This document shows positions 1-64,000 of a DNA stretch of 64,000 nucleotides, piece after piece. Where the stretch lies: positions 1-64,000 of the forward strand of contig NZ_BANR01000015.1 in the NCBI RefSeq assembly GCF_000332975.1. The letters are read 5' to 3'. Numbering within the stretch: the first letter of the stretch is position 1; the number at the start of each line of letters is the position of its first letter. The DNA comes from Gordonia aichiensis NBRC 108223. Its GTDB lineage: Bacteria > Actinomycetota > Actinomycetes > Mycobacteriales > Mycobacteriaceae. Position numbers and translations under genes: made by a program. The notes under the pieces are model-generated. The model was not told the DNA's origin, made no database searches, and saw only the letters and a list, made by a program, of their open reading frames with translations.

Positions 1-966
1 TTCGCTTTCGGCGACATCACGCATGCGGTCGATGGTGGCCAGCGCGAGGTCGGGGTCGACTCCCCAGGTGATCGCCCTGATCTCCCACTCCGCGGGGCCA
101 CGGAAGTCCCAATCGGCGAGGAATCCGTCCAACGCCTTGGTGAAGTCGACGACCGCCGGAACCGTCGACGCCTGCAACCGCGCATACAGCCCCTTGGTGC
201 CAGCCTCGAACAGCGCTGCGACGTCGGGATCCTGTGCTTTTCGGCTGAGTTCCCACATACGCAGCGATGGCCCTGCGGAATCGACATTGCCCAGGCCTGC
301 GACCAGGGTGAGCGCCTGCTCCGGCTTCCCGACTGCCTCGGCGAGCTGAGCGATCGCACCCAGTCCGACGCCGCTCTTCAGGCTCGCCTCGATGTGGTGT
401 TTGAACAAGCGTCGCAGAAGTGTCTCGAAAGAGCGCATGCGCGAGACCAATTCGGTGTCTGTGAGCGCACTGATGTCGGGGCGGCTCGCCCTGATCTGGT
501 CGACCTCGACGCGGTCGGCGTCGTAGGCGGCGAGATCAGTGGCACCGAGTACCTGCTCGGCGAGCCAGGCGCCCGCCTTCTCCTCGTATTCCGGGTTCTC
601 GTCGAAGTCGCGCTTCTCGCTCTCGTAGCTCGGGATGCCCGGCATGTCGCCGAAGTACTGCAGGTCGACGGCCTCGGCAGACATCCCCGGGACGCGGACA
701 CCGAACAGTCGCATCAGCGACATGTTGATGTACAGATAGCTGCCGAAGGCCGGCAGCACATTGAACGGGACCGTCTCGTCGTAAAGGTCGTCATCCCACA
801 CACGGCACGCGACGAATGCGTCTCGCCAGCCCGGTTCCAGACAGTGCTGGAAACCGATTGATGCGTTCAGTGGCGTGATCGGATCGGGGAAGATCTCTCC
901 GACGTTGGCACGGGAGTAGAGGGGGAAGAGTTTGGAGGTCTCGTCCATGAGTGGCCAGTCGGTCAT
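1..966 (-). CDS. PEP-utilising enzyme family protein (3' end cut by window edge)
   Basis: A reading frame runs from an ATG at 966 to the window edge without a stop: 322 residues are visible and the C-terminus is missing. A strong AAGGAGG ribosome site lies 7 nt before the ATG. The N-terminus (MTDWPLMDETSKLFPLYSRA, then NVGEIFPDPITPLNAS) resembles the start of actinobacterial proteins labelled PEP-utilising enzyme or PEP synthase central region, relatives of rifampin phosphotransferase. The phosphohistidine swivel domain that would prove the family would lie beyond the edge, so the assignment rests on the N-terminal part. It is divergent from surE. A PPDK-like ATP-grasp protein at 7889-9391 and a ligase at 2710-4272 are close, suggesting a split dikinase-type phosphorylation step. 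The substrate cannot be read from the sequence. Confidence 0.6.
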   Translation of the reverse strand, partial: MTDWPLMDETSKLFPLYSRANVGEIFPDPITPLNASIGFQHCLEPGWRDAFVACRVWDDDLYDETVPFNVLPAFGSYLYINMSLMRLFGVRVPGMSAEAVDLQYFGDMPGIPSYESEKRDFDENPEYEEKAGAWLAEQVLGATDLAAYDADRVEVDQIRASRPDISALTDTELVSRMRSFETLLRRLFKHHIEASLKSGVGLGAIAQLAEAVGKPEQALTLVAGLGNVDSAGPSLRMWELSRKAQDPDVAALFEAGTKGLYARLQASTVPAVVDFTKALDGFLADWDFRGPAEWEIRAITWGVDPDLALATIDRMRDVAESE

Positions 967-1044
967 CCGGTGGCCTCCTTCCGGTTCGGATCGGGCGGCG
1001 TCGTCACCGACAAATGTTGCGGCGACTGATTAGCGAACGCTTCG

Positions 1045-1060
1045 TCACATTATTATGTGA
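1045..1060. promoter_or_regulatory. Perfect 6-bp inverted repeat, possible operator
   Basis: TCACAT-TATT-ATGTGA lies in the AT-rich gap between the divergent PEP-utilising gene and surE. The two arms are exact reverse complements. The size and position suit a dimeric helix-turn-helix regulator, but which one is unknown. Confidence 0.4.
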
Positions 1061-1227
1061 TGGCGCTCACTGTGTCAACGGTCTCTCAGCAGTTAGTTTG
1101 CCGATTATTGGCAAGATCGACGACGGTATTCGACTCGCAGTCTGGACATGTATGTGATCATTGAGTCACTATTTGTGTGTCGTCGATCCGGGGAAGCGAA
1201 TCAGGATCGACGCGGAAGGAGTGCAGC

Positions 1228-2016
1228 ATGCGTGTGCTGGTCACCAACGACGACGGCGTCGACGCCGAGGGATTGGTTGTTCTCGCAACAGCTTTGGTCG
1301 ATGAGGGCCACGACGTCGTGGTCGCTGCACCGACCACGGAGCGCAGCGGCAGCGGCAGTTCGATCGGTTCGATCGAGCACGGGACGAGAATCCCCATGCA
1401 GGAGACGCGCATCGACGAACTGGGCTCGACCCCGGTGTTCGCCGTCGACTGCCCGCCTGCGCTCGCGGTCATTGCCGCATGTGCCGGTGCATTCGGACCG
1501 CCCCCCGAACTCGTCGTCAGCGGGATCAACCCCGGACACAACACCGGCCGCTCGATTCTGTTCTCCAGCACCGTCGGGGCGGTTCTCGCGGCACGCGTGA
1601 CGGGTGTGAGCGGCGTGGCGGTCAGTACCGCGTTCGAGCCGAACCATCGTTACGACACCGCCGCGGCAGTCGCGCGATCCGTGGTGCGGTGGATGTCCGA
1701 CCGCGGGTCGACGCGCCTCACGCTCAACGTCAACGTCCCGGCAGTCGATGTCGCCGACCTCGATCGTGCCGTCATCACCACCCTTGCCGCCCAAAGCCTG
1801 TTCTCCCTGCGGATCTCACGCTCCGAGAGTGATCTCGTGCTGCATCGCGAGGAACGCGACGGCGGGTTCCGGCCCGGCACCGACGGCGCCGCAGTGGTCG
1901 ATGGCCATGTGTCGATCACCAGCCTGAACACCGTGGCGGACGCGAATGGCGTTCTGTCCGAAGCCGATACCCGGGCACTCGCCCGCGCCCTCGATCTGAC
2001 GCCGACCACTCTCTGA
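1228..2016 (+). CDS. surE: SurE-family 5'/3'-nucleotidase
   Basis: 262 residues, the usual SurE length. SurE proteins are divalent-metal nucleoside monophosphate phosphatases of the cytoplasm. The diagnostic N-terminal MRVLVTNDDG (metal-binding Asp-Asp) is present, followed near residue 90 by VVSGINPGHNTGRSILFSST, the family's Asn-rich and Ser/Thr active-site loop. The start at 1228 puts the motif at the very N-terminus and has GGAAGGA about 8 nt upstream; an upstream in-frame start at 1177 would add 17 residues that the family lacks. It is a single gene, convergent with the winged-helix gene downstream and separated from it by a hairpin. Its nearness to the P450 cluster may be coincidental. 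Confidence 0.9.
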   Translation: MRVLVTNDDGVDAEGLVVLATALVDEGHDVVVAAPTTERSGSGSSIGSIEHGTRIPMQETRIDELGSTPVFAVDCPPALAVIAACAGAFGPPPELVVSGINPGHNTGRSILFSSTVGAVLAARVTGVSGVAVSTAFEPNHRYDTAAAVARSVVRWMSDRGSTRLTLNVNVPAVDVADLDRAVITTLAAQSLFSLRISRSESDLVLHREERDGGFRPGTDGAAVVDGHVSITSLNTVADANGVLSEADTRALARALDLTPTTL

Positions 2017-2025
2017 CGCACGGCA

Positions 2026-2067
2026 GCCCACGCCGGACCCGGTTGTCAACCAGAGCCCGGCGTGGGC
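2026..2067. terminator. Hairpin between convergent genes
   Basis: GCCCACGCCGG and CCGGCGTGGGC form an exact 11-bp stem. The 20-nt loop holds a smaller GGTTG-T-CAACC hairpin. It lies between the stop of surE and the stop of the convergent winged-helix gene and probably serves both. There is no clear T-run. Confidence 0.65.
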
Positions 2068-2083
2068 CGGCGGTCCGAGGCCG

Positions 2084-2713
2084 TCACCCCTCGTCGTCGG
2101 CCCCGCGCTCACGCCCCGTGGTGGTCAGGAGATCTTGGTGCAGTTCCATCCAGATGTCGTGATAGCTGTCGTACATCGGTCGGGCGAACGCCGCGGTGTC
2201 GCCGCCGTGCACACGCTCCAGCGCCCGGGCCAGCCGATCGTCGTAGCGTGCAAGACGTGCCACGTCGGAGGCGGCGGTGGTCAGCACTCCAACGATCTGA
2301 TCGTGGACCCGATCCAGATCGGAGATCACCGCGGCGTCGTACGTGGTGTCGGAGTGATCGTTGGGCGTGGTGTCATCCTTCATCTGCCAGGCGGCGCACA
2401 CCCGCTTGAACTCACCGTTGATCGGCAGGAACGCTTCGTACGCCGCGTCCATCGCCTCGCGTTCGGATGCCGAGAGTGGATGTGCTGCACGCAGTTCTGC
2501 CAAACGTTCACGTCCCTTGGGGGTGATGAGCGTCCCCGATACCCGACCCTCGCGGCGGAGGACGAGTCCGTCGTCGAGCGCAGTGGTGACGACCGCCGAG
2601 AGTGCCTCCTCGTCGAGTCCGGTCATCGCCGACAGCACCGAGTCGGAGGCGAGTCCCTTCACCGCGAGGGCGTGCAGCGTTTCCAGCAGTGTCGTATCGG
2701 TTGTCGTTGTCAT
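2084..2713 (-). CDS. Winged-helix protein next to the acyl-CoA ligase
   Basis: 209 residues. The first 75 or so look like a winged-helix DNA-binding domain (helices around ETLHALAVKGLASDSVLSAM, then a wing ending LITPKGRERLAEL), as in MarR/PadR-like regulators. The rest is helical and ends with MYDSYHDIWMELHQDLL; I do not recognise a named family for it. The ATG overlaps the ligase stop as ATGA (2710-2713), so the two are cotranslated. A similar tripartite grouping (ATP-grasp dikinase, PEP-utilising protein, small third protein) occurs in phenylphosphate synthase, so a non-regulatory role as a third subunit is possible but speculative. Confidence 0.6.
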   Translation of the reverse strand: MTTTTDTTLLETLHALAVKGLASDSVLSAMTGLDEEALSAVVTTALDDGLVLRREGRVSGTLITPKGRERLAELRAAHPLSASEREAMDAAYEAFLPINGEFKRVCAAWQMKDDTTPNDHSDTTYDAAVISDLDRVHDQIVGVLTTAASDVARLARYDDRLARALERVHGGDTAAFARPMYDSYHDIWMELHQDLLTTTGRERGADDEG

Positions 2714-4272
2714 ACCTTTTCTCCTTCGGGAGTGGACGTGTTGTGGCCGTAGGTCTCTGCGAGGGTTTGCTTGTTGAGCTTGCCCGTGGGCAGCCTCGGG
2801 AGCTCGTCGACGAAGTCGACGATGCGCGGAGCCTTGTAGTGCGCCAACCGGTCTCGGCAGAAGTCGATCAGCTCCTGCGCGGTCAGACCCGACCCGCTGG
2901 TGCGCTGGACAACCGCCTTGACGGCTTCGCCGAACTCCGCGTCGGGTACTCCGAGGACTGCGCCGTCGAGTACCTCGGGATGCGAGAGCACCACCTCCTC
3001 GACCTCCTCGGGATAGATGTTGACTCCTCCGGAGATGATCATGTGTCCCGCGCGCCCGACGAGATACAGATACCCGTCGCGCAGATAGCCGATGTCGCCC
3101 ATCTGCCGACGTGTCGGCCGTGGGCCGGCGTTGTCGTAGGCAGTCGGTGTGGTCTGCTCGAAGCAGACGCGGCCCCGCTTGCCCTCGGGCAGGTCGTTGC
3201 CGTCGTCGTCGACGATGCTGACCCGCGTGGCACCGAGCGGTCGTCCGACGGATCCCGGATGGGTCGCCGCCTCCTCCGGATCGATGTACGTGTGTCCGTA
3301 TCCCTCTGAGGCTCCGTAGTACTCGTGCAGGATCGGACCCCACCACTGTTCCAGCTGATCTTTGACCTCCGGCGGACACGGTGCGCCCGAGGTGAACGCG
3401 GTCCGGTGTGTCTCCGACAGTTCGACGTCGGCGCGATCAGGAAGGCGAAGCAACCGGATCAACATCGTCGGAACCCACTGGGAATGCGTGACACCGTGCC
3501 GTGTGATCGCCTCCATCGCCCCGCGCGCGTCGAATCGCTCCATGCACACCACGGTGCCGCCTGCGGCGAGCGTCATGAGTCCAAAGGTGAACGGCGCCGC
3601 ATGGTAGTTGGGGGCAGGCGAGAGAAGCACCGTGTCCCGATCGATGCCGAGCTTCTCGACGAGGCCCGAATGCCGTTGTGGCGCCTGTGCAGGATGCACG
3701 TTGAGCAGTTGCTGAGCAAAGCGCTTCGGCCGCCCGGTGGTTCCGCCGCTGTAGAGCACACGCGCTCCAAGACGTTCATCCGCGATCGGAGTGGTCGGCT
3801 GATCACGCAGCGCGTCGGCCATCGACGGATACCCGTGCGCCGAGCCTCCGACAACGAGCACATCGACCGCACCCGCTTCATTCCCGTCCTGCCCCATGAG
3901 CCGGAGCGCTTCAACGACGCCGTCGACGAGCATCGCACTCGTGACGACGGCACGCGGTTGCGCTTCAGCGAGCAGGGCAGCCAGTTCGCTCGGTTTCAGG
4001 TGCCAGTTGACCGGGGTCACGTACAGCCCACTGCGCATACCGGCAGCGACAACCACGGGCCACGCGATGTTGTTCTCCATGGCGATCACCACGGAGTCAC
4101 CGGGCCGGACCCCCTGCGCTCGCCAGTGGCGGGCGAGTTGATTCGACGCCGCGTCCAGCTCCCCGTAGGTCATCGAGTCGCCGGCGGCCGCCATCACGTA
4201 GGCGAGGGCGTCTGGATGATCGGCAGCGATGGTCGGTGGATACACGAACTCCCCTAATTTGCGAACTTCCAA
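2710..4272 (-). CDS. Acyl-CoA synthetase / AMP-dependent ligase
   Basis: 520 residues, of the ANL superfamily, which activates a carboxylic acid as acyl-AMP and then acyl-CoA. The visible motifs, in order, are the P-loop VLYSGGTTGRPKRF, EYYGASEGYGHTY (A5), GDIGYLRDGYLYLVGR (A7/A8 hinge), GGVNIYPEEVEEV and the C-terminal PRLPTGKLNK with the catalytic lysine. The predicted start is a TTG at 4272 without a convincing ribosome site; a GTG at 4245 is an alternative but has AGGGGAG only 3 nt away. It is divergent from the P450 operon across 163 bp that contains an inverted repeat. It probably activates the acid made by the P450, SDR and aldehyde dehydrogenase, but specificity cannot be read. Confidence 0.85.
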   Translation of the reverse strand: MEVRKLGEFVYPPTIAADHPDALAYVMAAAGDSMTYGELDAASNQLARHWRAQGVRPGDSVVIAMENNIAWPVVVAAGMRSGLYVTPVNWHLKPSELAALLAEAQPRAVVTSAMLVDGVVEALRLMGQDGNEAGAVDVLVVGGSAHGYPSMADALRDQPTTPIADERLGARVLYSGGTTGRPKRFAQQLLNVHPAQAPQRHSGLVEKLGIDRDTVLLSPAPNYHAAPFTFGLMTLAAGGTVVCMERFDARGAMEAITRHGVTHSQWVPTMLIRLLRLPDRADVELSETHRTAFTSGAPCPPEVKDQLEQWWGPILHEYYGASEGYGHTYIDPEEAATHPGSVGRPLGATRVSIVDDDGNDLPEGKRGRVCFEQTTPTAYDNAGPRPTRRQMGDIGYLRDGYLYLVGRAGHMIISGGVNIYPEEVEEVVLSHPEVLDGAVLGVPDAEFGEAVKAVVQRTSGSGLTAQELIDFCRDRLAHYKAPRIVDFVDELPRLPTGKLNKQTLAETYGHNTSTPEGEKV

Positions 4273-4346
4273 TCACATTGCGAAAGGTGCTGGTGAGCGA
4301 CCTCTACACCCGCGATCAGGTTGGTTGCTGGTTCACTTTTGATTGT

Positions 4347-4363
4347 TGCTGTGGTTCACAGCA
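4347..4363. promoter_or_regulatory. Inverted repeat between ligase and P450 genes
   Basis: TGCTGTG-GTT-CACAGCA has exact 7-bp arms. A related half (GTTGCTGGTTCAC) lies just upstream at 4325-4337. This is a plausible operator for the TetR protein encoded at 9417-10112, controlling both divergent units. Confidence 0.5.
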
Positions 4364-4435
4364 CACGATAGTCTATGATTTAGTGAAATTGCAGTCGCAA
4401 ACCAAATTGAGTTCGTACCACCTACGGGAGTCGAC

Positions 4436-5638
4436 ATGACGACGGTCGAGAACCTTGACCTGATGGACCTCCGACCCTTCGCCGAGGGCAGGGACGCGGC
4501 GCTGTTCGCACACCTCCGCGACGAGGATCCGCTCCACTGGAACGCCGAGCCGGGCGATGGGCCCGGCTTCTGGTCGGTCACCAGGTACGACGACGTCAAG
4601 ACCGTGGCGTCGGACTACGAGACTTTCACGGTCACCGAGGGCACACAGATCCCCAGTCGTCGAGCGGAGGGCGAGGGTGCGCGCAGCATTCACCATCTCG
4701 ATCCGCCCGAGCACGATTCGCTGCGCAAGATCGTCACTCCCCACGTGCGCGCGGTCAAACTGAAGTCACTGGAATCCGATATCGCCGCGGTTGTCGATGA
4801 TCTTCTGGACAAGGCTGTGGCGGCCGGTGACATCGACTTCGTCGCCAATGTGTCCTCTCAACTCCCACTCGTGATGATCGGCCGACTACTCGGAGCGCCT
4901 CTCGAGGACTGCCCGAACCTGCTGCGGTGGACCAACCAGATGGCCAGCGAGGATCCCGACTACTCCGAGGGACCCGAGACCGCGGTGAAGGCACGCGACG
5001 AGGTCTTCGGCTACTTCCGCGCCCTCGAGAAGCTACGACGCGAATGTCCGGCGCAGGACCTGGTGAGTGTCCTGACCGCCGCGGAACTCGACGGCGTCCC
5101 GCTCTCGCGGGGTTATCTCGATGCGTACTACCTGATCCTGATGGTCGCTGGCAATGAGACGACCCGAAACCTGTTGTCGGGCGGCGTGAATGTCCTCGCG
5201 GAGAATCCGCAGTGGTGGGATTTCATGCGCGAGAACCCGGCGAAGATCCGCGTCGTGGTCGAGGAGATGGTGCGCTGGGTCTCGCCTGTGCTGTCGATGC
5301 GACGCACCGCCACACGCGACGTCGAGATGCACGGGAAGACCATCGCCGCGGGCGACAAGGTGGTCATGTGGTTCTGCTCGGCCAATCGTGACGACCGCGT
5401 TTTCGACGACCCCGAGACGTTCATCGGCAACCGCTTCCCCAATGAGCACCTCGGATTCGGCTGGGGAGCACACGCGTGCCTCGGCGCAAACCTCGCCAAG
5501 ATGGAGGCCAGACTCTTCTTCACCCGAGTGATCGAGCGAGGCCTCCGGATCGACGTGCTCGACGCACCGAACCGTTTGCAGAGCAACTTCTTCCGCGGCA
5601 TCAAGACCCTTCCGGTCTCCATCGGGACGTCATCATGA
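4436..5638 (+). CDS. Cytochrome P450 monooxygenase
   Basis: 400 residues, a soluble bacterial CYP. Near residue 238 is the I-helix oxygen-activation motif VAGNETTRN. The K-helix ExxR is EEMVRW, and the heme loop is FGWGAHACLG, whose cysteine ligates heme. The start is an ATG with GGGAG upstream. It is the first gene of an operon in which every following gene overlaps its predecessor by 4 nt (ATGA), save the regulator. Electrons probably come from the 2Fe-2S flavin reductase at 10109-11146, because no separate ferredoxin gene is seen. The substrate is unknown; the aldehyde dehydrogenase and SDR downstream suggest oxidation of a hydroxylated or dealkylated product. Confidence 0.93.
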   Translation: MTTVENLDLMDLRPFAEGRDAALFAHLRDEDPLHWNAEPGDGPGFWSVTRYDDVKTVASDYETFTVTEGTQIPSRRAEGEGARSIHHLDPPEHDSLRKIVTPHVRAVKLKSLESDIAAVVDDLLDKAVAAGDIDFVANVSSQLPLVMIGRLLGAPLEDCPNLLRWTNQMASEDPDYSEGPETAVKARDEVFGYFRALEKLRRECPAQDLVSVLTAAELDGVPLSRGYLDAYYLILMVAGNETTRNLLSGGVNVLAENPQWWDFMRENPAKIRVVVEEMVRWVSPVLSMRRTATRDVEMHGKTIAAGDKVVMWFCSANRDDRVFDDPETFIGNRFPNEHLGFGWGAHACLGANLAKMEARLFFTRVIERGLRIDVLDAPNRLQSNFFRGIKTLPVSIGTSS

Positions 5639-7077
5639 CCGGTCGACAGCCGGCTGAACACAGGAGCGCACCCGCGGCGATCATCGGCGACGACGAGGTG
5701 CACTCGACCGAACGCGTCGAGGTCATCGATCCCTACCGGGGTGACGTCGTCGGCACCGTCGAGTGCGCCGACGCCGATGCCGTCTCCGCGGCGGTGTCGG
5801 CAGCAGCAGTCGCGGCACGCGCGTGGGCGGACACCGCGGTAGCCGAACGCGCTGCGACGCTTCGGCGTACCGCAGCACTCATCGAGGACCCCCAGCGCGG
5901 TCTCGCCGCGACGGTGACCCGTGAGATGGGCATGCCGACGATGTTGGCCGCCGCCACCCAACAGGTGATGCCCGCAACGGTGCTGCGCGCCATGGCCGAT
6001 GCCGCGGGAACCTTCGAGTGGGAGAAGCCGATCGACGGCGCGACACTGCGGCACGTGCCCGTCGGCGTTGTCGCGGCGATCACGCCGTGGAACATGCCTG
6101 TCCACCAAATCGTCGCCAAGATCTCAGCCGCATTCGCAGCAGGCTGTGCCGTGGTGCTCAAGCCGTCGGAGCTGACGCCGTTCGACGCACTCGACGTGCG
6201 CCGCTGCTTCGTCGACGCCGGTCTCCCGCCCGGTCTCTTCGCAGTGGTCAACGGTGCCGGAGCACAGACCGGCAGCCTGCTGACCTCCCACCCGGGGCTC
6301 GGACACGTCTCCTTCACCGGATCGGTCGACGCCGGACGCGCCGTAGCCCGCTCGGCCGCCGGGAATCTCGTTCGCGCCACACTCGAGCTCGGCGGCAAAT
6401 CACCCGCAGTGGTCCTGCCCGACGCCGATCTCGCCGCGGTGATCCCCCGTGTCGTCGCGAGCGGACTCGTCAATTCCGGCCAGGCGTGCAATGCCACGAC
6501 ACGTTTGGTGCTCCCCCGTCGCCACCAGGACGAGATCGAGCGGCTCCTCGTCGACGCCGCGAGCGCGTCAGTACTCGGCGACCCGGCCGATCCGTCCACG
6601 ACCATGGGCCCGCTCGCCTCCCGGCTACAGACCGACCGGGTCCTCGACCACATCGAGAAGGCGCGCGCCGACGGCGGTCACCTGCTCACCGGGACTGGCC
6701 ACGCGCGCCGCATCGGCCCGAGCGACGGGTTCATCGAGCCCACCATCATCACCGAACTCGGGCCTGCGGCACGCGCTGTGCGTGAGGAGATCTTCGGGCC
6801 CGTGCTGGTCACCCAGTTCTACGACACCGTCGATGAGGCTGTCGAGATCGCCAACGACTGTGACTACGGGCTCTCCGCCGAGGTCTGGTCGGCGGACACC
6901 GACGCCGCCCGCGATGTTGCCGCGGCCCTCGAGGTCGGGCAGATCAAGATCAATGGCGTCCGCACCCGGGAACGTCCGTCCGTGCCGTTCGGCGGCATGA
7001 AGCTCTCGGGATACGGACGCGAGCTCGGCGCAACCGGACTGGCCGAGTTCACCGAGATCCAGGCGGTGATGGCATGA
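5635..7077 (+). CDS. NAD(P)-dependent aldehyde dehydrogenase
   Basis: 480 residues, full length for the family. The oxyanion and nucleotide motif is ITPWNMP. The general base glutamate is in LELGGKS and the catalytic cysteine in NSGQACNATTR. The C-terminal EEIFGPVL and PFGGMKLSGYGRELG are also present. The start at 5635 overlaps the P450 stop (ATGA). It would oxidise an aldehyde released by the P450/SDR steps to the acid, which the divergent ligase could activate. The longer in-frame extension to 5476 lies wholly inside the P450 gene and is not used. Confidence 0.92.
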   Translation: MTGRQPAEHRSAPAAIIGDDEVHSTERVEVIDPYRGDVVGTVECADADAVSAAVSAAAVAARAWADTAVAERAATLRRTAALIEDPQRGLAATVTREMGMPTMLAAATQQVMPATVLRAMADAAGTFEWEKPIDGATLRHVPVGVVAAITPWNMPVHQIVAKISAAFAAGCAVVLKPSELTPFDALDVRRCFVDAGLPPGLFAVVNGAGAQTGSLLTSHPGLGHVSFTGSVDAGRAVARSAAGNLVRATLELGGKSPAVVLPDADLAAVIPRVVASGLVNSGQACNATTRLVLPRRHQDEIERLLVDAASASVLGDPADPSTTMGPLASRLQTDRVLDHIEKARADGGHLLTGTGHARRIGPSDGFIEPTIITELGPAARAVREEIFGPVLVTQFYDTVDEAVEIANDCDYGLSAEVWSADTDAARDVAAALEVGQIKINGVRTRERPSVPFGGMKLSGYGRELGATGLAEFTEIQAVMA

Positions 7078-7892
7078 CAACGTACGTGATCTCCGGCGCG
7101 GCGTCGGGAATCGGACTCGCGCTGGTGACCCGACTACTGCAGTCGCGCAACGATCTCCGACTGATCGGCATCGATCTCACCGAGTGCCCTGACCCGCGAG
7201 TGCACTCACTGCGCTGCGACCTCTCCGATCTCGACGCCATTGCATCCCTTGACCTCCCCGACCACATCGACGGGCTGGCCAACGTCGCAGGCGTCCCGGG
7301 TACCGCGCCTGCCGAACTCGTCCTCGCGGTCAACACCCTCGGGCCGCGCGCGCTCACCGCGCGGGCGCTCGCCTCGATGGAGTCCGGCGCGTCCGTGGTC
7401 AACGTGTCGTCGATCGCCGCGCACCGGAACACACTGCCGTCCAACGCCATCGACGAGTTACTCGCCGTCACCGACCGAACCGGGCTGAGCGGATGGCTCA
7501 CCAGGCATCGACTCGACGGCCCCGCTGCGTATGACACATCCAAGCGCGCACTCACCGACTGGACGGTGCTGCTCAGCGCCGACCTGCTGTTCCGAGGCAT
7601 CCGCGTCAACTCGGTGAGCCCCGGCCCGACCGAGACGCCGATACTCTCCGACTTCGAGCAGTCGATGGGCGTCGACGCGATCGCGCGGTCGGCAGGAGCC
7701 GTCGGCAGGCACGGCACCGCCGCCGAATCCGCTGCAGCCGTCGAGTTCCTCCTCTCCGACGACGCATCGTGGATCAACGGCATCGACATCCCGGTCGAGG
7801 GTGGTCTGACCGCACTCCGCACCGCCGCCCAGCGGCCTGCCGTGATCGCACCCGACAACACCCGCACCTCTGTGAAGGGAGCACTCCGATGA
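7074..7892 (+). CDS. Short-chain dehydrogenase/reductase
   Basis: 272 residues. The Rossmann motif is SGAASGIG near residue 7, with NVAG in place of the usual NNAG, VVNVSS containing the catalytic serine, and AAYDTSKRA giving the Tyr-x-x-x-Lys pair. The end has the usual VNSVSPGPTETPI segment. Between the serine and tyrosine there is a longer insert (about 40 residues) than in most SDRs, as in 3-alpha-hydroxysteroid dehydrogenase-like members. It overlaps both neighbours by ATGA. The likely role is alcohol/ketone interconversion in the P450 pathway. Confidence 0.9.
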   Translation: MTTYVISGAASGIGLALVTRLLQSRNDLRLIGIDLTECPDPRVHSLRCDLSDLDAIASLDLPDHIDGLANVAGVPGTAPAELVLAVNTLGPRALTARALASMESGASVVNVSSIAAHRNTLPSNAIDELLAVTDRTGLSGWLTRHRLDGPAAYDTSKRALTDWTVLLSADLLFRGIRVNSVSPGPTETPILSDFEQSMGVDAIARSAGAVGRHGTAAESAAAVEFLLSDDASWINGIDIPVEGGLTALRTAAQRPAVIAPDNTRTSVKGALR

Positions 7893-9391
7893 CTTCTGGA
7901 ACCACCTTGCCCGCCCGCACCTCGCTGTCGGTGCTGACGCTCGACGGCACCGCTCCCGCCGATCGCGAGCTTCTCGGCGGAAAGGCGTACAGCATCAACA
8001 AGATGCGTGCCCTCGACCTCCCGGTGCCGCTGGCCTTCGCACTGACCACCGCGGTGTGCACACGCTTTCACGACGAGGGCGGCACGCTGCCCGACGACGT
8101 CTGGTCTGCTGTGCTCGATCACCTGCGCGAGCTCGAGTGGGCGACCGGTAAGCGCTTCGGTGTCGGGCCGTTCCCGCTGCTGGTCTCCGTGAGATCCGGT
8201 GCGGCACAGAGTATGCCCGGCATGATGGACACCGTTCTCAACCTCGGACTGACCGAGGAACTCGCGCGAGAACTCGGTGAGGTCACCGGCGACGTCGACT
8301 GGGCCCAGGACACCTGGCAGCGCTTCTGTACGGGATACGGTGACATCGTGCTCGGCGACTCCGCACTCATGCCGCCCGCCGACCCTTACGACCAACTGCG
8401 CGAGGCGATCGGCGCTGTATTCCGTTCCTGGACAAACGATCGGGTACGCGCCTACCGCGAGCGCCACGGACTCGGCGAGGGAGGCGGCACAGCGGTCACC
8501 GTGCAGGCCATGGTCTTCGGCAACCGCGACGCGCATTCGGGAACCGGCGTGGTGTTCAGCCGTGACCCGGGCACCGGGGAGGCGACACTCTTCGGTGAGT
8601 GGCTTGCCAGAGCCCAGGGAGAAGACGTCGTCTCCGGCGAGCGCACACCGGAGAACATCGCACAGTTCGGCGCGCACGATCCGGAACTGCACCGCGAATT
8701 GACCCGTATCGCAGAGGTTCTCGAGCGCGAGCACCGAGACCTCGTCGACATCGAGTTCACCGTGGAGAGCGGCACCCTGTACATGTTGCAGTGCCGCTCG
8801 GGCAAACGATCGGCGCGCGCCGCCGTGCGCGTGGCCGTTGAGCTCGTCCGTGAGGGACTCCTTACCCCCGAGGAGGCGTGTGCACGGATCACCGCCGAGC
8901 AGGCGCGGCTGTTGGCAGATGAGGTGGGAGTGGCCGGCGGCGCCGAAGAACTCGCGCGCGGGGTGGGCGCGGGACCGGGCGCGGCGTCGGGTGTGGTGTT
9001 CACCGACACCGACGAGGCGTCGGCCGCTGCAGCACAGGGGACTCCCGTGGTGCTGGTCCGGCCGTCGACCTCCCCGGCCGACGTGCCGGCGATGTTCGAC
9101 TCGGTCGCCGTGGTGACCGAGGTGGGCGGCACCACGAGTCACGCCGCGCTGGTGTGTCGAGAGATCGGTCTGCCGTGCATCGTGGGATGTGGCGCCGGGG
9201 TGACAACCGCTCTTGCCGGTACGACGGTGACGGTCGACGGCACCAACGGTGTGGTGTACGCCGGAGATGCTCGTGGTGACGAGAGTGCCACCGACCCGCA
9301 TCTGGATGAACTACTGTCATTCCTTCCGGAGACACTTCCCGACGACCATCCCCTGAGCGTTCTGCACCAGCGGCAGGCGTTGCGTGACTGA
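7889..9391 (+). CDS. Short pyruvate phosphate dikinase-like protein (ATP-grasp plus swivel domain)
   Basis: 500 residues. The first 350 form a PPDK/PEP-synthase ATP-grasp domain: GGKAYSINKMRALDLPVP, SVRSGAAQSMPGMMDTVLNL, GTGVVFSRDPGTGE and LVDIEFTVESGTLYMLQCRS. Residues from about 365 are the swivelling phosphohistidine domain, with the catalytic His in GGTTSHAALVCREIGLPCIV. The C-terminal TIM barrel that binds pyruvate/PEP in full-length PPDK (about 870 residues) is absent. Similarly short PpdK proteins occur in mycobacteria. The start at 7889 overlaps the SDR stop; the in-frame extension upstream lies inside the SDR gene. Because the PEP barrel is absent, the phosphoryl acceptor may be supplied by another protein or be a non-pyruvate substrate. 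Confidence 0.85.
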   Translation: MTSGTTLPARTSLSVLTLDGTAPADRELLGGKAYSINKMRALDLPVPLAFALTTAVCTRFHDEGGTLPDDVWSAVLDHLRELEWATGKRFGVGPFPLLVSVRSGAAQSMPGMMDTVLNLGLTEELARELGEVTGDVDWAQDTWQRFCTGYGDIVLGDSALMPPADPYDQLREAIGAVFRSWTNDRVRAYRERHGLGEGGGTAVTVQAMVFGNRDAHSGTGVVFSRDPGTGEATLFGEWLARAQGEDVVSGERTPENIAQFGAHDPELHRELTRIAEVLEREHRDLVDIEFTVESGTLYMLQCRSGKRSARAAVRVAVELVREGLLTPEEACARITAEQARLLADEVGVAGGAEELARGVGAGPGAASGVVFTDTDEASAAAAQGTPVVLVRPSTSPADVPAMFDSVAVVTEVGGTTSHAALVCREIGLPCIVGCGAGVTTALAGTTVTVDGTNGVVYAGDARGDESATDPHLDELLSFLPETLPDDHPLSVLHQRQALRD

Positions 9392-9416
9392 GCCAGTGGA
9401 ACAAGGTGGAGACGAC

Positions 9417-10112
9417 ATGAGCAGCGACGGTATCGATGCGGTGTACACCGCGGCCGGACTTCTCGACGATACGGCGCTCCCTGCCAAGCGCCCGAATCGG
9501 CGCGGGGAGCAAACCCGCGAGAAGCTCGTCCGGGCCGCGGTGGAGTGTTTCACCGAATACGGATACACCCGCACGCGCATCTCCGACATCACGAACCGCG
9601 CCAACACGGCCCAGGGAAACTTCTACCGACACTTCACCGGTCTCGACGACGTCTTCCTGGCCGCACTGCGACCCTCATTGGAGGAGTTGGCCACCGCGCG
9701 TCTGCGTCCCGATCACGCGCACGGCGAACGTGAATCGCTGATCAAGGTGAACACGACGTATCTGCAGGCGTATGCGCGCAATCGCCACATGCTCAGATTG
9801 CTTCGCGAGGCGGCGGCGGCCAGCGAAAACAAGGGCTTCCAACAACTATGGCTCAACCTGCGTGCCGACTTCGTGCGCCGCACCGAGCGCTGGCTCAACC
9901 GTCTGAACCAGCAGGGCGTCATCGACGAGCCGCACCCGCACATGCTCGCCGAGACGCTGGGATGTGCCACCGAGCAGATGGCCTACGTGCATGTCGGCCT
10001 GCCCGTCAGCACTCCGCGTCCGGAGGAGATCACCGAGCTGGGTACCGCATTGGGCGAGTTCTGGTATCGGTCACTGCCTCTCGCGCACGCCGACAGTGAG
10101 GTATCGCAATGA
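9417..10112 (+). CDS. TetR-family regulator of the P450 operon
   Basis: 231 residues from the ATG at 9417, which has AAGGTGGAG upstream; a GTG at 9384 would overlap the dikinase gene. After a charged leader, the helix-turn-helix spans about residues 30-75: RGEQTREKLVRAAVECFTEY, then ISDITNRANTAQGNFYRHF. The C-terminal ligand-binding part is helical. Its place inside the operon suggests local control, possibly through the inverted repeat at 4347-4363. The following gene starts within its stop codon. Confidence 0.88.
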   Translation: MSSDGIDAVYTAAGLLDDTALPAKRPNRRGEQTREKLVRAAVECFTEYGYTRTRISDITNRANTAQGNFYRHFTGLDDVFLAALRPSLEELATARLRPDHAHGERESLIKVNTTYLQAYARNRHMLRLLREAAAASENKGFQQLWLNLRADFVRRTERWLNRLNQQGVIDEPHPHMLAETLGCATEQMAYVHVGLPVSTPRPEEITELGTALGEFWYRSLPLAHADSEVSQ

Positions 10113-11146
10113 CCGTCGACACCGCACCCGGGCGCTCGGCGACGACACTCGGCATCGACGTCGTGGTCGACGAGGTACGTTCGGAGACTCCTGAGGCGTC
10201 CACTTTCGTGCTGCGTTTCCCTACCGACGTCTCCTATCGGCCGGGTCAGTTCGTCACCGTCCGGATACCCAGCGAGCGCACGGGATCGGTCGCGCGCAGT
10301 TACTCTCTGAGCACCGCACCAGGAGTCGACGACCGACCCGCGATCACGGTGAAGCGCACCCGCGACGGGTACGGGTCCAACTGGTTGTGCGACAACGTCA
10401 CAGCGGGGACGGTGTTGCACCTCTTGGCGCCCTCCGGGGTATTCACGCCGTCGCACTGGCGCGGCACGCTGCGCCTCTTTGCGGCGGGCAGCGGTATCAC
10501 GCCGGTCATCTCGATCGCGAAATATGCTCTGATGCAACAGCAGTGCCGCGTCGAACTGTTCTACGCCAATCGCGATCAGGATTCTGTGATATTCGCCGAG
10601 TTGCTCGCCGAGCTCGCGCAGCGCCATCCTGACCGGCTACGGGTAGTGCACTGGTTGGAATCAGAAAGCGGACGGCCCGACACCGCCGCGATCGACGAGC
10701 TGTGTGGCCTGACCGATGACGATCAAGCCTTCATCTGCGGGCCCGCACCGTTCATGGATCTCGTCGAATCGGCACTCCGCACGCGGGGCGCTCCCCATTC
10801 CGCGGTACACGTCGAGCGGTATGTGTCGCTCGACGGCGACCCGTTCACGCTCGACCGCTCCGATACCGACGAGTCCGTCGACCTCGAGGCCACCATTGAC
10901 GGAGAGACGATCTCGGTGACGTGCGGACGGACAACCCCACTGCTCGACGCGCTGCTGGCACACGGTGTCGACGCCCCGTACTCGTGCCGCGAAGGCGACT
11001 GCGGGTCGTGCATGGCGCGGCTCGTGACCGGAGACGTCGAACCCGGCGACGGGGTGGCGCTTGAACCGGAGGACCTCGACGACGGTTACATCCTCACCTG
11101 TCAGGCGACGCCGTCATCGGAGTCGGTCGCGATCGAATTCGACTGA
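10109..11146 (+). CDS. Ferredoxin-type 2Fe-2S flavin oxidoreductase (KshB/PaaE-like)
   Basis: 345 residues. An FAD-binding ferredoxin-reductase domain comes first (RSYSLSTAP near residue 70), followed by the NAD(P) domain (LFAAGSGITPVIS near 130, FICGPAPFMDLVE). A C-terminal plant-type 2Fe-2S domain has CREGDCGSCMARLV plus a last Cys in YILTCQA. This layout is that of reductases feeding P450s or Rieske oxygenases. ATGA overlap with the TetR gene makes it the last gene of the P450 operon, and it is the obvious electron donor there. Its 3' end overlaps the convergent TetR gene by 46 bp. Confidence 0.9.
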   Translation: MTVDTAPGRSATTLGIDVVVDEVRSETPEASTFVLRFPTDVSYRPGQFVTVRIPSERTGSVARSYSLSTAPGVDDRPAITVKRTRDGYGSNWLCDNVTAGTVLHLLAPSGVFTPSHWRGTLRLFAAGSGITPVISIAKYALMQQQCRVELFYANRDQDSVIFAELLAELAQRHPDRLRVVHWLESESGRPDTAAIDELCGLTDDDQAFICGPAPFMDLVESALRTRGAPHSAVHVERYVSLDGDPFTLDRSDTDESVDLEATIDGETISVTCGRTTPLLDALLAHGVDAPYSCREGDCGSCMARLVTGDVEPGDGVALEPEDLDDGYILTCQATPSSESVAIEFD

Positions 11147-11769
11147 TCTGCAGGTTCTTCCGGCCCCGGTAGGGTCCCGTACATCGCTGCCCAGAAGCCG
11201 TCCGCCAACGCCTCGGCGAACTGGGCGTCGAATTCCTCTGGCGCGTTGATCAGGTCGAGGAGGCTGCCGCGTGTGGTGACAGTGATGAAGCGGGCGGTCT
11301 GTTCGGGGTCCATGTCGGCAGGCGCGAGTCCCTCCTGCTGGTCGCGACGGAGGCGTTCGGCCATCTTCGCGGTGTAGACCTTGAGGAATCCGTCGAACTC
11401 GGCTCTCAGCCGACTGTCGACGTCGACCGTCTCCAGAAAGGCGCGCCACACGGGTCCGTGCTTTCGCCCGAGTTCGAACATGCGGGTGATGATGTCGGCG
11501 AGGTCGTCGGGCCCCAATGGCTGCGTGCGCATCCACCATGTGTCGGACACGGCCCAGAATGCGGTGAAGAAGGGCTCAGCCGCGTTCTCGATCAGGTCAC
11601 CCTTGTCGTCGAACCATTGATAGAAGGTCGACCGGGACACGTTCGCCGACGTCAGGATGCGCTCGACCGGGACGTCAGCGTACCGAACCCCGGACTCCAG
11701 GACGGTCTCCACCGACTCGAGGATCCGTGCCCGTGACCGGGTTCGACGCTTGACCGGAGCACGTGACAT
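11101..11769 (-). CDS. TetR-family transcriptional regulator
   Basis: 222 residues. The N-terminal helix-turn-helix is clear: RSRARILESVETVLESG, then ILTSANVSRSTFYQWFDDKG. The remainder is an alpha-helical effector domain. It is convergent with the flavin reductase and the coding ends overlap by 46 bp. Upstream, across 220 bp, lies a divergent gene of unknown function, and two direct repeats in that gap could be its binding sites. The ligand is unknown. Confidence 0.87.
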   Translation of the reverse strand: MSRAPVKRRTRSRARILESVETVLESGVRYADVPVERILTSANVSRSTFYQWFDDKGDLIENAAEPFFTAFWAVSDTWWMRTQPLGPDDLADIITRMFELGRKHGPVWRAFLETVDVDSRLRAEFDGFLKVYTAKMAERLRRDQQEGLAPADMDPEQTARFITVTTRGSLLDLINAPEEFDAQFAEALADGFWAAMYGTLPGPEEPADQSNSIATDSDDGVA

Positions 11770-11869
11770 GCAGGTGAGCGTACTCGCCGCTCCACCACGG
11801 CCTGCTCGGTTCGTGACTCCTGACCGGTCGAACAGCAGGCCCGCTGCGACACATCACTCGTGACGTTGA

Positions 11870-11902
11870 CGAACTCTTAGCGCCGTCGGCGAACTCTTAG
11901 CG
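11870..11902. repeat. Two direct repeats in a divergent intergenic region
   Basis: CGAACTCTTAGCG occurs at 11870-11882 and again at 11890-11902, exactly 20 bp apart. That is about two helical turns, which suits two protein sites on one DNA face. They lie upstream of both the TetR gene and the rightward hypothetical gene. Confidence 0.5.
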
Positions 11903-11989
11903 GCGCGCATACTGTGCGCGGCGCGTGCTGCGGCGTAGACCGAAGTGGTGACACTGTTCGACATCCTGCCCTCTCTGAAAGGGGTCACC

Positions 11990-12472
11990 GTGGCCAGATC
12001 CTTCGATTCGACGAAGTGGCGCTTACCCATTCGGTTCGCCGGGAGCGACCTCCGCGTGAACGACGTCTCGATCCGCGAGGAATCGCTGCGCCGGAAGGTC
12101 GCGTTCTTCCTCGACGAGTCCGGAGAGCCGGTCAGTGCGGCGCTGTGCCCCGATGCGGTGTGGTTCCCGGCGCTGGTCACCCGGATCAGCAGTGCACAGT
12201 TGACCGGAGACCGCGCAGTGCTGCACGTCGACGCCGCGGTGCCGCTGACCACAGCGATCGTCGACGTTGCATTCCCCGGCTACGGGCTTGCCGGTGCCCG
12301 GCTTGCCGACATCACCATCGTCGACACCTCCGGCCATCGTCGGACCGTGCACGCCGAACTGCCGCCGCACGTGGCGGTCACCGGGACCATCGCGCTCGCA
12401 CTTCGCAGTGTGGCCACGCCGACCAGGAAAGCCATGGCCCCGGCCGCCGCGAGGGCCGCCGACCGAGGCTGA
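11990..12472 (+). CDS. Hypothetical protein
   Basis: 160 residues from a GTG at 11990, chosen because GAAAGGGG lies about 5 nt upstream; a GTG at 11945 gives 175 residues. There is no signal peptide or membrane helix, and I recognise no domain. The middle is rich in beta-forming segments (RAVLHVDAAVPLTTAIVDVA, then ADITIVDTSGHRRTVHAELP), and the tail is Ala/Arg-rich. It stands alone, followed by a strong hairpin terminator. The codon pattern (G/C third positions) supports it being a real gene. Confidence 0.55.
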   Translation: MARSFDSTKWRLPIRFAGSDLRVNDVSIREESLRRKVAFFLDESGEPVSAALCPDAVWFPALVTRISSAQLTGDRAVLHVDAAVPLTTAIVDVAFPGYGLAGARLADITIVDTSGHRRTVHAELPPHVAVTGTIALALRSVATPTRKAMAPAAARAADRG

Positions 12473-12533
12473 CGGACGGCGACCCCGCACCACACCAGGC
12501 CGGTCCGTTATCGTCATCCCGGGCCCGACGCGA

Positions 12534-12562
12534 GAGACCCCGCCGTGTAGGGGCGGGGTCTC
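12534..12562. terminator. Strong hairpin terminator
   Basis: GAGACCCCGCC and GGCGGGGTCTC form an exact 11-bp GC-rich stem around a 7-nt loop. It lies between the hypothetical gene and the convergent small gene at 12609-12725 and could end both. No T-run follows, as is common in actinobacteria. Confidence 0.7.
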
Positions 12563-12608
12563 TGCGCAAGGGCCGGGCGGCTGAGGAGCCGTCAGAGGCG
12601 GGGTCGGA

Positions 12609-12725
12609 TCAGTAGTTGACCCATACCCAGTTCCACCGACGGGTGCGCGAGTCGAAGCGACGGACTCGACGACGACGCTGCGCCGGCGCGGGATTCTGAC
12701 GACGGGGCTGGTTCGGTGTGGGCAT
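12609..12725 (-). CDS. Small basic protein, 38 residues
   Basis: An ATG at 12725 opens 38 codons ending TGA, with the purine-rich AGAAAGAAGAC just upstream as a ribosome site. The product begins MPTPNQPRRQNPAPAQ, continues with a run of arginines and ends RTRRWNWVWVNY. About a quarter of it is Arg, and the C-terminus is aromatic, so it may bind nucleic acid or the membrane. It is too short for family assignment. Third-position G/C use and the neighbouring hairpin support it as a gene, but conservation is untested. Confidence 0.45.
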   Translation of the reverse strand: MPTPNQPRRQNPAPAQRRRRVRRFDSRTRRWNWVWVNY

Positions 12726-12966
12726 GATGTCTTCTTTCTTCTCGGTGGAGCACTCCTCGGTGAGCGCTCTCTTCGACATCACCGAGAATGCCGATCGAGA
12801 CTTGCGGGGGCCTCGACGTCGACTGGGAGGTCGCTGAATACCGTTGGCGCTCGCCCGATCACACTGTCGGCCCCGGTATGACTGTTCGCTGCTCCGGCGT
12901 CGCGAAGGTCCGATAGGGTCGATACGTCATCACCGGGGGAACGCCGCGAACAGGAGAACAACCCCG

Positions 12967-13842
12967 ATGCACACACGCGCACCCCGCCTGACACTCCCCA
13001 GACCTCAACTCCCCAGACCCCGACTCTCCCGCCTCACGACGAAGCGTGCATTCCGTCTGGCCTTCCCGATGCTCGGCGCCGTGCTCGCAGCGTCTGCAGG
13101 TGTGGGATTCGTCGAGCCCGCACGCGCGGACGCCGCCACCCTGGTGTGGTCCGATGAGTTCACCGGTGCAGCCGGGAGCGCCCCGTCGCCGGCGAACTGG
13201 AACTTCGAGACCGGGGGCGGCGGTTGGGGCAACAACGAGTGGCAGACCTACACCGACTCTCGGCAGAATTCCTACCTCGACGGCAACGGCCGGCTGGTGA
13301 TCGCCGCGCGCTCCGACGGCACGTCGATCACGTCGGCACGCCTCAACACACTCGGCAAGGTCGCGTTCACCTACGGGACGGTGTCGGCGCGGATCAAGCT
13401 GCCCGCGGGGAAGGGATTGCTACCGGCTTTCTGGCTGATGGGTACCGACATCTACTCCGCGGGCTGGCCGGGGAGCGGAGAGATCGACGTGATCGAAACA
13501 CCTTCGGTGACAACGACATACACCAATAGTCTGCACGGACCGACGACCTCGGGAGGGGCGTGGCAACTCGGCAATTCGGGAGCGATCGCCGATCTCTCCA
13601 CCGACTTCCACACATACTCGGTCACCAAGTCGAGGAACTCCATCACCGTCTCGCTCGACGGTCGAACCGTCGGCAGTTATCGCGCTTCCCAATTGAGGTC
13701 AGACCAGAAATGGGTGTTCAACAAGCCGACGTACCTGCTGCTGACTCTCGCCGTCGGCGGCAACTGGCCGGGCGCACCCGATCTGACGACGCCCAATCCG
13801 TCGTACATGACGTTGGACTGGATCCGGGTGTACTCGAACTGA
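12967..13842 (+). CDS. Secreted GH16 endo-beta-glucanase (laminarinase/lichenase type)
   Basis: 291 residues. A Sec signal follows a basic Pro/Arg leader: hydrophobic FPMLGAVLAASAGVGFV, with cleavage likely after ARADA near residue 58. The mature part is a glycoside hydrolase 16 jelly roll, with WSDEFTG at its start, NNEWQTYTD, FWLMGTD and the catalytic GEIDVIETPS (the two glutamates are nucleophile and acid/base). It probably cuts beta-1,3 or mixed-linkage glucans outside the cell. AGGAGA lies before the ATG. It stands alone and its end is 11 bp from the convergent regulator gene. Confidence 0.92.
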   Translation: MHTRAPRLTLPRPQLPRPRLSRLTTKRAFRLAFPMLGAVLAASAGVGFVEPARADAATLVWSDEFTGAAGSAPSPANWNFETGGGGWGNNEWQTYTDSRQNSYLDGNGRLVIAARSDGTSITSARLNTLGKVAFTYGTVSARIKLPAGKGLLPAFWLMGTDIYSAGWPGSGEIDVIETPSVTTTYTNSLHGPTTSGGAWQLGNSGAIADLSTDFHTYSVTKSRNSITVSLDGRTVGSYRASQLRSDQKWVFNKPTYLLLTLAVGGNWPGAPDLTTPNPSYMTLDWIRVYSN

Positions 13843-13853
13843 GTGGAACGAAG

Positions 13854-14501
13854 CTAGACGGCCGAGTCCGGGAACGCGATGATCGAGAGGAAGCGGATCG
13901 GGAGCTCGACGAGTTCGACCGGGCCGTGGGCCCCCTCACCGTCGAGTTGTAGTGAGTCGCCGGGGCTGAGCCGGTACACCGACCGCGAGTGGGCGTAGTC
14001 CATCGAGCCGTCGAGCATGTAGATGAACTCGGTGCCGGGATGCTGGAACAGTGGCTGGGTCACGGACTTCTCGGTGAGCGTCACGAGCAGGCACTCGAGC
14101 CGCTTGTGTTCGCCGCGCAGCGAGCCGAGCATCTCGTACTCGTGCCCCTCGCGGGAGCCCTCGCGCACGATCTGCGAACCCTCACCGGCCTTGACGAAGA
14201 CCGCCGACCGTTCGAGATCGGCGCCACGGAACAGCGAGGTCACCGAGACGTCGAACGCTGTGGCCAGCGCCGCGAGAGTGCTCAGACTGCATGAGGTCTG
14301 GGCGTTCTCGATCTTGGAGAGCATGGCCTTGGAGATGCCGACCTTGGCTGCCATGTCGCCGACGGAGAGTCCGACCTGCCTGCGTAGCCGACGGACGTTG
14401 TGCGCGATTGCCGATTCGAGTTCGAGTTCTTCGACCGGCTGGTCGACGGGGCGTTCACGCGCGGTCCCCGACTGGTTGCGGATCAGAGCGTCGTCGGTCA
14501 C
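13854..14501 (-). CDS. XRE-family regulator with C-terminal cupin domain
   Basis: 215 residues from a GTG at 14501; a GTG at 14531 is an alternative. The HTH covers roughly residues 32-86 (RRLRRQVGLSVGDMAAKVGI, SKAMLSKIENAQTSCSLSTL). A cupin barrel follows, with PLFQHPGTEFIYMLDGSMDY and YRLSPGDSLQLDGEGAHGP. Such XRE-cupin proteins often control amine or amino-acid catabolic operons through small ligands. It is the last gene of the leftward N-methylglutamate set, 114 bp after the FAD oxidase, so it is a likely regulator of it. The near-palindrome at 20297-20313 is a candidate site. Confidence 0.88.
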   Translation of the reverse strand: MTDDALIRNQSGTARERPVDQPVEELELESAIAHNVRRLRRQVGLSVGDMAAKVGISKAMLSKIENAQTSCSLSTLAALATAFDVSVTSLFRGADLERSAVFVKAGEGSQIVREGSREGHEYEMLGSLRGEHKRLECLLVTLTEKSVTQPLFQHPGTEFIYMLDGSMDYAHSRSVYRLSPGDSLQLDGEGAHGPVELVELPIRFLSIIAFPDSAV

Positions 14502-14615
14502 TCCGCCAGCATATCGGTAGACGGACTTCACTCCCGGTGAACGCCGTGGCCCGGCAGGGATTCGCGGCAACGACGCCGCCCCGACGGGTGTCCCGCCGTG
14601 CAGTGCACACATCGG

Positions 14616-15806
14616 CTACCGCATCTCGCCCGCACCGACATAGGGGAACCGCGTGGTGAGCAGGTCTCCCTCGGCGAAGCGGGACAGTCGGAAGTCGCAC
14701 TCCGGGATGCGGGGGTCGTTGCTGCGGCCGTCGACGACCAGGTCGGCGACGAGACGACCGACCGCAGGCGAGATCTTGAACCCGTGACCGCTGAAGCCTG
14801 CGGCGATGACGAGACCGTCGAGGGGTCCGCGTGAGATCACGGGATTCCAGTCGGGTGTCACGTCATAGCAGCCGGCGTAGCTGCTGGTGATCGATGCGTC
14901 GGTGAATGCGGGGAAGCGCGTACCGACCTTGTCGACGGTCAGGTCGAGGAACGCCTCGTCGGCACGGTTGAGGTAGCCGTCGGGATCGGCGATCTCGAGT
15001 TCGGCGAGGTCGGAGTTGCCGAAGAGGATCTCTCCACGGACGTCCGGCCGGACGTACTGCAGCGACACCAGGTCCGAGAACACCGGTACGGCACCGAGTT
15101 CCATCCCCGGATGGATCATGACGATCTGCTCGCGATGAACTCGGATCGGCACGTCGATCCCGTACTCGTCCAGGAACGGCTTGGTCCACACTCCGGTCGC
15201 GACCACGACCGTGTCGGCGGAGATCGTCGAGCGATCGGCGAGTTCGACGCCGGTGACGCGGTCGCCGTCGGTCAGCAACCCCTTCACCGTCATGCCCTGT
15301 TTGATCGTGACCCCGGCGGCACGCGCCGACGCCGCGAACGCCTGTGCCGTCTGATAGGCGTCTCCGTATCCGCCGCGCTCTTCCCAACCGAAGGCGGCGA
15401 AGGGTGCGAGATCGGCCGCAGGCCAGAGCTTTGCGACTTCGGAGAAGTCCATCTCCTCGGTCTGCACGCCGACCTCGCGCTGCGCGGCAAGACTTCTCCT
15501 GAGGTTGTCGACGTTCGCCTCCCCGACACCGACCACATAGCCGGTCTGCCGAAAGCCGATGTCGGTGCCGAAGATCTCCTCGGCCTTCTCGAAGACCTCG
15601 AGGCCGGTCGCGGCCATCGCCGCCAGGGAACTGACCCCGTAGTGGCAGCGCACGATGCCCGACGACTTGCCGGTCATGCCACCGCCGACGGTGTCCCGTT
15701 CGCAGACAACGACATCGGTGATGCCGCGCTGCGCCAGGGCCCATGCCGTGGCGACGCCCTCGAGACCGCCACCGATGATGACGATCGACGCGGTCTGGGT
15801 GCTCAT
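14616..15806 (-). CDS. FAD-dependent amine oxidase/dehydrogenase, sarcosine oxidase beta / N-methylglutamate dehydrogenase-like
   Basis: 396 residues of the DAO family. The dinucleotide motif IVIIGGGLEGVATAWALAQR is near the N-terminus. GKSSGIVRCHYG, VVVATGVWTKPFL and the C-terminal GLVIAAGFSGHGFKISPAVG complete the family pattern, close to the beta subunit of heterotetrameric sarcosine oxidase and N-methylglutamate dehydrogenase. The ATG overlaps the stop of the FMN synthase gene, tying it to the pathway. The expected reaction is oxidative demethylation of N-methylglutamate to glutamate and formaldehyde. The alpha, gamma and delta partners found in MgdABCD are not in this window, so it may work as a single subunit or use a different substrate such as another N-methyl amino acid. 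Confidence 0.8.
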   Translation of the reverse strand: MSTQTASIVIIGGGLEGVATAWALAQRGITDVVVCERDTVGGGMTGKSSGIVRCHYGVSSLAAMAATGLEVFEKAEEIFGTDIGFRQTGYVVGVGEANVDNLRRSLAAQREVGVQTEEMDFSEVAKLWPAADLAPFAAFGWEERGGYGDAYQTAQAFAASARAAGVTIKQGMTVKGLLTDGDRVTGVELADRSTISADTVVVATGVWTKPFLDEYGIDVPIRVHREQIVMIHPGMELGAVPVFSDLVSLQYVRPDVRGEILFGNSDLAELEIADPDGYLNRADEAFLDLTVDKVGTRFPAFTDASITSSYAGCYDVTPDWNPVISRGPLDGLVIAAGFSGHGFKISPAVGRLVADLVVDGRSNDPRIPECDFRLSRFAEGDLLTTRFPYVGAGEMR

Positions 15807-17137
15807 AGCCCGGCCCCCGTTCCCGGAATCCAGCTGGTGCCCGCGAGCGGGACACGAGCCATCGCCGACGCCTCTATCGTGATGGCGACCAGGTCCTCGG
15901 GCTCGAGATGCTGCAGGTGCGCCTTACCGCAGGCACGCGCGATGGTCTGGGCTTCCATGGTCATGACCCGCAGGAAGTTGGCGAGGCGTCGACCGCCCTC
16001 GACGGGGTCGAACCGTGCCGACAGTTCGGGATCCTGGGTGGTGATGCCCGCGGGATCGCGTCCGTCCTGGAAATCGTCGTAGAAGCCCGCGGCCGATCCC
16101 AGCTTGGCGTACTCGTCGGAGTATCGGGGATCGTTGTCGCCGAGCGCGATGAGCGCCGCCGTTCCGATCGCGACGGCGTCGGCGCCCAGTGCCATCGCCT
16201 TGGCGACGTCGGCACCGTTGCGGATTCCACCCGAGACGATGAGCTGGACCTCACGGTGCACACCGAGTTCCTGCAGCGCCTGCACGGCCTGCGGGATGGC
16301 CGCCAGGGTCGGGATGCCGACGTGTTCGATGAAGACGTCCTGGGTCGCGGCGGTGCCACCCTGCATGCCGTCGACGACGACGACGTCGGCTCCGGAGTGC
16401 ACGGCGAGCTTGACGTCGTAGTAGGTGCGTGTGGCACCGACCTTGACGTAGATCGGCTTCTCCCAGTCGGTGATCTCGCGCAGCTCGTTGATCTTGATCG
16501 CGAGGTCGTCGGGGCCGGTCCAGTCGGGGTGACGGCATGCACTGCGCTGATCGATGCCCTCGGGCAGTGTGCGCATGGCGGCCACACGCTCGGAGATCTT
16601 CTGCCCCAACAGCATCCCGCCACCGCCTGGCTTCGCTCCCTGACCGAGCACGACCTCGATGGCGTCAGCCTTGCGCAGGTCGTCGGGGTTCATGCCGTAG
16701 CGCGACGGAAGATACTGATAGACAAGGTTCTTCGACTGCCCGCGTTCCTCGGGCGTCATGCCGCCGTCACCGGTGGTGGTCGACGTGCCGACCTCCGACG
16801 CACCGCGGCCGAGAGCCTCCTTGGCCCCGGCGGACAACGCGCCGAAGCTCATTCCGGCGATGGTGACCGGGGTCTGCAGGTGCAGCGGGAACTTGGCGTT
16901 GCGGGTACCCAGCTTGACGTCGGTGTCGCAGCGTTCGCGGTACCCCTCGAGCGGGTAGCGCGACATGGATGCGCCGAGGAAGAGCAGGTCGTCGAAGTGA
17001 GGCAGTGTACGCTTGGCGCCCCAACCGCGGATGTCGTAGATTCCGGTTTCTGCGGCGCGCTGGATTGCGGCGATCGTGTTGCGGTCGAAGGTCGCCGACT
17101 CGCGCAGGCCGCGCTGGGAGTTACTGAGGTTGGTCAT
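15803..17137 (-). CDS. mgsC: FMN-binding glutamate synthase domain protein (N-methylglutamate synthase subunit C)
   Basis: 444 residues. This is the FMN/TIM-barrel half of glutamate synthase as a separate protein: TPVTIAGMSFGALSAGAKEA, GDGGMTPEERGQSKNLVYQY, GAKPGGGGMLLGQK, VVVDGMQGGTAATQDVF and VSGGIRNGADVAKAMALGAD. With the amidotransferase and GXGXG proteins just upstream it forms the three-piece MgsABC/GlxBCD enzyme, which transfers a methylamine-derived group from gamma-glutamylmethylamide to make N-methylglutamate. AAGGAG lies before the ATG. The Glx arrangement in other bacteria has unsettled function, so the Mgs role rests on the neighbouring GmaS-like and demethylase genes. Confidence 0.87.
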   Translation of the reverse strand: MTNLSNSQRGLRESATFDRNTIAAIQRAAETGIYDIRGWGAKRTLPHFDDLLFLGASMSRYPLEGYRERCDTDVKLGTRNAKFPLHLQTPVTIAGMSFGALSAGAKEALGRGASEVGTSTTTGDGGMTPEERGQSKNLVYQYLPSRYGMNPDDLRKADAIEVVLGQGAKPGGGGMLLGQKISERVAAMRTLPEGIDQRSACRHPDWTGPDDLAIKINELREITDWEKPIYVKVGATRTYYDVKLAVHSGADVVVVDGMQGGTAATQDVFIEHVGIPTLAAIPQAVQALQELGVHREVQLIVSGGIRNGADVAKAMALGADAVAIGTAALIALGDNDPRYSDEYAKLGSAAGFYDDFQDGRDPAGITTQDPELSARFDPVEGGRRLANFLRVMTMEAQTIARACGKAHLQHLEPEDLVAITIEASAMARVPLAGTSWIPGTGAGL

Positions 17138-17191
17138 GGAATTCTCCTTGTGCTCGTCGAGCCGCCACCGAGGGCGTGCAGCGCGACCGGC

Positions 17192-17872
17192 TCAGTAGGC
17201 CGAAGAGTTGTCGACGTGGAAGTGGTAGAGCTCGCGCGCTGAGCCGTAGCGGGTGTACTCGGCGGGGTCGTCGTCCTTGAACCCGGCGGCCTTGAGCAGT
17301 CCGGCGAGTTCTTCGAGGTGTTCGGCCCGCATCGGTTTGACGATGCAGTCGGCGCCGAGTGAGGCAACCGAACCGCGTACGTAGAGGCGTGTTTCGTAGA
17401 TCGAGTCGCCAAGCCCCTGGCCTGCGTCGCCGCGGACCACCATGCGCCCGGCTTGCGCCATGAACGCACTGTTGTGGCCGACGTTGCCGCCCACGACGAT
17501 GTCGACGCCCTTCATCGAGATGCCACACCGCGCTGCGGCGTCGCCCTCGATGACGAGCAGCCCACCGTGCGCGGTGGCGCCTGCGGACTGCGACGCGTTG
17601 CCCTTGACGACGACGGTGCCGCTCATCATGTTCTCGGCGACGCCGGTGCCCGCGTTGCCGTTGATGATGATCTCCGCCTGCTGGTTCATGCCTGCGGCGT
17701 AGTAGCCGACGTGACCGTTGACGGTGATCTTGACGGGTGCGTTGACCCCGGCGGCCACGCTGTGTGCGCCGTGCGGGTTGTCGATCACCACCTCGCCGGA
17801 CACATCGCCGTGCAGAACCGAGTTCACGTCACGCAGTGGAGTGGTGTCGAGGTCGAAATGCAGGTCGCTCAT
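17192..17872 (-). CDS. mgsB: GXGXG-motif protein (N-methylglutamate synthase subunit B)
   Basis: 226 residues, a right-handed beta-helix corresponding to the C-terminal domain of large glutamate synthase subunits and FwdC. Repeated glycine turns are visible (NGNAGTGVAENMMSGTVVVK, then GNVGHNSAFMAQAGRMVVRG and GDAGQGLGD). The ATG at 17872 has GGAG 7 nt upstream. An in-frame ATG at 17923 overlaps the amidotransferase stop, also has a possible ribosome site, and would add a Thr/Pro-rich leader of 17 residues; either could be right. It lies between the amidotransferase and FMN subunits, as in mgsABC operons. Confidence 0.85.
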   Translation of the reverse strand: MSDLHFDLDTTPLRDVNSVLHGDVSGEVVIDNPHGAHSVAAGVNAPVKITVNGHVGYYAAGMNQQAEIIINGNAGTGVAENMMSGTVVVKGNASQSAGATAHGGLLVIEGDAAARCGISMKGVDIVVGGNVGHNSAFMAQAGRMVVRGDAGQGLGDSIYETRLYVRGSVASLGADCIVKPMRAEHLEELAGLLKAAGFKDDDPAEYTRYGSARELYHFHVDNSSAY

Positions 17873-17910
17873 GGGGATCTCCGTGGACGGGGGTGTGGAT
17901 GGGGTGGCTG

Positions 17911-18807
17911 TCAGCGTGTCCATGCGTAGACCACCTCGGGCTCTGGTTCCCAGATGCGGGCATCGTCGACGCCGGGAAGATGGGCAAGCGCGCGATACTC
18001 ACTGGCCATGGCGACCCAGTCGGGTGTCTCGGCGATCACGGCAGGCTTGCAGGCAATGGCGTCACGGACCACGGCGAAGGAGTCGCGGTTGGAGACCACA
18101 AGGGTGTAGAAGCCGTCGAAGGTCGCACAGACCTCCTTGAGTGCGGTCTCGACATCCTTGCCCTGCGCGAGTTGGTGGGCGACGAAGCGGGCGCCGACCT
18201 CGGTGTCGTTCTCGCTGTCGAAGTGCACACCCTGCGCGCGCAATTCGCGTCGGATGGTCGCGTGGTTGGAGAACGACCCGTTGTGGACGAGGCACTGTTC
18301 GGGGCCTACGGCGAAGGGGTGTGCACCCGACGGTGTCACGGCGGACTCGGTCGCCATGCGGGTGTGTCCGACGCCCTGCCAGCCCTGCGCGGACGCGAGG
18401 CCCCACTGCTGTGCGAGGTCGCGCGGCGCACCCACGCCCTTGAGGACTGTCAGATCCGAACCGAAGCCCGCGACGAGCGCCGAGGGGAATGCGGCCCGCG
18501 CGGCGTCGAGGAGGTCGCCGGCGTCGATCGGTGCCGAGAGGACGAGGGTGTCATCGACCAGCTGCGCTGCGACGTCGGTGCCGAGCGCATCGGTCAATCG
18601 CGTTGCAGCCTCAGCGGGTTCGACGTCGATCTCGAGCAGACTGACGCAACCGTGTCCTGCCGGCGCCCATGCCTCGTTGCCGTAGACGGCCATTCCGGCG
18701 GAGTCGGCTCCGCGGTCTTGCATCTCGCCGAGCATGCCCGTGAGCAACTGGCCGAGTTGGGGATACAGCTCTGGGTTGCGTAGGTGCAACCCGACGATTC
18801 CGCACAT
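17911..18807 (-). CDS. mgsA: Class II glutamine amidotransferase (N-methylglutamate synthase subunit A)
   Basis: 298 residues. The N-terminal MCGIVGLHL puts the nucleophile Cys at position 2 after Met removal. GHTRMATESAVTPSGAHPF and CLVHNGSFSNH are the Ntn-hydrolase glutamine-site motifs, and SENDTEVGARFVAHQL follows. As a separate protein of about 300 residues beside GXGXG and FMN subunits it matches MgsA/GlxB. It would release methylamine (or ammonia) from the gamma-glutamyl amide and channel it to the FMN subunit. It is 85 bp downstream of the GmaS-like gene in the same direction. Confidence 0.87.
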   Translation of the reverse strand: MCGIVGLHLRNPELYPQLGQLLTGMLGEMQDRGADSAGMAVYGNEAWAPAGHGCVSLLEIDVEPAEAATRLTDALGTDVAAQLVDDTLVLSAPIDAGDLLDAARAAFPSALVAGFGSDLTVLKGVGAPRDLAQQWGLASAQGWQGVGHTRMATESAVTPSGAHPFAVGPEQCLVHNGSFSNHATIRRELRAQGVHFDSENDTEVGARFVAHQLAQGKDVETALKEVCATFDGFYTLVVSNRDSFAVVRDAIACKPAVIAETPDWVAMASEYRALAHLPGVDDARIWEPEPEVVYAWTR

Positions 18808-18892
18808 GATGTGTGCCTTTCCGTGAAATGGGGTGATCTCGACGAGCTCGGTCCGCGTCGTGCTGATCGCGGCAAGCTCGATCTTTTGGGGG

Positions 18893-20239
18893 TCAGAAAG
18901 CCGTGAGGTACTGCTCGACCTCCCAGGGCGAGACGGCCGAGTGCCAGGCGAAGAACTCCTCGCGCTTGAGGTGCGAGAAATACTGCGAGACGCGTTGCGC
19001 GTCGTCGGGCCACTCGTCGGGGATCGCGGCGTCGAGTGTTGCGGTGACCACCGCGTCGGCTTCGAGTGCCTCGACGGCGTGCAGCAGAGTCAGCGGAAGG
19101 GACGAGATGTGACCCGGGCAGGTGCCGAGGGCGCCGGGGTCGAGGCTGCGCTTGATGCCGTCGAGGCCTGCGCCGAGTGCCGCAGCGATCGCGAGGTACG
19201 GGTTGGCCGAACCGTCGCCGCCACGGAGTTCGACACGCTGCTCGTCGGGGATGCGGACGTAGTGGGTACGGTCGTTGCCGCCGTAGGTCGGGACGCGCGG
19301 CGCCCAGGATGCTCCGGAACGGGTAGCTGTTGCGCCGGTTCGCTTGTAGGAGTTGACCGTCGGCGCCATCACAGCCTGCAGCGCTGGAGCATGCTCGAGA
19401 ATGCCGCCGACGAATCCGTATGCGGCGGGCGAGAGTCCGAGTCCGCGTTCGTCCTCGTCGGTCGAGCTCGGGAAGACCGGATTGCCCGCCGAGGTCAGCG
19501 AAAGATGCAGGTGCAGACCGGAACCGGTGCGTTCGGCGAACGGCTTGGGCATGAACGTCGCGACCATGCCGCGCTCGGACGCGAAGGTGGAGAGCAGATA
19601 GCGCAGGGTGATGACGCGGTCAGCGGTGGTCAGGGCGTCGGAGTAGGCGAAGTTCTGCTCGAACTGTCCGTTGCCGTCCTCGTGGTCGTTGGCGTAGTTG
19701 CTCCAACCGAGTTGATTCATCGCCGTCGACACGGTGGTGAGGTGGTCGTACATACGGGTGAGCCCGCGGACGTCGTAGCAGGGCCGGTCGGAATCGTCGG
19801 CAGCGTCGGCGGTGATGAGCGCGCCGTTGGCGTCCCGCTTGAGCAGGAAGTACTCGACCTCCGCGCCGACCCACGGCTCGAACCCGGCGTCGGCGGTCTG
19901 CGCGATCAGCGACTTGAGGATGTTCCGCGGGGCGAACGGCCACGGCTTGCCCTCGACGTGCGGATCGCAGTGGACGATCGCCAGGCCCTCCTTGATGAAG
20001 GGAACCGGCAGGAACGACGAGACGTCGGGGATGGCGACGAGGTCGGGGTCCTTGGGCTCCTGCCCGATCGCGCCGACCGCGTAGCCGGCGAAACCGACTC
20101 CGTCGTCGGCCAGTTCGTCGACGGCTTCGACCGGGACGAGTTTGGCGCACGGCTTGCCACGCAGGTCGACGAACATGGCGAGGATGAACTTGGTGTCGTT
20201 GGTCTCGCAGAGTTCCGCGAGGGTCTTGGTGTCAGTCAT
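18893..20239 (-). CDS. gmaS: GmaS/GlnT-type glutamine synthetase (gamma-glutamylmethylamide synthetase)
   Basis: 448 residues. The N-terminal beta-grasp carries FILAMFVDLRGKPCAKLVPV and DGVGFAGYAVGAIGQEP, which fit the GmaS/GlnT branch better than GlnA. In the catalytic domain, GAEVEYFLLKR gives metal ligands and GNGQFEQNF the second Glu pair. GSGLHLHLSL is the His ligand loop, NSYKRTGA the ATP site, and RVELRGGDGSANPYL the C-terminal signature. GmaS joins methylamine to glutamate with ATP. GGAGC lies 6 nt before the ATG. The operon with mgsABC and the upstream transporter supports methylamine or other primary-amine use; a GlnA3-like polyamine or ethanolamine role cannot be excluded. Confidence 0.85.
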   Translation of the reverse strand: MTDTKTLAELCETNDTKFILAMFVDLRGKPCAKLVPVEAVDELADDGVGFAGYAVGAIGQEPKDPDLVAIPDVSSFLPVPFIKEGLAIVHCDPHVEGKPWPFAPRNILKSLIAQTADAGFEPWVGAEVEYFLLKRDANGALITADAADDSDRPCYDVRGLTRMYDHLTTVSTAMNQLGWSNYANDHEDGNGQFEQNFAYSDALTTADRVITLRYLLSTFASERGMVATFMPKPFAERTGSGLHLHLSLTSAGNPVFPSSTDEDERGLGLSPAAYGFVGGILEHAPALQAVMAPTVNSYKRTGATATRSGASWAPRVPTYGGNDRTHYVRIPDEQRVELRGGDGSANPYLAIAAALGAGLDGIKRSLDPGALGTCPGHISSLPLTLLHAVEALEADAVVTATLDAAIPDEWPDDAQRVSQYFSHLKREEFFAWHSAVSPWEVEQYLTAF

Positions 20240-20296
20240 GGGTTGCTCCGGGGTGTTCGGGGAGTGAGTCCAGTATGTCTACTCGTATGAACCGTT

Positions 20297-20313
20297 GTCT
20301 AGTATTAGTAGAC
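20297..20313. promoter_or_regulatory. Near-perfect 17-bp palindrome upstream of gmaS
   Basis: GTCTAGTATTAGTAGAC matches its reverse complement at 14 of 17 positions. A further copy of one arm, GTCTACT, lies at 20277-20283. It is 58 bp before the gmaS start, where an operator or activator site would be expected. The XRE-cupin protein at the operon's end is the obvious candidate to bind it. Confidence 0.5.
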
Positions 20314-20372
20314 GCTCGATTTATTGCGGTCCCGTTAAGCGCGCGTGAGGTGGTGGTATCGGCCGCGTCGGA

Positions 20373-20435
20373 TGCACAGTCGGCTGCAGGAGGTGCACGG
20401 TCGGCGGCAGGAGGTGCACGGTCGACGGCGGGAAT
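20373..20435. repeat. Three tandem 21-bp repeats, amt-gmaS gap
   Basis: Units begin at 20373, 20394 and 20415 and share TGCACRGTCGGC(G)GCAGGAGG-like sequence with few differences. The core GCACGGTCGACGG also forms the 21-bp units at 28908-29010, so both gaps carry the same repeat family. Confidence 0.75.
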
Positions 20436-20436
20436 G

Positions 20437-20486
20437 CAGAACGCCCGTGAGTGCGCGGGCGTCGGTGCGTACTCACGGGCGTTCTG
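20437..20486. terminator. Large hairpin after the ammonium transporter gene
   Basis: CAGAACGCCCGTGAGT (20437-20452) and ACTCACGGGCGTTCTG (20471-20486) form an exact 16-bp stem with an 18-nt loop. It sits 26 bp after the leftward transporter stop and before the repeats, so it likely reduces transcription from the transporter unit into gmaS. Confidence 0.7.
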
Positions 20487-20511
20487 TGGACAGGTAGCGG
20501 ATTCTGCAGGA

Positions 20512-21906
20512 CTACGTCGTCGTTGCGGGAGCTGCCGCAGGTGGAGCGGTGTTCGCTCCGGCTGCCGCTGTGCTGGAGGGCAATTCGTGTTCGAGGTTCT
20601 CTGCGGCGCGCTCCGGGTGCACGCCGGAGAAGCCGCCCGGCGCATGTCCGACGCCTGCTGCGGGAATCTCGTAGGCGGTCTCGGCGTGGATCGTGGAGTC
20701 GAGTCCGAGCGTCTCGGTCTCGGCGTCGACCCGCAGACCCATTGTCTTGTCGATCGCTGTCGCGATGAGCCACGTCATGACGAACGAGAAGACGCACGTG
20801 ATCACGATGCCCGCCAGTTCGCGCCACAGGAGATCGATGTCTCCGCCGAACAGGATTCCCTGGATGCCGGCCGGTGCCGACGACGCCGCGAACAACACGA
20901 TGCACAGGGTGCCGACGATGCCTCCGATGCCGTGGACGATGAACGCGTCGAGACTGTCGTCGACCTTGAAACGCGACTTGATGCTCATCAGGAACGCCAC
21001 GACCGCCGACGACAGAAGTCCGACACCGAGCGCGCCCAGCGAGCTGACCGCGTTGGCCGACGGCGTGATGCCGACCAGACCCGCAACGACGCCGGTGATG
21101 ACGCCGAGCGAGGTGACGTGGCCCTCTCGGATCTTCTCTATGATCGCGAAGCCGATCATGCCCGCGCTGCCGGCCAGCAACGTGTTGAGAATGACGAACT
21201 GGGTGAGGAAGGTGGCGCCGAACGCGCAGCTACCGTTGAACCCGAACCAGCCGAACCAGAGGATTCCGCCGCCGAGCAGCACCATCGGCAGATTGTGCGG
21301 GCGCTCCATGCGCTTGCGTCGTGCACCGAGCACCAACGCGAGGGCGAGCGCTGCGACACCTGAATTCATGTGCACCGCAGTGCCTCCCGCGAAATCATGG
21401 ATGCCGATCCTGTTGAGCAGGAAGCCGCCTCTGGCGTCGTCGGTGTCTGCGGTGAACACCCAGTGCGCGACCGGGAAGTACACGAGCGTCAGCCAGATCG
21501 GCACGAAGACGAGCCACGCAGAGAACTTCATCCGACTGGCAGCACCACTCGCGACGATCGCGACGGTGATGGCGGCGAACAGAATGAACCATGCTGCGTA
21601 GTACAGGACCTGGGTGCCGCCCGATCCGTCGTCGGTCTGGTGGTTGATGAGTCCGATGTAGTCGGTCGGATTACCGATCAGCCCCCAGCCCTTGACCGAC
21701 GGGCCCGACACGAGTCCGTATCCGTACAGAACGTAGAGCACGCTGGTGATGCCGAGGGTGATGAGCACCATCGTCATCATGTTGAGTACATTGCGTGACC
21801 CCAGCATGCCCCCGTAGTAGAAGGCGAGTCCGGGGAACATGAGCAGAACGAAGACGAATGCGGCAAGCATCCACGACAGGTCCGCATGTGCGGCGAGTTG
21901 TTCCAT
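20512..21906 (-). CDS. amt: Ammonium/methylammonium transporter (Amt family)
   Basis: 464 residues with about eleven membrane segments. The twin pore histidines are in GIHDFAGGTAVHMNSG and IVHGIGGIVG. AFYYGGMLGSRNVL and NPTDYIGL near the N-terminus are typical of the family. The C-terminal 60 residues are a cytoplasmic Ala/Pro/Thr-rich tail. It lies between the demethylase genes (97 bp upstream) and gmaS, same strand, so its likely cargo here is methylammonium as well as ammonium. A 16-bp hairpin follows the gene. Confidence 0.92.
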   Translation of the reverse strand: MEQLAAHADLSWMLAAFVFVLLMFPGLAFYYGGMLGSRNVLNMMTMVLITLGITSVLYVLYGYGLVSGPSVKGWGLIGNPTDYIGLINHQTDDGSGGTQVLYYAAWFILFAAITVAIVASGAASRMKFSAWLVFVPIWLTLVYFPVAHWVFTADTDDARGGFLLNRIGIHDFAGGTAVHMNSGVAALALALVLGARRKRMERPHNLPMVLLGGGILWFGWFGFNGSCAFGATFLTQFVILNTLLAGSAGMIGFAIIEKIREGHVTSLGVITGVVAGLVGITPSANAVSSLGALGVGLLSSAVVAFLMSIKSRFKVDDSLDAFIVHGIGGIVGTLCIVLFAASSAPAGIQGILFGGDIDLLWRELAGIVITCVFSFVMTWLIATAIDKTMGLRVDAETETLGLDSTIHAETAYEIPAAGVGHAPGGFSGVHPERAAENLEHELPSSTAAAGANTAPPAAAPATTT

Positions 21907-21962
21907 GGGTGTTCCTTGAGTTGGTGACGAGTTCGATCAGCGGGACGGACAGGGCGGGCGGA

Positions 21963-22000
21963 GACGAGGGCTGGAAGCGTGGACGAGGGCTGGAGACGTG
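21963..22000. repeat. Two tandem 19-bp repeats
   Basis: GACGAGGGCTGGAAGCGTG and GACGAGGGCTGGAGACGTG stand back to back in the short gap between the demethylase stop and the amt start. They differ at two positions. No function is evident. Confidence 0.55.
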
Positions 22001-22002
22001 GG

Positions 22003-23055
22003 CTAGTCGGAAATGGGTTGGCGGAGATATGCGACGACGTCGTCGCGGTAGTCGAAGAACCCCTTGTACGTGGCGATGCGTTCGTCGAGGGTCTCGATCA
22101 CCGTGGCCAGCTGAGCCGACCACTCGGGGATTCGTCGCACCTCGTCGAGCGACGCCATGAACGTGCGGATGTTGAAGGTGACGGCCCCTGACATCGGCAG
22201 GCGGATGAAATGCTCGAGTTCGATACGCAGACGCGCGGAGCCGAAGTCGTTGTCCCGCACCATGGCCGGGATGTCGCGTCCCCACTCGGGAAGCTCTTCG
22301 AGACTGACGTCGAGCTTGTGCGAGTCCGACGCTGACAGCGTCCAGTTCACGCGCCGGTAGACCTGATCGGCCGGGAGCCTACGCAGGAACTGCTCGGCAC
22401 GTGCCACGATCCCGTCGCGGATGAGGCCGGGGACCGGAGCGTGGATCTCGTACATGTCCATGCCGACGTCGAACGACACCGACCACGCGGCGGCGAAGGT
22501 CACCACACCGGCGTCGAAGTAGAGCCTCCCGTCGCGTTCGACGACAAGGAGCAGATCGTCGGGAACCTCACGCGCAAGGAACTCCATGGGGCCGCCGGGC
22601 AGCGTGTCGCTGTCGCCGAGTGTGAACGCGGCATCGGTGCCGAGAAGGTCGTTACGCCAATGGAATCGGCCTGCACCGAGTTCATCGAGTCGCATGAACT
22701 GCGGGTAGGCCAGCGCGAGGTCGCGCAGGTAGTAGAGCAGCAGATCCCAGCATGCGATCTCCATGCCGGGGCGGATCCGCACGCGGGAGGGATCGGCGTC
22801 GAGAATCCGCCTGCGCTCGGCCATGATCGACGGGTACTCGGCTCCGCCGAGGTCGACGAGGTTGCGGCCCCACTCGCCGCCCCGGGTGCGGTGGGGAATC
22901 CGGGCCGGTTCGACGTTGACGGAGTAGCTGAATTCTGCGAGCTCGTCGGGGAACGGCCATGGGATGTTCGACAGGTGGTCGACGGGCTGGGCGAGGAATT
23001 CAGCGGCCGCACCTGTCGGTGTATGCGTGGCTGACTGGTCGGTGGTGAGTGTCAT
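22003..23055 (-). CDS. Heme-dependent oxidative N-demethylase (DUF3445), stand-alone copy
   Basis: 350 residues. It resembles DUF3445 proteins, the heme-binding oxygenase part of dimethylamine monooxygenase: PWPFPDELAEFSYSVNVEPA, ILDADPSRVRIRPGMEIACW, RWRNDLLG-type FHWRNDLLGTDAAF, LYFDAGVVTFAAAWSVSFDV and RIELEHFIRLPMSGAVTFNI. The family oxidises a secondary or tertiary amine, releasing formaldehyde. It is the last of the demethylase set before amt. It pairs with the reductase 66 bp upstream. About one third to one half of its residues can be aligned by eye with the N-terminal part of the protein at 24111-25676, so the two are paralogues with possibly different amine preference. Confidence 0.82.
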   Translation of the reverse strand: MTLTTDQSATHTPTGAAAEFLAQPVDHLSNIPWPFPDELAEFSYSVNVEPARIPHRTRGGEWGRNLVDLGGAEYPSIMAERRRILDADPSRVRIRPGMEIACWDLLLYYLRDLALAYPQFMRLDELGAGRFHWRNDLLGTDAAFTLGDSDTLPGGPMEFLAREVPDDLLLVVERDGRLYFDAGVVTFAAAWSVSFDVGMDMYEIHAPVPGLIRDGIVARAEQFLRRLPADQVYRRVNWTLSASDSHKLDVSLEELPEWGRDIPAMVRDNDFGSARLRIELEHFIRLPMSGAVTFNIRTFMASLDEVRRIPEWSAQLATVIETLDERIATYKGFFDYRDDVVAYLRQPISD

Positions 23056-23121
23056 GTGGTCACCTCGAAAGCGTTCGGATGTCGTCGGAGGGGGTTTAAA
23101 TCAGCGGTGAGAGCGGTTGGC

Positions 23122-24114
23122 TCAGTCAGCGGAGACGTCGAGCACGAGGTCGCCTGCGCCGCGGGAGACGCAGCAGAGCATGCTGTCGCCGGATGCTCTC
23201 TCCTCGTCGGACAGGACGTAGTCGCGGTGCGTTATCTGTCCGGCACGCACCGGGATTCGGCACTCGCCGCAGACCCCCTGGCGGCACATGTTGGTGACCT
23301 CGACGCCGTTGTCGACGAGTCGTTCGAGCAGCGAGACACCTGGCGGGACGTCGATGACCGTTCCATCGGCAAGACTCACCGAGAACGGGTCTCCCGGATC
23401 CTGTTCTGGCGCGGTGAACCTCTCGAGGTGTACCCGCGCCGACGGCCAGCCCGCCGACGCAGCGATCCGCTGGTAGGTGTCGAGCAGCGGCGCCGGGCCG
23501 CACGCGTAGGCGTGCGTGCCGAGTGGTTGCGCTGCAAACCGCTCCGTGAGCAGAGCGATCGTCTCGTCGACTCCTGTCACCTCGTGCAGCGTGATGTCGG
23601 GTTGTTCGGCCAGTGCCCGCAGATCCTCCACGTGCGCGCTGTGACCGGGACGGTAGGAGTACACGATCTCGACGGTCAGACCGTCACGTGCCGCGGCGCG
23701 TGCATGCGACAGGATCGGGGTCACCCCGATACCTCCGGCGACCAGCAGGGCGTGCCGCTGGTCGAGGACAGGCGCGAACATCGGTCGTGGACCCTCGACC
23801 TCGATCAGCTCGCCTTCGACGAGGTTGGCGTGCAACCACTCCGATCCTCCGCCGGTGTCTTTGCGCAACACCGAGATCCCGTACGAGTCGGGATACATGC
23901 CGTCGTCGACCAACGAATAGGCGTTGCGGGTGGCGCCTGCCTGCACGATGAGGTGGCTGCCGGGTTGGTAGGGAGTCAGGGCGCCGTCGAGTGGCGCGAA
24001 ACGGAAATGCGTGATCGCGTCCGTGAGTGGGCGGACCTCCACGACTCGCATGGTGCGCGACCCCGTCCGATAGCCGTCGTGCAGGTGTCCGCCGACCTGC
24101 GCTGCGGCGGTCAT
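23122..24114 (-). CDS. PDR/VanB-type flavin 2Fe-2S reductase, copy 1
   Basis: 330 residues. The flavin domain has NAYSLVDDGMYPDSYGISVL; the NAD(P)H domain has LLVAGGIGVTPILSHARAA and YACGPAPLLDTYQ. The C-terminal plant-type 2Fe-2S domain has CRQGVCGECRIPV with a last Cys in SMLCCVSRGAGD. Reductases of this layout carry electrons from NAD(P)H to the heme oxygenase of dimethylamine monooxygenase or to Rieske demethylases. The ATG overlaps the stop of the upstream fusion demethylase (ATGA). It is paralogous to 25673-26668 and presumably serves one of the two DUF3445 proteins. Confidence 0.88.
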   Translation of the reverse strand: MTAAAQVGGHLHDGYRTGSRTMRVVEVRPLTDAITHFRFAPLDGALTPYQPGSHLIVQAGATRNAYSLVDDGMYPDSYGISVLRKDTGGGSEWLHANLVEGELIEVEGPRPMFAPVLDQRHALLVAGGIGVTPILSHARAAARDGLTVEIVYSYRPGHSAHVEDLRALAEQPDITLHEVTGVDETIALLTERFAAQPLGTHAYACGPAPLLDTYQRIAASAGWPSARVHLERFTAPEQDPGDPFSVSLADGTVIDVPPGVSLLERLVDNGVEVTNMCRQGVCGECRIPVRAGQITHRDYVLSDEERASGDSMLCCVSRGAGDLVLDVSAD

Positions 24115-25676
24115 GACAGTTCCTCGAGGGTGCGCGCGTCCACGGCGGAGGCCAGGAAGCTGCCGCGCGACGCCGAATGATGTTCGTGGATCTCCAGACG
24201 CCGGGTGCAGCCGGGACATTCGACGATCCCGCCGGGGGCGCCGACGGCGCGGAAGGTGTCGCGGCAGTGGGCGCAGTAGACCGGCAGGTCGGCGGTGTCG
24301 GTCACGAACGCCGACAGTTCGTCGGCGATCGCTCCTGCCGAGCGGGCAGCACCGAGAGCCGTCAGCACGTCGTACTGGCCCCCGGTCACCAGAATCCTCG
24401 CCCCGGTGTGCGTTGCCGTGAGCGCTTCGTCGAGCAAGGCCCGGTCGTCGTCGTGTGTCAGTGAGTCGAGGACGAGCAGGCGCGTGGGGCCGACACTCTC
24501 CGCGACACGTACCCACGCGCGCGCGACGTGTGCGGTCTCGTCGTGCGGGCCCACTGCGACGATGAGGAACTCCGATCCTGCGGCGTCGACCTCGGCGGGC
24601 CGTGACGGCCAGTCGGGCAGTCCGTGCACGGGTTCGGTTGGCGCAGTGCCGGTGTCGATCTGCGGTTCCGCGATCGGCGAGTGCAGCGCCTCGTACGAAC
24701 GCAACCACTGCGCGGCGCGCGTGCGGTACTTGATGATGCCCTTGTAGTCGGCCATGTCGTCGGGTAGCTCGGCGAAGACCTCGGCTGCGCGTGCACGCCA
24801 CGGGTCTACGGTCGCCACCGCTTCGAGGGGCAGGAGGTAGGTGCGAATCAGGAACATCACCGCGCCGGAATCGGGTAACCGGATCAGATGCTGGACCTCG
24901 ACCCGCAGATGGACGAGCCGCCCGAACTCGGCGTCGTCGACGTGTTGGATCATCTCCCTGTCGGGTCCCCATTCGGGGTAGCGCTCGGTGGAGACATCGA
25001 GTCGGCGTCCGATGGTCATCGTCCAGTTGGTACGACGGTAGGGCTCATGTGGTTGGAGCCGCTTGAGGAACTCGTGTGCGCGGGTGATGACACCCATCTT
25101 GCGCACACGCGGAACAGGCCCGTGGATCTCGAGGAAGCTCATCCCGACGTCGAATCCGAAACTCCAGTCGGCTGCGAAGGTGATGATGCCGGCATCGACG
25201 AACAGCTGCCCGTCGCGTTGGTCGAGCAGCGCGATGTCTTCTTGCACCTGGGTGGAAATGTAGTGCAACGGGTCGTCGCCGAGGCTCGACTCGTCACCGT
25301 AGCGGAAGGTACGTTCTTCACCGAGAAGGTCGTTGCGCCAGCGCCATTCGTCGCCTCCGAGTGAGGTGAGGTGCATCGTCTCGGGATACGCCTGGGCGAG
25401 CTCGCGCAGGATGGTGAGCATGGCGTCCCATGCCGCGGGGCGCATGTGCGGCAGTACCGCTCGGCGTGTCGGGTCGGCGTCGAGGATCGCAGCGCGCTCG
25501 GCAAGCTCTGCGTGGTATTCGGAGTCGACGACGACCGCCGAATCCCCCCACTGACCAGCAGGTGTGCTCACCTGCGCTCCGGCGGGTTCGACGTTGGTGC
25601 TGTACCGGTAGATGTCGTCGACGAAGGGAAAGGGGAAGTGCGCGATCAGATCTGGTCGCGCGGCTGCCGTGGTCAC
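24111..25676 (-). CDS. Fusion: heme-dependent N-demethylase (DUF3445) with dimethylamine monooxygenase small-subunit domain
   Basis: 521 residues from a GTG at 25676, which has GGAGG 7 nt upstream and overlaps the reductase stop (GTGA). Residues 1 to about 320 are DUF3445: FPFPFVDDIYRYSTNVEPAG, EWRWRNDLLGEERTF, LFVDAGIITFAADWSFGFDV and LRVEVQHLIRLPDSGAVMFL. From about 350 a second domain starts (FLIVAVGPHDETAHVARAWV) that ends in a four-Cys zinc-ribbon pattern, YCAHCRDT...CPGCTRR, then HEHHSASRGSFLASAVDA. This tail matches the separate small protein at 26665-27252. So the oxygenase and small subunit are joined here while a free copy also exists. The reaction is expected to be dimethylamine to methylamine plus formaldehyde. 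Confidence 0.82.
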   Translation of the reverse strand: MTTAAARPDLIAHFPFPFVDDIYRYSTNVEPAGAQVSTPAGQWGDSAVVVDSEYHAELAERAAILDADPTRRAVLPHMRPAAWDAMLTILRELAQAYPETMHLTSLGGDEWRWRNDLLGEERTFRYGDESSLGDDPLHYISTQVQEDIALLDQRDGQLFVDAGIITFAADWSFGFDVGMSFLEIHGPVPRVRKMGVITRAHEFLKRLQPHEPYRRTNWTMTIGRRLDVSTERYPEWGPDREMIQHVDDAEFGRLVHLRVEVQHLIRLPDSGAVMFLIRTYLLPLEAVATVDPWRARAAEVFAELPDDMADYKGIIKYRTRAAQWLRSYEALHSPIAEPQIDTGTAPTEPVHGLPDWPSRPAEVDAAGSEFLIVAVGPHDETAHVARAWVRVAESVGPTRLLVLDSLTHDDDRALLDEALTATHTGARILVTGGQYDVLTALGAARSAGAIADELSAFVTDTADLPVYCAHCRDTFRAVGAPGGIVECPGCTRRLEIHEHHSASRGSFLASAVDARTLEELS

Positions 25677-26668
25677 AGCGGTACCTCCAGGGTGCATCCG
25701 TCGCCTGCGCGTGAGACGCAGGGCATGATCGCGGTGCGCGACTGCTTTTCCTCCTCGGTGAGGAACAGATCGCGATGAATGGGTTCGTCACCGCCGCACA
25801 GGTCGATACGGCATTCGCCGCACACGCCCTGTCGGCAGAGATTGGGCACTGCTATCCCGTTGGTCTCCAGCGCTTCGAGCAGGCTGGTCCCCGACGGGAC
25901 GTCGAAGGTGCGTTCACTGCGCGTGAGTGTCACCCGGAACGGGTCGCCTGCGTCGAGGGCGTCGATGCCGAAGCGCTCGGAGTGCAACCTCGACGGCGGC
26001 CAACCGGCGATACTCGCGGACTCGAGAACGTGGTCGATGAAACCTGCAGGGCCGCAGACGTAGAGATGGGTGCCTACGGGTTGCTCGAGCAGGGTGTCGG
26101 CGAGACGTATCGCGAACTCGTCCCTGGTGGTGAACAGCTCCGCATTGCCGCCGGCCAGACGTGTGACCTCGTCGACGTGCGCTGCGTATCCGGGCCGAAA
26201 CGCATAGAGCACCTGCACGTTTCGCTGCCATCGCGCGGCTGCTCGCAGATGCGACACGATGGGTGTCACCCCGATACCGCCCGCGATCAGCAGGTGTTTT
26301 CCGGCCCGAGCCGCCGGCGCGAACGCGCTTCGAGGTGGCCGCACCTCGAGCTGGTCACCTTCGGCGAGGACGTCGTGCAACCACCGTGACCCGCCGTTGC
26401 CGTCGGTCACCCGCAGAACCGAGATCGTGTACTCGGTGGGGTGCGCTCCGTCGGAGACAAGGCTGTAGGCATTCGAGTACTCGCCCGCCTGGACGACGAG
26501 GTGGCTGCCCGGCACGAACCCGGGTAGCGGAGCGCCGTCGGGTGCTGACAGCGTGATGGTTCGTATTCCGTTGGCACTGTTGACTATCGACGTGACAGTC
26601 AGCACCAGTGTTGTCGGCCGCCGAGGTGCAGGCGTCGTCGGGACGCCGGTGTCGGCCAGTGCGGTCAT
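25673..26668 (-). CDS. PDR/VanB-type flavin 2Fe-2S reductase, copy 2
   Basis: 331 residues with the same three domains as copy 1: flavin site NAYSLVSDGAHPTEYTISVL, nucleotide site LLIAGGIGVTPIVSHLRAA and LYVCGPAGFIDHV, then CRQGVCGECRIDLC and a last Cys in IMPCVSRAGDG. It overlaps the small-subunit gene upstream (ATGA) and the fusion demethylase downstream (GTGA), so it is translationally coupled to the dimethylamine monooxygenase set and most likely the reductase of the fused oxygenase. The two reductases differ enough to have separate partners. Confidence 0.88.
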   Translation of the reverse strand: MTALADTGVPTTPAPRRPTTLVLTVTSIVNSANGIRTITLSAPDGAPLPGFVPGSHLVVQAGEYSNAYSLVSDGAHPTEYTISVLRVTDGNGGSRWLHDVLAEGDQLEVRPPRSAFAPAARAGKHLLIAGGIGVTPIVSHLRAAARWQRNVQVLYAFRPGYAAHVDEVTRLAGGNAELFTTRDEFAIRLADTLLEQPVGTHLYVCGPAGFIDHVLESASIAGWPPSRLHSERFGIDALDAGDPFRVTLTRSERTFDVPSGTSLLEALETNGIAVPNLCRQGVCGECRIDLCGGDEPIHRDLFLTEEEKQSRTAIMPCVSRAGDGCTLEVPL

Positions 26669-27252
26669 CGCGTTGCTCCTCCGGAGGGGGCCGTCTCGGC
26701 GTCGACCATGAAGCCGAGGAAGGCGCCGGTACGTCGGGATACGTGGTAGTAGACGAGGAGGTCACGGTCGCAGCCGTCGCAGCAGATCACATCGTCGACA
26801 GCCGCGACGGCGTGCGTCGTGGTGCGACAGTGTGAGCAGAAGACATCGACGGGACCGGTACCGACGGGGACAACACTGATCTCGTCGTCCTCGAGTCCAG
26901 CGTCGATCGCGGTGGCGCGCAACCGCAGGCACGATCCGACCGGTCCGGCAAGCACCACACGGACACCGACTGCACTGCTGCGCAACGTGTCTCGCAGTTG
27001 TGCTGCAAGAGTGTCGACTTGATCACCGAGCAACACCGATCGCCCCACATCGGGGTCCAGGGTCTGCGTCCAGTCACGAGCTAGGTCGACTGCCGAGGGG
27101 GCGTCGGACGTTGACTTCGGGGCGTGGGGGTCGCCCATGCCGACGAGCACATAGAAGCGACCCGTCGTGTCGGGAAGAGCGGTGGTGGTCGGTGTTGACC
27201 GTCCCGGCGTGCGTGCCCACGCCGGGACGCTCGAGTATGCGAGCTGCGACAT
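26665..27252 (-). CDS. Dimethylamine monooxygenase small-subunit family protein (DmmA/DmmC-like)
   Basis: 195 residues. After a flexible leader, FYVLVGMGDPHAPKST opens an alpha/beta domain. The C-terminal 60 residues carry FCSHCRTT...CCDGCDRDLL, a four-Cys zinc-ribbon-like pattern, and then YYHVSRRTGAFLGFMVDAE. The same domain is fused to the end of the demethylase at 24111-25676. Databases give this small subunit different letters, so I assign no symbol. It starts the overlapping run of demethylase genes, 5 bp after the cupin gene. Its role in the complex is not established from sequence; metal binding by the four cysteines is likely. Confidence 0.75.
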   Translation of the reverse strand: MSQLAYSSVPAWARTPGRSTPTTTALPDTTGRFYVLVGMGDPHAPKSTSDAPSAVDLARDWTQTLDPDVGRSVLLGDQVDTLAAQLRDTLRSSAVGVRVVLAGPVGSCLRLRATAIDAGLEDDEISVVPVGTGPVDVFCSHCRTTTHAVAAVDDVICCDGCDRDLLVYYHVSRRTGAFLGFMVDAETAPSGGATR

Positions 27253-27257
27253 CGGGG

Positions 27258-27641
27258 CTACAGGAGTGTCGAGTCGCGGTGGCCGGCGTAGAACGCGAGG
27301 GCGTAGTCAGGGGTGCTGAAGTAGATCTTGGAACCCTTGGGGAAGAAGATCGCGTCCTTGGCCTTGGCGATGGTCTTCTGTCCCGTTTCTTTGTTCTCGA
27401 GAAGGAACTCGCCCTCGAGGACGACCTTCATCTCGTCGTACTTGTACTCGTAGTAGAGCGGGGCGTCGGTGTGGCGGAGTTCGAAGTAGCCGCTGCACAT
27501 CTCGCTGCCGTCCGGGTTCTCGTAGACGTCACCGATGAAGCCCTCGGTGCCGGGATACTCGGCATCGGGCATCTTGGGGAGGTTCTCCCAGGCACCGGGC
27601 GTGACGCGGAATTCGAGGGCACTCGTGCTGTCGATCGACAT
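27258..27641 (-). CDS. Small cupin protein (EutQ-like) heading the amine operon
   Basis: 127 residues from an ATG at 27641 with AGGAGAGA upstream. It is a single-domain cupin: EYKYDEMKVVLEGEFLLENK and DAIFFPKGSKIYFSTPDYAL are the two barrel motifs, similar to EutQ and to other ethanolamine-associated cupins. The metal-ligand histidines of classic cupins are partly missing. It is the first gene of the leftward amine operon and only 5 bp from the next gene, so it belongs to the pathway, perhaps handling an amine adduct or formaldehyde, but no reaction can be assigned. Confidence 0.75.
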   Translation of the reverse strand: MSIDSTSALEFRVTPGAWENLPKMPDAEYPGTEGFIGDVYENPDGSEMCSGYFELRHTDAPLYYEYKYDEMKVVLEGEFLLENKETGQKTIAKAKDAIFFPKGSKIYFSTPDYALAFYAGHRDSTLL

Positions 27642-27974
27642 GTTCTCTCCTATTCTTGGATGGACGTCCGCTTCACCTGGCACCGATTCGGATCCGCCGG
27701 ATGGCGTCACAGGTTGGTGATTCATGTGAGTGGACTTTGTTCCCTTATATGAGACCGCTCGAGTGTTTCTGCTGCGTGACGCGTGCGTTGACGTATGTGA
27801 CACTTCGTCTACTGCGGTGAGACATTTGCTGGCGATGTTCACTGCGGCGCCACAACCTTCCGAGGCGGGTTCGGCGAGCTGGGCCGTCATTCACAGACAC
27901 GAATCGGTCAACACTCGCGACTCGCCCCGCTCGCATCCCAGATTTCTCCCAGGTTGTCTCGATACGGTTGCTCA
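27642..27974. promoter_or_regulatory. 333-bp divergent control region of the amine operon and PAP2 gene
   Basis: No gene is evident here. On the minus strand TATAAG at 27744-27749 could be a -10 box for the amine operon, leaving a leader of about 100 nt. Between about 27775 and 27805, TGACG/TGAC half-sites recur three times about 11-13 bp apart, a possible activator site. An 82-codon rightward frame (27730-27978) crosses the region but lacks a ribosome site and typical composition. Confidence 0.4.
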
Positions 27975-28901
27975 GTGAGTTCCTTGTCCGTGGTGCGCCC
28001 CACGCGTGGTCGCCGACCTCTCGGTTACGTGGTCAGCGCAGTGCTCGCGGCGTTGCTGGCGTTCGCTGCGGCAGGCGGAATCTTCGTCTTCGCGGTGCGG
28101 ACATCGGCAGGACAGGTCATCGATCAGCGTCTGCTGGAGTACGGGCGTGAACTCCCCGCGGCAACAGCGGTGCCGCATTGGCTGTCGATGTACGTGGTCT
28201 CGAATCCGCTGACCTGGATCATCGGTGCGACCATCGTCGTCGCGCTCGTCTGTCTCGGTGCAATGCTTCCGTCCGAGCGGGGTCACCGCAGCGTCGGCTC
28301 CCGGATCGCAACGACCGCTACTCTTTTGCTGTTTCCGCCGGTGACCATCGTCGTGATCCGTGCCCTTCGTGACGGCACCTACCGTCCGCACTTCCACGAC
28401 TGGATCGAGGAAACCAACAACTCGGCACCCAGTGGGCATGCGGCGGCCATCGCCGCGCTGGTCGTTGCGGTTACTCTGGCCGCTCCCCCACTGCTGCGGC
28501 CGTGGGTTGCCGCACTCGGCGGCGCCTGGGCCGCGATCATCGACTTCGGCCTCGTCGCCGCAGGATGGCATCGGCCCAGTGACGTGGCCATCTCGACGTT
28601 GCTCATCGTCGGCGCGGCCGTGTTGCTGCCCGATCCCCACCGCGGATCCACCACCGCGATCCCCCGGGTCGTCGGGCTTGCCGTGTGTGGTCTCACGATC
28701 GTCGCGGCGTCGATCACCATCGCCGTGTACTACCCGCGGCTCGAGCAGGTCGTGATCGCGGCGCTCGTCGCCGGCGTGGTCGGGGTCTGCCTGGGAATCC
28801 TTGTCGCGTTCAAGTCCGGCGACCGCGCGGCGGTGGCCACGAGCCACGTCGACGACCCGTGGGACCACCCCAGGCGCCGCGACCACCACCTTGTCGGCTG
28901 A
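27975..28901 (+). CDS. PAP2-family membrane phosphatase
   Basis: 308 residues with about six membrane helices. PAP2/phosphatidic-acid-phosphatase motifs are visible: NSAPSGHAAAIAAL near residue 150 (motif 2, with its His) and AAGWHRPSDVAIS near 195 (motif 3, His and Asp). Motif 1 is degenerate (IRALRDGTYRP). Such enzymes remove phosphate from lipid phosphates or polyprenyl diphosphates at the outer membrane face. The start at GTG 27975 is a guess; a TTG at 27954 is in frame. It is convergent with the PucR gene across tandem repeats. Confidence 0.8.
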   Translation: MSSLSVVRPTRGRRPLGYVVSAVLAALLAFAAAGGIFVFAVRTSAGQVIDQRLLEYGRELPAATAVPHWLSMYVVSNPLTWIIGATIVVALVCLGAMLPSERGHRSVGSRIATTATLLLFPPVTIVVIRALRDGTYRPHFHDWIEETNNSAPSGHAAAIAALVVAVTLAAPPLLRPWVAALGGAWAAIIDFGLVAAGWHRPSDVAISTLLIVGAAVLLPDPHRGSTTAIPRVVGLAVCGLTIVAASITIAVYYPRLEQVVIAALVAGVVGVCLGILVAFKSGDRAAVATSHVDDPWDHPRRRDHHLVG

Positions 28902-28907
28902 TTCATC

Positions 28908-29010
28908 GCGCACGGTCGACGGATGGGAGCGCACAGTCGACGGATGGGAGCGCACGGTCGACGGTTGGGAGTCGCACAGTCGACGGTTGGGAGCGCACGG
29001 TCGGCGGTCA
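28908..29010. repeat. About five tandem 21-bp repeats between convergent genes
   Basis: Units GCGCACRGTCGACGGWTGGGA start at 28908, 28929, 28950, 28971 (one base longer) and 28993 (partial). They fill the whole gap between the PAP2 stop and the PucR stop, reaching the last codon of the latter. The core is shared with the repeats at 20373-20435. Confidence 0.85.
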
Positions 29011-30303
29011 GGCCTGAGCCAGGACCTCCGCGCCCAGGAATTCACACACGGTCAGGGCAAGGGCGAGATCGAGGCGATCGGTGGTGCGGGTGTCGCGCAT
29101 CGCCTTGTCGACGCGGTACTTGACGGTGTTGCGGTGCAGATTGAGACGCTCGGCGGTGTGCAGATGACTTTCCCCGGTGGCGAAGAAGACCGACAGCGTC
29201 TCCCGCAATGCAGCCGCATTCGGTGAATCCTCGGCGAGGGGGCCCAAGACCTCGTGTACCCACGCCCGCGTGAACTCCAGGTCGCGGGCCAGCCGAGAGA
29301 CCACGGCCACTCCCCGATCGCCGAAGCCGACGACGTCGGCGACGAGACTGCCGGGCATCGTCGCGAGGCCCCAGGCCGCGAGCGCCTGCTCGTGGGAGCG
29401 TCGAAAACCGGTGACGCCGAAGGCGTTGAGCCCCAGCGCCACGCGCACACCCTCGGGCAACGTCACCTGGCGCGCGACCTCGGCGGTCTGGACGCTTCGA
29501 TCACCACGTCCCAGCGGCAGCCAGACCCAGGCTGTCGTGCGGTCGATCGCGGTGATCAGCGGTGGCCCCTCGGCGAACAGTCTCGTAGCCATCGAGCGAG
29601 CTGCGCGGTCGAGTACGGCGAGGTCGCGCGCCCCCGCGTCGGTCACCCACAGGATGGCGGCCACGTGATGCTGCTCGAGCGAGTAGCCGGACTCCCGCTC
29701 GAAGGAGTCGGTGTCGACCTCTGTGGTCCGGAGGATCTCGTGGATCCGGGACGACAGGACGTTGCCCTCGGCGCCGATCCAGCGTCGACGCTCATCCTCG
29801 TACGCCTGGAACACGTAGAGGGTGATCCACTCGATGTACTGCGAGATCACATCGGAGATCCGACGCATCACCGCAAGGCTTTCCCGGGTGGGCAGCTCCA
29901 GGTCGTCGACGTAGCCGAAGATGGTGCGCAGCATCTCGTTCTGACCCATATGGTACGCACGTACCAAGGAGTTCGACGGTACGTCGCGTTGGGCAAGACG
30001 TAACGCGTACTCGACCGCAGCAGTTGTCGGCTGGAGATGCTCGACGGGTATGTCGTTGCTCAGCACGTGCAGGATGGTCGAGACATTGCCGTGCACGCTG
30101 GCCTCGAGCATTTCGACCAGTGCCGGGTCGACGTCGAGTTGGTCGATGTCGCGCGCCATCAATGCGGTGAGGTGTCGGACGATCTCGGACTCGTTCTCAC
30201 GCAACCGCTTGCCCACCTGGGACACCGCAGCGCGAACCTCGTCGGTGACCACCGCAGTCGACTGCGCATTGTGCTGGGGCAGACCGGGTATCGACGTGCT
30301 CAC
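29008..30303 (-). CDS. PucR/CdaR-type transcriptional regulator
   Basis: 431 residues from a GTG. The N-terminal 170 residues are an all-helical sensor-like domain (VGKRLRENESEIVRHLTALM, NSLVRAYHMGQNEMLRTIF). A GGDEF-like middle follows. The C-terminal PucR helix-turn-helix is ESHLHTAERLNLHRNTVKYR. It is the last gene of a leftward operon, 13 bp after the FAD enzyme, and probably controls it. The inducer is unknown. The stop codon lies inside the final repeat of the neighbouring array. Confidence 0.87.
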   Translation of the reverse strand: MSTSIPGLPQHNAQSTAVVTDEVRAAVSQVGKRLRENESEIVRHLTALMARDIDQLDVDPALVEMLEASVHGNVSTILHVLSNDIPVEHLQPTTAAVEYALRLAQRDVPSNSLVRAYHMGQNEMLRTIFGYVDDLELPTRESLAVMRRISDVISQYIEWITLYVFQAYEDERRRWIGAEGNVLSSRIHEILRTTEVDTDSFERESGYSLEQHHVAAILWVTDAGARDLAVLDRAARSMATRLFAEGPPLITAIDRTTAWVWLPLGRGDRSVQTAEVARQVTLPEGVRVALGLNAFGVTGFRRSHEQALAAWGLATMPGSLVADVVGFGDRGVAVVSRLARDLEFTRAWVHEVLGPLAEDSPNAAALRETLSVFFATGESHLHTAERLNLHRNTVKYRVDKAMRDTRTTDRLDLALALTVCEFLGAEVLAQA

Positions 30304-30316
30304 TGCTCGCGTCCTG

Positions 30317-31732
30317 TCACCGCTGCAACCACGTCAACGCCGAGTTCGCCGCGTTGGCCCCGCAGAGTCCGTGCACGCCTGCACCGGGCGGCGTCGACTG
30401 CGAGCACAGGTAGACGCCGTCGACGCCAAGGCTGTACGGGTCGATGGCCGTACGCGGGCGCAGGAGCATCTGCAGACCGTCGTTGGCGCCGCCGATGATG
30501 TCGCCTGCGGCGAAATTGGCGTTGTAGTCGTGTAATTGACGGGTTCCTGTGCTGCGCGTCGCGAGGATCCGATCGCGGAAGCCCGGTGCGAAGCGCTCGA
30601 TCTGCTGCGTGACGAGGTCGGTGGCGTCACCGTCGTAACCCTTGGGAACGTGGGCGTACGCGTAGACGGGATTGACGTTGCCTGCGCTCCTCGTTGGGTC
30701 GGCGACGTACTGCTGACCCAGCAACACAAAGGGATTCGGCACCATGACGCCGCCGGCGCGACTGGCTTCGGTGGAGGCCACCTCGTCGAACGTGCCGCCG
30801 AGATGCACAGTTCCTGCACGACCGCAGTCTGGATTGGTCCACGGGATATCGCCATCGATTGCGTAGTCGACCTTGAACGCCGACGATCCGACGCGGTATC
30901 GCCGATACGACCGCGCGATCCGCGACGGCATCTCGTCGCCGTAGATCGCCAGGGTCTGCTCGGGCGAGAGGTCGAGAAGGACGAGATCGGCGTCCGGGAT
31001 GTCGGTGCGCGCACTGACCCGGACACCGGTCTCGATCTTGACGCCGTACGAGCGCAACGCCGACACGGCGGCGTCGATGATCGCGCCCGAACCGCCTTCT
31101 GCCACGGGCCATCCGTAACGATGGCCGCTCGCGGCGATCATCATGCCGAGAGACGCCGTCATCGGACGGTCGAGGCGGTTGAACGCGTGCGCAGCGATAC
31201 CTCCGAAGAGCGCGCGTGCCCGCGGTGAGCGGAACACGCGCGCAACCGCGGACGCGGGAAGCAGCGCACGCGGACCGAATGCCGCCAGTCGCAGGGGATG
31301 TCGAGGGACGTTGATGATCGGGCGGAGCAGGTCGGCGGACAGGTCGTCGAATCCGCTTGCCACATCACCGAAGAGCAATCGCCAGCGTCGACCATCCTCG
31401 CCGAGCCCTGCCGCCGTCTCGTCGATGGACTGATAGAGCAGGCCAGCGTCTCCCGAATCCAGCGGGTGGGCGCAATCGATCTCGGGCCACCGCCAGACGA
31501 GTCCGTACTGCTCGAGTCCGACGTCCCGCCAGAACGGCGAGCCGACGGCGAGCGGATGAAATGCCGAGCAGTGGTCGTGGATGACGCCGGGCAGCGTCAG
31601 CTCTCCCGACCGCGCGCCACCGCCGACGGTGTCGGCGGCTTCGAGCACGGTGACCTCGACGTCGTTGCGAGCAAGGTGCAGGGCGGCGGCGAGCCCATTG
31701 GGCCCGCCGCCGACGACGACCGCTGAGGTCAC
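30317..31732 (-). CDS. Phytoene desaturase-like NAD(P)/FAD oxidoreductase (PYROXD2-like)
   Basis: 471 residues. The FAD dinucleotide motif is SAVVVGGGPNGLAAALHLAR, followed by VLEAADTVGGGARSGELTLP. The C-terminal FAD motif GVYLCSQSTPPGAGVHGLCG, ending in NAANSAL, fits the CrtI/PYROXD2 branch of flavin enzymes. The substrate cannot be predicted; members act on carotenoids, amines or unknown hydrophobic compounds. It starts 3 bp after the membrane-protein stop, so the two are coexpressed. Confidence 0.85.
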   Translation of the reverse strand: MTSAVVVGGGPNGLAAALHLARNDVEVTVLEAADTVGGGARSGELTLPGVIHDHCSAFHPLAVGSPFWRDVGLEQYGLVWRWPEIDCAHPLDSGDAGLLYQSIDETAAGLGEDGRRWRLLFGDVASGFDDLSADLLRPIINVPRHPLRLAAFGPRALLPASAVARVFRSPRARALFGGIAAHAFNRLDRPMTASLGMMIAASGHRYGWPVAEGGSGAIIDAAVSALRSYGVKIETGVRVSARTDIPDADLVLLDLSPEQTLAIYGDEMPSRIARSYRRYRVGSSAFKVDYAIDGDIPWTNPDCGRAGTVHLGGTFDEVASTEASRAGGVMVPNPFVLLGQQYVADPTRSAGNVNPVYAYAHVPKGYDGDATDLVTQQIERFAPGFRDRILATRSTGTRQLHDYNANFAAGDIIGGANDGLQMLLRPRTAIDPYSLGVDGVYLCSQSTPPGAGVHGLCGANAANSALTWLQR

Positions 31733-31735
31733 CGG

Positions 31736-33571
31736 CTACACCTGCTCCTGCGCGTCGGCGCCGCGCATCTTCGGTTCGGTCATCACCTCAGGATCAGTCA
31801 ACGCGCGAGCAGCGTCAACGTCGAGCGTCCATTCGACGTCGATCGGGATCGGACCGTTGGGTAGCCACGGCTGCTCTGCGATGGCATCGGTGACCCGGTA
31901 GGAGCCCCGCTCGATGACACCGAGCGCGGCGTCGATCACCTGATACTGCTGGGTGCCCTTGTGGATCGGCTGCGACTCTATCCACACGACGAGGAACTCG
32001 CCGGGAGCGAAGTTGCAGCGTCGCTGCAGTGCGGCGATCATCTTCGCGTCGTGCAGGTGACCGTCACCGAAGTTGAACGCCACCAACGAGTTACAGGCGA
32101 ACTCGCCTTCACGCAGGGTGTAGGTGTTGATGTCGTCGCCGAGGTGGCGGCTCATCAGCGAATACAGCGCGCGGCCCTGGCTGTGCATCGACCGCCACGC
32201 GAGCATCTGATGCATCACGACGTCGGCGACCTCCGGCGGGTACGTCGCCAGCAGCTGGGTGCGGGTGTTGGGCGACGACCGCACGATGTGCTGTTCCAAT
32301 TTCTCCTCGGCGCCGGGTGCGAATGCCCAGGTGGCCGAGGCCCAGTTGCCTGCGTACTGACGCATCGACGGCAGGAACGAGACAAGGTCGGGCCTCAGGT
32401 TGCCCAGTACCGGGAAGAAGCAGAGCGCGATCGCGATGAGGACCAGCGCCCACGGCATCGTCGTGTCGGTGAGTGCGAAGCCGTCCCAGGCCGGATAACC
32501 CCAGAACAGGAAGATCGCGGTGTAGGCGAAGAGCAGATTCCATTCGAGCGGAACTGCGAGGGGGAACGTCGAGAAGATGAACAGGTGGAAGCACACCATC
32601 AACACCACAGCGGCCAGCGTGAGCCACTTGTTGGTGGAGAAGAGCAGGACCAACGGTGTCGCAATCTCGACGATGGTGCCGAGTACGTGACCGATTCCGC
32701 CCGCGACCTTCGACGGGCGCAGGTCGTTGGGGAAGTCACGGTAGTTCGCGCGCTTGAGGGCCTTGATCGTCAGCCACGGCGTATTCGACATCATCGGCGG
32801 GATGACCATCGAGAAGTGGTGTCCCAGTTTGGAGATGCCCGCACCGACCCACACCGACACGATCAGCAGCTTCAGCGCGAGGATCATGTCGACGAAGGGT
32901 AGGAAGCCGAAGAAGACCAGGGCCGGTAGGTACTGCTCGCCGCGCGCCGCGATGAAGATGACCTTGTCCCGCAAACCGATGATGACCAGCAATGCGATCA
33001 CCGGATAGATCAGAGCCGGATTGACCAGGCCGTGCGAGGTGGGTGCCACAGAGTTGAGCCAACTCGACTGCACGCCCGGAAGCACCAGGGCGACAACGGT
33101 AGTGATCAGGAGTAGCGCGTAGATCGCGACGTCGAACACCGTGCGCGAATCACCCTTGGTCAGCGGCACTTTGCCTGGCCACGGTGGGAGCCGGATCGTC
33201 TGTGGGCGCAGCCAGAACAGCAACCCGCCGGTCATCGGTTTGAAGTGGCCTGCAAGCGGCCCCCAGGAGCCGCCGAGTCCGAGGACCTCGATCAGCAGCG
33301 TCCACAGGATGGCCTTCTGATAGATGATCGGCTCGTTCCACCACTGCGATACGTGCAGCACGTTGAGTCCTGACGTGAACGTTGCGATGGTCAGCCCGAT
33401 TCCCAGATAGAGCACGACGATCTTCACCAGGTAGATGACCTGTAGCATCTTCGGGGTGCCGAAGCCGTACTCGGCCCAGTGCGTGGACAGCACGCGCATG
33501 CGGTCGAAGAACGGTTTCTCCAGGAAGGTGTCCGGGTCTACTGGTGGGAAGTCGGGTTGTACAAGACCCAT
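31736..33571 (-). CDS. Multispanning membrane protein, DUF3556-like
   Basis: 611 residues. About ten to twelve hydrophobic helices fill residues 45-410 (LVKIVVLYLGIGLTIATF, FDVAIYALLLITTVVALVLP, PWALVLIAIALCFFPVLG). A soluble C-terminal part of about 190 residues follows. The opening MGLVQPDFPPVDPDTFLEKP and EYGFGTPKMLQVIYLVK recall the actinobacterial DUF3556 family, whose function is unknown. It is transcribed after the acyl-CoA ligase and just before the FAD enzyme. A role in lipid or membrane-linked catabolism is only a guess. Confidence 0.75.
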   Translation of the reverse strand: MGLVQPDFPPVDPDTFLEKPFFDRMRVLSTHWAEYGFGTPKMLQVIYLVKIVVLYLGIGLTIATFTSGLNVLHVSQWWNEPIIYQKAILWTLLIEVLGLGGSWGPLAGHFKPMTGGLLFWLRPQTIRLPPWPGKVPLTKGDSRTVFDVAIYALLLITTVVALVLPGVQSSWLNSVAPTSHGLVNPALIYPVIALLVIIGLRDKVIFIAARGEQYLPALVFFGFLPFVDMILALKLLIVSVWVGAGISKLGHHFSMVIPPMMSNTPWLTIKALKRANYRDFPNDLRPSKVAGGIGHVLGTIVEIATPLVLLFSTNKWLTLAAVVLMVCFHLFIFSTFPLAVPLEWNLLFAYTAIFLFWGYPAWDGFALTDTTMPWALVLIAIALCFFPVLGNLRPDLVSFLPSMRQYAGNWASATWAFAPGAEEKLEQHIVRSSPNTRTQLLATYPPEVADVVMHQMLAWRSMHSQGRALYSLMSRHLGDDINTYTLREGEFACNSLVAFNFGDGHLHDAKMIAALQRRCNFAPGEFLVVWIESQPIHKGTQQYQVIDAALGVIERGSYRVTDAIAEQPWLPNGPIPIDVEWTLDVDAARALTDPEVMTEPKMRGADAQEQV

Positions 33572-33698
33572 GGTGTTTCTCCTTTGGACGGGCTCGCGTG
33601 GGCGTGCGGGGTCGGCCCGACGTGATGTCGGGTAGTGGTTGACGGTGTTGTCGTGTGCTCGGCGGTGGACTGGGTCGCGCCGACCTGGCGGCTCGGCT

Positions 33699-35168
33699 CT
33701 ACGTCGGCTGGGGTTCGCGAACGCGGCGTCGTAAACCGGGTTTGTCGATCTTGCCCACCGGATTGCGCGGCAGCTGGTCGACTAGGTTGATCTCGTTGGG
33801 GCGCTTGGTCTTTGTGAGGATGCCTGCGACGTGGTCGGCGAGCTCGGTCTCGGTGACGGGTTTGTCGGGATAGGCGACGACGAAGGCGACCGGCACCTCC
33901 CCGTAGACCGGGTCGGGGGCACCGACGACCGCGCACTCCAGCACCGCCGGATGTGAGGCGAGTGCGTTCTCGATCTCCTTGGGGTACAGGTTCTCTCCGC
34001 CCCGGATGATCATGTCCTTGATGCGGTCGACCAGAGTCAGGTAGCCATCGGCGTCGAGGGTTCCGACATCGCCGGTGTGCAGCCAGCCGTCGACGACGGT
34101 GCTGGCGGTCGCTTCGGGCCGGTTGAGATAGCCGCGCATCACGCTCGCTCCGGAGATGAGCACCTCGCCCGGTTCGCCGGTGGGTACCTCGGCGCCGTCG
34201 GGTCCTGCGATACGGATGGTCTGGCCAGGCAGCGCCGGTCCGACGGTTCCCGACTTCCGTTCTCCGTCAAGCGGATTGCATGCCGACGCGCAGGTGGCCT
34301 CGGTCAGTCCGTAGCCCTGCAGGATCGGGATTCCGAACGTCGACTCGACGTGGTCGAGGAGTTCCTTCGAGATCGGTGCGGCACCACAGATCGCGAAACG
34401 CAGTGAGGTGAAAGCCTCCGCGCTGACGTCGGGGTGTGACACGAGAAGCGCGTAGATGGTGGGGACGGCCGAGAAGTAGGTGGGGCGCAGCGTGTACAGG
34501 TCGGTGAAGAAGCGTGAGGGGGAGAACTTTCCGGTGATGCTGAGCTGGCCGCCCGCGAGAACCGGCGCGAGAAAACTGACGCAGATCGCGTTGACGTGGA
34601 ACAGCGGGAGGACGAGGAGCGCGTGGTCGGCGGCGGTGAGCGACAGCAGCTCTTTCATCGTCGACGCCATGTAGTGCAGATTCTCGTGGGCCAGTCGCAC
34701 ACCCTTGGGCCTGCCGGTCGACCCGGAGGTGTAGATCAGCAGAGCGTCGTCGGACATGGTCGGGGGCGTTGGCGGTGTCCAGGACGAGGCGTCGGCGGCG
34801 AGATCGTCGACGTGTAAGACGGCGCGGTCGGGAGTGGCGGTCAGCGCGTCGTCGTCGACGATGATCAGGCGTGCGGCGGAGTCGGTGAGCTGGTACTCGG
34901 CCTCGGCGGCAGTGAACGCCGGGTTGACCGGTGTGGCGACGGCGCCGAGGCGCCACGCGGCGGCGAGGGCGATGAGGAGTTCGACGCGATTGGGCAGGAA
35001 GGTCGCGAGGACGTCACCGCGTCGCAGGCCCAGTGCCTCGAACTGTTCGGCCGCGGCGTCGACCCGCTCGGCGAAACCCGCATAGTCGAGGGCGATGGAG
35101 TCGTCGCGGACGCACGGTGCGGTTCCGCGGTGGGCCAGTTCCCAGGGAAAATACGACGTGGCGCTCAC
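33699..35168 (-). CDS. Acyl-CoA synthetase / AMP-dependent ligase
   Basis: 489 residues from a GTG at 35168, with GAGGAC about 9 nt upstream; the frame upstream lacks family similarity. The ANL motifs are LLIYTSGSTGRPKGVRLAH, LQGYGLTEATCASACNP, GWLHTGDVGTLDADGYL, DRIKDMIIRGGENLYPKEIE and PRNPVGKIDKPGLRR with the catalytic Lys. The length and MRGYLN segment fit fatty or aromatic acid-CoA ligases. It is the first gene of the operon with the DUF3556-like and FAD genes and is divergent from the secreted protein gene. The substrate is unknown. Confidence 0.88.
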   Translation of the reverse strand: MSATSYFPWELAHRGTAPCVRDDSIALDYAGFAERVDAAAEQFEALGLRRGDVLATFLPNRVELLIALAAAWRLGAVATPVNPAFTAAEAEYQLTDSAARLIIVDDDALTATPDRAVLHVDDLAADASSWTPPTPPTMSDDALLIYTSGSTGRPKGVRLAHENLHYMASTMKELLSLTAADHALLVLPLFHVNAICVSFLAPVLAGGQLSITGKFSPSRFFTDLYTLRPTYFSAVPTIYALLVSHPDVSAEAFTSLRFAICGAAPISKELLDHVESTFGIPILQGYGLTEATCASACNPLDGERKSGTVGPALPGQTIRIAGPDGAEVPTGEPGEVLISGASVMRGYLNRPEATASTVVDGWLHTGDVGTLDADGYLTLVDRIKDMIIRGGENLYPKEIENALASHPAVLECAVVGAPDPVYGEVPVAFVVAYPDKPVTETELADHVAGILTKTKRPNEINLVDQLPRNPVGKIDKPGLRRRVREPQPT

Positions 35169-35350
35169 AGTGAATGTGTCCTCTGCTCGGTGGATGTGAG
35201 CTAGAACACTAATGGTGCTTGATGTGGCGGAGAACGGCCCCGCACACCAGACTTTCGCGGGTCGGTTGTGCTCGGAGCACAGATTCGACGTCGGCTTGCG
35301 GAATCTTTGCAAGCGCTGCCGATGGACGGCGTCGAAAGTACCATCGGTTG

Positions 35351-36250
35351 ATGGTTTCGCCCAGGTTCGTGCTGGTCACGGCGGTCAGTGTGCTCGTGTG
35401 CCTCACGGTCCCCGGATCGGTGTCGGCAGCGCCGCCTGGCCGCCCCGACGTCACGCACGCTTGTGGCGACCCGCTGTCGGCGGGCGATGTTCGTCGCATC
35501 GTCGAGTTGTCGGACACTACGGACGGTCACGAGTCCGCCCTCCCGACGTTGGAACGACAGGTCGGAAAGCTCTGGCAGATCACCGACATCCTGACCGCGC
35601 ATCGCGACCGGCGCGGGTTGTTCGCACTCGGACTGGCAGCCGTCGAACGCGACGCCGTGATGCCGATGCAGCGACGGCCCGCAACGTTTCGCAATCCGCG
35701 CTGGGCGCCGGTGATCAGTCTGCGGTTGCTCGACCGATTCTTCGCCGCCGTGCACGCCGAGTTCTCCGGCGGACCCGTACCACCCCAGTGGGCGCGGTAC
35801 TTCGGGCTGACGCTGGACTGCGGTGCCTCCGGAGAGCGAGCCGCGCTCACCGGCTACAACGCCCATATCACCGTCGATCTCGCGTATGCCACCGCAGACG
35901 CACGGACCATCCCCGACGATGCCCCGGACTTCTTCCGTCTCGTCGATGCCATTGCCGCGCACGGTGATTCGATAGTCCGTGAAACAAATCGGATCTATCA
36001 CGTCGATCTCGGGCCCACGTTTCGCTTCTACTTCGTCGGCGAGGGGCTCGATCGGCTCGTCGGCGCCGGAAAGGCGACCGGGCCGATGTTGCGGGCAGCA
36101 GACGTCGGATACAACGTGCTGACCTTCGGCAATGGCCTCGCACTGCAGGATCCGCGCAGTCGCGACACCGCTGCTGCGGACATCGCGGCGCTCTGGAACA
36201 CCGGCGACGCCGCGTTGACCGCGTTCGAATCCCTGGGAGTACTGCGATGA
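35351..36250 (+). CDS. Secreted protein, DUF5995-like
   Basis: 299 residues from the ATG at 35351. The start is chosen because it gives a clean Sec signal, MVSPRFVLVTAVSVLVCLTV ending near SVSA, with cleavage before APPG. The mature part contains RRGLFALGLAAVERDAVM, GYNAHITVDLAYATADA and LGPTFRFYFVGEGLDRLVG, which I associate with the DUF5995 family of unknown function. There is a pair of cysteines (HACGD, LDCGAS) that may form a disulphide. The gene is monocistronic, and no enzymatic motif can be named. Confidence 0.7.
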   Translation: MVSPRFVLVTAVSVLVCLTVPGSVSAAPPGRPDVTHACGDPLSAGDVRRIVELSDTTDGHESALPTLERQVGKLWQITDILTAHRDRRGLFALGLAAVERDAVMPMQRRPATFRNPRWAPVISLRLLDRFFAAVHAEFSGGPVPPQWARYFGLTLDCGASGERAALTGYNAHITVDLAYATADARTIPDDAPDFFRLVDAIAAHGDSIVRETNRIYHVDLGPTFRFYFVGEGLDRLVGAGKATGPMLRAADVGYNVLTFGNGLALQDPRSRDTAAADIAALWNTGDAALTAFESLGVLR

Positions 36251-36440
36251 TTCAGACATTCGCGACGTTGCCGGATTCCTGTGCGTGGTCCCGCGGCGTT
36301 CCGTAGGGTTAGCCGTCGGTAACTGACCTACCCGCACCCATCGGGAGGTCGTCGACGCCCCACATCACCGGGCGTGCCGCCAGACAACAAGCACCCGCAC
36401 CACATCGGGTCGATACCGTAGCGAAAGGCCGTCGGACCAC

Positions 36441-37862
36441 ATGGCAACCACCAAGCCGGACACATCCACGGAGGAAGCACCCACCTCCCTGGGGTCGAAT
36501 CTGAAACCCCGTCACATCACGATGATCTCGATCGCCGGTGTCATCGGCGCCGGTCTGTTCGTCGGATCGGCGAACGCCATCGAGAAGGCCGGTCCCGCGG
36601 TCCTGATCTCCTACGCGCTGGCGGGCACGCTGGTGGTGCTCGTGATGCGGATGCTCGGCGAGATGGCGACAGCCAATCCCGACACCGGCTCGTTCTCCGT
36701 CTACGCCGACCGCGCTCTCGGTCGCTGGGCCGGCTTCTCCGTCGGCTGGCTGTACTGGTGGTTCTGGGTGCTGGTGATCCCCGTCGAGGCAACGGCCGCG
36801 GCGAAGATCCTGACCGACCTCGTCGGCGGCGAACAGTGGATCTGGGCACTCGCGGTCACGCTGTTGCTGACGGTGACCAACCTGGCGAGCGTCGGCAACT
36901 ACGGCGAGTTCGAGTTCTGGTTCGCGCTCATCAAGGTCGTGGCGATCGTGGCGTTCATCCTCGTCGGCGTCGCCGCGATCTTCGGCTGGATCCCGGATTC
37001 GACGGTCAGCGGCGTGAACCATCTCTGGGAGCCGGATGGCTTCATGCCCAACGGTTTCGGGGCGGTCATCGCAGGCATGCTCATCACGATGTTCTCGTTC
37101 ATGGGAACCGAGATCGTGACCATCGCGGCCGCCGAATCGCCCAATCCGGAAAAGGGGATCACCAAGGCCGTCAATTCGGTGATCTGGCGTATCTCACTGT
37201 TCTACATCGGTTCGATCTTCGTGGTCGTCGCGCTGATGCCGTACAACAAGCTCGACGACGGCTCGTACCAGTCGGTGCTTGAAGCCATCGGCATTCCGGG
37301 CTCGAAGATCATCATGGACATCGTGATCCTGACGGCCGTGGCGTCGTGCCTGAACTCGGCGCTCTACACCGCATCGCGCATGATGTTCTCGCTCGGCACC
37401 AGACACGACGCCCCGCAGGTGGTGCGCAGCCTGACCCCCAAGGGCGTGCCCTGGGTCGCGGTGCTGATGTCGATGGTCGTCGGATTCCTTGCTGTCATCG
37501 GCAATTATGTGCTGCCGGACAAGATTTTTGCGTGGCTGCTCGCCACGAGCGGTGCGATCGCACTGTTCGTCTACCTGACCATCGCCGCAAGCCAGTGGCG
37601 GCTGGGCCGAGTGCTGCGCGCCGAGGGTCAGCGGCCGCCGGTGCGGATGTGGCTGTTCCCGTACCTGACCGGTGTGGTGATGCTGTTCATCCTGGCGGTG
37701 CTGATCCTGATGGTCTTCGACAACGACCAGCGCCAGGCGATCATCTTCTCCGCGATCTCGGCGGTGATCATCATCGGAGCCGGGATCATCGTCCAGAAGC
37801 GCAGTCGCTACCACTCGGACGACGAGGGTGCGCAGCCGCGGTATCGAGAAGGGGCCTCATGA
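36441..37862 (+). CDS. Amino-acid permease of the APC family (GabP-like)
   Basis: 473 residues with twelve membrane helices. The start (LKPRHITMISIAGVIGAGLF, VGSANAIEKAGPA) is the amino-acid transporter signature. ASVGNYGEFEFWFALIKV and FSFMGTEIVTIAAAESPNPE in mid-protein are characteristic of the GABA/proline/aromatic permease branch. It probably imports an amino acid or GABA by proton symport. A TetR gene follows 105 bp downstream. The cargo cannot be fixed from sequence. Confidence 0.9.
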   Translation: MATTKPDTSTEEAPTSLGSNLKPRHITMISIAGVIGAGLFVGSANAIEKAGPAVLISYALAGTLVVLVMRMLGEMATANPDTGSFSVYADRALGRWAGFSVGWLYWWFWVLVIPVEATAAAKILTDLVGGEQWIWALAVTLLLTVTNLASVGNYGEFEFWFALIKVVAIVAFILVGVAAIFGWIPDSTVSGVNHLWEPDGFMPNGFGAVIAGMLITMFSFMGTEIVTIAAAESPNPEKGITKAVNSVIWRISLFYIGSIFVVVALMPYNKLDDGSYQSVLEAIGIPGSKIIMDIVILTAVASCLNSALYTASRMMFSLGTRHDAPQVVRSLTPKGVPWVAVLMSMVVGFLAVIGNYVLPDKIFAWLLATSGAIALFVYLTIAASQWRLGRVLRAEGQRPPVRMWLFPYLTGVVMLFILAVLILMVFDNDQRQAIIFSAISAVIIIGAGIIVQKRSRYHSDDEGAQPRYREGAS

Positions 37863-37967
37863 CGTCGACGTACGAACCGGACACCACGTCGACGCCCCCG
37901 ACGTACCTGTGTGAACTCGACCTTCTCGATACCGCTGGTACTGGTCGCCGTGGTCGATAATGTCCCG

Positions 37968-38633
37968 ATGACCACCGAACCGTCAAGCCCCACGTCGTCC
38001 GACGCTGGGGCAGACCCCGCGAGCGGCCCCAAGCGCAGGCCGAGCCGCGCGGATGTGCGGGCCGACATTCGAGCTGCGGCGCGCGAGGTGTTTCTCGAAC
38101 GCGGGTACGCCAACGCGTCGCTCGAGATGATCGCCGGCCGGGCCGGCTTCTCCAAGGGCGCGGTGTACTCGAACTTTGCGAGCAAGGGTGCGTTGTTCAT
38201 GGACCTGACCTCGTCGGTGTTCACCGAGCGTGCGTCTGGGTTCACGGCCCCTGGCCTCGTTCCGTCAGCGGACAACGCCGACGCAGAGTCGGATATGCGC
38301 GCTCTCGCACTCATGCTGCTCAAGCAGATTCGCGACTCCTATCGCACGAATGTGGTCTTCGCCGAGTTCCGGTCGGAGGTCGACCGCGACCCGCAGCTGC
38401 TGAAGGACTACACCGCGGCGCGCGCACAACTCGCCGAGTCACTCGCGGCGAACATCGAAGAGGTCACTGCCGTCAGAGGTTTACGGCTGAAGGTGCCCGC
38501 GCTCGACGCCGCCGTGGTGGTGCTTGCGTTGATCAACGGACTCTCGCTCGAGTACGTCGGCCGCGACGGAGAGCACGTACTCTCCGTCGACACCATGGCG
38601 CGGGTGTTGGGGGCGTTGGTGGGTGGCGCGTAG
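37968..38633 (+). CDS. TetR-family transcriptional regulator
   Basis: 221 residues from the ATG at 37968; an in-frame ATG at 37911 adds a hydrophobic leader unlike the family. The HTH covers residues 25-70: RADVRADIRAAAREVFLERG, then MIAGRAGFSKGAVYSNFASK. The C-terminal domain is helical with a TetR_C-like segment (NVVFAEFRSEVDRDPQLL). It may regulate the permease just upstream. It is the last clearly core-like gene before the accessory island. Confidence 0.87.
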   Translation: MTTEPSSPTSSDAGADPASGPKRRPSRADVRADIRAAAREVFLERGYANASLEMIAGRAGFSKGAVYSNFASKGALFMDLTSSVFTERASGFTAPGLVPSADNADAESDMRALALMLLKQIRDSYRTNVVFAEFRSEVDRDPQLLKDYTAARAQLAESLAANIEEVTAVRGLRLKVPALDAAVVVLALINGLSLEYVGRDGEHVLSVDTMARVLGALVGGA

Positions 38634-38655
38634 CAGCTCCCTGATATCACGACAA

Positions 38656-39096
38656 CTAGTGCGCCGGTGCAGGTTTCATGGTGGAGTCGCCGTCACCGAC
38701 CGAACCCGGCGGTCGGGGCGCGGCTGTCGGGCGATACTCGATCATTTCTCGGGATAGCGCGCGCCGGAAGATCCGCGTCCGTGCCAGGTTCACGGTGGCC
38801 CTGGTAAGCAGAAGATAGGTGAACGCTGCGCTGACGAGAACGAGTGACAACGCCAACCAGTCACCGCCACTGAGGTTTTCAGCGGCGACGCTCCGTGCCC
38901 ACAGTCGCCAGTAGACCATCAGGCTGACATCGAGCCCCACTCCGTAGGAGATGCCGAACGACATCAGGTACGGCTTCCAGGTTCCGTCGCGGAGCCGCTC
39001 GGACAACAGTTCCTGCCGCAGCGCCGCTGCGACCGACAGCAGGTTACCGACACCTAGCCAGAGCAGAGTGGTGGCAACAAATTGGTCGAGGAGCAA
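38656..39096 (-). CDS. Membrane protein, probably 5'-truncated at the island edge
   Basis: The visible frame gives 146 residues from a TTG, with three or four hydrophobic segments (TTLLWLGVGNLLSVAAAL, GISYGVGLDVSLMVYWRL, ALSLVLVSAAFTYLLLTRAT). The frame stays open for about 20 more codons upstream (to about 39160) with protein-like sequence (ARKWGFPHPIISL) but no ATG, so the original start may have been lost where the island begins. The C-terminal 40 residues are soluble. No family is recognised. Confidence 0.5.
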   Translation of the reverse strand: MLLDQFVATTLLWLGVGNLLSVAAALRQELLSERLRDGTWKPYLMSFGISYGVGLDVSLMVYWRLWARSVAAENLSGGDWLALSLVLVSAAFTYLLLTRATVNLARTRIFRRALSREMIEYRPTAAPRPPGSVGDGDSTMKPAPAH

Positions 39097-39340
39097 GGAA
39101 ATGATCGGGTGGGGGAATCCCCACTTGCGGGCACCCCAACGCCACCCTTGCGAGTGTCACCGTCAACATGGAGCGGATGCGCGACATGCCAGCACTAGGA
39201 TCAGCCACGAGGGCTGCCTCCTAGTCTCGGGAGCCGAAGGGGGCGGGTGCTGTAGGCGCAACGCTTGCCTCCGCCCGCGCGGGCGCCTCTGCACAGTACG
39301 CCAGCAACTCGTCTTATTACCGCAGCAGAATGCCCACCGT

Positions 39341-40495
39341 GTCGCACTCAAATACATTGTGGTCGATGAGTTTCAAGACTTCTCCCTCATGTTCTATGAA
39401 CTCCTCCGTGCAGCGATGGGTCATGCTTCGGATGCCCAACTCATGACAGTGGGCGACGATTGGCAGGCGATCAACGAGTTCGCCCGCTCCACAACCGATT
39501 ACTTTCGCGACTTCGAGCAACTGTTTGCGCCTGCGCAAACCTTACGGCTGGAGACGAACCGTCGGTCAGCTAGGTCTATTGTTGACCTGGGCAATTCTGT
39601 TATGCGCGGGTTTGGATTCCCAGCCAGAAGTTACTCGCCACTGACGTGAAATATTCGCCTTCTCGAAATGTCGTCCTTTGAATCTTCTCCGTTGGAGAAG
39701 GCAATCTTTGGAGAAGGCTACAGGTGGAATGTGGCGCTACTCCGTCTGATCTCCGAGCACCACCGAGCTGGCCGATCCGTGGCCGTTTTCTCGCGGCGCA
39801 GGAGGGGATTCCACGTCGTCGAAGCTAATGGGATCACCAAGACATTCGACGAGTTCGGCAAGTATGGCGAGTACCTTTCCAAGGTACTCAAACTTCCCCC
39901 CGGAACGGTGCGTTTCAGCTCAACCCATGGTTTCAAAGGTCAAGAATCCGAAGCTGTCATCCTCCTCAGCGCCGATGAGCGGAACTACCCATCAATCCAC
40001 CCCCACTGGTTTTTGTCTACCATGTTCGGCGACACTATTCCAACGATTACCGAGGCTGGGCGTCGACTGTTCTATGTCGGAGTAAGCCGACCGAAAGTGC
40101 ACCTCGATATCGTGATCTTCGGCGAGAATCCATCGCCTTTCTGGACCGACGCAATGCCTGCCGGCATCAAAGCCACCCCTTGGGGCAACATCCCACAAGT
40201 AGCTCTCGGCGCGGCGATTGCGAGCATCGTCGAACTTCGTGTCTACAACGCCCAGGTTGAGCACTTCGATGTCGTTCGGAGTCAACTTAAGGCCTCAGGC
40301 TTCCGGTACCACGGCGATGAGAAACGGTGGTGGCGGCACTTCGATGTCGAGCACTTCGACACACAGATCGTTCTTTCGTCTCCGTGGGCCAACGAACCCG
40401 GAATCCGCATCGAGGCGTGGCACGGCGACGCAACCATCTGGCAGCACCGAGGACCAGAACGTCGAACTCCGACAAATTTTAACTCAGCATGGTAG
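39341..40495 (+). pseudogene. UvrD/Rep-like superfamily 1 helicase, 5'-truncated with in-frame stop
   Basis: Helicase similarity starts abruptly at VALKYIVVDEFQDFS (motif II), followed by MTVGDDWQAINEFARS (motif III) and LETNRRSARSIVDLGN (motif IV). A TGA at 39647-39649 interrupts the frame. The same frame resumes at once and holds FSSTHGFKGQESEAVILL (motif V), RRLFYVGVSRPK (motif VI) and a C-terminal part of about 120 residues. Motif I (Walker A) and everything before it is gone, so the ATPase cannot work. The stop comes 9 bp before the next gene, with which it was presumably an operon. The composition is less GC-rich than the neighbouring core genes. Confidence 0.85.
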
Positions 40496-40504
40496 AGACA
40501 AACC

Positions 40505-43500
40505 ATGTCCGGAATCCAGCATCTGTCAATGCGTGTACCGTGGCGAGACCGACCATGGGATCAGTTCATCTGCGACGATCCGCTGGACAATTCATCTTGT
40601 GTGCTTCTCGCGGGAATCGGCGCAAACCGGGATGACGCGCTCGAGCATGCGCACGCTGGCGACGGGTTCGCAGAACTCGATTCGAGTCGGCTTCCGTGCC
40701 TGAGCGAGCGTGCCACGTTCATGTCGCCCGATGGATACACCGTCGTCAAGCAACACCCCTATCGCAACAGCGGTCCGCTGAAGGGCACCTTGCTCGACAC
40801 GCCGGTATCGGTGCCCGGTTATTCCTTCGAAGCCGTTCCATTTCGGTGGCTGAGCCGGCAATCTCTCGCTCAGGAGATCGGGCACGATCGTGTACCGAGC
40901 TTCAACCCGGAGGCCGAAGAGGTCGTCGACCAAGCGTTGGGCTGGCCGCCGGCATGGGTGATGGACGGCGATAACCAGCGTGCGGTCGTTGATGCCTTCT
41001 TCGAGCCCGTCGCCACCGGAGACTCGCTGGTGTTCACCTATCTCAAGCATTCTCCGCTCCAAGATCAACGCACCGGTCGCCTCCTCGTGGGCGCGGCCCG
41101 GATTACGGCCGTAAGCCCACCACGCATGTGGCGTAGCGACGGCAGTCCGCCGTTCACATCGTCCATGTGGGAGACGATTGTCGAGCATTCGCTTCGACCG
41201 GAGATGTCCGACGGGATTCTGCTCCCCTACCAAGACCTGATTCCGTTGGTCGACGACGGCGTCAACATCGAGTCCGCGCTCGCGTGGGCACCGGAAGAGC
41301 GTCTCACCGAATTCTCCTACGTCACCGAGCACCTGTCCGACGATGCCGCCATCGAGGCTCTGTCGTCTCTCCGTGCCGCGACACAAGGGATGCGTGGACT
41401 CGGAATCGAGCTCCCCGAAGCGGGTCTGCATTGGCTCGATGATCAAATCGGGCGCCTTTGGCAGATGCGCGGTCCCACGCCGGGCCTCCCTGGCGTCCTA
41501 TCGATCCTCGGAGTGCAGCAGCCCCATGTCGCCGCGCGCGCCGTCCTCGATGAAGCGGGAAACCGAGTCGACACCTGGGCTGTTCTTGAGGAAATCCTGC
41601 TTGAACCCGAATCAGCCAGTGCGACCGTCCGCCAGCACATCAAATCGACGCATGCACGAGTCTGGCAGAAACTGCCGCGCGAGCACCAAGAGGCGCTGCA
41701 GTTGCTCGCAGCGTTCGACATCTCGATCGATCAAGCAGAGATGCTGCTCAGAGGCCACACCGATACCGAACTGTCGGTCGCAGAACTGCTCGACAATCCC
41801 TACTTCGCAGCCATCTGCACCTACGGCCAACCGGACCGCGTTCCATTCGCGACCATCGACCGCGCGCTGTTCCCACCCACGCACGTCACTTGGACGCCGT
41901 CGCTCCCCGACCGTGTCTCGATCGACGATCACCTCGACCGGCGACGCATCGAAGCCCTTCTCACCGACGTTCTCGAACGTGCCGGCACCGGCGGAGACAC
42001 CTTGCTCGCCGTCGGAGAGGCACTCGAACTAGCTAACGCGGCAGAACTATCGCAGCCTCCCAAACTGACCACGACCATTCTCCCAGGACTCGACCTAGAT
42101 CCCGACGGCATCACCAACTTGGAAGACCAAGACATCTGGTCACCGCTGACCACAGCGAGACTGAGCGACGACACCCCTGCCTTCAAACTCGTGCGGTTCG
42201 AAGCTACTGCCGACATCATCCGCGAGCAGATCAGCGAGCAGCGCGGACGCGCCTCGCTGGGACAGATCCCAGATGCGCGCGCTGTGCTCGATCGCGCTCT
42301 GGACCTCAACTCGGCAGTCGCCGACGCGATCGATGGGCTCGAAGACCGGGCACGAACTGAGAAAGCGGCGGGACTATCGGTGCTGCACGACTCGCCGCTG
42401 TCGGTCCTCATCGGCCCTGCCGGAACAGGCAAGACGACCCTCCTGCGCGCTCTGGTCGAGTACCTCGACTTGCCACCTGGCGATGTCCTATTGCTTGCGC
42501 CCACCGGGAAAGCCAAAGTCCAGCTCGAGTCTAAAGTCGGTTTGCCCGCGAAAACTCTTGCCTCGCATTTGCTCCCAACTGGCAGGTACGACCCCGACAC
42601 AGGCCGCTACATCGTGCAGACTGAGCAACAGCCACGCCACAACTACGGCCTGGTGGTTATCGATGAATCGTCCATGCTGACCGAGGATATGCTCGCCGCC
42701 ACCCTCGACTCACTCGGGAACGTCAACCGAATCATATTGGTGGGCGACCCACGTCAGCTCCCACCGATCGGTGCTGGACGACCCTTCGTTGACCTTGTCA
42801 CGAGTGTCCGGCCGGAAGCATTCGCGTCGTGGGTACACGTCGCACCGGGATACGTCGAACTCCAGGTCCCGCGACGGCAACTTCCCGACGGAAGCCATGG
42901 CGATCGCCACGACCTCGAACTCGCCGCATGGTTCGGCGGCAACACCCAAGGCGCCGGCGACGAGTCGATCTGGGCCGAACTCGCCGAGCAGCCAGATCTG
43001 CCCACTGTGCGCTACGTCCAATGGGGCGACCGCAGCCCGATTAAGGCCCTCACCGACGAACTTGAGCACAACCTGGACCTCACCGGTGATCCGGATCCCG
43101 AACGCGCGTTTGCCCTTACCTATGGTGCCGTCATCAACGGCCAATATCTGAACTGGGACCCCGGAGCGGGCGAGCGCTGCGAAGACTGGCAAATACTGTC
43201 GCCCACCCGTTCTCGCGCATTCGGCTCAGTCGAACTTAACCGTCACATCAAGCGAATGTACCGGGCTAAAGACGTGGAGTTCGCTCACGGATACTTCAAG
43301 AGCAACATCGCTAAACCCATCGGACCAGAACTCATCGTCCGCGGCGACAAGGTCATGCAAACGATCAACCGAAACCTCAAAGCCTGGCCAAAAGAAGGAG
43401 CGTTGAACTACGTCGCCAACGGCGAGATCGGGGTCGGCATCGGTCGCATCGTTCCGAACCACAAGGTCCGAAAGAACAAGCTTTCCCTCAAAGTCGAATT

Positions 43501-44314
43501 CTCGTCACAGCCTGGCTATAGCTACACCTACTGGCCGACCAACAGCGACGATCCGATGCTCGAACTCGCTTGGGCTGTAACTGTTCACAAGTCCCAGGGC
43601 TCCGAGTTTGGAACCACGTTCCTCATGCTTCCAGCACGAGCCAACATCTCACGAGAGTTACTCTACACGGCTCTCACGCGCCAGAAGGAGCGCGTGGTCA
43701 TTATCCACGACGGAAACTTAAACGACCTTCGGCAACTCACACATCCAGCTCGCTCCGAGACAGCACGACGGCTTACCGATCTATTCTCTGCACCAGACCC
43801 GGTGCAACTCGAAATCCGAGGCGAGAAACAACGGTTCGATCGCAAGCTCATCCATGTTTCAGCAAACGGTGTGCCTATGGCGTCCAAGAACGAGGTCATC
43901 ATCGCTGGCCTCCTCGACAGACTCGTACCAGGACGCTGGCTGTACGAGGAACCCCTCACCGGCGGCGATGGCCGCGTCGTGCACCCTGACTTCACCATCT
44001 CCCTCGGGGACGGCCAGATCGTCTACTGGGAACATGCCGGTATGCTCGACATGCCCGACTACGCTCGGAAGTGGGAACTGAAGAAGTCCTGGTACGCCGA
44101 TAACGGCATCCTGTCCCATGACCAGGGCGGAGGGCCGAATGGCACGCTCATCTGGACCGATGATCTCAAAGGAGCTGATGCCGCAGCGTGGCTCGATTTT
44201 GCTGCCGCCGCCTTTGGCATTCAACCCGCCTCAGAGCCCGCAACAGGGGGGAGTAGGACGGGAAGTCGCCGCGCTGCGAAGAAGGCCACTCGGAAACGTT
44301 TGCCTCGCGAGTGA
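40505..44314 (+). CDS. Large RecD-like superfamily 1B helicase with C-terminal nuclease-like domain
   Basis: 1269 residues, intact. Residues 1-600 hold an uncharacterised region starting SMRVPWRDRPWDQFICDDP, with helical stretches. The helicase core follows: Walker A LIGPAGTGKTTLLRAL near 636, Walker B LVVIDESSMLTEDML near 716, GDPRQLPPIGAGRPF near 745, and the UvrD_C_2 motifs VTVHKSQGSEFGTTFLML near 1027 and LLYTALTRQKERVVII near 1052. Residues 1120-1235 look like a PD-(D/E)xK-type nuclease: NEVIIAGLLD, RVVHPDFTI, IVYWEHAGMLDMPDY and a later KKSWY. The start has an AUG 9 bp after the helicase remnant. Fused helicase-nucleases paired with a UvrD-like helicase are typical of defence or repair cassettes; the exact system is not recognised. 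Confidence 0.8.
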   Translation: MSGIQHLSMRVPWRDRPWDQFICDDPLDNSSCVLLAGIGANRDDALEHAHAGDGFAELDSSRLPCLSERATFMSPDGYTVVKQHPYRNSGPLKGTLLDTPVSVPGYSFEAVPFRWLSRQSLAQEIGHDRVPSFNPEAEEVVDQALGWPPAWVMDGDNQRAVVDAFFEPVATGDSLVFTYLKHSPLQDQRTGRLLVGAARITAVSPPRMWRSDGSPPFTSSMWETIVEHSLRPEMSDGILLPYQDLIPLVDDGVNIESALAWAPEERLTEFSYVTEHLSDDAAIEALSSLRAATQGMRGLGIELPEAGLHWLDDQIGRLWQMRGPTPGLPGVLSILGVQQPHVAARAVLDEAGNRVDTWAVLEEILLEPESASATVRQHIKSTHARVWQKLPREHQEALQLLAAFDISIDQAEMLLRGHTDTELSVAELLDNPYFAAICTYGQPDRVPFATIDRALFPPTHVTWTPSLPDRVSIDDHLDRRRIEALLTDVLERAGTGGDTLLAVGEALELANAAELSQPPKLTTTILPGLDLDPDGITNLEDQDIWSPLTTARLSDDTPAFKLVRFEATADIIREQISEQRGRASLGQIPDARAVLDRALDLNSAVADAIDGLEDRARTEKAAGLSVLHDSPLSVLIGPAGTGKTTLLRALVEYLDLPPGDVLLLAPTGKAKVQLESKVGLPAKTLASHLLPTGRYDPDTGRYIVQTEQQPRHNYGLVVIDESSMLTEDMLAATLDSLGNVNRIILVGDPRQLPPIGAGRPFVDLVTSVRPEAFASWVHVAPGYVELQVPRRQLPDGSHGDRHDLELAAWFGGNTQGAGDESIWAELAEQPDLPTVRYVQWGDRSPIKALTDELEHNLDLTGDPDPERAFALTYGAVINGQYLNWDPGAGERCEDWQILSPTRSRAFGSVELNRHIKRMYRAKDVEFAHGYFKSNIAKPIGPELIVRGDKVMQTINRNLKAWPKEGALNYVANGEIGVGIGRIVPNHKVRKNKLSLKVEFSSQPGYSYTYWPTNSDDPMLELAWAVTVHKSQGSEFGTTFLMLPARANISRELLYTALTRQKERVVIIHDGNLNDLRQLTHPARSETARRLTDLFSAPDPVQLEIRGEKQRFDRKLIHVSANGVPMASKNEVIIAGLLDRLVPGRWLYEEPLTGGDGRVVHPDFTISLGDGQIVYWEHAGMLDMPDYARKWELKKSWYADNGILSHDQGGGPNGTLIWTDDLKGADAAAWLDFAAAAFGIQPASEPATGGSRTGSRRAAKKATRKRLPRE

Positions 44315-44436
44315 ACCGCAACTCATTCCGTCTGAGCGCGCCGAGTAGACCCAGGTCGAGGCTCGGCGATTGAGGAGCCCTGCTGCGTCGTCCGGTCGTT
44401 GTGGGACTGTGTTGCTCGAGGATTCGAGCAGGAAGA

Positions 44437-45560
44437 ATCGACAACGCTATGGCGTGGAACAAGCGCGTCGGCACACGTCGGAGCAGATCATTTGTAATTT
44501 CGCCAAACACAAAAAGCTCCGGGCTGTTGTCAGGAACGCGACGAGGTGTGCTGGCACCTCGAAGTCGCGGAATCCACGCGGCGTCGTTGGCTGTCCCGAT
44601 ATGGAGGCATGAATACAGACGATGCGAAACGCCTCCAGGAACTCGAAGACGAAAACGCCCACCTGAAGAAGCTTGTCACCAACCAGGCCCTCGACATCGA
44701 CCCGCTCAAAGACTTGTCGGCAGGAAACCTTCTAACCCCGAACCGCAATCGCCGCGCCGTGACGGTGCTGCGCGAGCGGTTCGGGTTTCTTAGCGTCCGG
44801 CGTGTTCAGTGGTCGGCCTGCACCGCTCGACCATGCGGCTGACGACGAGGACACCCGACTACGGGCCTGGCTTCGCACGTTTTCCACCGATCGACCCCGA
44901 TGGGGGTGGAGGCGGGCGGCGAATATGACTCGCAAATCCGGCTGGTCGGTCAACGACAAACGTATCCGACGGTTGTGGCGTGAGGAATGATTGCGGGTTC
45001 CCCAGCGCCGCAGGAAGAAGCGGTTGACCGACATCGGGGTCACTGTAGGAGCGATGGTGCCGATCCGACCGAACCTGATCTGGGCGACGGATTTCGAATT
45101 CGACACGCTCGCCGCCGGACGAACAATCAAGCTGCTCAGCATTATTGACGAATACGCGCGTGAATGTCTGGCCATCGAGATAGATCATTCCATCGACGCC
45201 GATCAGGTGGTCGCACTCTTGGACCGCCTCGCTCTCACGCTGGGAACACCAGTCTACGTGCGGTTGGACAACGGCCCCGAGTTCGTCGCTTATGCCGTCC
45301 GTGACTGGTGCCGATTTACCGGCACCAGAGCCTTGTTCATCGATCTCGGCTCGCCTCGGCAGAACGGCTGGATCGAATCATACAACGCACGTCTGCGCGA
45401 TGAACTACTCAACTCGTGGCGTTTCGACTCCCCTACTCGAGGCCAGCTTGATCACGAGGATTGGAGAACCGGATTACAACACCACCCGGCCCCACAGCGC
45501 CCACGGCGACCTCAGCCCGCGGAGTTCGCTCTACAGTGGAGCTCTCTACCCACCACCCCC
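44437..45560 (+). mobile_element. Degenerate IS3-family (IS407-like) insertion sequence
   Basis: The orfA remnant reads ARRHTSEQIICNFAKH, then in another frame HLEVAESTRRRWLSRYGGMN and ENAHLKKLVTNQALDIDPLK. The orfB remnant reads CSVVGLHRSTMRL, then RAWLRTFSTDRPRWGWRRA. It is broken by a TGA at 44988-44990 where the family has Gly (WREEGL). Its integrase core follows: IWATDFEFD (first Asp), VRLDNGPEFVAY (second Asp) and SPRQNGWIESYNARLRDELL (Glu). There are at least three frameshifts plus the stop, so it is inactive. Clear terminal inverted repeats were not found, and the ends are approximate. Confidence 0.85.
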
Positions 45561-45607
45561 AAGCCGCATAGCGACTGGACCACCAATCGGGCCCCTCATT
45601 TGGTCCC

Positions 45608-46752
45608 CTACTGCGGTCCAGCGAAGCCACCGCAATGCCGCATTTCTCCTTCACTGACGACAAAGATGTCGACCCATCCCGCTTCGCGAACCCCAACCCA
45701 GCCACCAAATGCTTGCCTGGATACCGATCGATAGGCGCGAAACCGCGCATCCTCGAGGTTGTCGAACACGAACTCGGCGGGTGTAGTCCCGGCGGGCGGA
45801 AGTGGTACGGGGTCAGACGGGCTCTGCGCGAGCGACGCCACAGTGGGGCCGGCGAAGCCAGACTGATGCAGAATCGAACCGCTAGACTCTTGGCGCGCAA
45901 CGACTTTGATCCAACCCGCTGGCAGACTTCCGCTGCGCTTGGAGTCTGATTGTGCTGTAGCAAGGCGAGCTAGTTCGAAGCTAACATCCGGGAGCGACTC
46001 AAACCGGAACTCCACTCGCGAGACTCCGTCCTTGGAGTCATCGACTACCAGGGGCGGGAGGTCAACTACATCAGACATCTCGAATGAATCAATGGTGCCC
46101 TCCCGTCGATTCCCTTCAGACCTAGGAATGGTCACTCCGTGCCGGTGCAACGTCAGCAGCAGCTCCTCGCCGATCGTCACCACAGAGGCGTAAATGGGCG
46201 TTGGCATCGGCTCGGACGAATTCCGTCCACCGAAGCCACGCACCCACCCGGCGCTATTGTCATGGACAAGAGCGTGGGTTGCCGCGTTGAACCTGTCGAT
46301 GTGGGCCCCGCCGTCCTTATTGGCCAAAGCCAGGACCAGGCTCTTGCGCGAGAACTCGGCACCGTTCGAATCGAGAAGAACGGAGCGAGTCCACCATTCC
46401 TCAAAGGCCACGTATCGCGAACGCTCCGACTGCTCAATTTGATCGATTGTTCGAGGGAAGAACGCAATACCGTCACCGCCGAGGCCCATGCTGGTGAGAC
46501 CGGACTTCGTCCAACAATCATTGGGTCCCTATCGATGATGGGCGCACTGTCAGCCCACTGAAGGCCCGCTTTCAAGCCCAGCTGATCCAGAAGGCTGTGA
46601 CTCACGCCTGTGTCGTGGACCAACACTCTCACCGCTACCGCGATTCGCTTCGATTCCGACGTCCGACCCCGATCAAATGCTGCTGCGGAGTCCGAGATGA
46701 ATTGCAGCTGCTCAGCAAGATCGCTGTGAAGATCGCGGGCGCGAGGGTGCAC
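45608..46752 (-). pseudogene. Frameshifted gene of unknown function
   Basis: Two leftward frames fit end to end. The first (GTG 46752 to about 46490) gives DLHSDLAEQLQFISDSAAAF, IAVAVRVLVHDTGVSHSLLD and LQWADSAPIIDRDPMIVG. The second (about 46489 to 45608) gives YVAFEEWWTRSVLLDSNGAE, SRKSLVLALANKDGGAHIDR and a beta-rich C-terminal half. The pattern leading to ANKDGGAHID is one I have seen in uncharacterised bacterial proteins about 250 residues long. One frameshift between about 46480 and 46510 separates them. A sequencing error cannot be excluded. Function is unknown. Confidence 0.6.
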
Positions 46753-47014
46753 AGTTGCCCTAGTGTAACGATCTCACGCCGACGACGGTCTTGGCGTCGC
46801 GCCAGCCGGATCGAGGTTTGCGTGATCTGGCACTGCGCACCGATCGACGCCAGCCGACGCTTCACCTCTCGATGATGACGAGACGCTACAGCGGCGGACG
46901 ACCCTCACTCTTCCACGCGTGGCATCGGCGCTTCATGACTGCGCGCAGGGTAGTTCTTAAGGCCGTGCAGCCGTCGCGTTAGCCGATGTCAGGCCGGGGT
47001 GCCAAGCTTCTGAC

Positions 47015-47701
47015 GTGATAGAAGAGATCGCACCAGCAGCGCAGGAATTCCGGCCCCTTGTTCCCGAACACCGGCAGGCCGAACACGTTGCTGCCAGCAT
47101 CATGCAGCAGCTCCGCGTCAAAGGCGCTCACGCGACTCCAGGATCGCGCGACGGCGGCATCGACGTCGAGGCAAGGCGGGCGGTTGCCCGAGTCAAATCG
47201 ACCAGTGCTCAGGCCTGCCGCGCGGATCTCCAAAGGCTTTGCGGGGCAGACCGCGGAGCGAAAGGGCGCAACCGGCGGTTGGTCTTCTTCGCAAAGACTG
47301 GCTACTCACCCGAAGCAATCAGATACGCCGACGAGGCCAAGATCTTCCTGTTTACGTTCACCCTCAAGGGCAAGGTCGAAGCGAGGAACGAACGTGCCCG
47401 ACGGCTCCTCAAGGGTGACACCAGGAAATTCAGGGTGCGCGACTTCAGCAAACACACGGAAGGCCGCACCCAAACAGTCAAGAAAACGCCTGTTCCTGCG
47501 GTAGATATGGCGATATTTGCAGCCGTTGTGCTGGTATTGGCTGCGATGCTGGTCGGTGGTGCGTATCTGCTCGTTCAAGGCGTAGGCGGCCTGAGCGATC
47601 CGACCTTGTCAGCATTGCTCACGTCGGCCTGCGGCCTAGTTCTTGTCCTCGTCGCGGGGTTTCCGGGTTGGGCGATCTGGCGACTCGGCACAGAGAGTTG
47701 A
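47015..47701 (+). CDS. Mrr-like restriction endonuclease domain protein with two membrane helices
   Basis: 228 residues from a GTG. Residues 20-110 resemble the Mrr catalytic domain: HVAASIMQQLRVKGAHATPG, then SRDGGIDVEARRAVARVKST, where Asp, Glu and Lys form a PD-(D/E)xK-like site. LQRLCGADRGAKGRNRRLVF and FFAKTGYSPEAIRYADEAKI follow. Residues about 165-185 and 195-220 are two hydrophobic helices (AIFAAVVLVLAAMLVGGAYL, LLTSACGLVLVLVAGFPGW), so the nuclease domain is membrane-anchored. It is the last island gene before tRNA-Leu. A role in restriction or defence is likely from the domain; the target is unknown. Confidence 0.75.
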   Translation: MIEEIAPAAQEFRPLVPEHRQAEHVAASIMQQLRVKGAHATPGSRDGGIDVEARRAVARVKSTSAQACRADLQRLCGADRGAKGRNRRLVFFAKTGYSPEAIRYADEAKIFLFTFTLKGKVEARNERARRLLKGDTRKFRVRDFSKHTEGRTQTVKKTPVPAVDMAIFAAVVLVLAAMLVGGAYLLVQGVGGLSDPTLSALLTSACGLVLVLVAGFPGWAIWRLGTES

Positions 47702-47796
47702 CGAAGCCGACGCTGTAGATCAATTGGGAACTTCAAGTAGCAGATCCCTGATCCGTAGCTGTCCACTATCGCCAGCCAACTCAGCGACAAAACAAG

Positions 47797-47826
47797 AGGT
47801 CAGGCCGCATTTCCGCAACCTGACCT
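47797..47826 (-). terminator. Intrinsic terminator after tRNA-Leu
   Basis: AGGTCAGG and CCTGACCT form an exact 8-bp stem with a 14-nt loop. On the minus strand it is followed by CTTGTTTTG, a T-rich tail. It lies 28 bp beyond the 3' end of the leftward tRNA. Confidence 0.7.
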
Positions 47827-47854
47827 GATGTACCAAAATGAGCTGAACCGCTCG

Positions 47855-47940
47855 TGGTGGGCGAAGGGGGACTTGAACCCCCACGTCCCGAAGGACACTG
47901 GCACCTGAAGCCAGCGCGTCTGCCATTCCGCCACTCGCCC
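47855..47940 (-). tRNA. tRNA-Leu (anticodon CAG)
   Basis: The minus strand folds as an 86-nt class II tRNA. GGGCGAG (5') pairs with TTCGCCC, apart from one G-U, then comes discriminator A and encoded CCA. The D-arm is GCGGAATGGCAGACGC. The anticodon arm CTGGC-TTCAGGT-GCCAG gives anticodon CAG. A long variable arm (TGTCCTTCGGGACG) and the T-arm GGGGGTTCAAGTCCCCC follow. A tRNA-Leu next to fhaA is conserved in mycobacteria. The accessory island ends just beyond its 3' end, a common integration site. Confidence 0.96.
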
Positions 47941-48211
47941 GTGGCCGCCGATTGCTCGGCGGGCATGCCGTCGAACTGGGATGCTCGACGACTGGAGAAC
48001 GATAGCAACAATGCGGCGTGGATGTAAAACTCGGCGCAGCAGGGCGTCGGCGGCCTCGGGAGGCGACCCGTCCGCGCTCAGTACTGAAGGCGCAGGCGTA
48101 GTTGATGCTGTGGCAGTTGATCTGAGACGGTGTTAGCCGTAAGTATCGGTATCATCAATCAAGGTCACATGCACGACGACACGCCACCACTGCTGCGAAG
48201 GGAGGTCGACG

Positions 48212-49465
48212 GTGGGAATCCTGCAACGCTTCGAGCGCAAATTAGAAGGAGCTGTCGACGACGGCTTTGCGCGTGTATTCGGTGGTCAGGTTGCTCCACA
48301 GGAGATCGAGAACGGTCTGCAGCGCGAGGCCGAGGAGTCACTGGAGTCACTCGGTGACGGAACGATTCTGGCCGCGAACAGCTATTCCCTGCTGTTCAGC
48401 CCGACAGATCATGACCACGTCGCCGCCGAGTACGAGTTGAATCGCAAGACGTTCTCCAAGCATCTGGAAAACTTCATCGCCGACAACGGATGGCAGACGT
48501 ATGGAAAGGTCGTCGTAGAGTTCGATCAGTCGCCGTCATTGCACACCGGTATCTTCCGTGCCCGTGGTCGGGTCGATCCGGACGCGCAGCCGCGTCCGGT
48601 CGGGTCGCCCGGAGCGCGTGGCGATGCTCCCGAACCGCCGCGGTCCGCGCGTGGTCGTCCACAGGCACCGCAAGCCCGGCCGACATCCGGTCCGCCCCCA
48701 CAACCACACGCACCACAACAAGTAGGAGTCCCAGCCATGACGCAGAATCCCGGTTACGACCAGCGGCGAGGCGCAGAACCCGCTTACGACGACGCCCGGG
48801 GCTACGGCCAGGGTCAGCAGGATTACGGCCAGGAGTACGCCCAGCAGGGCTACGACTACCAGCAGGGCGGCTACAGCCAGGGCTACGAGCAGGCTCCCGG
48901 TTACGGCCAGCAGGGTGGCTACTACCCGGCGCAGGGTCAGCAGCCCGGCTACGGATACGACCAGGGCTACGAGCAGCAGGGGTACGCACAGCAGCCCGGC
49001 TATGACCAGGGCTATGCACAGCAGCCCGGCTACGGTCAGCAGGACTACGACTACGCGCAGGGTTATCCCCAGCAGGGATACGACCAGGGTTACGCACAGC
49101 AGGGGTACGACCAGGGCTATGCACAGCAGCCCGGTTACGGATACGACCAGGGCTACGGACACCCCGGCGGCTACGCGCCCGCAGCCATCACGCTGCTCCT
49201 CGAGGACGGCAGCAACCGCACCTTCCAGCTGCGCGAGGGCTCCAATGTGATCGGTCGCGGACAGGACGCGCAGTTCCGCCTCCCCGACACCGGCGTCTCG
49301 CGTCGGCACGTCGAGATCCGCTGGGACGGCAGCACCGCGATGCTCACCGATCTGAACTCCACCAACGGCACCACCGTCAACGACGTCCAGGTCAACAGCT
49401 GGGAACTCGCCGACGGCGACCGCATCCGCATCGGCCACTCGGACATCACCGTCCGCTTCCAGTAA
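48212..49465 (+). CDS. fhaA: FhaA, FHA-domain signalling protein
   Basis: 417 residues from a GTG with AGGGAGG upstream. Residues 1-115 are the DUF3662 domain ([36 protein letters not shown]). Residues 185-320 are a low-complexity Gly/Tyr/Gln linker of GYDQGYAQQ-like units. The C-terminal 90 residues are an FHA domain: [32 protein letters not shown] and [15 protein letters not shown], which binds phosphothreonine. In mycobacteria FhaA binds phosphorylated MviN and tunes peptidoglycan synthesis under PknB. It is the first gene of the kinase locus, 205 bp ahead of fhaB. Confidence 0.95.
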
Positions 49466-49492
49466 GACCGGCTACACCTGCCAGTTCGCCGG

Positions 49493-49533
49493 ATCGACGC
49501 CCGTGGCATCGTCTGAAGACGCCGGGCGTCGAT
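49493..49533. terminator. Hairpin after fhaA
   Basis: ATCGACGCCCG and CGGGCGTCGAT form an exact 11-bp stem with a 19-nt loop, 28 bp after the fhaA stop. It probably separates fhaA from the fhaB-pknB operon. Confidence 0.65.
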
Positions 49534-49670
49534 ACACAACTGTCACTTTCGAATGACGGTGATGAGCGGTCTGGCCCATAAGATGCAGTCGGGATCCGTT
49601 GTCGCGAGCCACGCGTCGGGCATGCGGACGTACGTTCACAGACGAGATGGCATGGGGAGGTGAGGACTAG

Positions 49671-50135
49671 ATGCAGGGCTTGGTTCTGCAGTTGACCCGT
49701 ATCGGGTTTCTGGTCCTCCTCTGGTTGTTCGTCTACGCGGTTATCCGCACCCTGCGCGCCGATATCGCCACGGCGTCGGGTTCACGGCTCTCGCGCTACA
49801 CCGGCGCCGACCGGCGTCGTCGAAAATCGGCGACCGCCCGGGGATCGGCACGGTATCTGGTCGTCACGCACGGGGCGCTGGCAAACACGCGCATCACGCT
49901 GGGCCAGCAGCCGGTCCTCATCGGCCGCGCCGACGACTCGACGCTGGTCCTCACCGACGACTACGCCTCCGAGCGCCATGCACGGCTCTCGCGCCGCGGC
50001 GACGACTGGTACGTCGAAGATCTCGGGTCAACCAACGGCACGTATCTCGACCGGTCGAAGGTCACCACAGCCGTCCGCGTCCCGTTGAACACACCGATCC
50101 GCATCGGTAAGACCGTGATCGAGTTGCGCCCGTGA
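49671..50135 (+). CDS. fhaB: FhaB (FipA), membrane-anchored FHA protein
   Basis: 154 residues. An N-terminal membrane helix (LTRIGFLVLLWLFVYAVIRT) is followed by a basic linker and an FHA domain: LGQQPVLIGRADDSTLVLTD, YASERHARLSRRGDDWYVED and LGSTNGTYLDRSKV. FhaB/FipA is a PknA/PknB substrate linked to septum proteins in mycobacteria. GGGGAGGTGAGGAC precedes the ATG. Its stop overlaps the pstP start (GTGA), beginning a run of coupled genes to pknB. Confidence 0.95.
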   Translation: MQGLVLQLTRIGFLVLLWLFVYAVIRTLRADIATASGSRLSRYTGADRRRRKSATARGSARYLVVTHGALANTRITLGQQPVLIGRADDSTLVLTDDYASERHARLSRRGDDWYVEDLGSTNGTYLDRSKVTTAVRVPLNTPIRIGKTVIELRP

Positions 50136-51634
50136 CACTGGTGTTGCGCTATATCGCGCGGAGCGATCGTGGGTTGGTCCGTGCGAACAACGAGGACTCC
50201 TTCTACGCCGGTCCCCGACTTCTCGCACTCGCCGACGGCATGGGTGGCCATGCGGCGGGCGAGGTGGCCAGCCAGCTGGTGATCCAGGCGCTGCGCACCC
50301 TCGACGACGACGAGCCGGACGGTGATCTGCTCGCCGCGCTCGACCGCGCCACGCACCGCGGCAACGCGGCGATAGCCGAACAGGTCGAACGCTCCCCCGA
50401 CCTCGACGGCATGGGGACCACCCTCACCGCGATCCTCTTCGCAGGCAGCCGAATCGGACTCGCACACATCGGCGACTCGCGCGGCTATCTGTTCCGCGAC
50501 GGCGAGTTGACCCAGATCACGCGCGACGACACCTTCGTCCAAACGCTCGTCGACGAGGGCCGCATCACCGCCGAGCAGGCACACACGCATCCGCAGCGCT
50601 CGCTGATCATGCGCGCACTGACCGGCACCGAGGTGGAGCCGACACTCACAATCCGTGAGGCGCGCGCCGGCGACCGTTACCTGCTGTGCAGCGACGGACT
50701 CTCGGACGTGGTGAGCGAGGAGACGATCGCCGAGACCCTCGGCTCCATCGACGACGAGAAGCAGTGCGCCGACCGCCTCATCGAACTCGCGCTCCGCGGT
50801 GGCGGCCCCGACAACGTCAGCGTCGTACTCGCCGACGTCGTCGACACGCAGTACGGCGAGTCACGCCCCATCGTCGGCGGTGCGGCCGGCGACGACTCAG
50901 AGCAGAACTACACGCCCGACCCCGCTACCGCGGCCGGTAGGGCTGCCGCGCTGCGACCACCAGCTGCAGCACCACAACGTCCGACGATCCTGACCGACGA
51001 AGACGAGCCGGGTCAGCATCGAAGCCGTTGGGGGCGTTGGATTTTCGCGGGCATCGCAGCATTGGTGATCGCTGCATTGATTGCGGGCTTCTTTCTCACG
51101 CGCGGACTGTTGCGCAGCACGTACTACGTCGGCGAGAACAACGGCAAAGTGATGATCTTCCAGGGCTCCCCCGACAAGATCTTGTTCTTCTCCTCGAGCA
51201 AGGCCGCCGAGAAGGTCTGTGTCACCAACGCCGCGACCGACGCCCCGACGGTCGGCTTCCAGTCGGTCGAGAGCAAGGACGAGTGCAGGCCACTCGCACT
51301 GTCCGACCTCGACTCGGCCAGCGTCAACACGGTACGCACCTTCGGAGTGAGCAAGGTCGACCTCGACGACGCTCGAAACAGGGTGCGTCGACTCACGTTC
51401 CTCCCCCTCTGCCATGCCGCGCCGACCACCACCGAGCCCGCGCCTGCCCCCGGGTCTCCGACACCGGGCACACCACCGCCCGCCGGCCCGGCCCCCAACA
51501 CCGCACTGCCCGCGAGGTTCACGCTGCCCCCAGTTGCCGATCCCTCGAGCCCCGCGTCGTCGACGCCGTCCGCACCCTCCGGCTCGACGCCTGCCGCCCC
51601 TCAGTTCGACGACGGACCGTGTCGGGAACCATAG
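50132..51634 (+). CDS. pstP: PstP, PP2C-type Ser/Thr protein phosphatase
   Basis: 500 residues from a GTG. The PP2C domain fills residues 1-240: NNEDSFYAGPRLLALADGMG, GMGTTLTAILFAGSRIGLAH, IGDSRGYLFRDGELTQITRD and LCSDGLSDVVSEE supply the metal-binding aspartates. A membrane helix near 305-330 (WIFAGIAALVIAALIAGFFL) leads to an extracellular domain and a Pro/Ala/Ser-rich tail of about 80 residues. It reverses PknA/PknB phosphorylation. The rodA ATG follows the stop immediately. Confidence 0.95.
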   Translation: MTLVLRYIARSDRGLVRANNEDSFYAGPRLLALADGMGGHAAGEVASQLVIQALRTLDDDEPDGDLLAALDRATHRGNAAIAEQVERSPDLDGMGTTLTAILFAGSRIGLAHIGDSRGYLFRDGELTQITRDDTFVQTLVDEGRITAEQAHTHPQRSLIMRALTGTEVEPTLTIREARAGDRYLLCSDGLSDVVSEETIAETLGSIDDEKQCADRLIELALRGGGPDNVSVVLADVVDTQYGESRPIVGGAAGDDSEQNYTPDPATAAGRAAALRPPAAAPQRPTILTDEDEPGQHRSRWGRWIFAGIAALVIAALIAGFFLTRGLLRSTYYVGENNGKVMIFQGSPDKILFFSSSKAAEKVCVTNAATDAPTVGFQSVESKDECRPLALSDLDSASVNTVRTFGVSKVDLDDARNRVRRLTFLPLCHAAPTTTEPAPAPGSPTPGTPPPAGPAPNTALPARFTLPPVADPSSPASSTPSAPSGSTPAAPQFDDGPCREP

Positions 51635-53074
51635 ATGTCACAGCCGTCGAATCCGCAAGCCCAGCACGCGCCGCCGCGCGAACCGGCCCGCCAGACCGGC
51701 CGCACCGTCGAGATGATCCTCTTGATCTTCGCGATCGGTGTGGTGACGGTCGCGCTGGTCATCGTGCAGGCAGCCCAGAGCCAGTCACTGACCGGGGATC
51801 TACTCAAGTACGTCGTCGCCTACACCGCGCTGTTCGCGATCGCACACCTCGTCGTGCGGCGCTACGCACCCCACGCCGACCCCGTTTTGTTGCCGATTGT
51901 GGCTGCGCTCAACGGGATCGGGCTGGTGTTGATCCATCGACTCGACCTCGGATCGGGACCGCGCGGTGAAGAGATCAGCCCGACGGAGCAGACCAACAAC
52001 GCCGACCAGCAGCTGCTCTGGGCGCTGCTGGGGATCATCGTCTTCGCGGTCATCCTGATCTTCATCCGTGATCACCGCACGCTCTCGCGGTACGCGTACA
52101 CACTCGGCCTCGGTGGCGTGATCTTCCTGGCGATCCCGGCGATCCTGCCCGCGTCGATGTCGGAGATCAACGGCTCGAAGAACTGGATCCGCACGCCGAT
52201 CTTCAACATCCAGCCGGGTGAGTTCTCCAAGATCCTCATCATTATCTTCACCGCCGCGCTGCTGGTCTCCAAGCGCGATCTGTTCACGACGGCGGGCAAG
52301 CACTTCCTGGGCATGGATCTACCTCGTGCCCGCGATCTCGGACCACTGCTCATCGCGTGGATCGTGACCATCGGCATCTTCGCTCTCGAGAATGATCTCG
52401 GCGGGCCGCTGCTGATCTTCTCGACGATTCTCGCAATGCTCTACGTGGCCACCGGCCGAGCGGGCTGGGTCGCCATCGGTGTCACGCTCTTCGCCGCAGG
52501 AGCGGTACTGGCGTACCAATTGTTCCCGCATCTGCAGGTTCGCGTCCAGGTGTGGCAGGACCCTTTCGCGACCTTCGACACCACCGGTTACCAAGTGGGA
52601 CAGAGTCTCTTCGGTCTCGCCACCGGTGGGTTGTTCGGCACGGGGCTCGGCTCGGGCCGCCCCAACATCGTGCCGTTCGCCAACACCGACTTCATCATCG
52701 CGACGATTGGTGAGGAGCTCGGCCTCGTCGGGCTGACGGCCGTGATGATGCTCTACCTGATCTTCGTGATGCGCGGGCTGCGTACCGGCGTCGCGGTCCG
52801 CGACAGCTTCGGCAAACTGCTCGCGACCGGCCTCTCGTTCACCATGGCCGTCCAGATTTTCGTGGTGGTCGGCGGCGTCACCAAGCTCATCCCGCTGACA
52901 GGCCTGACCACTCCGTTCATCTCGTACGGCGGGTCGTCGTTGCTGGCGAACTACATCCTGCTCGCCCTGCTGATCCGCGTCTCCAACGCGGCGCGCGAGC
53001 CCGATCCGACGAAGCGTCGACCGACGCCGAAGCCCATCGAGTCGTTGCCGACACAGGCGGTGCGACAGGCATGA
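51635..53074 (+). CDS. rodA: RodA/FtsW-family peptidoglycan polymerase
   Basis: 479 residues with ten or more membrane helices. The SEDS family signature is seen in [40 protein letters not shown] and [24 protein letters not shown] proteins polymerise glycan strands with a partner class B PBP, here the next gene, pbpA, overlapping by ATGA. It acts at the growing cell pole or wall. There is no intergenic space after pstP. It belongs to the elongation branch rather than FtsW, judged by its pairing with pbpA. Confidence 0.95.
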
Positions 53075-54573
53075 ACACACCGATCCGCCGGGTGTCGATG
53101 GTGGTCATCGCAATGATCGTCGTCCTGCTCGCCAACTCCACCTACGTCCAGGTCTTCAAGGCCGACGCACTCAAATCCGATCCGCGCAACAACCGGGTGC
53201 TCCTCGACGAGTACTCGCGTCAGCGTGGTGCGATCACCGCCGGCGGCGAGGTGATCGCGGTGTCGGTGCCCACCGACAGCAGGCTCAAGTTCTTGCGCAG
53301 CTATCCGCCCGAGGGTGCCGAGGCCTTCGCGCCCGTGACCGGCTACTTCTCGTACCAGTACGGCAGCACCGACGTCGAGCGCTACGAGAACTCGTTTCTC
53401 TCCGGCAGCGACGACCGGCTCTTCGGGCAGCGCTTCACCGACATGTTCTCCGGGCGCGATCCGCGTGGCGGCAACGTGGTGACGACCATCAATCCGCGCC
53501 TGCAGCGCGTTGCCTATAACCAGATGCGCAACGGCTGCAACGGTGGTTGCCGTGGCGCCGTCGTGGCGATCGCACCGAACACCGGCAAGATCCTCGCGAT
53601 GGTCTCGACGCCGAGCTATGACCCGAACAAGCTGGCCAGTCACGACCAGTCGGTGCGTGAGACGGCCTGGGCGTCGTGGAACGACCCGAACGGTGCGGAG
53701 CCGATGCTCAATCGCGCGATCGACCAGCTCTACCCGCCCGGCTCGACCTTCAAGGTCGTGACCTCGGCGTCGGCGTTGCGCGCCGGGGTGTCGCCGGACG
53801 TACGGCTGACGGCGGCGTCGCAGTTCCCGCTGCCCGACACCACCATCTCGCTACCCAACTATGGCGGCGAGACCTGCCCGGGATCCTCAGGCGGCACCGT
53901 CTCGATGGTCACGGCGTTGAAGTACTCGTGCAACACCGCTTTCGCCGATCTCGTGACGAACAAGATGCCCGACGCGACGTCGAACTTCAAAGACACCGCC
54001 CGACGCTTCGGCCTCGACGAAGCAGGCCCCGAGATCCCGATGCCCGTCGCCAAGTCGACCGTCGGGGCGATCCCCGACCGGCCGGCGCTCGCGCAGTCGT
54101 CGATCGGCCAGCGTGACGTGCGCCTGACCCCGTTGGAGAACGCGATGATCGCGGCGACCGTCGCCAACGGTGGGGTGCGGATGCAGCCCTACCTGGTGGA
54201 TAAACTGCAATCAGCAGATCTGCGCACGCTGAGCACAACTCAGCCGACGACGATCAACGAACCGATCACCTCCGACCAGGCGGCCACGCTCACCAGCATG
54301 ATGGTCGAGTCGGAACGGGCAACCGCTGGAGCGGGCGGCCCGGTGTCGATCGCGTCGAAGACCGGCACCGCCGAACACTCCGACACGAGCGCAGGTGGCG
54401 ACTCGGAGACCCCGTACTCCTGGTACATCGCGTTCGGACCGTCGTCGAATCCACAGATCGCCGTCGCCGTGATCGTCGAGAACGGCGACTACGGTGTGAA
54501 CTCGGTCGGCGGAACCGTTGCGGCACCGATAGGACGAGCAGTGATCAACTCACTGGTGGGAGGTGGACGATGA
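53071..54573 (+). CDS. pbpA: PbpA, class B penicillin-binding protein
   Basis: 500 residues. One N-terminal membrane helix ([20 protein letters not shown]) precedes a dimerisation domain. The transpeptidase domain has [12 protein letters not shown] (SxxK with the acylated serine), KYSCNTAF (SxN) and [10 protein letters not shown] (KTG). It crosslinks peptidoglycan with RodA and is needed for division and shape in mycobacteria. It overlaps rodA and pknA by 4 nt each. The length matches mycobacterial PbpA (about 490). Confidence 0.95.
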
Positions 54574-56012
54574 GCCTGCAGAACGGCACGGTCATCGCCG
54601 ACCGGTATCGCCTGATCAGGCTCATCGCGACCGGTGGTATGGGACAGGTGTGGGAGGCCATCGACACGCGGCTCAACCGTCGTGTCGCCGTCAAGGTACT
54701 CAAGGCCGAATACTCTGACGACCCGGAGTTCACCGCCAGGTTCCGCACCGAGGCGCAGACCACGGCCAAGCTGAACAACCCGGGCATCGCGAACGTCTTC
54801 GACTACGGCGAGACACCCGACCGTGCTGGCGGCGGGCCACTGGCCTACCTGGTGATGGAGCTCGTCGACGGCGAACCCCTGAACTCGGTCATCTCGCGGC
54901 TGGGACGCCTGTCGCTGACCAACACACTCGACATGCTCGAGCAGACCGGCCGCGCACTGCAGGCCGCGCACAGCGCGGGCCTCGTGCACCGCGACGTGAA
55001 GCCCGGCAACATCCTCATCACCCCCGCGGGTCAGGTGAAGATCACCGACTTCGGTATCGCCAAGGCGGTCGACGCCGCGCCGGTGACCCAGACGGGCATG
55101 GTGATGGGCACCGCACAGTACATCTCGCCCGAGCAGGCGACCGGTGATGAGGCGACCGCGGCGTCGGATGTCTATTCGCTCGGTGTCGTGGGCTACGAGG
55201 CGCTGACCGGGCGTCGGCCATTCCTCGGTGACGGTGCGATCACTGTCGCGATGAAGCACATTCGGGAGACCCCGCCGCCGCTGCCCGCCAATCTGCCCGC
55301 GTCGGTGCGCGAGCTGATCGACATCACGCTGTCGAAGGATCCCAAGCAGCGATACGCAAACGGTGGCGAGTTCGCTGACGCCGTTGCCGCAGTGCGTGCC
55401 GGACGTCGACCTCCCGCGCCCGGAGGGCTCGGCCCGGCAGGCGCTGCGGGAGCCGCTGCCGCGGGAGCCGTCGGAGGTGCCGCACTTGCGCGCGGAACCG
55501 GCGCGACTCGCGCGATGACAGGTGGCGTTCCACCCACCGGCACCGCTCGCACCAACAGCGTCGCGCAGGGAACGGGACGCACCCCGACCTCCTACACGCA
55601 GACCCCCACGTCCTACACCCAGTCGACGCCTCCTCCGTCGAACAACAACGGATGGACCACCGGCCAGAAGGTTCTGGCGGGCGTCGCGGGAGTACTGCTC
55701 CTCGGCGCGATCGGGCTCATCGGCTTCTGGCTCGCCAACCTCGATTCGGGATCGGCGGAGACGCCGACGCCGTCAACGACGGTCACGCAGACCACCACCG
55801 CGGTGCCGACGACCACTGAGCAACAGACGACCGAGACGACGACGCGTGAACGCACCACGACGACGCGCCGCCCGACGACCACCGAAGAACAGACGACCGA
55901 GGAACAGACGACGCAACCGGAGCCGGAGGAACCGACCACGACGGCCGGCGACTCCGGTGCACCCACCGTGACCGGACGATTCTGTCCGCCCTTCTGTCTG
56001 CCGAGCCAATGA
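54570..56012 (+). CDS. pknA: PknA, membrane Ser/Thr protein kinase
   Basis: 480 residues. The kinase domain covers 12-270: [13 protein letters not shown] (Gly loop), [10 protein letters not shown] (catalytic Lys), [14 protein letters not shown] (catalytic loop) and [12 protein letters not shown] (DFG). An Ala/Gly-rich and Thr-rich juxtamembrane segment leads to a membrane helix near 365-388 ([20 protein letters not shown]). The short external tail is almost all Thr/Glu/Pro. There are no PASTA repeats, which separates it from PknB. It is coupled to pbpA and pknB by ATGA overlaps and controls elongation and division proteins. Confidence 0.95.
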
Positions 56013-57958
56013 CCGCGACGCCGCATCATCTCTCCGACCGCTACGAACTGGGCGAGACGCTCGGTTTCGGTGGCATGTCGGAGGTCCACTTCGCTCGTGA
56101 TCTGCTGCTCAACAGGGACGTCGCGATCAAGGTCTTACGTGCCGACCTCGCGCGCGACCCGTCGTTCTATCTGCGCTTCCGACGCGAGGCGCAGAATGCG
56201 GCGAAGCTCAACCACCCGACGATCGTGCAGGTCTTCGACACCGGCGAGGCCGAGACTCCCGACGGACCGCTGCCGTTCATCGTGATGGAGTACGTCGAGG
56301 GCGAGACACTGCGCGACGTGTTGCGGGCCAACGGTCCGGTCTCTCCGCGCCAGGCCATGACGTGGATGGCCGACGTCGCGGCCGCGATGGACTTCAGCCA
56401 CCGCAACGGCATCGTCCACCGCGACATGAAACCCGCCAACGTCATGATCGACAAGGCCGGCGCGGTCAAGGTGATGGATTTCGGCATCGCCCGTGCCATC
56501 AGCGACTCGACGTCGACGATGACCCAGACGTCGACCGTGATGGGCACCGCTCAGTACCTCTCGCCCGAGCAGGCTCGCGGCATCAAGGTCGATCCGCGTA
56601 GCGACATCTATTCGATGGGCTGCGTGCTGTTCGAGCTGATGACCGGTGAGCCGCCGTTCACCGGCGACTCCCCCGTTGCCGTCGCGCACCAACACGTCCA
56701 CGAAGATCCGCCTTGGCCGTCGTCGATCCGTGCGGAGATTCCCCGCGAACTCGACTCCGTTGTGCTCAAGGCGATGAGCAAGAACAAGGAGAACCGGTAT
56801 CAGTCGGCCGCCGACCTGCGCGCCGATCTGATCCGCGTCCTCGCGGGCGGTAGGCCATCTGCGCCGCTGCTGCTCACCGACGAGGACCGCACGGAGTTTC
56901 TCGACACCGGTCCGCGCCGCGCCGCACGCGGGTCCGATGGCGGCGGTACCGGGGGCACCGGCGACGATGGCTCCGGCGGATCCGACGGCAGCGATCCCCG
57001 ACGCGCCTCCGACAACACCCCGGTTCGACGCCGCTCGCGTGGACTGATCCTGGGATCGGTCGCCGTCGTCGTGCTACTGCTCGCCGGGCTGCTGCTGTGG
57101 TGGGCGCCCTGGGCGTCGGAGAGCGCGCGACAGATCGCGGTGCCGTCGGTGAGCGGACTGTCGTCGCAGGACGCCGAGAACAACCTGCTGCGCGCGGGGT
57201 TCAAGGTCAAACAGCTTCAGGAGCCGAGCCTCGACGTGAAGGCGGGTACCGCTACCCGGTCGGCGCCGGGAGCGAACGTGCTGGCACCGGACGGCTCCGA
57301 GGTCACGCTGTATGTCTCTTCGGGTCCGCCGCGACATCAGGTACCCCCGATGCAGGGCAAGACGCCCGAAGAAGCCACCGAGGCGCTCAAGGTGCTCGGG
57401 TTCACCAACATCCGCACCGACGAGGTCGATTCGACGGCTGCTCTCGATGGGAAGGTCGTGAGCACGACACCGGCGTCGGGCACCGACGCCGCGGTCAACG
57501 GTCCGGTTGTGCTGCACGTCGGTTCGGGGCCACGCCAGGTCACCGTGCGCGACGTCGTCGGTATGCGTGAGGACCAGGCTCGCACACTGCTCGATCAGTC
57601 GAATCTGAAGATGGTCGTCGTGCAGGGTGATTCGGATCGACCCGTCGGCGAGATCATCAGTTCGTCGCCTCCCGCCGGGACGTCGGTCGACGAGGATTCC
57701 ACCGTTCAGGTGACGGTCTCACGGGGCAATCAGTTCACGATGCCCGACCTACGCGGACAGACTCCCGAGCAGGCACGGGCAACGCTGCAGTCGCGCGGGT
57801 GGTCGGATTCGACGCTCACGCAGTCGACGAAGGGCGTACCGCTCGGCAGCCCGGACATCGGCAAGATCGTCGACCAGCAGCCCGCTGCCGGCTCACGGGC
57901 CAGCCGCGACGACGCCGTGTCGGTGACCGTCGGACAGCTGAGCCTGCTGCCGAACTAG
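56009..57958 (+). CDS. pknB: PknB, Ser/Thr protein kinase with four PASTA domains
   Basis: 649 residues. The kinase domain spans 10-275: [37 protein letters not shown] and [12 protein letters not shown] disordered Gly/Ser/Asp linker precedes the membrane helix near 348-370 ([20 protein letters not shown]). Four external PASTA repeats start near [58 protein letters not shown] and [19 protein letters not shown]; they sense muropeptides or lipid II. It is the last gene of the operon and is convergent with the pabA/trpG gene 44 bp away. Confidence 0.96.
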
Positions 57959-58002
57959 CCCCGGGGCAGCCACGCGCCGGTTGTCGTGGCCCAACCGCGC
58001 AT

Positions 58003-58770
58003 TCAGCCGAGCGCGGCGGCCATCTCGTTCTCGAGTTCGTCGACCAGACCGGCGTCGACGCTGATGCCCGCGACAGCCAGCCAGTTGGCCAGCATGCGGT
58101 GCCCGCCCTGGGTCAGCACGCTCTCGGGATGGAACTGCACACCGTGGATGGGCAGCTCGCGGTGACGCATCGCCATGACGATGCCGGTGTCGGTGCGGCC
58201 GGTCACGACGAGCTCGTCGGGAATGGTCTCGGGAAGCACGGTCAGCGAGTGATACCGGGTCGCGGTGAACGGATCCGGGAGCCCGGCCAACACACCGTCG
58301 TCGTCGTGGATGACCTGAGATGTCTTGCCGTGCAACAGTTCTGGTGCGCGGTCGACTGTCGCGCCGAACGCCGCACCGATCGCCTGGTGGCCAAGACACA
58401 CGCCGAGCAGCGGGATCTCGTCCGACGCGGCGAGCCGCACGAGCGGGATCGTCGCACCTGCGCGCTGCGGGGTACCGGGGCCGGGACTGAGCAGCACGGC
58501 GTCGAATCCCTCGACGGCACGTCGCAGGGACTCCGGCGTGAACTGGCCCGCATCGTCGGAGAGGACCGGATCGTCGTTGCGCCAGACGGTGACGTCGAGA
58601 CCGGCTGACCGGCTCCCAGCGGAGCCGCCTAACTGGCCCGCGGCGGAGCCGCCTAATTGACCCGCGGCGGAGCCGCCCAGTTGACCCAAGTACTGGACGA
58701 GGTTGTAGACGAAGCTGTCGTAGTTGTCGATGACGAGGACGCGGCCCGCGGATGTCTGCGGCTGATTCAC
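58003..58770 (-). CDS. Aminodeoxychorismate/anthranilate synthase component II (class I glutamine amidotransferase)
   Basis: 255 residues from a GTG at 58770. VLVIDNYDSFVYNLVQYL opens the domain. The catalytic Cys is in LLGVCLGHQAIGAAF, and the His-Glu pair is in IHGVQFHPESVLTQGG. It supplies ammonia to chorismate for p-aminobenzoate or anthranilate; in mycobacteria the gene at this place is called trpG, although a pabA role is likely. Between YLGQLG and the next strand (LDVTVWRNDDP) there is an unusual 8-residue repeat insert (GQLGGSAA about three times). It is convergent with pknB and divergent from crgA. Confidence 0.9.
   Translation of the reverse strand: MNQPQTSAGRVLVIDNYDSFVYNLVQYLGQLGGSAAGQLGGSAAGQLGGSAGSRSAGLDVTVWRNDDPVLSDDAGQFTPESLRRAVEGFDAVLLSPGPGTPQRAGATIPLVRLAASDEIPLLGVCLGHQAIGAAFGATVDRAPELLHGKTSQVIHDDDGVLAGLPDPFTATRYHSLTVLPETIPDELVVTGRTDTGIVMAMRHRELPIHGVQFHPESVLTQGGHRMLANWLAVAGISVDAGLVDELENEMAAALG
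58621..58690. repeat. 24-bp tandem repeat inside the pabA/trpG gene
   Basis: GGAGCCGCCTAACTGGCCCG and its variants occur with a 24-bp period at 58621, 58645 and 58669 (the last is partial and ends in the ancestral sequence). The repeats keep the reading frame and add about 16-20 residues to the protein after its first beta strand-helix unit. Confidence 0.9.
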
Positions 58771-58862
58771 AGACGACAGATTACCCGTGGAGACACTGAC
58801 GGCCCCAGAGACCAGGTGAGATACCGTAGAAGGCGAGTGATCTGCACCCAACAGAGGAAGTC

Positions 58863-59153
58863 ATGCCGAAGTCAAAAGTCCGGAAGAAGACCGACTACAC
58901 GATCAACCCGGCGTCGCGCACGCCGGTGAAGGTCAAGACCGGGCCCTCCAGCAGCATCTACGTGGGCGTCATGCTCGGGCTGATGCTCCTCGGCCTCGCC
59001 TGGCTGATCGTCTACTACCTCGCCGCGAGTTCGACGACGTACGGCGGCGAAGGCCAGGTTCTCCACTGGATGGCCAACCTCGGATCGTGGAACTTCCTCA
59101 TCGGTTTCGCCCTGATGGTCGCAGGTCTGCTGATGACGATGAGATGGCGCTGA
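58863..59153 (+). CDS. crgA: CrgA, cell division membrane protein
   Basis: 96 residues. The start [20 protein letters not shown] is the CrgA signature, followed by two membrane helices ([20 protein letters not shown] and [19 protein letters not shown]). CrgA recruits FtsI/PbpA and other divisome proteins in actinobacteria. AGAGGAAGTC precedes the ATG. It is divergent from the pabA/trpG gene and followed by the PH-domain gene. Confidence 0.96.
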
Positions 59154-59195
59154 CCAGCGTAAACCGGTTTCTACGAGCTTCCACAGCCGTTAATC

Positions 59196-59217
59196 ACATG
59201 TGTGTAATTCATCCCCA
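59196..59217. repeat. Conserved 22-bp motif, copy 1
   Basis: ACATGTGTGTAATTCATCCC (then CA) lies just upstream of the PH-domain gene. The second copy at 59768-59789 differs at one of 22 bases. Each copy is followed within about 60 bp by TGTGGATAA or TGTGGACAA and then TTGTCCACA. Confidence 0.75.
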
Positions 59218-59229
59218 TGAGTAACTGCT

Positions 59230-59736
59230 GTGGATAACCGAGCCGACTTGTCCACAGGTGAATGGTCGACGCCGCGCCCAGCCGCCGCTGCGCTGCTGGT
59301 CGGCGGCCTTCTTCTTGTGGTCCTGGGTGTGATCGCGGCGTCGGATCCTGCGGGAATGGTGCTGATGTGCCTCGCAGGTGCACTGCTGCTGGCGTTCGGG
59401 GCGTACGCGTTGATGATCCGCCCACGCCTGGCCGTCGGCCCAGGGCCCGCTCTGACGATCCGCACGTTGGGCGGATCGTATACGTACCCGCACGACCGGA
59501 TCGACCGGATTCGCGTACTCAAAATCCGTCGCATCGGGCGACGCAGCGGCCAGCTCGAGATCGACGTCATTCCCGACGACGCTCCCCCGCGCACCCCGAA
59601 CGATCCGGCGCTGCGTGTGGACACCAAGCTCCACGTCTTCGGCAGATGGGATCTAGGCACCGATCCGAGAGCCGTCGCCGACGCGCTGCAAGCCGCAGGC
59701 TTCGAGGTCGACGACGGACTCGAAGGGACACGCTGA
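59230..59736 (+). CDS. Membrane protein with bacterial PH domain
   Basis: 168 residues from a GTG at 59230; no good ribosome site is seen, and a TTG at 59248 is possible. Two hydrophobic helices (AAALLVGGLLLVVLGVIAAS, MVLMCLAGALLLAFGAYAL) are followed by a soluble beta-rich domain (ALTIRTLGGSYTYPHDRIDR, IRVLKIRRIGRRSGQLEIDV) matching the small bacterial PH domain of the Rv0010c type, which has the same neighbours in M. tuberculosis. Its function is unknown. DnaA-box-like sequences lie at the start of the gene. Confidence 0.8.
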   Translation: MDNRADLSTGEWSTPRPAAAALLVGGLLLVVLGVIAASDPAGMVLMCLAGALLLAFGAYALMIRPRLAVGPGPALTIRTLGGSYTYPHDRIDRIRVLKIRRIGRRSGQLEIDVIPDDAPPRTPNDPALRVDTKLHVFGRWDLGTDPRAVADALQAAGFEVDDGLEGTR

Positions 59737-59767
59737 GGGTTATCGGTCCCCGGCGGGACGTCGAATT

Positions 59768-59830
59768 ACATGTGTGTCATTCATCCCCACTGTGAATAAC
59801 CCCTGTGGACAACTTGTCCACAGGGGTTAT
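59768..59830. repeat. 22-bp motif copy 2 and 35-bp palindrome of two DnaA-box-like sites
   Basis: Copy 2 of the motif occupies 59768-59789. At 59796-59830 lies a perfect palindrome with 17-bp arms around one C. Its core is TGTGGACAA-C-TTGTCCACA, two DnaA-type boxes head to head. The palindrome sits between convergent genes (PH-domain and rhomboid) and could also act as a bidirectional terminator. Confidence 0.8.
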
Positions 59831-59849
59831 CGACGTTCAGGAAAAGGGC

Positions 59850-60758
59850 TCAGACCAGGCCCGACGCCGAGCTTCCGGCAACCACGCCGAGGCCGATCGC
59901 GATGACGAGAAGCACCACGAGGGCGACCCACCCGACGCGTGAGGCGTTCTGTTGGGTGCGCGACCCACGGTGCAGCACAACACCAGGTAGGTAGATGATC
60001 GCCGCGGTTGCGGCGGCACCGAAGACCAGCCCTCCGACGTGGGCTGCCAGCGAGATCCCGGGCATGGTCACCGAGAACACCAGGTTGATGACGATGATCG
60101 TGATGACCCCGGTCGGTGAGACCCTGGCCTTGAGAACCACCACCAGCACCGCGCCCATCAACCCGTAGATGGCACCGGATGCACCCGCGCTGCGGACGTT
60201 GCCCGCTTCGAACAGCATCACCGCCGCGCTCCCGCCGAACAGGGCGACGAAGTAGACCATCAGGTATCTGCCCAGGCCGAGTGCGGCTTCGAGATCGCGG
60301 CCCAGGATGTAGAGCGAGATCATGTTGAGCGCGATGTGGGCGACGGTGAAGTGGAGAAAACCCGCCGTGAGGAGACGCCAGTACTCGCCGTTCGCGACGT
60401 CGGCTCGGACCAGGTCGCCGTGTTGGAAGAGCGGGGCGAGTCCGGCGTCGAATGATTTCGCCTGGATCACGCACAGCGCGAAGATGACCACGTTCACGGC
60501 GATCAGCGCATAGGTGCCGATCGGTGTTCTCCTGGCGACCACGGGCGAGGACATCGTCTGCGCGCCGACATTCGCCGACGACGCTCGCTGCGTACCGTCG
60601 CCGCGACGACAGTCGACGCAGTGCTGTCCCACCGCTGCAGGTTGCAGGCACTCCGGACACGCCGACCGCCCGCACCTGCTGCAGGACAGCAAGGTCGGGC
60701 GGTCGGGGTGCCGGTAACAGACCTGAGTGGTGTGCGGCGGTTGCTGCGGTGCGCTCAG
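59850..60758 (-). CDS. Rhomboid-family intramembrane serine protease with N-terminal zinc finger
   Basis: 302 residues if it starts at the CTG at 60758, which overlaps the ppiA stop; the first ordinary start in frame is TTG 60692. The earlier start is preferred because the conserved first zinc-finger part ([14 protein letters not shown], then [14 protein letters not shown] and HCVDCR) would otherwise be cut. Six membrane helices follow. [13 protein letters not shown] carries the conserved Asn, [14 protein letters not shown] the catalytic Ser, and [12 protein letters not shown] the catalytic His. Substrates are unknown. The position beside ppiA is conserved in mycolata. Confidence 0.88.
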
Positions 60759-61285
60759 TTGATCTCGATCTTCTCGATGACGACCGGCTCGAGTGGACGG
60801 TCGGCGCGGTCGGTCGACGTCGTCGCGATCGCGTCGACGACCTGCTGTGATGCGGGATCTGTCACCTCGCCGAAGATCGTGTGGCGACGGTTGAGGTGGG
60901 GCGTCGGGCCGACGGTGATGAAGAACTGCGATCCGTTGGTACCCGGGCCTGCGTTGGCCATTGCGAGAAGATACGGGCGGTCGAAGGAGAGCTCCGGGTG
61001 GAACTCGTCCTCGAACCGGTAGCCCGGACCACCACGGCCGGTGCCCGTGGGGTCGCCGCCCTGGATCATGAAGCCCTCGATGACGCGGTGGAACACCGAG
61101 CCGTCGAAGAACGGTCCGGAGTTGCCCCCGGAGGCGTTGGGCTCGGAGTACTCCTTGCTGCCATCGGCGAGGCCGGTGAAGTTGGCAACGGTCTTGGGCG
61201 CGTGATTTCCGAACAGGTCGACAACGATGTCACCGCGGTTGGTGTGGATGGTCGCGGTCTGCGTTTCAATACTCACGCCCTCCAT
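60755..61285 (-). CDS. ppiA: Peptidyl-prolyl cis-trans isomerase, cyclophilin type
   Basis: 176 residues, typical for cytoplasmic bacterial cyclophilins. The ATG at 61285 has GAGGTGG just upstream. The active-site motifs are [40 protein letters not shown] and [12 protein letters not shown]. It speeds proline isomerisation in folding proteins. Its stop overlaps the proposed rhomboid start. In mycobacteria ppiA (Rv0009) lies in the same place close to the origin. Confidence 0.95.
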
Positions 61286-61353
61286 ACAACCACCTCAGCA
61301 GCGGTAGGTGTCAGAAGTGGCATCCGCCCACGGCGAACTGGCACGCTGTGCAC

Positions 61354-61530
61354 ATGCAGAAGAAGCAGGTGCTTGCCGTCGCGGGGGGACTCGCGCTGCT
61401 CTCGACCCTCACAGCGGTCATCGTCGTCGTGCTGCGCCGCAGCCGACAGGAGCCGCCACCGATCTCGGCCACCGTCCCTCGGATCGACGAGTTGCCACCG
61501 AGTGTCAGTGCTGGTCCCGACGCTCACTAG
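61354..61530 (+). CDS. Small single-span membrane protein
   Basis: 58 residues. MQKKQVLAVAGGLALLSTLT then AVIVVVLRRSRQ gives one N-terminal helix with a positive cytoplasmic stop, followed by a Pro-rich tail of about 25 residues. It is divergent from ppiA. A GTG at 61348 is an alternative start. No family is known to me; composition and position support a real gene of moderate likelihood. Confidence 0.55.
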   Translation: MQKKQVLAVAGGLALLSTLTAVIVVVLRRSRQEPPPISATVPRIDELPPSVSAGPDAH

Positions 61531-61599
61531 GTGCGCGTGGCGGTCGGGTTGTCGGCGGTCCGTGCGGTCCGGACACAGCGGTGCAGGTAATTTGGACCC

Positions 61600-62634
61600 G
61601 TGAACTCCGACGACACCCGAGCCGACGACGCCGACAGCGAGTCAGGCGTGACCCGAGGATCGGGGTGGTCTGCTCCCGCGTCGAGTGATGATGCACAGGC
61701 CACCGACAGGCCTGCGCCACCGAGTAGCGGCCGGACTCCGCGCCTGACGTCCGACGTGGCGCCGTCGACGTCCGCTCCGTGGGAACGCGCGAACGGGCCG
61801 GGTGCACCGCGCCCGACCCCGCCGCCTAGCTCGTCTCGGCCACCCACCGGAAGCGGACCGGCGCCACAGGCCAATCGACCCGCCCCGCCCACCACCGGCC
61901 CGCGGCCGGGATGGCAGGTCGGTCCCCCGTCGCAACGCCAGCCACCACGCGGCACCCAACCCGCGCCCGGCTCCCGGCCCGGGGCAGGCCAACCGACAGG
62001 GAGGCCACCAGTTCAGGGCCCGGGTGGACAACCACCCCGACGGCCTGGAGCCCCGGTACCACCCCCGGGGCGCCGACCACCGCTGGGCACACCGGGCGGT
62101 CCTCCGCCTGCGCGGCCGGGCGATCGCTCCGGCCCGCCCGGCAGGCCCGCATCCCCGCCTCCCACCGAGAAGCTCTCCAGCACAAGCGATCACGCGAAAC
62201 CCGGTGAGCGTGTGTTCGTGCCGCCGCGGCGAAGCGAATCCCCTCCCGCGCCACCGCGCGATGGTCGACCGGTGGCCACGGAGGGTAGTTCGTCGGTGCA
62301 GGCATACTCGGCTGTGAAAGAGCCGTCGAACCGGCAGGGAATCGGTTCCCGTGTCGAAGACCAGGAGGAGCCCGTGGCCCCGCCTCGGACCGCAACACAG
62401 GCGTCATCGTCGTCGAAAACAATGAACCGCACAGCGATCTGGGCGTTTGTGTTGTCGCTTCTGGGCATCACGTCGCCGGTCGGCATCTATCTCGGTTACC
62501 GCGCTCGTGACGAGATCGTCTCCCGACGCCAGTACGGGGCCCCGTTTGCGATGGTGGCAATCCGGCTCGGCTGGACGTGGGTGGCAGTCGCGGTAGTCGC
62601 GATCCTCGTATATCTGTTCATCTTCGTGTTCTGA
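61600..62634 (+). CDS. Proline-rich protein with C-terminal DUF4190 membrane domain
   Basis: 344 residues from a GTG. Residues 1-260 are disordered, with Pro, Gly, Arg and Ser dominant (PPSSSRPPTGSGPAPQ, PPPGRRPPLGTPGGPPP). The last 70 residues hold two membrane helices in the DUF4190 pattern: NRTAIWAFVLSLLGITSPVG, IYLGYRARDEI and WVAVAVVAILVYLFIFVF. The function of the family is unknown; the long basic Pro-rich arm may bind other wall or kinase-locus proteins. A short direct duplication (GTGTTCTGAGT) overlaps the stop. Confidence 0.75.
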   Translation: MNSDDTRADDADSESGVTRGSGWSAPASSDDAQATDRPAPPSSGRTPRLTSDVAPSTSAPWERANGPGAPRPTPPPSSSRPPTGSGPAPQANRPAPPTTGPRPGWQVGPPSQRQPPRGTQPAPGSRPGAGQPTGRPPVQGPGGQPPRRPGAPVPPPGRRPPLGTPGGPPPARPGDRSGPPGRPASPPPTEKLSSTSDHAKPGERVFVPPRRSESPPAPPRDGRPVATEGSSSVQAYSAVKEPSNRQGIGSRVEDQEEPVAPPRTATQASSSSKTMNRTAIWAFVLSLLGITSPVGIYLGYRARDEIVSRRQYGAPFAMVAIRLGWTWVAVAVVAILVYLFIFVF

Positions 62635-62802
62635 GTGTTCGTGTTCTGAGTGCTGCTGCGCACCGGACTGCACTGTCGAATCAGCTTCTTGCGAGGGTCG
62701 GTGCCATCCGGAACGGCGCGTCGGGCGAATACCGTGCGTACTGTCGTCCACGGTCGGCTCTGATCGATGCCCTGCCGACGCCCGACTCCGCGAAGGATCT
62801 CC

Positions 62803-63582
62803 ATGCCGAAGCTCGCCTTTCCGCGTCCACGCTCGCACCGCGAGCGCCGCCGACCTGTCTTCTCTGCGACCAGGACTGCCCGCCGGCTGGCGATTCTGAC
62901 AGGGTCGCTCGCCGTCGCGGTCGGCGGTGTTCTCGCCGCTGTCCCACACGCCTCGGCGGCGTCCTGCCCCGACGTCGAGGTGGTGTTCGCGCGAGGCACC
63001 TCGGAGACAGCACCACCCGTCGGATTGACCGGACTGTCGTTTGCGCAGGCGCTGAGGTCACAGCTGCCCGGGAAATCGGTCTCGGTGTACGGCGTCAACT
63101 ATCCGGCGAGCAACAACTTCAACAACCGGGTGGCATTCGTCCGCAACGTCGTCGACGGCATCACCACCGCGCAGGACCACATCAAGGCCACCGCGTCGCG
63201 CTGCCCGAAGACAGGCATCGTGCTGGGCGGTTATTCGCAGGGCGGCGCCGTTGCCGCCTATGCGGCGAACAGCGGTATCGCCGTTCCGGCGCGCTATGCC
63301 GAATACGCCTCCCAGGCTCCCAAGGCGATGCCTGCCGACGTCGAACCCCACGTCAAGGCTGTAGTGCTGTTCGCGCCGCCGTCAGATCGCTGGATTCGTG
63401 ACATCGGCGCACCCGAGATGAACGTCGGACCTCGTTATCGCCCCAAGACCGTCACGTACTGCATCGCAGGCGACGTGGTGTGCGACGGCGCGCCCGTCGG
63501 TCAGCCGAACGCGCTGCACGTCCTGTACGGGGTCAACGGCATGAACGTCCAAGCCGCCCAGTACGCGGCAGCACGCCTCTAG
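62803..63582 (+). CDS. Secreted cutinase-family serine esterase
   Basis: 259 residues from the ATG at 62803; an ATG at 62767 is in frame but has a poorer context. An arginine-rich leader and a hydrophobic core (LAILTGSLAVAVGGVLAAVP) with cleavage near HASA/ASC form a Sec signal. The mature alpha/beta-hydrolase has VVFARGTSETAP, the nucleophile GYSQGGAVAAYA, the acid in AGDVVCDGAP and the His in ALHVLYG, with four cysteines for two disulphides. Such CULP-type enzymes cut ester lipids, cutin or polyesters. Its end overlaps the convergent DUF1622 gene by 4 bp. Confidence 0.93.
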   Translation: MPKLAFPRPRSHRERRRPVFSATRTARRLAILTGSLAVAVGGVLAAVPHASAASCPDVEVVFARGTSETAPPVGLTGLSFAQALRSQLPGKSVSVYGVNYPASNNFNNRVAFVRNVVDGITTAQDHIKATASRCPKTGIVLGGYSQGGAVAAYAANSGIAVPARYAEYASQAPKAMPADVEPHVKAVVLFAPPSDRWIRDIGAPEMNVGPRYRPKTVTYCIAGDVVCDGAPVGQPNALHVLYGVNGMNVQAAQYAAARL

Positions 63583-63977
63583 TCCGTAGTGGCACGCGAC
63601 GCGGCCTGTGCAGCGGCGTCGCGTGCCACCTCACGGCCTGCGATCGCGGCCCCGCTGGTGAGCAGTGCGCGCTTCCACGGGACGACACCCTCGATCTCGA
63701 TCTGAATCGACATCGACAGCACCGTGCGGATGAGCACGATGATTCCGAGGATCGCCGCATCCTCGATGGAGGGCTTCGAGGTGATGGTCCGGATCAGATC
63801 TGCGGCCACGAGCACCTCGAGACCGAGCAAAATCGCCGCACCCAGGGTGTTGCGCAGCGTCGAGTACGCAATCTGACCACCCTCGCCTCGGCGCAGCGCC
63901 CTCGCGGCGAGCACCAGCGACATGATGAACCCGAGGACCATCGTCAACGCGCCGATCGCCTCGAACGCCACGGCCAC
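63579..63977 (-). CDS. DUF1622-family membrane protein (5' end may be beyond window)
   Basis: 132 residues from a GTG at 63977. The frame stays open to the window edge, so the true start may lie outside. Three membrane helices are seen (IGALTMVLGFIMSLVLAARA, LGAAILLGLEVLVAADLIRT, ILGIIVLIRTVLSMSIQIEI). The pattern LGLEVLVAADLIRTI with IVLIRTVLS and EGVVPW is that of DUF1622. The function is unknown. It is convergent with the cutinase gene. Confidence 0.8.
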   Translation of the reverse strand: MAVAFEAIGALTMVLGFIMSLVLAARALRRGEGGQIAYSTLRNTLGAAILLGLEVLVAADLIRTITSKPSIEDAAILGIIVLIRTVLSMSIQIEIEGVVPWKRALLTSGAAIAGREVARDAAAQAASRATTD

Positions 63978-64000
63978 GCCGGTGAAGACATCCTCGGATT

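What the first reader, a model, noticed from the sequence alone, without database searches (positions are those of the whole stretch)
39341..44314. Remains of a two-gene helicase-nuclease cassette, possibly a defence system
A UvrD-like helicase and a giant RecD-like helicase with a nuclease-like tail stand 9 bp apart in an accessory island that also holds an Mrr-like nuclease. The first is broken; the second is full length. Neither matches a named defence system that I can identify, and the 600-residue N-terminal region of the large protein is uncharacterised.
Basis: partly seen in the sequence, partly recalled or inferred. Interest (0 to 1): 0.7.

Follow-up and report, generated by a model that had tools for sequence, protein, structure and literature searches.

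The report
Lone reader-helicase-nuclease antiphage candidate
The large gene is an intact copy of a widespread but untested single-gene phage-defence candidate that joins a DNA motor to a DNA-cutting domain and perhaps to a base-sensing domain, and the broken helicase gene beside it looks like an unrelated remnant rather than its partner.

Summary
In detail: a broken UvrD-like gene and an intact 1,269-residue RecD-like helicase with a nuclease tail lie 9 bp apart in a low-GC variable island. The two-gene cassette is not supported. The remnant covers only residues 621-995 of a 997-residue relative. Its family is beside none of 91 loci of relatives of the large gene and in none of 32 of their genomes. 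The large protein matches PADLOC's single-gene phage defence candidate PDC-S68 end to end (1,438 bits); no paper in the library names it. Relatives occur in many bacterial phyla, alone or inside varied restriction operons; 29 of 49 fully flanked loci carry R-M/DISARM-type genes against 1 of 32 control stretches. The same site in two congeners carries type I and type III R-M genes. Models suggest a YTH/EVE-like barrel (Z 5.1-7.8, no sequence support), a RecD2-like helicase and a Bax1/Vsr/TnsA-type PD-(D/E)XK nuclease. Most likely it is a single-chain defence enzyme whose base-sensing domain licenses an ATP-driven helicase-nuclease. Membership is secure, defence probable, base-sensing a hypothesis.

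The parts
40505..44314 (+). Intact PDC-S68-family gene, 1,269 aa: N-terminal reader-like barrel, RecD2-like SF1 helicase, C-terminal PD-(D/E)XK nuclease
   Evidence: PADLOC PDLC05065 1,438 bits over residues 3-1236; all 159 columns that are at least 95% conserved in 84 relatives are unchanged here
40505..41404 (+). Residues 1-300: barrel resembling YTH/EVE (PUA-like) modified-base reader domains (hypothesis)
   Evidence: AlphaFold2 pLDDT 93 for residues 1-612; VIA rows 2-24 are YTH, EVE-type and VcaM4I entries, Z 5.1-7.8; no sequence-profile support
41672..42262 (+). Residues 390-586: RecD2-like N-terminal part with a winged-helix-like segment (about 471-564)
   Evidence: RecD2 3gp8 Z 10.9, 157 aligned, rmsd 3.4; HHH_RecD2 weakly in 21 of 78 members
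42356..43774 (+). Residues 618-1090: SF1 helicase core; Walker A GPAGTGKT at 42413-42436
   Evidence: Pfam; PDB 3e1s and 1w36_D; K643, D720, E721, Q751 and R1059 in 85 of 85 sequences
43802..44239 (+). Residues 1100-1245: PD-(D/E)XK nuclease with E1130, D1162, E1176 and K1193
   Evidence: pLDDT 92; Bax1 Z 9.2, Vsr 7.9, TnsA 7.4; DrdV Foldseek E 5e-4; E1130, D1162, E1176 and K1193 in 83, 84, 83 and 79 of 85
39344..40495 (+). Remnant of a UvrD-like helicase gene (pieces 39344-39649 and 39668-40495), 5'-truncated, in-frame stop at 39647-39649; not a conserved partner
   Evidence: not adjacent in relatives
38622..47783 (.). Variable low-GC island between the end of congener homology at the TetR gene and the flank of tRNA-Leu
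   Evidence: Congener homology stops at 38621 and resumes at 47784-47789; GC profile
44546..45734 (+). Transposase pieces (HTH_Tnp_1 and rve integrase core), probably IS3-like
   Evidence: Pfam; the IS3 label is my inference
47015..47701 (+). Mrr_cat-domain protein with a hydrophobic C-terminal part (by eye)
   Evidence: Pfam PF04471, E 4.5e-7
47855..47940 (-). tRNA-Leu (CAG) at the right edge of the hotspot
   Evidence: ARAGORN

Best explanation
The feature is a single-gene anti-phage candidate of the PDC-S68 family, intact and probably able to function, carried in a defence hotspot. The UvrD remnant is unrelated debris. Proposed mechanism: the N-terminal PUA-like (YTH/EVE-like) domain inspects DNA bases; the RecD2-like ATPase moves along and opens DNA; the C-terminal nuclease cuts it, so that DNA with the wrong base state is destroyed, as in modification-dependent (type IV) restriction but with an SF1 motor. 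Shown here: family membership, conserved motor and nuclease residues, absence of a conserved partner, and R-M/DISARM neighbourhoods. Inferred: anti-phage function, the base-reading role of the N-terminal barrel, and the order of action.
For: End-to-end PDC-S68 match. 159 columns at least 95% conserved in 84 relatives, all kept in the window. Motor and nuclease residues near-invariant. Neighbourhoods: 29 of 49 against 1 of 32 control, and 17 of 47 against 0 of 32 with single queries (p 4e-5). PADLOC tallies of 378 and 400 families in 81 and 55 neighbour genes against 23 in 97 control genes. Operon partner types are unclustered on the family tree, 26 changes against a shuffled mean of 25.5, as expected of a portable, self-sufficient gene. 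Fold: YTH/EVE rows, RecD2, Bax1/Vsr/TnsA/DrdV. The same site holds type I R-M genes in G019 and type III R-M genes in G053.
Against: No paper in the library names the family, so no experiment is known to me. Embedding inside R-M operons, where self DNA is methylated, sits awkwardly with a reader that attacks methylated DNA. In the window itself the only other defence-like gene found is the Mrr_cat gene.
Confidence: 0.55

Rival explanations
1. Companion to restriction: the protein is a general ATP-driven end-processing helicase-nuclease that degrades DNA already cut by the cell's restriction systems, with the N-terminal barrel acting only as a DNA-binding clamp.
For: Found in the same operon with type I, type III, IIG/ISP and DISARM-like genes, for example between HsdM and HsdS in L102 and L118. 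SF1 helicase plus nuclease resembles RecBCD/AddAB logic (recalled).
Against: 59 of 85 tree rows have no labelled partner in their operon (the window row was set to solo by hand, and short contigs count as solo). The N-terminal domain is nearly as well conserved as the motor in places (blocks of 0.59-0.60 against 0.61-0.68).
Confidence: 0.25
2. Two-gene cassette: the UvrD-like helicase and the RecD-like helicase-nuclease work together and the first gene has decayed.
For: 9 bp spacing and same strand. UvrD-type helicases of other families lie near 16 of 90 relatives, directly upstream in L033 and L055.
Against: The remnant's own family is beside 0 of 91 loci (two weak hits kilobases away in L095 and L100; 81 of 90 distinct loci hold at least 1 kb upstream) and in 0 of 32 genomes, while the same query does find its relative in G029, a genome where the PDC-S68 query finds no full-length match.
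Confidence: 0.05
3. A repair or mobile-element helicase-nuclease without a defence role.
For: RecD2-like core; copies on 8 plasmid records and a few viral contigs.
Against: Patchy: 4 of 401 genomes of the taxonomic family at E 1e-40, the window's own included. Neighbourhoods enriched in R-M and DISARM genes. Of the 80 viral-contig loci kept, 5 match to residue 1210 or beyond.
Confidence: 0.1

Closest known systems
PADLOC PDC-S68 (phage defence candidate, single gene)
   Same: End-to-end HMM match, 1,438 bits, residues 3-1236; single gene; relatives embedded in other defence systems
   Different: No tested feature separates it; it is a member. I found no experiment on the family
RecD2 / RecD SF1B helicases (3e1s, 3gp8, 1w36_D)
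   Same: Helicase core and N-terminal RecD2-like part
   Different: Extra 300-residue reader-like barrel and a C-terminal nuclease; patchy distribution
Type IV modification-dependent restriction with PUA-like readers (VcaM4I EVE-HNH, PMC7897488; YTH-McrB, cited in PMC7641849)
   Same: Possible PUA-like sensor joined to a nuclease; VcaM4I itself is in the VIA list (Z 5.4)
   Different: RecD2-like ATPase motor instead of McrB GTPase or a bare HNH; PD-(D/E)XK tail; modification dependence untested
Bax1 / Vsr / TnsA PD-(D/E)XK nucleases
   Same: Fold of residues 1100-1245; weak TPD (26), DUF790 (4) and TnsA-like (1) Pfam hits among 78 members
   Different: Fused to a helicase; the motif reads E, PDF, EH, K
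Gabija GajB (UvrD-like)
   Same: GajB models fill most of the PADLOC rows shown for the remnant's two pieces
   Different: The intact relative is 997 aa with an inserted segment like the PDC-S68 nuclease; no separate GajA gene found

Membership tests
PDC-S68 | Full-length match to the PADLOC model | tested here: met
   PDLC05065, 1,438 bits, protein 3-1236, model 4-1218 of 1221
PDC-S68 | Acts as a single gene (no obligatory partner) | tested here: met
   By gene order only: no labelled operon partner in 59 of 85 rows, among them the six rows nearest the window; function untested
PDC-S68 | Embedded in or beside other defence systems | tested here: met
   For the family: 43 of 90 loci with a labelled R-M/DISARM gene, 29 of 49 against 1 of 32. 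In the window only an Mrr_cat gene is near
PDC-S68 | Anti-phage activity | not testable with these tools
   Needs experiment; no paper in the library names PDC-S68
RecD2-type SF1B helicase | Helicase motifs and RecD2 N-terminal fold | tested here: met
RecD2-type SF1B helicase | SH3 (2B) domain | tested here: inconclusive
   PF18335 at E 0.017, below its cut-off, residues 946-980
PUA-like (EVE/YTH) reader type IV restriction | Reader domain | tested here: inconclusive
   VIA Z 5.1-7.8 to YTH, EVE-type and VcaM4I entries; no sequence support
PUA-like (EVE/YTH) reader type IV restriction | Nuclease domain | tested here: met
   PD-(D/E)XK fold and conserved residues
PUA-like (EVE/YTH) reader type IV restriction | Cleavage depends on DNA modification | not testable with these tools
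   Needs biochemistry
Gabija | GajA beside GajB (composition recalled) | tested here: not met
   No GajA row shown for any of the 10 window proteins scanned; the other island genes gave no rows or a DrmC model only; the lists of the remnant's first piece and of the large protein were cut at 25 rows
Mokosh | MkoA helicase with a PLD-type nuclease (recalled) | tested here: not met
   MkoA at best E 2.5e-7 with its best stretch 30 residues round the P-loop; tail is PD-(D/E)XK, not PLD
DISARM | DrmA and DrmB genes in the island | tested here: not met
   None shown among the 10 window proteins scanned; one DrmC-model hit at 44546-44839 falls on a transposase HTH

The most novel reading that the evidence does not exclude
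The PDC-S68 family is an undescribed architecture of modification-sensing restriction enzyme: a YTH/EVE-like base reader, a RecD2 helicase and a Bax1/Vsr-like nuclease in one chain. It moves freely between operons of different R-M types and DISARM because it reads the base state of DNA, and so can police DNA that lacks or bears the mark set by whichever methylase it lives beside.
Probability: 0.3. Interest if true: 0.8.

Novelty: new member of a known kind. Interest (0 to 1): 0.5.

Why it matters
A widespread defence candidate that I could find only as a numbered HMM gets a testable domain reading: reader, motor, cutter. If the N-terminal domain reads bases, this would be a new motor type in modification-dependent restriction, would explain why the gene is repeatedly found in operons that methylate DNA, and would give a defined enzyme for ATP-driven, modification-dependent DNA cutting.

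Tried and rejected
Two-gene cassette: not supported. The tool warned that the empty answer shows nothing without a positive control, the same query, supplies one (own genome and G029).

Attachment sites: no convincing direct repeat links the island ends, so the way it was inserted is open.

EVE membership by sequence: hhalign of residues 1-300 and sub-windows against sets drawn from 17 EVE domains gave probabilities of at most about 2%. With two of the four sets (A and B) the best local hit of the sub-windows ended at about residue 204 after starting at about 168 or 148, but the pooled set and set C chose other places, so I do not count this as support. Pfam at E 10 gave HHH_RecD2 in 21 of 78 and no EVE. 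PDB sequence profiles of the N- and C-terminal regions found nothing credible. Foldseek gave no match at E 0.001 for the N-terminal model in PDB or viral models (best a RecD2-HHH protein at E 3.9e-3; an EVE-annotated viral protein at rank 10, E 0.38). In the VIA list of the nuclease, rank 2 is a mitoribosome chain (Z 8.6), so only Bax1 stands above unrelated rows, and by less than 1. The YTH rows are repeats of few proteins (Mmi1, YTHDF1-3).

Weak points of the enrichment: the HMMs were trained on neighbours from the same loci. Of the 12 single queries, 9 came from homologue loci; without the three loci that supplied queries and are in the test set it is 14 of 44 against 0 of 32 (p 2e-4). With only the three type I queries from outside it is 5 of 47 against 0 of 32 (p 0.08), not significant alone. 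The 32 control stretches come from 27 genomes; 8 of 40 requested stretches did not exist. The PADLOC control used 97 genes from 25 of the 32 stretches (residue cap), the four ORFs nearest the middle of each, whereas the tested neighbours were same-strand genes within two of the relative. DrmD-type labels are broad: the same proteins also match BrxHI, HmaA and DpdE models. Rows dropped: L045 as a duplicate of L004; loci shorter than 23.5 kb or 23.3 kb; six proteins (L037, L051, L060, L068, L069, L103) outside 1,190-1,300 aa or otherwise unfit from the tree (84 of 90 loci kept, plus the window). 'Solo' rests on 13 label families and a 150-bp gap rule; short contigs count as solo; the window was set to solo by hand, its remnant neighbour not counted.

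Papers: PMC7641849, PMC7897488, PMC11090510, PMC11514479, PMC12753311, PMC12988326, PMC9252829 and PMC12255303 were seen as found passages only; PMC13092281 was searched for four terms without a match; others appear only in search listings. The preprint cited for the PDC families (doi 10.1101/2024.01.29.577857) is not held; I know it through PMC12988326 and PMC12255303. DISARM, Gabija and Mokosh gene roles and RecBCD/AddAB logic are recalled.

Full report
OBSERVATION. ORF 40505-44314 encodes 1,269 residues without a stop. Nine bases upstream ends a broken UvrD-like gene, in one frame across 38951-40495 with TGA at 39647-39649; only from 39344 does it align with an intact relative. Both lie in a stretch of lower GC (0.57-0.63) than most of the rest. 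Congener DNA stops matching at 38621 and resumes at 47784-47789, just short of tRNA-Leu. One congener, G028, has a 5,995-base contig that matches in length and in its gene a Gordonia paraffinivorans contig, so the window is probably from Gordonia (inference).

THE SITE. In congener G019 the same site, between the TetR gene and tRNA-Leu, holds about 16.8 kb with PADLOC-confirmed type I methylase, specificity and restriction subunits. In G053 the contig that ends with the tRNA-Leu flank carries a type III methylase and restriction enzyme and a second single-gene candidate, PDC-S46; its left flank is on another contig. In G027 the DNA beside tRNA-Leu does not match the island and was not annotated. 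The site is therefore a defence hotspot. To its right lies a FhaA-FHA-PP2C-RodA-PBP-kinase-kinase cluster.

THE REMNANT. The only relative of its second piece in 401 genomes of the taxonomic family, besides itself, is in G029: an intact 997-residue ORF, UvrD-like by Pfam over the part scanned and, at residues 357-473, carrying a segment that matches the nuclease end of the PDC-S68 model (E 2.4e-16). It stands next to a type I restriction subunit. The window keeps only its residues 621-995, so the N-terminal part that should hold Walker A is gone. Among 91 loci with relatives of the large gene (90 distinct), none has this family beside it; two weak hits (L095, L100) lie kilobases away. Of the 90, 81 hold at least 1 kb upstream and 75 at least 3 kb. 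Among 32 whole genomes of such loci none has it at E 1e-5. The pair is not a conserved cassette.

THE LARGE PROTEIN IS PDC-S68. PADLOC's model PDLC05065 matches residues 3-1236 with 1,438 bits. Within the taxonomic family 4 of 401 genomes, the own included, have it at E 1e-40. In the genus all 59 genomes give a hit at E 1e-3, but only the window's genome and G028 give a full-length one; the listed matches of the others lie between residues 482 and 1112. A scan of GTDB contigs found 431 relatives among 487 candidate stretches and kept the best 80, from Actinomycetota, Pseudomonadota, Bacteroidota, Bacillota, Cyanobacteriota, Planctomycetota, Acidobacteriota and others. Eight plasmid records match at E 1e-30 and two phage-labelled records at E 1e-20. 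The window copy keeps every one of 159 columns that are at least 95% conserved in 84 relatives, so it looks functional.

NEIGHBOURHOODS. Same-strand neighbours within two genes of the relatives (81 and 55 proteins) match 378 and 400 PADLOC families at E 1e-10, led by DrmD/DrmA-type helicases (7 of 81), mad2 (5 of 55) and type I methylases (4 of 55); 97 control genes from the same genomes match 23 families, none in more than two genes. With labelled HMMs 29 of 49 fully flanked loci carry an R-M or DISARM-type gene against 1 of 32 control stretches (Fisher p 7.6e-8; these HMMs were trained on neighbours of the same loci). With single queries it is 17 of 47 against 0 of 32 (p 4e-5). The gene sits between HsdM and HsdS (L102, L118), behind type III Mod-Res (L057, L058), next to type III Mod (L098), behind a type ISP enzyme (L040), and in DISARM-like runs with DrmA, DrmB, a kinase and a UvrD helicase (L072, L074, L075). 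In 59 of 85 tree rows no labelled partner shares the operon (the window was set so by hand), and partner types are not clustered on the tree (26 changes, shuffled mean 25.5). It is a portable unit. This is the pattern described in print as 'guilt-by-embedding' for the PDC candidates (PMC12988326, passages). No paper in the library names PDC-S68, and none holds 'RecD', 'EVE domain' and 'restriction' together.

ANATOMY. Residues 1-612 and 1100-1245 were folded from 78 sequences each, with mean pLDDT 93 and 92. The tail is a PD-(D/E)XK nuclease, nearest Bax1 (Z 9.2, 96 aligned, rmsd 2.8), with Vsr at 7.9 and TnsA at 7.4, and a mitoribosome chain at 8.6; Foldseek's one match at E 0.001 is the restriction enzyme DrdV (E 5e-4). 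E1130, D1162, E1176 and K1193 are kept in 83, 84, 83 and 79 of 85. The core is RecD2-like. Residues 390-586 match RecD2 (Z 10.9, 157 aligned, rmsd 3.4). Over residues 1-300, rows 2-24 of the structural list are YTH domains (Mmi1, YTHDF1-3), proteins I recall as EVE-type (PH1033, MJECL36, Atu2648) and the EVE-HNH restriction enzyme VcaM4I, Z 5.1-7.8. PMC7897488 and PMC7641849 (passages) state that YTH and EVE are close PUA-like relatives and that such domains serve as sensors in modification-dependent restriction.

MECHANISM. Most likely: the N-terminal domain inspects a base, the ATPase moves along and opens DNA, and the nuclease cuts. Steps shown: the domains and their conserved motor and nuclease residues. 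Steps inferred: base reading, order of action, anti-phage effect. The chief rival is an end-processing companion of restriction enzymes. A difficulty for simple type IV logic is life beside methylases: such a reader would have to spare the partner's mark or sense its absence.

VERDICT. An ordinary identity (a member of a known, apparently untested candidate family) with an unusual and testable architecture; the two-gene reading is not supported.

Noticed in passing
L136:2628-9021 (G029): Intact 997-aa relative of the remnant: a UvrD helicase with an internal segment (357-473) matching the nuclease end of the PDC-S68 model, convergent with a type I restriction subunit gene.
   Followed up: partly
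L132:6325-14683 (G019) and L134:3919-11698 (G053): The same chromosomal site carries type I R-M genes in G019 and type III R-M genes plus PDC-S46 in G053, so it is a defence hotspot.
   Followed up: partly
window 44546-44839: A PADLOC DrmC model (PDLC02590) scores 1.3e-9 on what Pfam calls a transposase HTH; that model may be contaminated.
   Followed up: no
window 45608-46489: 293-aa minus-strand ORF in the island with no Pfam or PADLOC match at E 0.1; it may not be a gene.
   Followed up: no
window 47015-47701: Mrr_cat domain followed by a hydrophobic segment; by eye its motif lacks the usual Q/E two residues before the catalytic K (motif recalled, not tested).
   Followed up: no
L102:1816-9201 and L118:7866-15116: PDC-S68 gene lies exactly between HsdM and HsdS of type I R-M operons.
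   Followed up: partly
L072, L074, L075: Recurrent Micromonosporaceae cluster: DrmA, DrmB, PD-T4-6-like kinase, PDC-S68, UvrD.
   Followed up: partly
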